Assembly (NCBI GenBank): GCA_030621915.1
Contig: JAUXGV010000008.1
Coordinates: 1 to 34,133 of the forward strand
Origin: Flavobacteriaceae bacterium
GTDB taxonomy: Bacteria; Bacteroidota; Bacteroidia; Flavobacteriales; Flavobacteriaceae
Direction of reading: 5' to 3'
Length of the DNA stretch: 34,133 bases
A program made the translations under genes and the position numbers. Positions 1-34,133 of this stretch are shown here, one piece after another. Under the pieces are notes generated by a model. The model saw only the letters and a list, made by a program, of their open reading frames with translations. It made no database searches and was not told the origin of the DNA. Position 1 is the stretch's first letter, and each line of letters begins with the position of its first letter.

Positions 1-134
1 TCAAATCCTTCCTCAAAGATTATTGTCTGTAAAACTATAAAATATTAATTTATTAAGGAACATTTTAATTTTATTTTTTAAATTGTAGGAATCGATTATT
101 AATCCGACCCATTGCTTTAAAATTCTATGTAAAT

Positions 135-549
135 ATGAAATTATTCCTTAATATTATTTGTTAAACCTTATTTCTCATAATGGATTGTAGCCCCGATAAC
201 ATGGATATGATTATGAATGAGATGAATATGGAAAAAGAAATGGAAACTGAATTCAATGGGTTTGCCCAAGGTGATTTTGTTTCGGATGCCCATACAACTA
301 TTGGAATGGCATCAATTAATGATTCAAAAACAACGCTTACTTTAAATTTTAAGACTGATGATGGACCTAAATTACTGGTGTATCTGTCTACAGATGAAAA
401 TTCAACCGATTTAGTAAATCTTGGAGATTTAAAAGCTATATCGGGAAATCAAGATTACGTTATTCCATCAAATACAGATTTAAACAAATATGAATGTTGT
501 AAGCATTTGCTGTGTTGATGCCTTAGTAAGTTTTGGACATGCAGAATGA
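135..549 (+). pseudogene. broken DM13-domain lipoprotein gene
   Basis: The ORF track lists only 180-518, but the remains reach further on both sides. An ATG at 135 opens an in-frame signal-peptide-like stretch (MKLFLNIIC, stop, TLFLIMDC) ending at a lipobox-like Cys, with a TAA at 162-164 in its middle. The body (FNGFAQGDF, GPKLLVYLS, LGDLKAISGNQDYVIP) matches the DM13 domain, a small predicted redox or adhesion domain. After KY at 486-491 one extra G (about 492) throws the frame. Restoring it gives NVVSICCVDALVSFGHAE and a stop at 547-549, which is the usual DM13 ending, except that the normally conserved Trp of IWC reads Cys. The lipobox is also poor (Asp before Cys). Four lesions or oddities argue for real decay, not a single sequencing error. 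An exported DM13 lipoprotein is the likely ancestor. Confidence 0.8.
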
Positions 550-565
550 AAATAATTAATTAAAA

Positions 566-596
566 TTTGTTTATTAAATAATTCTGATTAAATTTG
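566..596 (+). promoter_or_regulatory. consensus Bacteroidota promoter for the metY leader
   Basis: TTTG (566-569), a 19-nt spacer, then TAAATTTG (589-596) match the Bacteroidota form TTTG-N19-TAnnTTTG at every defined base. Transcription would begin near 601-604, giving a leader of about 165 nt before the metY start codon. Confidence 0.65.
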
Positions 597-616
597 TCGC
601 ATCAAAAAAACAAAGA

Positions 617-685
617 ATGAAAATTATATCTAACATAATGAATCAAGTAATGCATAAAGTATATCCAGAGGTTCCTTTTGTTTAG
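617..685 (+). CDS. putative 22-residue Met-containing leader peptide
   Basis: This ORF is too short for the ORF track. An ATG about 15 nt after the predicted start site opens 22 codons, ending in TAG at 683-685. Codons 1, 8 and 12 are Met (MKIISNIMNQVMHKV, then YPEVPFV). The upstream AAACAAAGA is A-rich, as usual for translation starts in this group. The ORF lies between a consensus promoter and an intrinsic terminator that precedes metY, the position of a leader peptide in classical attenuation. The stop codon lies just past the segment (666-673) that can pair with the terminator's 5' arm. AT-rich DNA produces ATG-containing short ORFs by chance, so translation is an inference. Confidence 0.4.
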   Translation: MKIISNIMNQVMHKVYPEVPFV

Positions 686-707
686 AATATTATAATATAC
701 AAATTTT

Positions 708-736
708 AAAAGGCCTCTGTAATCAGAGGCCTTTTT
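708..736 (+). terminator. intrinsic terminator/attenuator upstream of metY
   Basis: AGGCCTCTG (711-719), loop TAAT, CAGAGGCCT (724-732) form a perfect 9-bp GC-rich stem. A/T pairs extend it outward and a T run ends at 736, followed by GTTT. It ends only 32 nt before the metY ATG, with no intact gene between it and the promoter at 566-596. CAGAGGTT at 666-673 can pair with GGCCTCTG at 712-719 (six Watson-Crick and two G-U pairs), which would block the terminator. It could instead simply terminate the upstream pseudogene, but the promoter in between argues for attenuation. Confidence 0.8.
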
Positions 737-768
737 GTTTATAACCCTATTAATAAAAAATAAGAATT

Positions 769-2043
769 ATGAGTTCACAAAAGTTTTCAACAAATGCATT
801 GCACGCAGGACATGATGTAAAAACAACAGCAGGCACCAGAGCTATTCCAATTTATCAAACAACATCATACGTGTTTAATGATACAGACCATGCGGCCAAT
901 TTATTTGCATTGGCGGAACCAGGTTTTATCTACACGAGATTGAATAACCCAACCAATGATGTACTCGAACAAAGACTTACCACATTAGAAGGTGGTGTTG
1001 GAGCAGCTGTTTTTGCATCAGGAGCCTCAGCCATATCAACAGCCTTGCTAACCTTATTAAAGATGGGTGATCACATTGTTACTTCAAGTTCGTTATATGG
1101 AGGTACTTTCAATTTATTGAGTGTAACCTTACCTAGGATAGGTATCACAACCACCTTTGTTGATCCTTCTAATCCTCAAAATTTTAAAGATGCAATTCAA
1201 GATAATACCAGGGCTATTTTTGTAGAAAGCCTAGGTAATCCAAAATTAGATGTCTTGGATTTGGAAGCCATTTCAAAAGTGGCCAAAAAGGCAAAAATTC
1301 CCTTTATTGTTGATAATACAGTAGCTACACCTTATTTATTGAACCCTATTGAATACGGTGCAAATATTGTCATTCATTCATTAACTAAATATATTGGTGG
1401 TCAAGGAAATCCATTAGGCGGTGTTGTAATCGATGCAGGCACTTTTGACTGGGCCAATGGTAATTTTCCTGAATTTACCGAGCCATCAGCAGGGTATCAT
1501 GGTTTGGTTTATAGCGAAGTTTTAGGAGAGATTGCATATATAGCCAAAATAAGAATTGAAGGCTTGAGAGATTTTGGAGGAGCCCTAAGTCCTTTTAATG
1601 CGTTTCAAATTATTCAAGGTTTAGAAACACTTTCGATAAGAATGAAAAAACATAGTGAAAATGCACTTGAAATTGCCAAATGGTTGGAAAATCAAGTGCA
1701 AGTTGCCTGGGTAAATTATCCGGGACTGGAAAGTAGTGAATATTATAGTGCTGCAAAGAGATACTTACCTAAAGGCCAAAGTGGGATTGTAACATTTGGT
1801 GTAAAAGGGGGGTTTGAAGATGCCAAAAAAGTAGTAAATGGAGTCAAAATATTTTCGCTGTTGGCAAACATTGGCGATACGAAGTCATTGATTATTCACC
1901 CGGCAAGTACAACACACCAACAGTTGAATGATGAACAACAAAAATCAACGGGTGTAAGTCAGGATTTGATTCGGCTCTCTGTTGGAATTGAAGATATAGA
2001 AGATTTAAAAGAAGATTTAAAAATAGCACTTAAAGAAATTTAA
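769..2043 (+). CDS. metY: O-acetylhomoserine sulfhydrylase
   Basis: Pyridoxal-phosphate enzyme of the Cys/Met metabolism family that joins sulfide to O-acetylhomoserine to make homocysteine (direct sulfhydrylation), in the cytoplasm. The 424-aa length is typical of MetY and longer than cystathionine synthases. The N-terminus (FSTNALHAG, IPIYQTTSYVF) and the PLP lysine K207 in HSLTKYIGGQG are family hallmarks. The extra segment around GTFDWANG and FPEFTEPSAGYHG is typical of the MetY branch. Its substrate would come from the MetX domain encoded 340 bp downstream. It has its own leader with terminator and Met-containing ORF, but I see no SAM riboswitch here, unlike the next operon. The ATG at 769 starts the conserved N-terminus directly. 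Confidence 0.95.
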   Translation: MSSQKFSTNALHAGHDVKTTAGTRAIPIYQTTSYVFNDTDHAANLFALAEPGFIYTRLNNPTNDVLEQRLTTLEGGVGAAVFASGASAISTALLTLLKMGDHIVTSSSLYGGTFNLLSVTLPRIGITTTFVDPSNPQNFKDAIQDNTRAIFVESLGNPKLDVLDLEAISKVAKKAKIPFIVDNTVATPYLLNPIEYGANIVIHSLTKYIGGQGNPLGGVVIDAGTFDWANGNFPEFTEPSAGYHGLVYSEVLGEIAYIAKIRIEGLRDFGGALSPFNAFQIIQGLETLSIRMKKHSENALEIAKWLENQVQVAWVNYPGLESSEYYSAAKRYLPKGQSGIVTFGVKGGFEDAKKVVNGVKIFSLLANIGDTKSLIIHPASTTHQQLNDEQQKSTGVSQDLIRLSVGIEDIEDLKEDLKIALKEI

Positions 2044-2046
2044 TTT

Positions 2047-2088
2047 AGAGATCACCCAGGAATTGATAATCCCGCAGTGGTCTTTTAT
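2047..2088 (+). terminator. likely terminator after metY
   Basis: AGAGATCAC (2047-2055) pairs with GTGGTCTTT (2077-2085) with two G-U pairs, enclosing a 21-nt loop, followed by a short T-rich tract. It lies just past the metY stop and ahead of the next promoter. It is weaker than the other terminators in the window. Confidence 0.5.
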
Positions 2089-2098
2089 AAAATATTTA

Positions 2099-2129
2099 TT
2101 GTGAGTAAGTAAATTTATATGTTACTTTG
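2099..2129 (+). promoter_or_regulatory. promoter for the SAM-riboswitch met operon
   Basis: TTG at 2099-2101, a 20-nt spacer and TTACTTTG at 2122-2129 approximate TTG-N19-TAnnTTTG, with one mismatch in the -7 box. The predicted start near 2135 places the SAM-I aptamer about 20 nt into the transcript. Confidence 0.5.
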
Positions 2130-2156
2130 TACTCAGGTTCATTAAAATAATAAATT

Positions 2157-2252
2157 GTTATTAAGAAAGGCTGAGGGATTGGACCCTGGGAAGCCTTAGC
2201 AACCCTTTATCTATAAAGAAGGTGCTAAATTCTACCTAATTGGGAAGATAAC
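2157..2252 (+). promoter_or_regulatory. SAM-I (S-box) riboswitch aptamer
   Basis: The sequence carries the S-box conserved core: AAGAAAGGCTGAGGGA, then ACCCT, AGCCTTAGCAACC, then AGGTGCTAAATTCTACC and GGGAAGATAAC. P1 is GTTAT (2157-2161) with ATAAC (2248-2252). P2 contains the GA-rich kink-turn, P3 is CCTTTA/TAAAG and P4 is TTCTACC/GGGAA. S-box aptamers bind S-adenosylmethionine and usually turn genes off when SAM is plentiful. It precedes the metX fusion operon and is followed at once by an intrinsic terminator. A near copy lies at 26767-26879. Confidence 0.95.
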
Positions 2253-2262
2253 TCACAATGAA

Positions 2263-2289
2263 TTGCATAAAACCTTATGCAACTTTTTT
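2263..2289 (+). terminator. expression-platform terminator of the first SAM riboswitch
   Basis: TTGCATAA (2263-2270), loop AACC, TTATGCAA (2275-2282) and then C and six Ts form an intrinsic terminator 10 nt after the aptamer. Control by transcription termination is therefore likely. A second hairpin (TTTCAAAAA 2326-2334 with TTTTTGAAA 2345-2353) lies between it and the GTG start. I can give it no role. Confidence 0.8.
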
Positions 2290-2382
2290 ATAACAATTTC
2301 TTTAATCAATTTTAGAATTAACCAATTTCAAAAACCAATAATGCTTTTTGAAATAATTTGTTTAACAGTATATTTATAAAAA

Positions 2383-5300
2383 GTGAAAAAAGATTTAAAA
2401 TATATTTCGCTGGAAAACTTCACAACTGAAAGTGGGTATTTTTATCCTGAATTGGAATTATCATACCAAACATTTGGACCAAAATTAAATTCGGCTCCAG
2501 TTGTTTTGGTAAACCATGCACTTACAGGTAATTCCAATGTGGCTGGTGAAGGGGGATGGTGGAATTCGTTAATTGGTATCGGTAAATTAATCGACACAAC
2601 CCAATATACCATTGTTGCCTATAATATTCCAGGGAATGGTTATGATGAAAAAGAGGGTAATTTTATTGAAAATTATGAAGATTTTACTGCAAGAGATATA
2701 GCAAATTTGTTTGGTTTGGCACTCGAAAATATCGGAATAGATAAATTGTTTGCAGCGATTGGAGGTTCATTAGGAGGTGGTATAGCATGGGAAATGACAG
2801 TTTTATTCCCAAATCTCATCGAAAATTTAATTCCAGTAGCTTCTGATTGGAAGGCATCTGATTGGATTTTAGCACATAATAAAACCCAACTTCAAATTCT
2901 TTCAAACTCAAGTAAACCGGTACACGATGCGCGAATGATGGCCATGTTATTTTATAGAACTGCTGACTCCTTCAAACAAAAGTTTAATCGTACAAAAAAC
3001 AAAGAACAAGGAAATTTCAATACAGAAAGCTGGTTATTATATCATGGCGAAAAATTAGAAAATCGCTTTACATTGCAAACCTATAAACTGATGAATCATT
3101 TGTTGAGTTCAGTTGATATTACCAGAAACAGAGGAACCTTTAACGAAGTAGCAAGCCAAATTAAGGCTAATATCATTCAAGTTGGAGTAGATTCGGATTT
3201 TTTTTTCGTACCCGCAGAAAATAAAGAAACTCAAAAATTATTGGATAAAGCCGGAGTTGAAAATAGTTATGAAGAAATCAAATCTATTCATGGACATGAT
3301 GCCTTTTTGATTGAATACAATCAATTATCTAAAATTTTACATTCTGTTTTTCAGCAACCTAAATCAAAAAGTTTAGAAAGTAAAAAACTTAAAATCATTA
3401 AATTTGGTGGGAAATCATTATCAAATGGGAAGGGACTTAATAGGGTTTTACAAATAATTTCTGATAAAAAAGCTAATAATGAAAAAATATCTGTTGTAGT
3501 TTCAGCAAGAGGTAATTCAACTGATTTATTAGAACGAATTTTAGAAAATGCCAAAAAAGGTGATTCGTATAAAAGTCTTTTTGAAGAATTTAAAACCTAC
3601 CAAACTATCCCAGATAGTAGTATAGATTTTAACCATGAATTTACGCTCTTAAAGAAAATTTTCGATGGTGTAAGTTTATTGGGTGACTATAGTGAAAAAA
3701 TCAAAGATCAGGTACTATCACAAGGTGAAGTTTTGTCGACCAAATTAATTGTTAAATTGCTAAATGATAAAGGGATTGAGTCCAATTTTGTAGATGCGAG
3801 AAATTTAATAATTACGGATAAAAGTTTTGGTGAAGCTATTCCAATTCAAGAAGTCTCCAGAGAAAATGTAAAAAAGTTCTTTAATAAAAACGATTCTGAA
3901 TTACAAATAATTACAGGATTTATTGCCTCAAATATTTATGGTGAGACTACAACTTTAGGCAGAAATGGAAGTAATTATACGGCCTCTTTATTTGCCAATT
4001 ATTTGGATGCGGAAGAATTAGAAAATTATACCCATGTAAACGGAATATATACTGCAAATCCAGATTTAGTATCGAATGCTCAAAAAATTGAAGAACTCAC
4101 CTTTCAGGAAGCAAATGAACTGGCCAATTTTGGTGCGAACATTTTACATGCCAAAACCATCATCCCGCTTGTTGAAAAAAATATTCCTTTGCGATTGTTA
4201 AATACTTTTGATGATAAAAATACCGGTACACTAATTAAATCAAAAGCTACCTCAAAAGGAATACGATCTGTCACAGTACAAAATAATGTGTCACTAATAA
4301 ATCTAGAAGGTAGAGGATTATTAGGTACTGTAGGAATCGACGCTCGGATTTTTTCTTCTTTAGGCAAAGAAAATATAAATGTAAGTATCATCTCTCAGGG
4401 ATCTTCTGAAAGAGGTATTGGATTTATTGTAGATTCAATAGATGCGATTAAAGCAAAAGAAATATTAGAACAAGAGTTCGCAAACGATTTAAAAACGAAG
4501 GATGTTAATCGAATTTATATTAAAAATAAATTATCAATAGTTTCAATCATTGGTCAAAATTTAAGCAATTTTCATAATTCATACAATGCAATTATTAAAA
4601 ACAGAATCAATCCGATTTTAATTAACAATACAATTTCAGGTGATAATATTTGCCTGGTAATAGAAGATGATGATTTACATAAAGCCGTTAATGTAATCCA
4701 TGGTCAAATATTCGGAGTTTCTACCAATATTAACATTGCTATATTCGGTGTTGGTTTGGTAGGTGGTACTTTAATTGAACAAATATTGACAAGTAAAAAA
4801 AATATCTTAAAAAGAAAAAATATTAATCTAAATATTTTCGCTGTAGGTAATTCTAAAAAACTTGTTTTAAATAATAATGGGATTTCTTCAAATTGGCAAG
4901 ATGAATTGGAGAATAGTAATAATGTTGATTATACTATAAATGATATTATAAGTTATGCAAGAGGAAATCATTTAGAAAATTTAATCGCTGTAGATAATAC
5001 TGCCAGCATAAACTTTATTAAAAATTACATTCCCTTGGTTGAAAATGGGTTTGACCTGGTTTCATCTAACAAAATTGCAAATACTGTTGATTATGAATTT
5101 TATAAAGATCTAAGAGCTCAACTTGAAGTGAATGAGAAAAAGTATTTGTATGAAACCAATGTTGGCGCTGGATTACCTTTAATAGATACTATTAAATTAT
5201 TGCATCATTCTGGGGAAAATATTACAAAAATTAAAGGTGTATTTTCCGGATCATTAAGTTATTTATTTAATAATTTTTCATTGCAAAATAAATCCTTCAG

Positions 5301-5805
5301 TAAAATATTACAAGAAGCAATTGACCAAGGATTTACTGAGCCGGATCCTAGAGAGGATCTTGGCGGTAACGATGTTGCAAGAAAATTATTGATTTTGGCA
5401 AGAGAATTAGATTTGGAAAATGAATTTAACGATGTAGAAATTAAAAATCTAATCCCAGAAAAATTAAGAATGGGTACAGCGGCTCAGTTTCTAACCAAAT
5501 TGAAAGATTTGGATCAGGAATATGCAAATATTAAGTTTGATCAAGAAGAAAATCATGTATTAAGATATATTGGTGAGTTATCAGGTGATTTGAATAAGTC
5601 CAAAGGTATTTTAGAGGTTAAATTAGTTTCGGTTCCATCGGATAGTTCTTTAGGTCAAATAAAAGGATCTGATTCAATTTTTGAAATTTATACGGAATCC
5701 TATGGTGAACAACCTCTTGTTATTCAAGGTGCAGGCGCTGGGGCTAAGGTTACCGCCAGAGGTGTATTTGGAGATATTCTACGATTAACAGAAAAAGCAA
5801 TTTAA
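2383..5805 (+). CDS. fusion: homoserine O-acetyltransferase, aspartokinase-like, homoserine dehydrogenase
   Basis: A 1140-aa protein of three modules. Residues 1-330 are a MetX-type alpha/beta hydrolase, with nucleophile S129 in GGSLGGG, D272 in SDFFFVP and H305 in HGHDAFL. It acetylates homoserine. Residues 337-780 resemble aspartokinase with paired ACT domains (GLLGTVGIDARIF, IISQGSSERGIGFIV). Residues 784-1140 are homoserine dehydrogenase: Rossmann motif FGVGLVGG, ETNVGAGLP, GFTEPDPREDLGGNDVARK. The kinase module differs at usually fixed positions: FGGKS for FGGTS (K344), GRNGSNYTA for GRGGSDYTA (N528, N531), YTHVNG for WTDVxG, and NPDLV for DPR. It may be weak or regulatory only. The GTG start is forced, because an in-frame TAA lies at 2377-2379. 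The gene is under the SAM riboswitch and ends 1 nt before the next gene. The fused product would supply acyl-homoserine to MetY/MetZ. Confidence 0.93.
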   Translation: MKKDLKYISLENFTTESGYFYPELELSYQTFGPKLNSAPVVLVNHALTGNSNVAGEGGWWNSLIGIGKLIDTTQYTIVAYNIPGNGYDEKEGNFIENYEDFTARDIANLFGLALENIGIDKLFAAIGGSLGGGIAWEMTVLFPNLIENLIPVASDWKASDWILAHNKTQLQILSNSSKPVHDARMMAMLFYRTADSFKQKFNRTKNKEQGNFNTESWLLYHGEKLENRFTLQTYKLMNHLLSSVDITRNRGTFNEVASQIKANIIQVGVDSDFFFVPAENKETQKLLDKAGVENSYEEIKSIHGHDAFLIEYNQLSKILHSVFQQPKSKSLESKKLKIIKFGGKSLSNGKGLNRVLQIISDKKANNEKISVVVSARGNSTDLLERILENAKKGDSYKSLFEEFKTYQTIPDSSIDFNHEFTLLKKIFDGVSLLGDYSEKIKDQVLSQGEVLSTKLIVKLLNDKGIESNFVDARNLIITDKSFGEAIPIQEVSRENVKKFFNKNDSELQIITGFIASNIYGETTTLGRNGSNYTASLFANYLDAEELENYTHVNGIYTANPDLVSNAQKIEELTFQEANELANFGANILHAKTIIPLVEKNIPLRLLNTFDDKNTGTLIKSKATSKGIRSVTVQNNVSLINLEGRGLLGTVGIDARIFSSLGKENINVSIISQGSSERGIGFIVDSIDAIKAKEILEQEFANDLKTKDVNRIYIKNKLSIVSIIGQNLSNFHNSYNAIIKNRINPILINNTISGDNICLVIEDDDLHKAVNVIHGQIFGVSTNINIAIFGVGLVGGTLIEQILTSKKNILKRKNINLNIFAVGNSKKLVLNNNGISSNWQDELENSNNVDYTINDIISYARGNHLENLIAVDNTASINFIKNYIPLVENGFDLVSSNKIANTVDYEFYKDLRAQLEVNEKKYLYETNVGAGLPLIDTIKLLHHSGENITKIKGVFSGSLSYLFNNFSLQNKSFSKILQEAIDQGFTEPDPREDLGGNDVARKLLILARELDLENEFNDVEIKNLIPEKLRMGTAAQFLTKLKDLDQEYANIKFDQEENHVLRYIGELSGDLNKSKGILEVKLVSVPSDSSLGQIKGSDSIFEIYTESYGEQPLVIQGAGAGAKVTARGVFGDILRLTEKAI

Positions 5806-5806
5806 G

Positions 5807-6979
5807 ATGAATAGTAAAAAACATTTTGAAACAGAAGCGATTAGAAATCAAACTGAACGATCTCAGTTTGGAGAGCACTCAACTCCATTATATTTGACGT
5901 CAAGTTTTGTTTTTGATGATGTTGAAGAAATGAGGGCTGCTTTTGCAGAAGAAAAAGATAAAAACCTTTATAGTCGTTTTTCTAATCCCAACACCTCAGA
6001 ATTTGTTGATAAAATGGTGAATATGGAGGGTGCAGAAAGTGGCTATGCATTTGCTACTGGTATGGCAGCTATTTTCTCCACTTTTGGCGCACTATTAAGT
6101 AGTGGTGATCATATTGTTTCATGTAGATCAGTATTTGGTTCTACCCATGCATTATTCACACAATATTTACCCAAGTGGCAGATTGAAACCAGTTATTTTA
6201 ATGTAAATGAACCAAATACTATAGAAGGATTAATTCAATCAAACACAAAAATTCTATATGCTGAAACTCCAACAAATCCATCAGTTGATATTTTAGACTT
6301 AGATTTATTAGGGAAAATTGCAAAAAAACATGGAATATTATTAATTATTGACAATTGTTTTGCAACACCCTATTTAGTAAACCCTATTAAATATGGAGCG
6401 GACATAGTTGTTCATTCGGCAACCAAATTGATAGATGGTCAGGGCAGAGTTCTTGGAGGCGTAGCAGTTGGGAAAAAGGATTTGATTCGTGAAATATATT
6501 TATTTTCTAGAAATACAGGACCATCAATGTCTCCATTTAATGCCTGGATTTTGTCTAAAAGCTTAGAGACCTTGGCAATAAGGGTTGATAAACATTGCGA
6601 AAATGCTTTAAAAGTTGCTGAATTTTTAGAAAATCAAACCCAAGTTAAAGTGGTGAAATATCCATTTTTAAAATCACATCCCCAATATGAAGTTGCTATA
6701 AAACAAATGAAATTGGGAGGAAACATTGTCGCATTTGAGGTTCATGGAGGAATGGAAGCAGGAAGAAAATTTTTAAACAATTTGCAGATGTGCTCTCTTT
6801 CTGCTAATTTAGGTGATTCACGAACAATTGTAACACACCCAGCCTCAACAACTCATAGTAAACTCAGTGAAGACGATAGGCTTAAAGTTGGGATAACCGA
6901 TGGATTGGTTAGAGTCTCAGTAGGCTTGGAGCATATAAATGATATATTAACTGATTTAAATAGTGCATTAAAAAATTAA
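5807..6979 (+). CDS. metZ: O-succinylhomoserine sulfhydrylase-type PLP enzyme
   Basis: A 390-aa member of the Cys/Met metabolism PLP family. K207 in VVHSATKLIDGQG is the PLP lysine. IRNQTERSQFGEHSTPLYLTSS and YSRFSNPNT form the usual N-terminal half. Length and motifs fit MetZ, which makes homocysteine from an acylated homoserine and sulfide. Cystathionine gamma-synthase is the main alternative, and sequence alone does not settle the acyl substrate. It starts one base after the fusion gene, so it is co-transcribed under the SAM riboswitch. With metY at 769 the window encodes two homologous sulfhydrylases under different leaders. Since the upstream enzyme is a MetX acetyltransferase, this protein may use O-acetylhomoserine despite its family name. 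Confidence 0.85.
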   Translation: MNSKKHFETEAIRNQTERSQFGEHSTPLYLTSSFVFDDVEEMRAAFAEEKDKNLYSRFSNPNTSEFVDKMVNMEGAESGYAFATGMAAIFSTFGALLSSGDHIVSCRSVFGSTHALFTQYLPKWQIETSYFNVNEPNTIEGLIQSNTKILYAETPTNPSVDILDLDLLGKIAKKHGILLIIDNCFATPYLVNPIKYGADIVVHSATKLIDGQGRVLGGVAVGKKDLIREIYLFSRNTGPSMSPFNAWILSKSLETLAIRVDKHCENALKVAEFLENQTQVKVVKYPFLKSHPQYEVAIKQMKLGGNIVAFEVHGGMEAGRKFLNNLQMCSLSANLGDSRTIVTHPASTTHSKLSEDDRLKVGITDGLVRVSVGLEHINDILTDLNSALKN

Positions 6980-6981
6980 AT

Positions 6982-7233
6982 ATGCTATTATTCAATTCTA
7001 AAAATAGCGAATATTTTAAAAAAGGTGAGACCAAACGAAGAAGTATGGTAAAGGCAGTTTCATGGCGAACCATTGGAACTTTGGATACTATTATTATATC
7101 TTATGTTTTGACTGGTCAAATTAGAACCGCTCTATCTATTGGAGGTATTGAAATTTTTACTAAAATGATTTTGTATTTTTTTCATGAAAGGATTTGGAAT
7201 ACAATTAAATGGGGCAAGAGAAAACTACCTTGA
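6982..7233 (+). CDS. DUF2061 family membrane protein
   Basis: An 83-aa protein with the DUF2061 pattern: RRSMVKAVSWRTIGTLDTIIISYVLTG, then IEIFTKMILYFFHERIW. One hydrophobic segment lies near residues 32-46 and a second near 52-68, so it is probably an inner-membrane protein with two short spans. Its function is unknown. It starts 2 nt after metZ and is followed 42 nt later by the siroheme gene. I recall members of the family beside sulfate-assimilation genes in Bacteroidota, which fits the context, but no activity can be assigned. Confidence 0.85.
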   Translation: MLLFNSKNSEYFKKGETKRRSMVKAVSWRTIGTLDTIIISYVLTGQIRTALSIGGIEIFTKMILYFFHERIWNTIKWGKRKLP

Positions 7234-7275
7234 TATAAATGAATTTTTCCTCTTCATTTTTAACTAATTTGATAA

Positions 7276-7857
7276 TTGAATAAGAACGAATTATATCCGA
7301 TTTTTTTAAAAGTCTCTGAATTAAATGTATTAATCGTCGGAGGGGGTAAAGTAGGACTTGAAAAATTGACTTTTTTACTAAAATCAAGCCCAAAAGCCAG
7401 AGTAACTATCATTGCTGAATCCTTTATTTCAGAAATAATTGATTTGTCTCATAAATACAACATCAATATCTTTTCAAATCCTTATGAAAGTTCTTTTTTA
7501 AAAGACAAGCATCTTGTTATTGCGACTACTAATGATTTGGAGGTCAATTTACAAGTTCATGCCGACTGTAAAGAAAGAAATATATTGGTAAATGTGGCTG
7601 ACAATCCTGACTATTGCGACTTTTATATGGGTGGTATCGTTACGAAAGGTAATCTGAAACTCGCCATTTCTACCAATGGAAAATCACCAACATTGGCCAA
7701 ACGATTGAGGCAATTTTTTGAAGAAGTTCTTCCTGATAATATCAATGATTTGAGTGACAATTTAAATGCTTACAGACAAACTATCAAAGGTAATTTTGAA
7801 AAAAAAGTTACTAAATTAAATGAATTAACTAAAGGAATGTTAGACAATAAAGATTAG
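7276..7857 (+). CDS. precorrin-2 dehydrogenase/sirohydrochlorin ferrochelatase (CysG N-domain)
   Basis: A 193-aa protein with the Rossmann motif VLIVGGGKVGLEKL and the family segments VNVADNPDYCDFYMGGIVTKGNLKLAISTNGKSPTLAKRLRQFFE. It matches stand-alone Met8p/YlnF-type enzymes, which oxidise precorrin-2 and insert iron to give siroheme. It lacks the methyltransferase half of CysG, which is provided by cobA at 15714-16490. The start is TTG: an in-frame TAA sits immediately upstream (7273-7275) and no ATG occurs near the conserved N-terminus (NELYPIFLKV). AAATGAA (7237-7243) and TTCATTT (7253-7259) can form a small hairpin about 17 nt before this start. Being the last gene of the SAM-controlled unit, its siroheme would serve the sulfite and nitrite reductases. 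Confidence 0.9.
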   Translation: MNKNELYPIFLKVSELNVLIVGGGKVGLEKLTFLLKSSPKARVTIIAESFISEIIDLSHKYNINIFSNPYESSFLKDKHLVIATTNDLEVNLQVHADCKERNILVNVADNPDYCDFYMGGIVTKGNLKLAISTNGKSPTLAKRLRQFFEEVLPDNINDLSDNLNAYRQTIKGNFEKKVTKLNELTKGMLDNKD

Positions 7858-7858
7858 A

Positions 7859-7948
7859 AATTGAGAACTCAGAAGAATATTTTATAATACCTTCCTGAGC
7901 ATCTCATAATTATTGAAAGTAATATTGCAAATCAAATAGTTCTCAATT
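7859..7948. repeat. 11-bp inverted repeat between convergent genes
   Basis: AATTGAGAACT (7859-7869) just after the siroheme gene is matched by AGTTCTCAATT (7938-7948), which overlaps the last codons of the rubredoxin fusion gene. Inside, CTCAGAAG and CTTCCTGAG form a further 8-bp stem with a bulged C. Neither is followed by a clear T run, so a terminator role is uncertain. Confidence 0.45.
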
Positions 7949-9359
7949 CAAAACTCTTTTTCGGAGCTTCACAAACCGGACACTCATATTCAATAGTTAT
8001 GTCTTCGAACAAAGTTCCTGATTCAATACTGAATTTTTTATCTCCTATCTCAGAATCATAAACCGTTAAGCATTCACCACATTGGTAGACTTCTTTTTCA
8101 ATATTTTCATTTTGCCCCAATTCTTTTAACGATTGATCCTCTTCAGATTCACCCAATTCTTCAAAATATAATTTGCTTAATTCCATTAATAGACCCGGTA
8201 ACTCAATTTTATCCACATCTTGGGCATATACCAAATATTTCTGAGTATTAGGGTTGAAATTTTCGCAATAAAGAACATTATATGTTGGCCTTATATGAAA
8301 ATCCTTAACTATGTTAGGCAGGGTGTTTTTCTCAATAACAATGGAAGTGAAATAAATTTTATTTTCTCCTCGATTCGTAATGGCAAATGTCAACCCGTAG
8401 GTACTTATATCATTTTGATTAAAATTAGTCACTATGAATTTTTTAAGAGCCAATGCTTTTTCATCATTAACAGGTAGGTGCCAATTAAGTTCCAATAGAG
8501 AATGCCTTATATTAATTCCCGACTTTCCCAGAAGCTTTTCCAACATTAATTTGCTTTCCCTCGGAATTCCTTTTACAATAAAAGATTTCCATGGAGTTAT
8601 ACATATTTTACCAATTCTATTGTCCAAACAGAAATCACAAAATACATTTAAAAAGTCAAGATAATATTTATTATTTCGCCAGTACAATCCCAACCAATAT
8701 TGATTGATCCCCATTTTGTTCATCCCTTCATAATAGGGAAAAGGCTTAAATTCGACTTCTAATTCTGATTCAATAGTTCTGCTATTTGTTTCGATTTGAT
8801 TATTTACCAGTATAAACAATTCATCTACATCTTCAGCATCAAGATAGGTTTCCTCAATTATCTTGGAAATTTTAGAAATATCCCAACTATAAATAAGTAC
8901 AGGATAATAAACAGATTCATTCCAATTGGGTAACCGAAGATTCAAATACCAATAATCTTCATGTACGGAACTAATAAAATTTAGTTGACCGCTAAACAAG
9001 GGAGACAACTGTTGTTTTGGATCTGAAATATTAATTTTTAATTTGGGTTGATGTTTGAAACTTTCTAAAACATACAAATAGGTCGAACCATTTAACCAGG
9101 TTGTTGATGGAAAAATATCGGCAGCAACATATGAACAAACAATATTTTGATAAGTGGGATCAGAAATCATGCTTGTACTCAGTTTCGGAAATTGACTCTC
9201 TAAATGGTCCTTCATCATATGCTCAGGGAATATGATATCTTGTCTTGACCCAAAATGTATTGCATCCAACCCCAAAGATTCCGCATAATTGAGAATTCTT
9301 TTCAATTCACTTGGAGATAATATTCCACCCTTAATAAATATTCTTTTTAAATCTATCAT
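7932..9359 (-). CDS. nitrite/sulfite-reductase-like protein lacking siroheme ligands, fused to rubredoxin
   Basis: A 475-aa protein. The N-terminus (GILSPSELKRILNYAESLGLDAIHFGSRQDIIFP) resembles the ferredoxin-like half-domain of siroheme reductases. A second such repeat lies near residues 220-330 (ICITPWKSFIVKGIPRE). The paired cysteines that bind siroheme-[4Fe-4S] are absent. The only other Cys group is CDFC with one more Cys about 10 residues on. The C-terminus is a full rubredoxin: C427-X2-C430 and C460-X2-C463, with exactly 29 residues between the pairs, and YDSEIGDKK and GTLFEDI. It is probably not a reductase. An electron-transfer or docking role for the nitrate reductase is an inference from the 3-nt gap to that gene. 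It ends convergently with the siroheme gene. Confidence 0.85.
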   Translation of the reverse strand: MIDLKRIFIKGGILSPSELKRILNYAESLGLDAIHFGSRQDIIFPEHMMKDHLESQFPKLSTSMISDPTYQNIVCSYVAADIFPSTTWLNGSTYLYVLESFKHQPKLKINISDPKQQLSPLFSGQLNFISSVHEDYWYLNLRLPNWNESVYYPVLIYSWDISKISKIIEETYLDAEDVDELFILVNNQIETNSRTIESELEVEFKPFPYYEGMNKMGINQYWLGLYWRNNKYYLDFLNVFCDFCLDNRIGKICITPWKSFIVKGIPRESKLMLEKLLGKSGINIRHSLLELNWHLPVNDEKALALKKFIVTNFNQNDISTYGLTFAITNRGENKIYFTSIVIEKNTLPNIVKDFHIRPTYNVLYCENFNPNTQKYLVYAQDVDKIELPGLLMELSKLYFEELGESEEDQSLKELGQNENIEKEVYQCGECLTVYDSEIGDKKFSIESGTLFEDITIEYECPVCEAPKKSFELRTI

Positions 9360-9362
9360 AAT

Positions 9363-12300
9363 CTATACATTAACCAGGTTTTTTTGTAAGGCCCTTTGAA
9401 AGATATCTTTCACCTCTGGCTTACAGCTCCCACAACCCATTCCTGCCCCAGTGATTTTACACAATTCGGCATAATCTGTACATCCTGATATGACTGTCTC
9501 TTCTAAATTTCCAACTCCAATCTGACTGCAAGAACAGATTAGTTTTCCTTTTACAGGTACGGATGGTTCATTTGATCTCAATAATTCTTCTCTTTTTTCA
9601 CCAAGTTCAATTTTATCTTCAATCAATGTTTTAAATTCTGCAAATTCATTTTTATCACCCAATAAAACGGCTCCAATCAATCGATCATTTTTGATAATAC
9701 ATCGCTTATAATAGCGTTTATTCATGTCCATAAAAATAACTTCTTCATAAGAGGTGTCTTTTTCTGAAAAGAGAACGGTTCCAATACTGCATAAATCTAA
9801 ATCTTCAAATTTTAAAATATTCATCAAAACAGAGCCTGAATAAATACTGCTAAGATCACCCAAAATATATTTTACAGCGATATCGGCTTGTTGTTCCGCT
9901 GCTGAAGTAATTCCATATAAAAAATTATTGAATTCAGCAATTTCTCCTAAAGCAAATATATTTGGATCACTCGATTGTAAATGTTGATTTACAATGACAC
10001 CCCTTCTACAATCTAATTTTGATTGTCTGGCCAATTCAATATTTGGTATAGTTCCAATTGCATAAACAATGGCGTTAGCATAAATTACTTTTCCGGTCTT
10101 TAATGTAATTGACAATTTATTAGGTGAATCATCATCTTCAAAAACCGTACTTACTTCATTATCAAAATATATCTGAATTCCCCTTTCCTGAACATCTTCT
10201 GCCAATAACCTACTCGCAATTAAATCCAATTGTCGTTCCATGAGTCGGGAAGCACGCTGAACGATTGTAATTTGTATGTTTTTTTTATTGAGAGTTGCTG
10301 CTAATTCAAGACCCAATAGGCCTCCACCAACAATTATAACATGCTGTTCTTTTTCAGAAAGCCCTGTATTTTGTAAATGACTTTTTAATCTTTCAGCATC
10401 AACCCTGTTTCTAAGAGTATATCTTCCCGGCTGATCTAGTTGAGCGTTTGAAGGAACAAAAGCTCTACTACCGGTTGCAATAATAAGCTTATCGTAACCA
10501 TGCTTTTCACCATTACTATCAATTACAATTTTATTGTTTTTATCCACATTTGTAATCAAAACTCCTGGAAATAAATTCAACTTTAATTTGTCAATTTCAC
10601 TTTGTTTGACTTTTTCAAGTTGCTCCCAGGTTAATTCATCACTAACATATTCAGGTAATAACACCCTATTATAAAAGGGATCATTTTCCTTTGAAAATAC
10701 CAAAATTTCGTCCTCATAGTTATGATCACGATAACTTTGTGCAAATCTAAAAGCAGCAGCTCCAGCTCCAACTATGCATATTTTTTCTTTGGTTTTTTTA
10801 TATTTGTCAACTTCTACTGCACTATATTTAAAATCTGGCTCTTTGGAAATTGGATCAATTAAATTATTAGTCAGATTATTGGCTCTACCAAAATCATTAT
10901 TCAATATTTTACCCCAGTGCATGGGCATAAATACCACACCTTTTCTAATATTAAATCCAAGCTTTACTTTTACTCTTACTTCTCCTCTAGCACTTTTAAT
11001 AATCGCAATATCTCCTTCTTTTAAATTTCTTTCAAGGGCATCCACATTATTAATTTCAAGAAATGGAGATGGAATGTGAGTATCTAACCTATTTACTTTT
11101 CCGGTTCTTGTTCTGGTATGCCATTGGTCTCTTATACGACCCGTTGTTAGAACCAATGGAAATGCTCTAGAAACTCTTTCTGATTGATTTTCGGTATGTT
11201 GAGGTAAATTAAATTGAGCCTTACCCGAAATTGTAAAAAATTCATGATTGGTAAAAAGTCTTGAAGTGCCTTGATGCTCTTTTGATGGAACCGGCCATTG
11301 CATACTTCCTTCTGATTTCAATCTCTCGTAAGACAAACCTGAAATATCTATGTTAGTCCCTTTTGTAAGTAGACAATGTTCGTCAAAAATATCACTGGAA
11401 CTTTCATAGTCAAATCCCTGAAAATTCATTTTTTGAGCAAATCGTGTAAAAATCTCAGCATCTGGCAATGCATCTCCCGGGGGTTCAACACCTTTTTCCA
11501 AATAACTAATTCTTCGTTCAGAATTCGTCATCGTACCTTCTTTCTCCAACCATCCCGCTGCCGGCAATAACAAATCGGCGTATTTGGTAGTTTCCGAATT
11601 ATTAGAAATATCCTGCACAATAACAAAATTGGCTTTCTCAAGGGCTGCTTCTACCTTCAAAGAATCAGGTAGACTAACCACCGGGTTTGTGCAAACAATC
11701 CAGATAGCTTTTAACTTCCCCGAATGTAAGGCATCGAACATCTCCGTCGCCGTCAATCCTGGTTTTTCGTTAATCTCCTTTCCGCCCCAAAAATCTGAAA
11801 CTTGTTTTCTGTGTTCAGGATTTGCCAAATCTTTATGGGCAGCCAATAAATTTGCCATTCCTCCCACTTCTCGACCACCCATTGCATTAGACTGTCCGGT
11901 TAGTGAAAATGGCCCTGAACCTTTTTTGCCAATTTGACCTGTTAACAAGGAAAGGTTCATCAGTGATACATTTTTATCAACGCCTATTACACTTTGATTT
12001 AAACCCATGGTCCACATACTAATAAAGGCATTGGAATCTCCAATATATTGAGCAGCTTTCTTAATTTCCTTTATTGTAATCCCACATGATAAAGCAGCAT
12101 CAGATAAGGAAGTCTTGAATACTTTTTCTTTCACCAATTCATAATCTTTCGTATGATTCTGAATAAATTTTTTATCAATTTTCTTCTTCTCAATCAATCG
12201 TCTTGCAATGGCATTAAATAAGATTACATCCGTTCCTGGGATTATTTGAAGATGTAAATCTGAAAGCGCTGAAGTTTGAGTTATTCTCGGATCAACAGTT

Positions 12301-12902
12301 ATGATTTTTATATCCGGATTTTCTTCTTTATGTTTTACCAACCGCTGGAATAAAATTGGATGACACCAAGCTGGATTTGCACCAGCTATTAAAAAACAAT
12401 CTGCCAATTCAATATCTTCATAAGAAATTGGTACCGAATCTTCTCCAACAGTTTTTTTATAACCCACTACAGCAGAACTCATGCATAATCTGGAATTGGT
12501 ATCTATATTATTTGTTCCAATAAAACCTTTGGTTAACTTGTTTATAATATAATATTCCTCTGTTAAACATTGACCTGAAACATAGAACCCTACACTATCA
12601 GGACCGTGTTTTTTGATAATTGATTTAAATACTGCAGTGGCTCTTTCCAAGGCCGAATCCCAGGTAACTTGTTTTAATGGGTGATTCCTACTCCACCTCA
12701 TTTGAGGATGCAAAATCCTATCAGAAGTGTTTTGCACAACATAATTCAAGTTCATCCCTTTGGAACAAAGCATCCCTTTGTTTACCGGATAATCCGGATT
12801 TCCTTCAACTTTCAAATTTCCCTTTGAATCCTTGTTTACGATAATACCACACCCTACACCACAATAAGAGCAAGTTGTTTTATAGGATTTATTTACAGAC
12901 AT
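9363..12902 (-). CDS. assimilatory nitrate reductase fused to FAD/NAD reductase and BFD domains
   Basis: Reduces nitrate to nitrite in the cytoplasm. Residues 1-680 are a molybdopterin oxidoreductase with a [4Fe-4S] site at C11, C14, C18 and C46. It has the dinucleotide-binding tail (LTTGRIRDQWHTRTRTG, FMPMHWG). Residues about 700-1110 are a NirB/NasB-like FAD and NAD(P) module (ICIVGAGAAAF, VIIVGGGLLGLELAATL, IFALGEIAEF). The last 50 residues are a BFD-like [2Fe-2S] domain (ICSCSQ, CGSCKPE). The protein therefore looks like Bacillus NasC joined to NasB, able to draw electrons from NAD(P)H by itself. The track begins at a TTG (12914). I prefer the ATG at 12902, four codons in, which gives 1179 aa. 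It is expressed from the promoter-operator at 12926-12955 and runs into the rubredoxin fusion gene with a 3-nt gap. Confidence 0.93.
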   Translation of the reverse strand: MSVNKSYKTTCSYCGVGCGIIVNKDSKGNLKVEGNPDYPVNKGMLCSKGMNLNYVVQNTSDRILHPQMRWSRNHPLKQVTWDSALERATAVFKSIIKKHGPDSVGFYVSGQCLTEEYYIINKLTKGFIGTNNIDTNSRLCMSSAVVGYKKTVGEDSVPISYEDIELADCFLIAGANPAWCHPILFQRLVKHKEENPDIKIITVDPRITQTSALSDLHLQIIPGTDVILFNAIARRLIEKKKIDKKFIQNHTKDYELVKEKVFKTSLSDAALSCGITIKEIKKAAQYIGDSNAFISMWTMGLNQSVIGVDKNVSLMNLSLLTGQIGKKGSGPFSLTGQSNAMGGREVGGMANLLAAHKDLANPEHRKQVSDFWGGKEINEKPGLTATEMFDALHSGKLKAIWIVCTNPVVSLPDSLKVEAALEKANFVIVQDISNNSETTKYADLLLPAAGWLEKEGTMTNSERRISYLEKGVEPPGDALPDAEIFTRFAQKMNFQGFDYESSSDIFDEHCLLTKGTNIDISGLSYERLKSEGSMQWPVPSKEHQGTSRLFTNHEFFTISGKAQFNLPQHTENQSERVSRAFPLVLTTGRIRDQWHTRTRTGKVNRLDTHIPSPFLEINNVDALERNLKEGDIAIIKSARGEVRVKVKLGFNIRKGVVFMPMHWGKILNNDFGRANNLTNNLIDPISKEPDFKYSAVEVDKYKKTKEKICIVGAGAAAFRFAQSYRDHNYEDEILVFSKENDPFYNRVLLPEYVSDELTWEQLEKVKQSEIDKLKLNLFPGVLITNVDKNNKIVIDSNGEKHGYDKLIIATGSRAFVPSNAQLDQPGRYTLRNRVDAERLKSHLQNTGLSEKEQHVIIVGGGLLGLELAATLNKKNIQITIVQRASRLMERQLDLIASRLLAEDVQERGIQIYFDNEVSTVFEDDDSPNKLSITLKTGKVIYANAIVYAIGTIPNIELARQSKLDCRRGVIVNQHLQSSDPNIFALGEIAEFNNFLYGITSAAEQQADIAVKYILGDLSSIYSGSVLMNILKFEDLDLCSIGTVLFSEKDTSYEEVIFMDMNKRYYKRCIIKNDRLIGAVLLGDKNEFAEFKTLIEDKIELGEKREELLRSNEPSVPVKGKLICSCSQIGVGNLEETVISGCTDYAELCKITGAGMGCGSCKPEVKDIFQRALQKNLVNV

Positions 12903-12925
12903 AAATTGGTTCAATTTTATGTTTA

Positions 12926-12955
12926 CAAAAATACATAATTACGTATTAATACGTA
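12926..12955 (-). promoter_or_regulatory. nasA promoter with perfect 7-2-7 operator
   Basis: TACGTATTAATACGTA at 12940-12955 is a perfect 16-bp palindrome that reads as TACGTAT-TA-ATACGTA. On the minus strand it is followed by a 6-nt gap and TATTTTTG (12933-12926), a full match to the TAnnTTTG -7 box. A 7-2-7 inverted repeat is the site form bound by NarL-type regulators, whose heptamer is TACYYMT in enterobacteria (6 of 7 positions fit). The site covers the position of the -33 box, as expected for an activator that replaces it. Confidence 0.75.
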
Positions 12956-13106
12956 TGTTTAATTTATTAAAAATGAACTCTCAATTTTAATAAATTCCCA
13001 GTTTAAGTAAATATATTTGAAGATTAAATAAATCTCAGTTTATTGGAACAATTACATTTCCAAATTGATCTTTTAAAGATCCCCAGTTAAACACCTCTTA
13101 AAAATA

Positions 13107-13775
13107 TCAGATAAGATCGAATTCTGAAGCTTTGGAGGAAAGTTCAATTAAATTTTTAACATTCATTTTTTTCATCATATTAAAACGATGTGTTTCAATG
13201 GTTCGTTTACTATTGTTAAGAATTTCTGATATTTCTCCATTAGTTTTACCCGAAAGAATATGAGAAAGAATTTGCTTTTCCTTTTTGGTCAGTCCAAAGG
13301 GATCTTGCTTTTGTAGAAGCTTTTGTTCTTTTACCGGGCTAGACGAATTCTGTAAATAGTTAGTTACTATTACATTAGAAATATCCCCGCTAAAATATTT
13401 ACCCCCGTTATGTACGGTGTGAATTGCTTTGATAAACTCTTTTTTATCAGTATCCTTTAACAAATATCCATTGGCACCTGCCTTAATCGACTCCAAAATA
13501 TATTCTTCTGAATCATGCATGGAAAGAACTATTGATCTGGTTTTTGACCCAAGGCTCTGTAATTTACCAACTGCTTCAATTCCATTCATCTCAGGCATTC
13601 TTACATCAATAATCAAAATATCTGGATGATAATTCGAAACAATTTCTAGGGCTTCAAAGCCATTTGATCCTTCCGCAACAACAACCATATCCTGCTCTTC
13701 TTCAAGCAAAGATTTGATACCGTTTCTTACTAACAAATGGTCATCAACCAGCGCAATTTTGATTTTATTTTCCAA
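13107..13775 (-). CDS. NarL/LuxR-type response regulator
   Basis: A 222-aa two-component regulator. The receiver (residues 5-120) has the acidic pair D11/D12, phosphoacceptor D57 in LIIDVRMPEMNG and K107 in YLLKDTD. Residues 155-215 form a LuxR-type helix-turn-helix (FGLTKKEKQILSHILSGKTNGEISEIL, RTIETHRFNMMKKM). It lies between nitrate reductase and the nitrate transporter. It probably binds the TACGTAT-N2-ATACGTA sites in this cluster after phosphorylation by the kinase at 20950-22317, which is of the matching HisKA_3 type. Both steps are inferred from context. The ATG start at 13775 leads directly into the receiver fold. Confidence 0.9.
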   Translation of the reverse strand: MENKIKIALVDDHLLVRNGIKSLLEEEQDMVVVAEGSNGFEALEIVSNYHPDILIIDVRMPEMNGIEAVGKLQSLGSKTRSIVLSMHDSEEYILESIKAGANGYLLKDTDKKEFIKAIHTVHNGGKYFSGDISNVIVTNYLQNSSSPVKEQKLLQKQDPFGLTKKEKQILSHILSGKTNGEISEILNNSKRTIETHRFNMMKKMNVKNLIELSSKASEFDLI

Positions 13776-13796
13776 TGAGTTTAATTAACATTTAAA

Positions 13797-13820
13797 CAAA
13801 TATACCTAAATTTTTACGTA
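13797..13820 (-). promoter_or_regulatory. likely promoter of the response regulator gene
   Basis: On the minus strand TATATTTG (13804-13797) matches TAnnTTTG and lies 21 nt upstream of the ATG. Ten bases further upstream is TACGTA (13815-13820), a half-site of the motif seen at nasA and narK. The second half is missing, so autoregulation is only possible. Confidence 0.4.
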
Positions 13821-13860
13821 GAAAACAAAACTTTGGAAATATGCTGGGAAATTCTTTAAA

Positions 13861-15318
13861 TCATTTAAATCCAAGTTCCGGAATTTTTTTACAAATCATT
13901 CTTTGTACTACACGATGCATCCAAACCAGACAAATTGCGGATAGGAATATCATCAAGATCCAACTACTTGACCACAAGCCTGTACCTTCTAATAAATAAC
14001 CAAATAAAATAGGGCAAACAAAACCTCCTAAACCCCCTAATACACCAACCATGCCACCGACAACACCAACTTCTTCAGGAAAATAATCCGGAATATGTTT
14101 GTAAACCGCCGCCATTCCGATTCCCCAAATAAACCCTATCATAATTGTAAAAATTGCAAATACCCAAATATTTGCCTGAAAATAAATATGTGTTTTACCT
14201 TCAACAATTAACTGCTTTTTGACAATTTCATCACCTACCCTTACTTTTGCCTCTTGCCAGGAAACTTTTACAGGAAAAATTTTAAATTCATTATCGATAT
14301 TTTCAAGTTGACTTTCCTTTAATAATATATCATATTTTTTTTCACCAATCATTATAAATGAACTTGTTACTTCTGTAACAATACCAGCTTGCTTGGCATT
14401 AATGCCTTTTCCTGTGGTATAAATATCCATTTTAGGTATAAATAATAGAACGCTAAAAATTACTGATGAAACTAACACCCAATACATCACTTTTCTTGCT
14501 CCATATTTATCAGAAAGCCAACCTCCAAAAATTCGCATAATTCCCGTAGGTAAACTGAAAGCAGATACAAATAATCCGGCTGATGCCAAATTGAGTTTAT
14601 ATACATTGGTATAATATGGAACCAACCACCCTGCAAAAGAAACAAAACAACCAAAAACCAAAAAATAATACAAACCAAAGCGCCAAACTCTTAAACTTTT
14701 AAGTGGTTTCAGCATACCTTTTAAATTTTTAGAACTAGTTTCAGGCTTTTTATTCTTGGTAAATAAATAAAATATAATACCCATAACAACCAAAGCTACT
14801 GCATATATCTGGGGCATTATTCGCCAACCATCTAAATTTGTCTTATCATCAGTTAAATATTCTAATAACTTTGGTCCAACCATAGTAGTGATTGCCGCCC
14901 CGGCATTTCCAGCCCCAAATATACCCAAGGCTAACCCTTGCTTTGATTTTTTAAACCAAATTGAGGTGTATGCCACGCCAATGGCAAAACTGGTTCCAGC
15001 CATACCAAAACCTAAACTACATAAGGCAAAAGTCCAAAAGTCATTGGCATAAGAAAGCAAAAACATGGGTACGGCACATAAAAATAATAGGCCGACATAT
15101 ATGGGTTTACCACCGAATTTATCAGTTAATATACCAGCAGGAAGCCTGAATAAAGCGCCAGTAAGAACCGGAATTCCAATCAACCACCCTACTTCTACAG
15201 AGGTCCAATCAAAAACCTGATTATCAACTAAAAAGGTCACTAATACTCCATTTAGTAACCAAACTGCAAAACACACCGTAAAAGCAAAAGTATTTAAAAA
15301 TAAAGTTTGATTAGCCAT
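13861..15318 (-). CDS. NarK-type nitrate/nitrite MFS transporter
   Basis: A major facilitator protein with about 12 predicted membrane spans that imports nitrate and/or exports nitrite. The NarK family signatures are present: GMAGTSFAIGVAYTSIWF, GLALGIFGAGNAGAAITT, FRLPAGILTDKFGGKP and the second-half GIMRIFGGWLSDKYG. The track starts at a TTG (15339). I prefer the ATG at 15318 (MANQTLFLNTFAF), giving 485 aa. That is longer than many NasA/NarK proteins because of an insert of about 80 residues (roughly 297-378) between spans 9 and 10, which should face the periplasm. It is beta-rich and charged (GIVTEVTSSFIMIGEKKYDI). A 7-2-7 operator controls the promoter, so co-regulation with nasA is likely. 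Confidence 0.92.
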   Translation of the reverse strand: MANQTLFLNTFAFTVCFAVWLLNGVLVTFLVDNQVFDWTSVEVGWLIGIPVLTGALFRLPAGILTDKFGGKPIYVGLLFLCAVPMFLLSYANDFWTFALCSLGFGMAGTSFAIGVAYTSIWFKKSKQGLALGIFGAGNAGAAITTMVGPKLLEYLTDDKTNLDGWRIMPQIYAVALVVMGIIFYLFTKNKKPETSSKNLKGMLKPLKSLRVWRFGLYYFLVFGCFVSFAGWLVPYYTNVYKLNLASAGLFVSAFSLPTGIMRIFGGWLSDKYGARKVMYWVLVSSVIFSVLLFIPKMDIYTTGKGINAKQAGIVTEVTSSFIMIGEKKYDILLKESQLENIDNEFKIFPVKVSWQEAKVRVGDEIVKKQLIVEGKTHIYFQANIWVFAIFTIMIGFIWGIGMAAVYKHIPDYFPEEVGVVGGMVGVLGGLGGFVCPILFGYLLEGTGLWSSSWILMIFLSAICLVWMHRVVQRMICKKIPELGFK

Positions 15319-15379
15319 GCTTGTATTCGAAGTCCCCAAAATATAATTATCCTTAAATTCAAATTCATTAATAATGAAG

Positions 15380-15434
15380 CAAAGATATAAATCTACGTAT
15401 TTATACGCAATCTATTTCAATAGAATCTACGTAT
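15380..15434 (-). promoter_or_regulatory. narK promoter with 7-2-7 operator and extra heptamer
   Basis: On the minus strand, TGCGTAT-AA-ATACGTA (15409-15394) is followed by a 6-nt gap and TATCTTTG (15387-15380), a full TAnnTTTG match. The operator has a single mismatch from perfect symmetry. The gap equals that at nasA. A second exact heptamer TACGTAT (plus strand, 15428-15434) lies 34 bp away, about three helical turns. The predicted mRNA leader to the ATG at 15318 is about 55 nt. Confidence 0.75.
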
Positions 15435-15535
15435 AAAATGTTATTTTTGAAGATTTAGAAAAATTACAAAGGATTAATTTCAAAAGTAGCAAAAAATCAA
15501 TAGTGATTTTCATATATTATTAGTTGCGTTTAAAC

Positions 15536-15701
15536 TAGTGTTAAGTCAAGTATGAGATTTCGGGTAAGTTGAAGTAATTTTTGGAATTTTGAAAAGATAA
15601 AAAAAATAAGCATAGCCTTAGCTACGTGAGTCTTTTTTTAGCAAAGCAAAAAACAAAAAGAACAAGGCTTGGGCCTAAAGATTATGCTTGACTTGACACT
15701 A
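15536..15701. repeat. 166-bp inverted-repeat (MITE-like) element
   Basis: This fills most of the 395-nt gap between narK and cobA. The ends TAGTGTTAAGTCAAGTATGA (15536-15555) and TTATGCTTGACTTGACACTA (15682-15701) pair over 20 bp. All three departures from perfect complementarity are G-U pairs when read as plus-strand RNA. The interior has TAGC-CTTA-GCTA (15613-15624) with runs of seven or more T on either strand nearby, so it could terminate transcription in both directions, including that of cobA. No transposase or sizeable ORF is inside. Each end carries TA, which could be part of the repeat or a TA target duplication. Confidence 0.65.
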
Positions 15702-15713
15702 AGAAGTATTCTA

Positions 15714-16490
15714 TCAGAATGACATCCCCAGTACACGTTGTATTTCTTCTTCCAAAAATGCCGGATGTTCTGCTACCACATCACCAATTACAATAATTCC
15801 CGGAGAAGAATAATCTATATTATCAATTACATTGTTGTAATTATTCAATGTTTCTATAATGATGTTTTCATTGGGAAGTGTTCCATTCTGAATGATTGCA
15901 AAGGGTGTGTATTTGTGACGATGATTTTTTATTTCGTTCATAATTAATGAAAAATTACGAAGACCCATTAAAATTATTAATGTTGCAGAAGATTGAGCTC
16001 CCAAAGCAATATCCTCTGATATATCACCAGTAGATGTTGTACCTGTCATTACCCAAAATCCTTCACTAATTCCCCGTTTTGTCATCGGAATTCCCTGATT
16101 GGTAGGGACGGCAAGTGCACTACTTATCCCAGGAATAAATTCGGTTTCTACTCCTTGACTTTCAATAAATAAAGCCTCTTCACTTCCTCTTCCAAAAACA
16201 AAAGGGTCTCCTCCTTTTAATCGAACAACAGTGCCATATTCATTGGCATAATCTACCAGCATTTCATTGATCTCTTCTTGAGAAAACTTATGAGAATTAA
16301 ATCGTTTTCCAACATATATGCATTGAGCACTTGCCTTAACATTTTTCAACAATGTTTTATTTACCAAGGCGTCATACAAAACAACATCTGCATTCTCAAT
16401 CGCCCTTAATCCTTTTACTGTAATCAAATCTACATCTCCAGGGCCAGCACCAACCAATATTACTTTCGGATTTTTTGTAATTTTTTTCAT
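15714..16490 (-). CDS. cobA: uroporphyrinogen-III C-methyltransferase
   Basis: A 258-aa SAM-dependent enzyme that methylates uroporphyrinogen III at C2 and C7 to give precorrin-2, the branch point to siroheme. Family motifs include VGAGPGDVDLITVKGLRAI near the N-terminus, RLKGGDPFVFGRGSEE and GISSALAVPTNQGIPMTKRG. It is a stand-alone SUMT without uroporphyrinogen-III synthase or CysG N-domain. The missing oxidase/chelatase step is encoded at 7276-7857. It is divergent from nirB, and the shared 132-bp region holds the nitrate-type heptamers. Siroheme supply is therefore probably tied to nitrite reductase expression. Confidence 0.95.
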   Translation of the reverse strand: MKKITKNPKVILVGAGPGDVDLITVKGLRAIENADVVLYDALVNKTLLKNVKASAQCIYVGKRFNSHKFSQEEINEMLVDYANEYGTVVRLKGGDPFVFGRGSEEALFIESQGVETEFIPGISSALAVPTNQGIPMTKRGISEGFWVMTGTTSTGDISEDIALGAQSSATLIILMGLRNFSLIMNEIKNHRHKYTPFAIIQNGTLPNENIIIETLNNYNNVIDNIDYSSPGIIVIGDVVAEHPAFLEEEIQRVLGMSF

Positions 16491-16529
16491 ACATATTACT
16501 ATTTAAATTGGCTCTAATTTTGCATTTGA

Positions 16530-16598
16530 CAAAAATACGTATTTAATTAAAAACAATCACAATTTAATTCAATAATTACGTATTTATACTTACTTTTG
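16530..16598. promoter_or_regulatory. divergent cobA/nirB control region with heptamer sites
   Basis: For nirB, TACGTAT-TT-ATACTTA (16577-16592) is a 7-2-7 site with one mismatch. Its last two bases begin TACTTTTG (16591-16598), a full TAnnTTTG box 24 nt before the ATG. For cobA on the minus strand, ATACGTA (16541-16535) likewise runs into TATTTTTG (16537-16530), but its partner heptamer is poor. The heptamer-box overlap here differs from the 6-nt gap at nasA and narK, so the effect (activation or repression) may differ too. Confidence 0.6.
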
Positions 16599-16622
16599 TC
16601 TCGTTGATACAATTTATTCATT

Positions 16623-19145
16623 ATGAAAACAATTATTATTGTCGGGAATGGAATGGTTGGTTATAAGTTTTGTGAAAAATTTGTAGTCAAAGAACAAAGT
16701 AAAGATTACAGATTGATCGTATTTGGTGAAGAACCAAGACCCGCATATGATAGGGTTCATTTAAGTGAATATTTTAAAAATGGTGATGCCCAAGCTTTGG
16801 AAATGGCACCTCGGACTTGGTATGAAGATAATAATATTGATTTAATCACTAATGAAAGAGTGACAGATATTCACAGAGGTAGTAAAACAATAACAACCGT
16901 TAAAGAAAATGAATACTCATTTGATTATTTGGTGCTTGCCACGGGTTCAGCTCCTTTTGTTCCTCCAATTAATGGAGTAGAAAAAGAAGGTGTTTTTGTA
17001 TATAGAACCATCGAGGATCTAGAAGGAATGCTTTCATATGCGGAAAAAATCAAGCAAAAAAACCCTAAGGCTAGAGCCGCTGTATTGGGTGGGGGACTAT
17101 TAGGACTAGAGGCGGGAAAAGCAGTAATGGATATGGGATTAGAACCCCATGTGGTTGAATTTGCACCCAAATTAATGCCAAGACAATTAGATATAAGAAG
17201 CAGTAAAGTTCTGCAGGTGAAATTAGAATCTATGGGCATCAATATCCATTTGAGTAAAATTACAAATCAGATTTTGGGCAATGGTTGTATTACCGGAATG
17301 GAATTCGGAGAAGACGATCAATTAGATGTTGATATGTTGGTAATTTCTGCAGGGATTAGACCAAGAGATGAATTGGGCAAGACCTGTGATTTGGAGATGG
17401 GGGTTCGTGGAGGTATTGTTGTGAACAACAAAATGCAAACTTCAGACCCAAGTATTTTTGCCATTGGTGAGGTTGCCTTATACAATCAAATGATTTATGG
17501 TTTGGTAGCTCCTGGATATGAAATGGCGGAGGTTGCAGTAAATCAAATTTTAGGAAATTCTGACGCTTCCATGAGTGAAGAAATTGATATGTCAACCAAA
17601 TTAAAGTTGATTGGTGTTGACGTAGCAAGTTTTGGGGAACCATTTATGCCCTCACATAAGGGTCATTCCATTTTATTTGAAAATAAAACAAAAAGCCTAT
17701 ATAAAAGAATCAATGTAAGTCATGATGGTAAAACCCTATTGGGAGGTATTTTAGTAGGAGATGCCTCCGACTATAATATTTTGCATCAAATCTATTTAAA
17801 TAATATGACATTGCCGGATAACCTGGAAGATTTGATATTAGGCGCACGTGGCGAAGCTGGTGGATCTGCCTTTGGAAGTGCAATGGATTTACCGGATACA
17901 GCCCAAATTTGCTCTTGCGAAAACGTTTCAAAAGGTGAAATATGCAATTCAATTATAAAAGAAACTTGTGAAAATTTACAAGATGTGATCTTTTGCACCA
18001 AAGCAAGCACCAGCTGTGGAGGTTGTAAGCCCATGGTTGCCGATTTGGTAAATCAAACTTTAAAATCTTTAGGCAAAGAAGTAAAAGAAACCATATGTGA
18101 GCATTTCGAATACAACCGTCAAGAGCTATTTGAAATTATTAAAATTAAAAAATTAACTTCCTATGATGAAGTTTTAGACATCTGTGGAAAAGGTGACGGA
18201 TGTGAAATTTGCCAACCTTTAATAGCTTCTGTTTTTGCCAGTTTGTATAATGATACGGCAAACAAAGAAGAAGTAATTCAGGATTCCAATGATAAATTCT
18301 TAGCCAATATTCAAAGGAATGGAACTTATTCTGTTGTACCAAGAATTCCCGGTGGAGAAATTACTCCTGAAAAATTAATTGTTATCGGTAAAGTTGGTAA
18401 AAAATATAACTTGTATACAAAAATTACTGGAGGTCAACGAATAGATTTATTCGGTGCTGAACTCAATGATTTACCTGCCATTTGGAAAGAATTAATTGAC
18501 GCTGGATTTGAAAGTGGACACGCTTATGGTAAATCTCTTCGAACCGTCAAGAGTTGCGTCGGCTCCACTTGGTGCAGGTTTGGACTGGATGAAAGTGTAA
18601 GTTTTGCCATTGAATTGGAAAATAGGTATAAAGGATTGCGGTCTCCACATAAACTTAAAGGAGGAGTTTCTGGTTGTATTCGTGAATGCGCTGAAGCCAG
18701 AGGGAAGGATTTTGGTGTTATTGCAGTAGAAGGTGGATGGAACCTTTACGTATGCGGCAATGGAGGTGCAACTCCAAAACATGCACTATTACTCGCTGAG
18801 AAAATAGACAATAAGACCTGTATCAAATATTTGGATAGATTTTTAATGTATTATATCCGTACTGCCGCTCCATTAATGCGAACAGCCGCTTGGCTGGATA
18901 AATTAGAAGGCGGGATGGAGCAATTGAAAAAGGTTGTTATTGATGATGTTTTACGAATTAATGATGAAATGGAAAACGAAATGCAATCTTTGGTTGATGC
19001 CTATGAATGTGAATGGAAACAAGCCATTGAAAATGATGAAACTAAAAAACGTTTTAGTCATTTTGTAAATTCTAACGATAGAGATGATAATCTTGCATTT
19101 GTTCCGATACGAGATCAGAAAATGCCAGAACTTTGGAAAAATTAA
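16623..19145 (+). CDS. nirB: nitrite reductase [NAD(P)H] large subunit
   Basis: An 840-aa siroheme nitrite reductase that makes ammonium from nitrite using NAD(P)H. Residues 1-400 hold the FAD and NAD domains (IIIVGNGMVGYKF, AAVLGGGLLGLEAGKA, IFAIGEVALY). A BFD-like [2Fe-2S] domain follows (ICSCENVS, TSCGGCKPM). A second short Cys-containing repeat reads GDGCEICQP. The C-terminal part holds the ferredoxin-like half-domain and the siroheme-[4Fe-4S] ligands C645-X5-C651 and C685-X3-C689. Nothing is missing. The gene lies under the 7-2-7 control region and 109 nt ahead of nirD. The FAD module resembles that fused to the nitrate reductase at 9363, which suggests a common origin. Confidence 0.97.
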   Translation: MKTIIIVGNGMVGYKFCEKFVVKEQSKDYRLIVFGEEPRPAYDRVHLSEYFKNGDAQALEMAPRTWYEDNNIDLITNERVTDIHRGSKTITTVKENEYSFDYLVLATGSAPFVPPINGVEKEGVFVYRTIEDLEGMLSYAEKIKQKNPKARAAVLGGGLLGLEAGKAVMDMGLEPHVVEFAPKLMPRQLDIRSSKVLQVKLESMGINIHLSKITNQILGNGCITGMEFGEDDQLDVDMLVISAGIRPRDELGKTCDLEMGVRGGIVVNNKMQTSDPSIFAIGEVALYNQMIYGLVAPGYEMAEVAVNQILGNSDASMSEEIDMSTKLKLIGVDVASFGEPFMPSHKGHSILFENKTKSLYKRINVSHDGKTLLGGILVGDASDYNILHQIYLNNMTLPDNLEDLILGARGEAGGSAFGSAMDLPDTAQICSCENVSKGEICNSIIKETCENLQDVIFCTKASTSCGGCKPMVADLVNQTLKSLGKEVKETICEHFEYNRQELFEIIKIKKLTSYDEVLDICGKGDGCEICQPLIASVFASLYNDTANKEEVIQDSNDKFLANIQRNGTYSVVPRIPGGEITPEKLIVIGKVGKKYNLYTKITGGQRIDLFGAELNDLPAIWKELIDAGFESGHAYGKSLRTVKSCVGSTWCRFGLDESVSFAIELENRYKGLRSPHKLKGGVSGCIRECAEARGKDFGVIAVEGGWNLYVCGNGGATPKHALLLAEKIDNKTCIKYLDRFLMYYIRTAAPLMRTAAWLDKLEGGMEQLKKVVIDDVLRINDEMENEMQSLVDAYECEWKQAIENDETKKRFSHFVNSNDRDDNLAFVPIRDQKMPELWKN

Positions 19146-19254
19146 TTCACTATGGGCTCAGGTTTAAGATGACGAGCCATGTCTTACAATAGATTTTATA
19201 TAATAAAAAAACCAGATACCATTTTACCTGATACCCAAATACCAAATTATAATT

Positions 19255-19632
19255 ATGGAAGCAATATTATCAAAATACAAAACCACCACCTTAAATGATG
19301 TGAATATTTGGTTTAAGGTGACAGCAGTTAAAGAATTTCCCGAAAATGGAGGCTTGTGTGTGAAATATAAGGACAAACAAATTGCTGTTTATAATTTCTC
19401 TCGAAAGAATAAATGGTATGCTTGTCAAAATGCATGTCCTCATAAAATGGAAATGGTGCTTTCACGTGGTATGCTTGGTGATGATCATGGGGCTCCGAAA
19501 ATAGCCTGCCCTATGCATAAAAAAACATTTTCTCTTGAAACTGGTGAAAACTTAAACGGTGACTTAGAGGCCATTTCAACTTACCCAGTTAAGATTGAAA
19601 ATGGATATGTATTTATTGGCTTTTCGGAATAA
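19255..19632 (+). CDS. nirD: nitrite reductase small subunit, Rieske-type
   Basis: A 125-aa NirD-family protein that pairs with NirB. The Rieske fold keeps all four cluster ligands: C61 and H63 in NACPHKM, and C85 and H88 in ACPMHKK. A [2Fe-2S] centre is therefore predicted, whereas the enterobacterial NirD lacks it. The rest (KVTAVKEFPENGG, YPVKIENGYVFIGF) fits the family. It starts 109 nt after nirB. The gap has a GGCTC/GAGCC pair without a T run and repeated ATACC words, but no convincing promoter, so read-through from nirB is likely. Confidence 0.92.
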   Translation: MEAILSKYKTTTLNDVNIWFKVTAVKEFPENGGLCVKYKDKQIAVYNFSRKNKWYACQNACPHKMEMVLSRGMLGDDHGAPKIACPMHKKTFSLETGENLNGDLEAISTYPVKIENGYVFIGFSE

Positions 19633-19758
19633 TCCATAGTGATTATACTTCTTCAAATATTTAATTATTAGAATATTTCAATTCTAAATATCTGCTATAT
19701 ACCTATTTAAAAATATTTTGTTACATTTATACAAAAAAACTTAAATCATCCAAATATT

Positions 19759-20130
19759 ATGAATTCAAAAGTTTTATTAGTTCTCAGAATTGTTTTTGGT
19801 TTATTCTTATTGTTTTTTGGTGCAAATCATTTATTTCAATTTTTTGCTCCACCTCCACCACCCGAGGCAGCCATGGGCTACTGGGAGGCACTCGAAATTA
19901 CTAAAGTTATGACTTTAGTTGGTATTGTTGAAATGGCTGCCGGACTTTCTCTGTGGTTAAACAAATATGCACCTTTAATGATGGTAATTTTAATGAGTGT
20001 TTCTGTGAATGCGGTACTTTATCATTTGACATTAGACAGTGCTGGTCTACCCATGGGTGGAGCATTACTAATTTTAAACATTGTCATGCTTTTTGCCTAC
20101 AAAGACAATTATCAAAGTCTATTTACTTAA
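19759..20130 (+). CDS. DoxX-like small membrane protein
   Basis: A 123-aa protein with four predicted membrane spans (LLVLRIVFGLFLLFFGANHLFQF, VMTLVGIVEMAAGLSLWL, LMMVILMSVSVNAVLY, GALLILNIVMLFA). A proline-rich stretch (FFAPPPPPE) lies after the first span. The pattern fits the DoxX-like superfamily, whose members are membrane proteins with varied or unknown redox roles. It follows nirD by 126 nt and is closed by a strong terminator. A link to nitrite metabolism is only positional. Confidence 0.75.
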   Translation: MNSKVLLVLRIVFGLFLLFFGANHLFQFFAPPPPPEAAMGYWEALEITKVMTLVGIVEMAAGLSLWLNKYAPLMMVILMSVSVNAVLYHLTLDSAGLPMGGALLILNIVMLFAYKDNYQSLFT

Positions 20131-20153
20131 AACAAGATTATTCAAAAATTTAT

Positions 20154-20184
20154 AAAAGGCATAAATAAATATTATGCCTTTTTA
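20154..20184 (+). terminator. intrinsic terminator after the nirBD-DoxX unit
   Basis: AAAAGGCATAA (20154-20164), a 7-nt loop and TTATGCCTTTT (20172-20182) form a perfect 11-bp stem ending in a T run. It sits 24 nt after the DoxX stop. Confidence 0.85.
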
Positions 20185-20238
20185 TTTGCGATTATTTCTT
20201 GAATTATTTTATTAAACCCAAATTTCAAAAATGATTTG

Positions 20239-20246
20239 TAACTTTG
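20239..20246 (+). promoter_or_regulatory. -7 box ahead of the DUF4202 gene
   Basis: TAACTTTG is a full TAnnTTTG match placed 16 nt before the TTG start and after a terminator. No clear TTTG is found at the expected distance upstream, so the promoter may be weak or activator-dependent. Confidence 0.45.
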
Positions 20247-20262
20247 AAACATAAGAATTGAA

Positions 20263-20877
20263 TTGATATTCCAACAAAACCAAATAAATAATACTGTGAT
20301 CGATAGATTTAAAAAAGCCATACAATTGTTTGATGAGGCCAATTCAAATGATCCTCATACTGAAATTTCTGAAGGCAAAGAATATCCAAAAGAATTACTA
20401 TATGCCATGAGAATGACTCATAAACTCAATGAATTTGAACCGAATGCCTCGGTTGAAGTTCAATTGGCCGTACGTTGTCAACATATTTGCAGATGGGAAA
20501 TTTCAAGAGGTTCCTATGAAATAAATCGAAAAGGATACTTGTCATGGCGTAGAGACCTTGCGAAGTTCCATGCCGTTAAGGCTTCAGGAATATTAAAAGA
20601 AGTGGGTTTCGATGATTCTGTAATCGAAAAAGTGGCATTTTTACTTCAGAAAAAACAACTTAAAAAAAATGAAGAAACTCAACTTTTAGAAGATGTAATA
20701 TGTCTGATATTCTTAGAGAATTATTTTGAAAATTTTTCTGAAAAATATTCCGAAAGTAAATTAATTGATATCGTTCAAAAAACCTGGGCTAAAATGTCTG
20801 ATAAAGGACATGAATGGGCTTTGAAAATAAATTTTTCAAAAAAATCTCTAAACTTAATCCAAAAAGCCATCGCTTAA
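20263..20877 (+). CDS. DUF4202 family protein
   Basis: A 204-aa helical protein matching DUF4202: FDEANSNDPHTE, KELLYAMRMTHKLNEF, VQLAVRCQHICRWEISRGSYEINRKGYLSWRRDLAKFHA, and ETQLLEDVICLIFLENYF. Conserved His, Arg and Asp/Glu residues (MTHKL, CQHICRW, LEDV) suggest an HD-like metal site, but no activity is established that I know of. The track start is TTG. A GTG at 20296 (giving MIDRFKKAIQLF) fits the family N-terminus equally well. The gene sits between the nitrite reductase unit and the sensor kinase, so a role in nitrogen assimilation is plausible by context only. Confidence 0.8.
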   Translation: MIFQQNQINNTVIDRFKKAIQLFDEANSNDPHTEISEGKEYPKELLYAMRMTHKLNEFEPNASVEVQLAVRCQHICRWEISRGSYEINRKGYLSWRRDLAKFHAVKASGILKEVGFDDSVIEKVAFLLQKKQLKKNEETQLLEDVICLIFLENYFENFSEKYSESKLIDIVQKTWAKMSDKGHEWALKINFSKKSLNLIQKAIA

Positions 20878-20949
20878 ATATCTATTCAACTTCGATTAGA
20901 ACATGATTATTTATGATATTGATGCCAGAATTTATTTCTGAATTTTAAA

Positions 20950-22317
20950 ATGACGAAACCACTTACAAATAATGATTCAGATAGCAGTATTTTTAAAAAA
21001 TTTAATTTACTATTTGTTTTTGTGTCTATTGTCTTTGCAATAATTCTATTTGTTTTTTACAAATTATCTCATAATGAAATAAATCAGTTTATTTGGTTAA
21101 AATACCTGTTTATTGGAATTGCTTTGGTCTTATTTGCAATCATTTTATTTTTGAGATTAATTTTAAGTAAAATCAAAATCGAATTTGAGGATTTAAACAA
21201 ATCCAATCAAGGCACCTTAGAAAAGTTAAGTAAAATTCAGAAAAAATATGATTCTAAAGAAGAATCATATCAAAAATTATTGGGACTGAATTATGCAATG
21301 AATAACACAGCCTTATTTGCAAGCGTATCCCAAGGCGGATCCGTTGTTTATATCAGTAAAAAATTTACCACCCTATTAAGTATTAATGATAAAGATAAGA
21401 AATTACCCTTAGAAGAAATTTTGTCAACGGATATAGGAGAACAACAGACAATTCATCAACTTTTAAAAGAAACAAGAAGTTCAATATGGTTAGGTGAAGT
21501 GGAAATTACCACAAGAAATAGCAAAAAATTATGGTTGGAAATGTCTATCATTCCAATGAATCAATTAAAAAATAATCAAAGTATATTGATCTTATGCACC
21601 AATATTACCGATAGAAAAGCATCTCAAAAAGAGATCGATAAACTTAACGAACAGCGATTTAAAAAAGAAGTTGATTTACAAAAAGAACAAGCCAGTCAAA
21701 TAGTCGAGGCGCAAGAAGAAGAGCGAAAACGTATTGCCAAGGATATACATGATGGGATTGGACAAATGCTAACAGCATTGAAGTTTAATATTGAATCAAT
21801 TAATACTTCCAATGTTGATTCCTCTTCGAAAAAAATTGAAAAATTAAAAGAAGTATTGAGCTTTTTAATCAAAGAAGTACGAACGGTAACCTTTAATTTG
21901 ACTCCACCTGAATTAAGTGACTATGGCATTGTTGCCACATTAAACAAATTGGCAAATCAACTTTCTAATTTCACCGAAAAAAAAGTTTTATTTGAAAACA
22001 AAACAGATTTTAATGGTAGGTTCGATTCTTTAATTGAAACTAATTTATACAGAGTAGTTCAGGAAGCTGTTAATAATGCATTAAAATACGCAAACTCTAA
22101 CTATATCTTAATTTCAATGAGTCATTCTGATGACCTTTTGAGCATTACCATTGATGATGATGGGAAAGGATTTGATGTTAACAAATTAAAAAAGAATTCT
22201 AGTATGGGTATATTTTTTATGAAAGAAAGAATTAGTTATGTAAATGGACGAATTTTCATCAATTCCATAAAAGACAAAGGGACTCGAATCACTATAAATG
22301 TGAATCTTCCTAGTTAA
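20950..22317 (+). CDS. NarX/NarQ-like membrane histidine kinase
   Basis: A 455-aa sensor kinase. Two membrane spans lie near residues 18-42 and 50-75 with only a very short external loop. A coiled stretch follows, then a PAS-like domain (about 100-225, AMNNTALFASVSQGGSVVYIS, ILCTNITDRKAS). The HisKA_3 dimerisation domain carries H267 in RKRIAKDIHDGIGQML, and the ATPase has VVQEAVNNALKYA and DDDGKGFD. This kinase class pairs with LuxR/NarL-type regulators, and the only one in the window is at 13107-13775. With almost no periplasmic domain, ligand sensing should be cytoplasmic, probably through the PAS domain. Confidence 0.9.
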   Translation: MTKPLTNNDSDSSIFKKFNLLFVFVSIVFAIILFVFYKLSHNEINQFIWLKYLFIGIALVLFAIILFLRLILSKIKIEFEDLNKSNQGTLEKLSKIQKKYDSKEESYQKLLGLNYAMNNTALFASVSQGGSVVYISKKFTTLLSINDKDKKLPLEEILSTDIGEQQTIHQLLKETRSSIWLGEVEITTRNSKKLWLEMSIIPMNQLKNNQSILILCTNITDRKASQKEIDKLNEQRFKKEVDLQKEQASQIVEAQEEERKRIAKDIHDGIGQMLTALKFNIESINTSNVDSSSKKIEKLKEVLSFLIKEVRTVTFNLTPPELSDYGIVATLNKLANQLSNFTEKKVLFENKTDFNGRFDSLIETNLYRVVQEAVNNALKYANSNYILISMSHSDDLLSITIDDDGKGFDVNKLKKNSSMGIFFMKERISYVNGRIFINSIKDKGTRITINVNLPS

Positions 22318-22379
22318 AATAAAAAATAGCTTTCTGATTAGATATAATTTAACCATTGAAAATTGATTATATTAGCCTA

Positions 22380-22793
22380 ATGATTTCCAAAAAAACCAAA
22401 TATGGATTGAAGGCCTTGGCCTTTATTGCCCGTCAGGAAAAAGATCAAATGGTTCAAATAGCAACCATTTCTAAAAGTGAAAATATTTCACATAAGTTTT
22501 TGGAAAGCATATTATTAACCCTGAGAAAATCAGGCTTTTTAGGATCAAAAAAGGGAAAAAAGGGAGGGTATTATTTATTAAAAGATGCTTCCGAAATTTT
22601 AATGACCGATGTCATTAGAGTTTTAGAGGGCCCCATTGCACTACTGCCATGTGTTAGTCTCAATTATTATGAAAAATGCGATGATTGTCCTGATGAAAAT
22701 GCATGTAGTGTTCATAAACTTATGATTCAGGTAAGAGATAATACACTTCAAGTTCTTCGTAATAACACTTTGGCCGATTTGATCCAGTCGTAA
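22380..22793 (+). CDS. Rrf2 family transcriptional regulator
   Basis: A 137-aa winged-helix regulator. The ORF track begins at a TTG (22356), but the ATG at 22380 gives the standard Rrf2 start (MISKKTKYGLKALAFIARQ). The recognition region is ISHKFLESILLTLRKSGFLGSKKGKKGGYYL. C91, C100, C103 and C109 (PCVSL, KCDDCPDENAC) are in the region where IscR-type members bind an Fe-S cluster. It is encoded just ahead of cysH, so it probably controls sulfate assimilation, for example through the imperfect palindrome at 22867-22889. CymR and IscR are the nearest known types. Confidence 0.88.
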   Translation: MISKKTKYGLKALAFIARQEKDQMVQIATISKSENISHKFLESILLTLRKSGFLGSKKGKKGGYYLLKDASEILMTDVIRVLEGPIALLPCVSLNYYEKCDDCPDENACSVHKLMIQVRDNTLQVLRNNTLADLIQS

Positions 22794-22827
22794 AATCATT
22801 AAAAACTCACAAAAATTTGTTAAACAC

Positions 22828-22857
22828 TTGTAATTTATAATTTTTAATATATCTTTG
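22828..22857 (+). promoter_or_regulatory. cysH promoter
   Basis: TTG (22828-22830), a 19-nt spacer and TATCTTTG (22850-22857) match the Bacteroidota consensus. The predicted start near 22863 leaves a 40-nt leader that contains the palindrome at 22867-22889. Confidence 0.7.
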
Positions 22858-22866
22858 CGTTTAAAT

Positions 22867-22889
22867 CTAGTATCCCGATAGGGTAATAG
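22867..22889 (+). promoter_or_regulatory. candidate Rrf2 operator in the cysH leader
   Basis: The core TATCCCGATAGGGTA lies inside an imperfect palindrome of form CTAnTAnCC-N5-GGnTAnTAG. It is placed at the expected start of transcription, where a bound repressor would block RNA polymerase. The Rrf2 gene immediately upstream is the obvious candidate regulator. No second copy was seen in the window. A small RNA hairpin is an alternative reading. Confidence 0.5.
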
Positions 22890-22902
22890 AATTAATACAT
22901 TT

Positions 22903-23532
22903 ATGATGATTGGTAAAAATTTAGACCTTGAATATTGGAATAACGAGTTAAAAGATAAAACTCCTGAAGAGATCATTGCTTGGGCACTGCCTTTAACAAA
23001 AAATCGAGTAGTGACTACAAGTTTTGGAATTTATTCCGCGGTATTATTAAATACTTTTCATAATAATGATAAAGATATAAAAGTGATTTGGTGTGATACC
23101 GGATATAACACCCCTGATACTTATCGCCATTCAAATGACTTAATTAATAAGTTTGGATTGAACATCCAAAAATATTCCCCTCTGCAAACCTCAGCCTATA
23201 CAGATGCTACTTTAGGAATTCCGGAAGTGACTGATCCAAAACATGCTGAATTTACCGAAATTGTTAAATTAGAACCTTTTAGAAGAGCTTTTAAAGAATT
23301 GGATCCGGAAATGTGGTTTACTAATATTCGGGTAAGACAAACAGAATACAGAAAATCTAAAGATATATTGAGCGTAAGTAAAGAAGGAATTTTAAAGGTA
23401 AGTCCATTTTATTATTGGTCGGATGAAGACTTAAATGACTATTTGATTGCACATAATCTACCTAAAAACAATTCTTATTTCGACCCCACCAAAGTATTAA
23501 ATAACCGAGAGTGTGGAATACATTTTCATTAA
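22903..23532 (+). CDS. cysH: phosphoadenylyl-sulfate/adenylyl-sulfate reductase
   Basis: A 209-aa PAPS reductase-family protein that reduces activated sulfate to sulfite. It shows the nucleotide-binding start (VVTTSFGIYSAVLL), VIWCDTGYNTPDTYR, the WFTNIRVRQTEYR segment and the C-terminal catalytic motif RECGIH with C204. The CC...CxxC cysteines that hold the [4Fe-4S] cluster of APS reductases are absent. By family rule it should use PAPS and thioredoxin. It starts 40 nt after its predicted transcription start and is followed 6 nt later by the sulfite reductase gene. No ATP sulfurylase (cysDN) or APS kinase is present in the window. Confidence 0.93.
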   Translation: MMIGKNLDLEYWNNELKDKTPEEIIAWALPLTKNRVVTTSFGIYSAVLLNTFHNNDKDIKVIWCDTGYNTPDTYRHSNDLINKFGLNIQKYSPLQTSAYTDATLGIPEVTDPKHAEFTEIVKLEPFRRAFKELDPEMWFTNIRVRQTEYRKSKDILSVSKEGILKVSPFYYWSDEDLNDYLIAHNLPKNNSYFDPTKVLNNRECGIHFH

Positions 23533-23538
23533 TGAATT

Positions 23539-25647
23539 ATGAGAAGTTTTAGAACCGAAATAGAGAATCCAATTGTTGAGAAGGACATTTTAGAATTGGA
23601 ACGAAAAATCCAGCTTTTTAAAGAAGGTAAATTGGATGAAGATCGTTTTAGAAGTCTGAGATTGGCACGTGGTGTGTATGGCCAGCGTCAACAAGGAGTT
23701 CAAATGATTAGAATTAAATTACCTTTTGGAAAGGTTACCTCTGAACAATTGCACCGAATTGCTGACGTGTCTGATGAATATTCCAGAGGAAGATTGCATA
23801 TTACTACTCGACAAGATATCCAAATTCATCATGTTAGTTTAGAGAGAACTCCTGAACTTTGGTCGGAATTAGAAAAAAGTGATATTACCTTGCGTGAAGC
23901 CTGTGGTAATGCGGTTAGAAATGTTACTGCCTCAGAAACTGCTGGAATTGATCCTGAAGAACCTTTTGATGTTTCTCCTTATGCAGATGCAACGTTTAAA
24001 TTTTTTTTAAGGAATCCAGTATGCCAGGAAATGGGAAGAAAATTTAAAATTTCATTTTCAGGAACTGATGAGGATACAGCCTTAAGCTTTTTACATGATT
24101 TAGGTTTTATTGCTAAAACAAAGGAAATTAACGGCGAATTAGTTAAAGGATTTAAAATTCTTTTAGGAGGAGGGTTAGGTTCACAACCAAGACAAGCCGA
24201 TGTTGCATTTGACTTTTTAGAAACCGATAAAATAATTCCATTTATTGAAAGTGTTCTAAGAGTATTTGACAGATATGGTGAAAGAAACAAGCGTGCAAAA
24301 GCCAGACTAAAGTTTTTGATAAAGGATATTGGTTTTGAAGAATTTATAAACCTTATCCAACAAGAACAAAAGGCATTGTCTTATCACTCATATCCTATTG
24401 ATACCAGTTCATTTGACAATCTTATTGAGCTACCTGAAATTGAAATTCCAAAGGCTTCAATTGACGATGTTGAAATATATAATACTTGGAAAGAGACCAA
24501 TGTATATAAACAAAAACAAGAAGGCTTATACGCCATTGGAATAAAAGTAAAATTAGGCGATTTTTATACAGATAAAGCCAGATTATTGGCTGAATTGGTT
24601 AAAGACTATGCAGGTGATGAAATCAGGTTGTCCTTGCGCCAAAATATATTAATCCGACATGTAAAAAAGGAATTGCTTCCATTCTTCTATACGGAATTGG
24701 AAAAACTAGGCTTTGTTGAGTCAGGTTACAATAGCACACTCGATATTACTGCCTGTCCCGGAACAGATACCTGTAATTTAGGAATTGCCAGTAGCACAGG
24801 AATCGCAGGGGTTTTAGAAAACGTACTAAAAAATGAATATCCTAATTATGTAAACAACAAGGATGTGACCATTAAAATAAGTGGTTGCATGAATGCTTGT
24901 GGGCAACATAATATGGCACATATTGGTTTTCAAGGTATGTCTGTAAAATCAGGTAAATATGTTGCCCCCGCACTTCAAGTGCTTTTAGGTGGTGGTATTC
25001 TTGGAGACGGACAAGGCAGATTTGCAAATAAAGTAATAAAAATTCCAAGTAGGAGAGGCCCGGAAGCTCTTCGATTAATTTTGAATGACTATGAAAAAAA
25101 TGTGATTAACGGTGAGTCATTTTTGGATTATTATGACCGACGAGAAGAAAAATATTTCTATCAATTATTAAAACCTCTTGCGGATGTTACCAATTTAAAA
25201 GCAGAAGACTTTATAGATTGGGGTCAGGAAAGTGCTTACGTAAAAGCCATTGGAATTGGTGAATGTGCTGGTGTAATTATTGATTTGATAGCAACACTAC
25301 TATTTGATAGTGAAGAAAAAATTCAAAACGCTGAGGAATCTCTGAAGGAAGGACAATGGGCAGATAGTATTTATCATTCGTACAATACTTTAATTAATAC
25401 AGCCAAAGCTGTATTGATTGCCGAAGAAATTAAAACGAATACTCAGGCCGGTATCATTAGAGATTTTGATAAATATTTTATAGAAAGCGGTGTTATTTCG
25501 TTGAAATCTTCCTTTTCTTCAATGGTTTATCAAATCAATCAGAATGAACCATCAAAAGAATTTGCCATGCTATATCTTGAGGACGCCAAAATATTTTATA
25601 AATTAGTTGATGACCTAAGAACTAAGGCCTTACAAAATGCAAGTTAA
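23539..25647 (+). CDS. ferredoxin-type sulfite reductase with HEPN-like C-terminal domain
   Basis: A 702-aa siroheme reductase next to cysH, so sulfite is the probable substrate, giving sulfide. Two ferredoxin-like and two catalytic half-domains are present (GVQMIRIKLPFGKVT, RQDIQIHH, RLSLRQNILIRHV). The siroheme-[4Fe-4S] ligands are C406-X5-C412 (ACPGTDTC) and C450-X3-C454 (GCMNAC). Residues about 565-700 form an extra all-helical tail with a HEPN-like pattern (ADSIYHSYNTLINTAKAVLI). The RxxxxH motif of HEPN nucleases is absent, so a nuclease role is unlikely. A nitrite reductase role is the alternative, but NirBD is already present. Confidence 0.9.
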   Translation: MRSFRTEIENPIVEKDILELERKIQLFKEGKLDEDRFRSLRLARGVYGQRQQGVQMIRIKLPFGKVTSEQLHRIADVSDEYSRGRLHITTRQDIQIHHVSLERTPELWSELEKSDITLREACGNAVRNVTASETAGIDPEEPFDVSPYADATFKFFLRNPVCQEMGRKFKISFSGTDEDTALSFLHDLGFIAKTKEINGELVKGFKILLGGGLGSQPRQADVAFDFLETDKIIPFIESVLRVFDRYGERNKRAKARLKFLIKDIGFEEFINLIQQEQKALSYHSYPIDTSSFDNLIELPEIEIPKASIDDVEIYNTWKETNVYKQKQEGLYAIGIKVKLGDFYTDKARLLAELVKDYAGDEIRLSLRQNILIRHVKKELLPFFYTELEKLGFVESGYNSTLDITACPGTDTCNLGIASSTGIAGVLENVLKNEYPNYVNNKDVTIKISGCMNACGQHNMAHIGFQGMSVKSGKYVAPALQVLLGGGILGDGQGRFANKVIKIPSRRGPEALRLILNDYEKNVINGESFLDYYDRREEKYFYQLLKPLADVTNLKAEDFIDWGQESAYVKAIGIGECAGVIIDLIATLLFDSEEKIQNAEESLKEGQWADSIYHSYNTLINTAKAVLIAEEIKTNTQAGIIRDFDKYFIESGVISLKSSFSSMVYQINQNEPSKEFAMLYLEDAKIFYKLVDDLRTKALQNAS

Positions 25648-25670
25648 TAATTGATAAAAATCCCCTCCGT

Positions 25671-25722
25671 ACCATTTCTTATTTAAAAGTACTCAAATAG
25701 GAAATGGTTTTATTTCTATTTT
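25671..25722 (+). terminator. strong terminator after the cysH-sulfite reductase unit
   Basis: ACCATTTCTTATTT (25671-25684) and AAATAGGAAATGGT (25695-25708) form a 14-bp stem with one G-U pair and a 10-nt loop, followed by a long T-rich tract. Confidence 0.85.
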
Positions 25723-25814
25723 TAAATTTACTAAATTTACTTTAACAAAATTAAGCCGATTGCCTTTAGGTGCTGATGTTAAATCGAATATTTCCTAAAA
25801 AATAATAGCAATAA

Positions 25815-26714
25815 ATGATTCAAGGAAAAAAAATAACTGATCAAATAGGAAATACCCCCTTAATCGAGGTTACTAATTTGATTTCTAAAAAAGGAGTGAG
25901 ACTCTTCTTAAAGTTAGAGGGTAATAATCCCGGAGGGAGTGTTAAAGATAGGGCAGCTCTTAATATGATCAAGCAGGCGCTACAACGAGGAGATATTAAA
26001 AAGGGTGATAGTTTAGTCGAAGCTACAAGTGGTAATACAGGGATAGCACTAGCATTTATTGCTCGATTATTAGGCTTAAATCTGATTCTTATAATGCCAG
26101 AAAATTCTACCGAAGAAAGAGTCAAAACCATGCAGGCTTATGGCGCTGAAGTAATTTTAACTTCCGCAGATGCTGGAATTGAAGGCTCCAGAGATCTGGC
26201 TATAAAGCTTAATAAGGAAAAAGGATATTTTTTATTGAATCAGTTTGAAAACCCAGATAATTGGAAGGCTCATTATAAAACCACTGGACCAGAAATTTGG
26301 AAGGATACTCATGGAGAAATAACTCATTTTGTTTCTGCTATGGGAACTACAGGAACCATTATGGGTGTCTCAACATTTTTAAAAGAAAAAAATAAAAGTA
26401 TTGAAATTGTGGGTGTTCAACCCACCGAAGGTGCAAAAATTCCAGGAATCAGAAAATGGCCGGAAGAATATTTACCTAAAATATTTGATAAAAATAAGGT
26501 CGATAAAATTATTGAAGTAAGCGAAGAAGAAGCTGTACTAATGACCCGAAAATTGGCTTTAAAGGAAGGTGTTTTTGCAGGTATGAGTAGTGGTGGAGCT
26601 GTTGCCGGTGCTATCAAACTAGCTGAAAATTTAGAAAATGGAATCATTGTTTCAATAATTTGTGACAGAGGCGATCGATATCTCTCATCTAATTTGTTTG
26701 ACCAAAATGTTTAA
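25815..26714 (+). CDS. cysM: O-acetylserine sulfhydrylase, CysM type
   Basis: A 299-aa PLP enzyme that makes cysteine from O-acetylserine and sulfide. The PLP lysine is K44 in NNPGGSVKDRAA. SGNTGIALAFIA binds the substrate carboxylate, and TTGTIMGVS holds the PLP phosphate. LEGNNPGGSVKDR is closer to CysM (NNPAGSVKDR) than to CysK. It stands between a terminator and a SAM-riboswitch leader, so it is probably its own transcript. Serine acetyltransferase (cysE) is not nearby, so O-acetylserine must come from elsewhere in the genome. Confidence 0.93.
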   Translation: MIQGKKITDQIGNTPLIEVTNLISKKGVRLFLKLEGNNPGGSVKDRAALNMIKQALQRGDIKKGDSLVEATSGNTGIALAFIARLLGLNLILIMPENSTEERVKTMQAYGAEVILTSADAGIEGSRDLAIKLNKEKGYFLLNQFENPDNWKAHYKTTGPEIWKDTHGEITHFVSAMGTTGTIMGVSTFLKEKNKSIEIVGVQPTEGAKIPGIRKWPEEYLPKIFDKNKVDKIIEVSEEEAVLMTRKLALKEGVFAGMSSGGAVAGAIKLAENLENGIIVSIICDRGDRYLSSNLFDQNV

Positions 26715-26766
26715 ATAAAAAATTAATTGCGTTAATTTGCAATTCAGTTCATTAATATACTAAAAT

Positions 26767-26879
26767 GTTATCAAGAAAGGCAGAGGGAATAGACCCTGAG
26801 AAGCCTTAGCAACCCTTTAAATAATAAAGTAGGTGCTACATTCTACCAGTTAAGATTAGAAGTTTTTGGAAGAGATAGC
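26767..26879 (+). promoter_or_regulatory. second SAM-I (S-box) riboswitch aptamer
   Basis: The conserved S-box core is present: AAGAAAGGCAGAGGGA, GACCCT, AAGCCTTAGCAACC, AGGTGCTACATTCTACC. P1 is GTTATC (26767-26772) with GATAGC (26874-26879), including one G-U pair. The 5' two thirds are almost the same as the aptamer at 2157, while the P4 arm is about 18 nt longer. It occupies the first part of the 331-nt gap before metH. A possible -7 box TTAATTTG lies at 26732-26739. Confidence 0.95.
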
Positions 26880-26880
26880 T

Positions 26881-26911
26881 ATAAGATTTTTCCAAATCAA
26901 CTTATTTTTTT
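26881..26911 (+). terminator. expression-platform terminator of the second SAM riboswitch
   Basis: ATAA and GATTT (26881-26889) pair with AAATC and TTAT (26894-26905), with a 3-nt bulge (AAC) on the 3' side, followed by six Ts. It abuts the 3' strand of aptamer P1, as expected for control by termination. Confidence 0.6.
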
Positions 26912-27045
26912 CTTGATATTATTTTATGGGCATTCCAATTTTGAGTCTGGCTTTTCGCTTTATCTTTTAAAAAAAGATAGCTGCAATCTCTAACTCAAAT
27001 ACCAGAACACAATGAAAATTACAACTATTTCTAAATAGAGTAGAT
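26912..27045 (+). other. structured leader between riboswitch terminator and metH
   Basis: There is no ORF of note. Nested inverted repeats lie here: outer TTTGAGT (26940-26946) with ACTCAAA (26993-26999), inner TATCTTTT (26961-26968) with AAAAGATA (26972-26979). The inner arm also resembles a -7 box (TATCTTTT), so an extra promoter cannot be excluded. Confidence 0.4.
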
Positions 27046-28050
27046 ATGATAGACATAAGAGAAGAAATACAAAAACGAATTCTTGTTTTAGATGGAGCTA
27101 TGGGAACGATGTTACAGGCATATAAATTTGATGAAAATGATTTTCGGGGAGAGCGCTTTAAAGATTATCCCAGTCCTTTACAAGGTAATAATGATTTATT
27201 ATCTATTACACAGCCAAAGGCAATAAAAGAAGTTCATGCAAAATATTTTGAAGTAGGCGCCGATATAATTGAAACCAATACTTTTTCAGGAACCACCATC
27301 GCTATGGAAGATTATCAATTGGAAGATTTAGTCTATGAACTAAATTTTGAATCTGCAAAAATTGCCAAAGAAGTAGCGCAGGAGTTTACCTTAAAAGAAC
27401 CTCACAAACCTAGATTTGTAGCAGGTTCAATGGGGCCAACAAATCGAACCGCAAGCATGTCACCGGATGTAAATGATCCTGGATTCAGAGCTGTGACTTT
27501 TGATCAATTGAGAGTAGCATATAAACAACAGGCGGAAGCTTTGTTAGATGGTGGTGTTGATTTATTATTGGTTGAAACCGTTTTTGATACCCTAAATGCC
27601 AAGGCAGCCTTATTTGCTATTGAAGAAATTAAAGCAGAGCGAAATGTAGATATTCCTGTGATGCTAAGTGGAACAATTACCGATGCCAGCGGACGAACGC
27701 TCTCCGGTCAAACAGCAGAAGCATTTTTAATTTCTGTTTCTCATATACCCTTACTTACTGTTGGCTTTAACTGTGCATTGGGAGCGAATTTGTTACAACC
27801 ACATTTAGAATCTATCGCTTCTAAAACCGAATTCGGGGTTTCGGCACATCCCAATGCTGGCTTACCTAATGCCTTTGGGGAATATGATGAAACACCAGAA
27901 GAAATGGCTGAACAAATTGAAGAATATTTAAAAAAAGATTTGATAAACATTATTGGTGGATGCTGTGGAACCACCCCGGATCATATTAAAGCAATAGCCG
28001 AATTGGCCTCAAAATATTCACCTAGAAAGTTATTGGTTGCTAGGTATTAG
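27046..28050 (+). CDS. metH: methionine synthase, homocysteine-binding part (split MetH)
   Basis: A 334-aa homocysteine S-methyltransferase domain equal to the N-terminal module of cobalamin-dependent MetH. Motifs: LDGAMGTML, ADIIETNTFSGT, and the zinc-binding cysteines in GFNCALGA and GGCCGTTPDHI. The rest of MetH is encoded separately at 28569-31265, so the two proteins must act together. This split is usual in Bacteroidota as far as I know. The gene is controlled by the second SAM riboswitch. Its last codons (encoding VARY) and stop lie in the left arm of the inverted-repeat element at 28041-28278, so the natural C-terminus may have been altered slightly. Confidence 0.95.
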   Translation: MIDIREEIQKRILVLDGAMGTMLQAYKFDENDFRGERFKDYPSPLQGNNDLLSITQPKAIKEVHAKYFEVGADIIETNTFSGTTIAMEDYQLEDLVYELNFESAKIAKEVAQEFTLKEPHKPRFVAGSMGPTNRTASMSPDVNDPGFRAVTFDQLRVAYKQQAEALLDGGVDLLLVETVFDTLNAKAALFAIEEIKAERNVDIPVMLSGTITDASGRTLSGQTAEAFLISVSHIPLLTVGFNCALGANLLQPHLESIASKTEFGVSAHPNAGLPNAFGEYDETPEEMAEQIEEYLKKDLINIIGGCCGTTPDHIKAIAELASKYSPRKLLVARY

Positions 28051-28278
28051 TTGTTGGAAATAGCATGATGAAAAAATATACAGAATTAGAGGTTTGGATT
28101 GAGACAAGGAGATTGATTAATGAAGTATCTCAATTAACTAAAAACTTTCCTAAAGAAGAAACATATGGAATTACAAGTCAAATCCGGCGAAGCTCAATTT
28201 CAGTTCCGTCAAATGTAGCCGAAGGATGTGGTAGGCAATCATCAAAAGAAAATAATGAGCGCCAACAACTAATAACTA
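28041..28278. mobile_element. inverted-repeat insertion carrying a four-helix-bundle gene
   Basis: TAGGTATTAGTTGTTGG (28041-28057) and CCAACAACTAATAACTA (28262-28278) are inverted copies, 16 of 17 bp, with 13 in an unbroken run. They enclose the truncated four-helix-bundle gene and interrupt the space between the two metH parts. The left arm supplies the stop of the first metH gene and the right arm the last codons of the small gene. No transposase is present. The boundaries are set only by the repeat arms. Confidence 0.55.
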
Positions 28279-28289
28279 CTAATTTATGA
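28065..28289 (+). CDS. truncated four-helix-bundle (S23-type) protein
   Basis: A 74-aa protein with the first half of the four-helix-bundle/23S rRNA intervening-sequence protein family: ELEVWIETRRLINEV, FPKEETYGITSQIRRSSISVPSNVAEGCGRQS. Full members are about 115-120 aa and continue with the third and fourth helices, which are missing here. After the SSKENNE stretch the frame enters the right repeat arm, which encodes RQQLITTN. It is therefore a decayed or rearranged copy. It overlaps the next gene by ATGA. Function is unknown even for intact members, and this one is probably inactive. Confidence 0.75.
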   Translation: MMKKYTELEVWIETRRLINEVSQLTKNFPKEETYGITSQIRRSSISVPSNVAEGCGRQSSKENNERQQLITTNL

Positions 28290-28567
28290 TTCTTGAAGTA
28301 GCCATATTAAACATTAAAAAAGGTCTGTCGGATGAATTTGAAAAATCCTTCGAAAAGGCTCAATTGATTATATCATCAATGCAAGGTTATATTTCACATG
28401 AATTAAAAAAATGTGTTGAAGAAATGGATAAATATATTTTATTGGTGAAATGGGAAACCATTGAAGCGCATGAAATAGGATTTAGAAAATCAAAAGAATA
28501 CCAAGAATGGAAACAATTATTACATCATTTTTATGATCCATTCCCAATTGTTGAACATTACAAATAA
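28286..28567 (+). CDS. ABM-domain (antibiotic biosynthesis monooxygenase-like) protein
   Basis: A 93-aa dimeric ferredoxin-like fold protein: [69 protein letters not shown], and [11 protein letters not shown]. The pattern is that of ABM/YgiN-like proteins, some of which are small oxygenases and many uncharacterised. It lies between the two metH parts, overlapping the preceding gene by 4 nt and ending 1 nt before the metH C-part. It is therefore translated within the SAM-controlled unit. A role in methionine or cobalamin metabolism is not shown by the sequence. Confidence 0.85.
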
Positions 28568-28568
28568 T

Positions 28569-31265
28569 ATGAAATCCAACAGCATCCACAAAACAACAAA
28601 CAACCAAAGAAAGTACATGCGTCTTTCGGGGTTAGAACCTCTAATATTGAACGAAAATAGTAATTTTATCAATGTTGGAGAACGAACTAATGTAGCAGGC
28701 TCTCGTAAGTTTTTACGATTGATAAAGGAGGAAAAATTTGATGAAGCACTAGCTATAGCACGACATCAGGTAGCTGGTGGAGCCCAGATTATCGACATTA
28801 ACATGGATGATGGCTTGATCGATGGTAAAGAATCTATGGTTCGCTTTTTGAATTTAATCGCTGCCGAACCCGATATTTGTAGGGTGCCTATTATGATAGA
28901 TAGCTCTAAATGGGATATTCTTGAAGCCGGCTTACAAGTTGTCCAAGGAAAATGTGTTGTGAATTCAATTTCTTTAAAAGAGGGAGAAGAAAATTTTATT
29001 TGGCAAGCAACTCAAATTAAACGATATGGTGCTGCTGTTATTGTTATGGCCTTTGATGAAGTTGGTCAGGCAGATAATTATGAGAAACGAATTGATATCG
29101 CTGAGCGATCTTATCGTGTATTGGTAGATAAAGTTGGATTTCCTTCGGAAGATATTATTTTCGATTTAAATATATTTCCTGTAGCTACAGGAATGGAAGA
29201 ACACAGAAGAAATGCAATTGATTTTATTGAGGCGACAAAATGGGTTAGAGAAAACTTACCCAATGCAAATGTTAGTGGTGGAGTAAGTAATGTGTCATTT
29301 TCGTTTAGAGGTAATAACGGAGTTAGAGAGGCCATGCATTCTGTTTTTTTATATCATGCAATTCAGGCTGGGATGAATATTGGTATTGTAAATCCTGCGA
29401 TGTTGGAAGTTTATGATGATATTCCAAAAGATTTATTGGAGCGTGTAGAAGATGTAATTTTGAACAGGCGTGATGATGCTACCGAACGATTATTAGATTT
29501 TTCCGACACCGTAAAAGGGTCTAAAAAAGAAAAAATCATAGATGAATCATGGAGAGAAAATTCTCTACAAGAAAGAATAACCCATGCCCTGGTCAAAGGG
29601 ATCGACACCTATATTGTAGATGATGCCGAAGAAGCACGTTTAAGTTCCTCAAAACCCATTGAAGTCATTGAAAATAATTTAATGATTGGAATGAATGTGG
29701 TTGGAGATTTATTTGGTGCCGGTAAAATGTTTTTACCACAAGTGGTGAAATCAGCTCGGGTTATGAAAAAAGCAGTAGCTTATTTAAATCCTTTTATTGA
29801 AGAAGATAAGGATGAAAAACAAAGTGCTTTGGGAAAAATATTGATGGCGACTGTAAAAGGGGATGTTCATGATATTGGTAAAAATATAGTGAGCGTTGTT
29901 TTAGGGTGCAACAATTATGAAATTGTTGATTTAGGGGTCATGGTTCCACCGGAAAAAATAATTGAAACCGCCAAAAAAGAAAATGTCGATATCATAGGGT
30001 TATCGGGTTTAATTACACCCTCTCTTGATGAAATGGTTTATTTGGCCAAGGAGATGGAACGTCAAAAATTTAAGGTTCCTTTGTTAATTGGTGGTGCAAC
30101 AACATCAAAAGCTCATACCGCTGTAAAAATAAATCCTGAATATAAAAATGCTGTGGTCTATGTAAATGATGCTTCAAGGGCGGTAACAGTTGTGGGAAAT
30201 TTACTAAATAAAAAAACCTCAAATGAATATGTTGCAAAACTCAAAAAAGACTATGATGAATTTCGTGAAAAGTTTTTAAAAAGAGGGAAGACAAAATCCT
30301 ATATAACAATAGAACAGGCTCGGAAAAACAAATTAAAGATTGACTGGAATTCATTTGAAATTGTTAAACCCAAGGAAATGGGTGTGCAAATTTTAAAACA
30401 GTTGAGTTTAAAAGAATTATTGCCTTTTATCGATTGGAGTCCGTTTTTTAGATCCTGGGATCTACATGGTAAATTTCCTAATATTTTAACTGACCAAGTC
30501 GTTGGTGAACAAGCAAGTCAATTATACGAAGATGCCCAGACTATGATCAAGAAAATTATGGATAATCAATTGTTAAGGCCAAAAGGAGTATTTGGATTAT
30601 TTGAAGCCAATTCAGTTAACGACGACGATATTTCAATACAAAAGAAAGGAAAAGAAATTGCCGTGGTTAGGACACTCAGACAACAATCAAAAAAGAGAGC
30701 AGGAATTGCCAATTTGGCCTTATCCGATTTTATTGCACCTAAGGAAAGTATGAAAACCGATTATATGGGCTCTTTCTGTGTGGCAATTTTTGGTGTTGAT
30801 GAATTGGCTAAAAAATATAAAGAGATGGATGATGATTATAGCGCAATCATGGCTCAAGCAATTGGAGATAGGTTTGCTGAAGCCTTTGCGGAATATTTAC
30901 ACTATCAGATCAGAACAAAGCATTGGGGCTATGCTGAGAATGAAGGGTTGACCAATGATGAGTTGATCAAAGAATCCTATAAAGGAATTCGGCCTGCTCC
31001 AGGATATCCGGCATGTCCTGATCATTTAGAAAAAGAAACTATTTGGGAGTTATTAGAGGTTGAAAAATTGATTGGTGTAACACTTACCGAAAGTTTGGCC
31101 ATGTGGCCTGCTTCTGCTGTATCGGGTTATTATTTTGGAAATTCAGCATCTAAATATTTTGGCTTGGGTAAAATCAAAGAAGATCAAGTAGAAGATTTTG
31201 CTAAAAGAAAAGGAATACAAAAAGAAGTAGCAATAAAATGGCTGTATCCAACTTTGGCTAATTAA
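28569..31265 (+). CDS. metH: methionine synthase, folate/cobalamin/activation part (split MetH)
   Basis: An 898-aa protein with the remaining MetH modules. The pterin-binding domain has [32 protein letters not shown] and PIMIDSSKW. The cap and cobalamin domains have [20 protein letters not shown], with the cobalt-binding His in DVHDIG, then [13 protein letters not shown] and [14 protein letters not shown]. The C-terminal SAM-binding reactivation domain has [12 protein letters not shown]. The track starts at an ATG inside the ABM gene (28533). The ATG at 28569, one base after that gene's stop, is the likely start. The protein takes methyl from methyltetrahydrofolate and passes it to homocysteine bound by the 27046 gene product. 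Confidence 0.95.
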
Positions 31266-31275
31266 ACATTATACT

Positions 31276-31515
31276 ATGAATTCTAAATTCATTGAATTAA
31301 CTTTTGGAAATTATATAATCGTTCATGGTTATGACAAGAGAAATAAGGAAATTGCAGAAGAGATAAAAGTTGAAAATCCAGCTAAAAAAGTTGTTGCAGT
31401 TTCAAGAATTAGATCATTGAGTGAAAAATATATTTTAACAGATTATATTGATGGAAGGTGGATTTATTGGGAATATGAAGAAGATTATAAATATGTAAAA
31501 GGTTTATTAATTTAA
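31276..31515 (+). CDS. small protein of unknown function
   Basis: A 79-aa ORF starting 10 nt after the metH stop, with codon use like its neighbours. I do not recognise the family. It is predicted soluble and beta-strand rich (IELTFGNYIIVHGY, KKVVAVSRI, YILTDYIDGRWIYWEYEED), ending in an aromatic, acidic stretch. No signal peptide, membrane span or Cys is seen. It may be translated by read-through from the metH unit. The opposite-strand ORF at 31409-31594 is a shadow. Confidence 0.6.
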   Translation: MNSKFIELTFGNYIIVHGYDKRNKEIAEEIKVENPAKKVVAVSRIRSLSEKYILTDYIDGRWIYWEYEEDYKYVKGLLI

Positions 31516-31537
31516 TGAATACTAATTTTAAATAATT

Positions 31538-32086
31538 ATGGCCAAGCAATATGATCATATCAATGATAGAATTAAAAAATTCATTCAAGCTCAAAAAATG
31601 TTTTTTGTAGCTACCTCAACTTCAGACAGTCGAATTAATCTATCACCAAAGGGTATGGATACTTTTAGAGTTATTAATGACAATAAAGTATTATGGCTTA
31701 ATTTAACCGGAAGTGGAAATGAAACAGCAGCTCATCTGGATAAAGATGGAAGAATTACAATCATGTTCTGTGCCTTTGAAGGCGCACCTATGATTTTAAG
31801 ACTTTATGGTAAAGGAAAAATTATTCATCCCAAAGATAAAACTTGGAATTCGGTTAAAGAAGGATTTCCTGAATTGGCTGGGACAAGACAAATTTTTGAC
31901 ATTGAAATAGATCTTGTACAAACTTCCTGTGGTATGTCAATTCCATTTTTTGATTATAAAGAAGAAAGAAATCAGTTGAATGAATGGGCCATTAAAAAGG
32001 GGGAAGAAGGAATAAAAGATTATTGGCTCGAAAAAAATCAATTTAGCATTGACGGAATTTCCACGAATATTAAAAACAGCATATAA
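31538..32086 (+). CDS. pyridoxamine 5'-phosphate oxidase-like flavin protein
   Basis: A 182-aa split-barrel protein: FIQAQKMFFVATSTSDSRINLSPKG, VLWLNLTGSGNETAAHL, ITIMFCAFEGAPMILRLYGKG. This is the N-terminal pattern of the PNPOx-like superfamily, whose members bind FMN, F420 or haem. True PdxH motifs are not evident, so it is not called PdxH. The substrate is unknown. It is 22 nt after the small unknown ORF and 3 nt before glpD, suggesting shared transcription. Confidence 0.85.
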   Translation: MAKQYDHINDRIKKFIQAQKMFFVATSTSDSRINLSPKGMDTFRVINDNKVLWLNLTGSGNETAAHLDKDGRITIMFCAFEGAPMILRLYGKGKIIHPKDKTWNSVKEGFPELAGTRQIFDIEIDLVQTSCGMSIPFFDYKEERNQLNEWAIKKGEEGIKDYWLEKNQFSIDGISTNIKNSI

Positions 32087-32089
32087 TTT

Positions 32090-33751
32090 ATGCAACCAAT
32101 TCCTAATAATTCAAGAACTAATATAATTAATGATTTAAGTACCCAACAGTTTGATGTATTAATTATTGGAGGCGGAATTACGGGAGCAGGAATTGCCTTA
32201 GATGTAGCTAGTCGTGGTCTGAAAGTAGCGCTGATTGAAAAAAATGATTTTGCTTCAGGTACAAGTTCAAAATCAACAAAACTCGTTCACGGCGGTCTCA
32301 GGTATCTAAAACAATTTGATTTTTGGTTGGTAAAAGAAGTGGGAACAGAAAGATCTATTGTTCATAAATTAGCACCGCATTTGGTAGTACCTGAAAAAAT
32401 GCTTTTACCCATTATTGAAAATGGAACCTATGGAACTTGGTTAACTTCTTTCGGATTAAAAATATACGATATTCTAGCGCAAGTTGAAGGTGATGACAAA
32501 CGAAAAATGTTGGATAAGGAAGAGGCTTTGGACTTGGAATCATTATTGCCTGAAAAAATATTAAACGGAGCTGGTTATTACGCTGAATACAGAACTGATG
32601 ATGCACGATTGACAATTGAAGTTTTAAAAACATCTTTAAATTACTCAGCAAAAATTATAAACTATTGTAAGGCGAAACAATTCATTTATAAGAATAAAAA
32701 AATAACAGGAATAACCGCATTTGATTCCATAGAAAACAAAAACTTTGATATCTCTGCCAAATGTATTATAAATGCAACAGGGCCATGGGTAGATAACCTG
32801 CGAGAATTAAGTAAAAAAAATAGACAAAAATTAATAAAAGGAAAAAAACTCCGCCTTACAAAGGGTGTTCATTTGGTCTTCCCATTTAAAAAATTACCCG
32901 TTAAACAATCCATTTATTTTGATATTCCAGATGGCAGAATGATGTTTGCCATACCCAGAGGAAAAACAACTTATATTGGTACTACTGATACTGCCTATTC
33001 TGATAATATTGATGATGTTAGGGTAAATCAAACAGATGCCCTTTACCTTATAAGTGCCGTAAATAATATGTTTCCAAGTATCGATTTAACCTTAAATGAT
33101 GTTGAATCCAGTTGGGCAGGATTGAGACCTTTAATTCATGAAGAAGGAAAATCGGCCGGTGAATTATCCCGAAAGGATGAAATATATGAATCCAAGTCAG
33201 GATTAATTTCAATAGCCGGTGGCAAATTAACTGGATACAGAAAGATGGCCGAAAGAGTTACAGATTTGATCTGCAAAAAATTAGATAAAGAATTTGAAAT
33301 TGAAACCAAGTCAATTCAAACGGGGGAATTGATATTAATTGGGGGGCATTTTAAAAATTATAAAGAAGTAAAACAATATGCTGAATTAGTTTTTATTCAA
33401 ATTCAAGAATTTGGCTTTTACAAATTAGATGCTGAAATATTGGTTCACAAATATGGAAAACAAACGGGATTAATTCTACAAAAATTTAATGAATTAACGG
33501 ATGATGATATCGAAATCCGTATGGCAAAATCTGAGCTTTGGTTTTGTTTAAAATATGAAATGGTCATGACGCCATTAGATTTTTTTATACGTAGAACTGG
33601 TAGACTATATTTTGACATCCAAAGTATTGAAAAACTAAAACAACCTATATTAACCGAATTTTCAAATCATTTTGATTGGAGTACAAAAAAATTAAAGGAA
33701 TATACTCATCAGTTAAATTCTGAAATCAATAAAGTTAAAGTTTTTAGCTAA
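32090..33751 (+). CDS. glpD: FAD-dependent glycerol-3-phosphate dehydrogenase
   Basis: A 553-aa flavoprotein oxidising glycerol-3-phosphate to dihydroxyacetone phosphate at the membrane, passing electrons to quinone. The FAD-binding motif is LIIGGGITGAGIALDVASRG. The GlpD signatures are GTSSKSTKLVHGGLRYL, GTTDTAYS, SSWAGLRPL and SIAGGKLTGYRKMAERV. A C-terminal GlpD cap domain is present (ELWFCLKYEMVMTPLDFFIRRTGRLYF). It follows the PNPOx-like gene by 3 nt and converges with gpsA, leaving only 5 nt between the stops. The anabolic and catabolic enzymes of glycerol-3-phosphate thus lie end to end. Confidence 0.95.
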   Translation: MQPIPNNSRTNIINDLSTQQFDVLIIGGGITGAGIALDVASRGLKVALIEKNDFASGTSSKSTKLVHGGLRYLKQFDFWLVKEVGTERSIVHKLAPHLVVPEKMLLPIIENGTYGTWLTSFGLKIYDILAQVEGDDKRKMLDKEEALDLESLLPEKILNGAGYYAEYRTDDARLTIEVLKTSLNYSAKIINYCKAKQFIYKNKKITGITAFDSIENKNFDISAKCIINATGPWVDNLRELSKKNRQKLIKGKKLRLTKGVHLVFPFKKLPVKQSIYFDIPDGRMMFAIPRGKTTYIGTTDTAYSDNIDDVRVNQTDALYLISAVNNMFPSIDLTLNDVESSWAGLRPLIHEEGKSAGELSRKDEIYESKSGLISIAGGKLTGYRKMAERVTDLICKKLDKEFEIETKSIQTGELILIGGHFKNYKEVKQYAELVFIQIQEFGFYKLDAEILVHKYGKQTGLILQKFNELTDDDIEIRMAKSELWFCLKYEMVMTPLDFFIRRTGRLYFDIQSIEKLKQPILTEFSNHFDWSTKKLKEYTHQLNSEINKVKVFS

Positions 33752-33756
33752 CTTAT

Positions 33757-34133
33757 TTAATCTATCAAATTGACTAATTTATTAAATTCTTTTTTGGCAT
33801 CCTTTTGTTCGTATAAAATAGCATAAACCGTATCAATTATGGGCGTCTTTGCTTTGTTTTTTTGATTGATTTTATTAGCACTTTTTGTTGCATAATATCC
33901 CTCAGCAATCATGCTCATTTCAAACATAGCCGATTTTACGGTATATCCTTTACCTATCATATTACCAAACATTCTATTCCTACTAAAAGTGGAATAACCT
34001 GTAACCAACAAATCCCCTAAATAAGCTGAATTATTGATATTTCGTTTCATTTTATGAATCTTCTTAATGAATCTTTTCATTTCCCTAATTGAGTTTGACA
34101 TCAATACAGATTGAAAATTATCACCATAACCCA
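33757..34133 (-). CDS. gpsA: glycerol-3-phosphate dehydrogenase [NAD(P)+], C-terminal part
   Basis: The gene is cut by the window edge. The track starts at an internal TTG (34104), but the frame stays open to 34133 and reads GYGDNFQSVLMSNSIREM, a GpsA segment. Further motifs are YLGDLLVTGYSTFSRNRMFG and MIAEGYYATKSANKI, with PIIDTVYAILYE near the end. GpsA makes glycerol-3-phosphate for phospholipids. About 125 C-terminal residues are seen, and the NAD-binding domain lies outside the window. Confidence 0.92.
   Translation of the reverse strand, partial: GYGDNFQSVLMSNSIREMKRFIKKIHKMKRNINNSAYLGDLLVTGYSTFSRNRMFGNMIGKGYTVKSAMFEMSMIAEGYYATKSANKINQKNKAKTPIIDTVYAILYEQKDAKKEFNKLVNLID

Follow-up and report, generated by a model that had tools for sequence, protein, structure and literature searches.

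In the genome of a Flavobacteriaceae bacterium, a gene at positions 7932–9359 of the 34,133-nucleotide stretch of DNA that we analyzed (hereafter, the window) raises the question of what a protein built like a siroheme reductase, apparently stripped of its cluster cysteines and ending in a rubredoxin, is doing directly behind a nitrate reductase. Read from the minus strand, the gene runs from an ATG at 9359 to a stop codon at 7932–7934 and encodes 475 amino acids, which ORF translation, Pfam, AlphaFold2 and Foldseek resolved into a pseudo-sulfite-reductase (pseudo-SiR) core and a C-terminal rubredoxin, with cysteines at positions 75, 241, 244, 253, 365, 427, 430, 460, and 463 and nowhere else. 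Its start codon is separated from the stop codon of the nitrate reductase gene (9363–9365) by the 3 nucleotides 9360–9362, with the pseudo-SiR gene downstream on the minus strand, which agrees with the gap given in an earlier note on this DNA. Public databases annotate the family only as 'rubredoxin', as in WP_232563077.1 of Spirosoma oryzicola, a protein of the same family at the same position behind a 'nitrate reductase'; this label passes over the 400-residue core and so hides the protein. We found no papers on the protein in the openly licensed literature, and a search of a plasmid collection returned full-length homologues in Bacteroidota only.

The core (residues about 1–402, encoded at 8154–9359 on the minus strand) was predicted over its whole length to comprise a pair of ferredoxin-like half domains along with two SiR-like lobes. 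The N terminus matched the Pfam family NIR_SIR_ferr (E 5e-7, above the curated cut-off), as did that of each of 72 non-redundant homologues. From these 72 homologues we built an AlphaFold2 model of the 475-residue protein (mean pLDDT 86.8, pTM 0.79), for which the top Foldseek match in the PDB was the Escherichia coli sulfite reductase hemoprotein SiRHP (E 1.3e-16, TM 0.65, 480 columns, 16% identity), followed by NirA and plant nitrite reductases, with rubredoxins as separate matches. A second model, of a relative without the rubredoxin, likewise matched Mycobacterium tuberculosis NirA (E 2e-15) and SiRHP (E 7e-15), and the two-repeat fold of sulfite and nitrite reductases was present across the whole core. 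Because searching the solved structures by sequence returned essentially only rubredoxins, this relationship was one that the fold search had to reveal. The recognizable siroheme-reductase fold proposed in the earlier note was thus borne out, and the structure prediction that it had suggested as a check found SiRHP and NirA and no unrelated fold.

The ligands of the [4Fe-4S] cluster told a different story from the fold. Comparison of profiles (hhalign) with the CysI of the window and the NirA proteins of nitrate clusters extended over 385 columns with an E value of 6e-4, in an alignment that is approximate at 12–16% identity. The 475-residue protein contained neither a CX5C nor a CX3C cluster motif, and opposite the four cluster cysteines of the window's CysI it had no cysteine, which together indicate, at the level of sequence, that the core has lost its [4Fe-4S] ligands, as the earlier note had read it. 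Clear as its fold is, the protein is by this ligand test outside the siroheme reductase enzymes. The same note had gone on to call it siroheme-less, which goes too far. In the profile alignment R39, Q40, N72, S76, K106, and K108 paired with the residues of the TRQ, RN, and KxK motifs of CysI and NirA, which we take from the SiRHP structures to be siroheme or substrate contacts in the real enzymes, and all of these except K106 were invariant or nearly so in the homologues, including those without the rubredoxin. Among the polar and basic residues of the site R39, N72, and K108 were kept, and the arginine of the RN motif was replaced by glutamine or proline.

The tail (residues 425–471, 7947–8087 on the minus strand) is a complete rubredoxin, as had been claimed. 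It matched Pfam PF00301 (E 5e-13) with the motif C427-X2-C430-X29-C460-X2-C463, and its predicted structure matched solved rubredoxins (for example 2pve, TMt 0.93). All four cysteines were present in 72 of the 72 non-redundant homologues, 71 of which also gave the Pfam match. In three nitrate-reductase-linked loci (L153, L155, and L205) the loop between the CX2C pairs was strongly shortened. A further set of cysteines, the CDFC motif C241-X2-C244 and the third cysteine C253 (8601–8639, minus strand), lies in and just after a predicted helix at residues 234–246. The suggestion that these residues might bind a metal fared less well: the cysteines are there, and across 86 fused or distant homologues they were strongly, not strictly, conserved (C241 in 80, C244 in 84, and C253 in 66), with serine replacing C241 in six and C244 in two, and alanine replacing C244 in L205. 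An essential metal site at CDFC is unsupported, since its cysteines were replaced in several members.

The neighboring nitrate reductase (9363–12914, minus strand; 1183 amino acids) combines in one chain a NasC-type Mo-bisMGD/[4Fe-4S] enzyme (residues 1–703), a NirB-type FAD/NAD module, and a BFD-type [2Fe-2S] domain, as assigned with Pfam and NCBIfam. The FAD module belongs to the NADH:rubredoxin-reductase superfamily; the C-terminal module matched the C-terminal domain of rubredoxin NAD+ reductase (E 1.6e-20) as well as the flavorubredoxin reductase NorW. Across 122 homologous loci all the cluster cysteines were conserved in every case where the relevant portion of the gene was covered by the sequence; the NAD motif was present in all seven nitrate reductases inspected. 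Judged from these residues, the fused enzyme looks self-sufficient with NADH, with a complete chain from NADH through FAD, [2Fe-2S], and [4Fe-4S] to Mo.

The association of the two genes was tight and operon-like. The fused nitrate reductase lay immediately upstream of the pseudo-SiR gene on the same strand in 109 of the 109 loci with a readable flank (a count in which some genomes may appear twice, from both collections searched), with a median gap of about 4 nucleotides and a gap of 12 nucleotides or fewer in 84 of them. The same gene order was found in 13 of 13 sampled rubredoxin-bearing homologues from across the phylum (31–56% identity), on plasmid records, and, within family f18, in 23 of the 24 loci, with the remaining one at a contig edge. 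The adjacency in all 109 loci, together with its persistence in distant homologues, excludes chance linkage. Among 60 close relatives, the protein was present in 12 of the 12 genomes with the fused enzyme and in 0 of the 48 without it, a contrast for which a simple p-value would be misleading, the genomes being related. Overall, it occurred in 12 of those 60 genomes and in 24 of a set of 298. The protein is thus a likely partner of the one-piece NADH nitrate reductase in nitrate-assimilating Bacteroidota.

The remaining genes of the window include, by their assignments, a probable NarK-type nitrate/nitrite transporter of the MFS family (13861–15339, minus strand; Pfam MFS_1, 2.7e-47), in a position that NarK occupies in the Spirosoma annotation; a CobA-type uroporphyrinogen-III methyltransferase of siroheme synthesis (15714–16490, minus strand; TP_methylase, 1.8e-46); NirB, the large subunit of a genuine siroheme nitrite reductase (16623–19145, plus strand; NIR_SIR 1e-20, NIR_SIR_ferr 4.5e-11, and FAD/BFD domains); and its Rieske small subunit NirD (19255–19632, plus strand; Rieske_2, 1.6e-25). 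Near nirBD there is also a DUF4202 protein (20263–20877, plus strand; E 7e-74), and in another locus (L152) a copy 50% identical to it adjoins the pseudo-SiR gene, so DUF4202 may belong to nitrate assimilation. Elsewhere in the window, the CysI/NirA-like sulfite reductase (23539–25647, plus strand) carries a C-terminal extension that matched HEPN (Pfam PF05168, E 5e-5), an unusual fusion with near full-length matches in three other genomes (G713, G339, and G789), and a 1140-residue ORF (2383–5805, plus strand) appeared, by eye from its translation, to fuse homoserine acetyltransferase, aspartokinase, and homoserine dehydrogenase.

The partnership was not binding in both directions. Five genomes from other Bacteroidota classes had the fused nitrate reductase without the pseudo-SiR protein, contradicting a strict need of the one for the other, and fused nitrate reductases without it probably occur in Proteobacteria as well. 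In those five genomes the cluster instead contained a NirA-type siroheme protein with its cysteines intact and a split CysJ-like flavodoxin/NADPH reductase, and a search for NirB gave no match, whereas NirB was found in 10 of 10 sampled genomes carrying the pseudo-SiR protein. In loci L157–L161 the flavodoxin and NADPH-FAD parts of the split CysJ are separate genes that lie between NirA and the fused nitrate reductase. The idea of a partner, and the proposed check of co-occurrence, therefore stood for the dedicated gene link and for the 60 close relatives, in which the match was exact, and did not hold from the enzyme to the protein in the five genomes of other classes.

The converse exception came from family f18, in which a single clade of homologues without the rubredoxin, carried by nine genomes, was nested inside rubredoxin-bearing homologues (SH-aLRT 100, one change on the tree). 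Seven of the nine also lacked the fused nitrate reductase, and none of these seven had a match to NirB. The rubredoxin was thus lost once, in a clade that also left the nitrate reductase locus, which argues that the rubredoxin tracks the nitrate reductase. The core persisted: about 43 near-invariant residues were kept, among them R39, Q40, N72, N110, D113, Q116, E211, R228, C244, K258, R285, H286, and K306. Because these residues survive where the linkage to nitrate reductase is gone, the core must do something separable from the rubredoxin and the nitrate reductase. At position 324, beside the lost cluster-ligand loop, this clade and some other members have a cysteine. The rubredoxin-less copies had no conserved neighbor genes; the one in G789 (L195) adjoins CysI and genes resembling those of heme and siroheme synthesis. 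Two related genomes of one genus carry, in addition to a nitrate-reductase-linked copy, a second rubredoxin-bearing copy outside the nitrate clusters (L203, 7206–8684; L204, 7388–8866). The clade constitutes a natural experiment in which the roles of the two halves can be tested separately.

What, then, might the protein do? The best-supported answer, which we hold tentatively, is that the protein belongs to the one-piece NADH nitrate reductase as an accessory redox subunit, its pseudo-SiR core acting as an adaptor and its tethered rubredoxin transporting electrons for the nitrate reductase/NirB system. The core, a former sulfite or nitrite reductase without [4Fe-4S] ligands, would have become a binding scaffold, and the rubredoxin would shuttle single electrons around the nitrate reductase, most plausibly from its NirB-type FAD module to the Mo domain and/or to NirB, as a counterpart of the NasG ferredoxin of Paracoccus; for this pair of proteins we infer physical binding, electron transfer, and the direction of that transfer. 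Pointing to this reading are the unbroken adjacency in near and distant homologues, the exact co-occurrence in close relatives, the invariant rubredoxin cysteines, the tracking of the nitrate reductase by the rubredoxin, the rubredoxin-reductase type of the partner module, and the presence of NirB in the sampled carriers but not among the matches in the five non-carriers. It is weakened by the much shortened rubredoxin loops of L153, L155, and L205, and the persistence of the core in a clade with neither rubredoxin nor, mostly, nitrate reductase suggests that the core is more than a dock for that enzyme. Nor is a carrier obviously needed, given that the nitrate reductase appears to have a complete chain of its own and that fused enzymes occur without the pseudo-SiR protein.

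That internal chain, which would make a stoichiometric carrier unnecessary, speaks instead for the first of two serious rivals, a maturation or assembly factor. Such a factor would keep hold of the nitrate reductase in its apo form or watch over the insertion of Mo-bisMGD, FAD, or clusters, using the rubredoxin to gauge iron or redox state, and would not remain in the finished enzyme. Dedicated chaperones such as NarJ are usually encoded directly downstream of their clients, which is where the pseudo-SiR gene lies, a few nucleotides away, and rubredoxin-like domains are known from hydrogenase maturation factors. We nevertheless regard this account as rather unlikely, because the protein resembles no known Mo-enzyme chaperone (Pfam and NCBIfam gave no match to families of the NarJ, TorD, or NapD type), its fold is that of a redox enzyme, and its core survives in one clade without any nitrate reductase.

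The survival of the core can also be read, in the second serious rival, as a sign that it has kept, without a cluster, the ability to bind a tetrapyrrole or an anion (siroheme, nitrite, or sulfite) and serves as a sensor, scavenger, or enzyme, for instance against nitrite or NO produced by the nitrate reductase, with the rubredoxin supplying electrons when the two are linked. The near-invariance of R39, Q40, N72, S76, and K108 even without the rubredoxin is consistent with such a pocket, as is the cysteine at position 324, and NasC-type reductases are a source of NO and in Bradyrhizobium are expressed together with a system that removes it (PMC4724949). Yet cysteine is not conserved at any of the four cluster-ligand positions, the siroheme-bridging one included, the RN-motif arginine is gone, the residue pairing depends on an approximate alignment, and most genomes with siroheme enzymes would be expected to lack the protein, given its sparse distribution. 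We therefore consider a ligand-binding core unlikely. It is likewise doubtful that this descendant of sulfite reductase retained a tetrapyrrole or anion pocket after losing its cluster and became a novel type of sensor or cofactor-bearing protein, serving the nitrate reductase when it has the rubredoxin tail and another process when, once the nitrate reductase is gone, it does not. A siroheme carrier for all siroheme enzymes is disfavored, since most relatives lack the protein and one carrier of the rubredoxin-less form (G695) had no match to CysI, NirA, or NirB at the cut-offs used.

A regulator, that is, a redox-sensing pseudo-enzyme tuning nitrate reductase activity or nitrate-gene expression to the state of iron or redox, would account for the conservation of many residues after loss of the catalytic ligands and for the strongly conserved CX2C pair in a helix, but Pfam found no DNA-binding or other signaling domain and the pair is replaced in some members, leaving this very improbable. 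That the protein is simply an active sulfite or nitrite reductase can, for all the whole-length match in fold, be set aside as scarcely credible: the missing cluster ligands in practice rule it out, and the genome has a separate intact NirB and CysI.

As a partner of the nitrate reductase, the protein would be a dedicated and overlooked component of nitrate assimilation in Bacteroidota, a major group in the sea and in soil, and a plain example of a sulfite reductase converted to a partner role that is non-catalytic or works in a different way. With E. coli SiRHP/CysI, M. tuberculosis NirA, and plant nitrite reductases it shares the twofold arrangement of ferredoxin-like half domains and SiR lobes (TM about 0.65–0.7), as well as the arginine and glutamine of TRQ, the asparagine of RN, and one lysine of KxK; it differs in lacking [4Fe-4S] ligands, in its 12–16% identity, in its C-terminal rubredoxin, and in being linked to a nitrate reductase, in whose place it does not act. 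The flavorubredoxin system NorV/NorW is similar in having a rubredoxin tail on a larger protein and a NorW-type reductase module in the partner, whereas the core here is SiR-like rather than a flavodiiron protein and has no diiron or FMN site. A precedent for the proposed role is NasG, the ferredoxin that links the NADH site of NasB to both NasC and NasB and that, in Paracoccus-type nas operons, is a small iron protein carrying electrons, its gene accompanying that of a cytoplasmic assimilatory nitrate reductase (PMC4724949); in the Bacteroidota system the putative carrier is instead a rubredoxin tethered to a pseudo-SiR core, and the nitrate reductase has the NADH module already built in.
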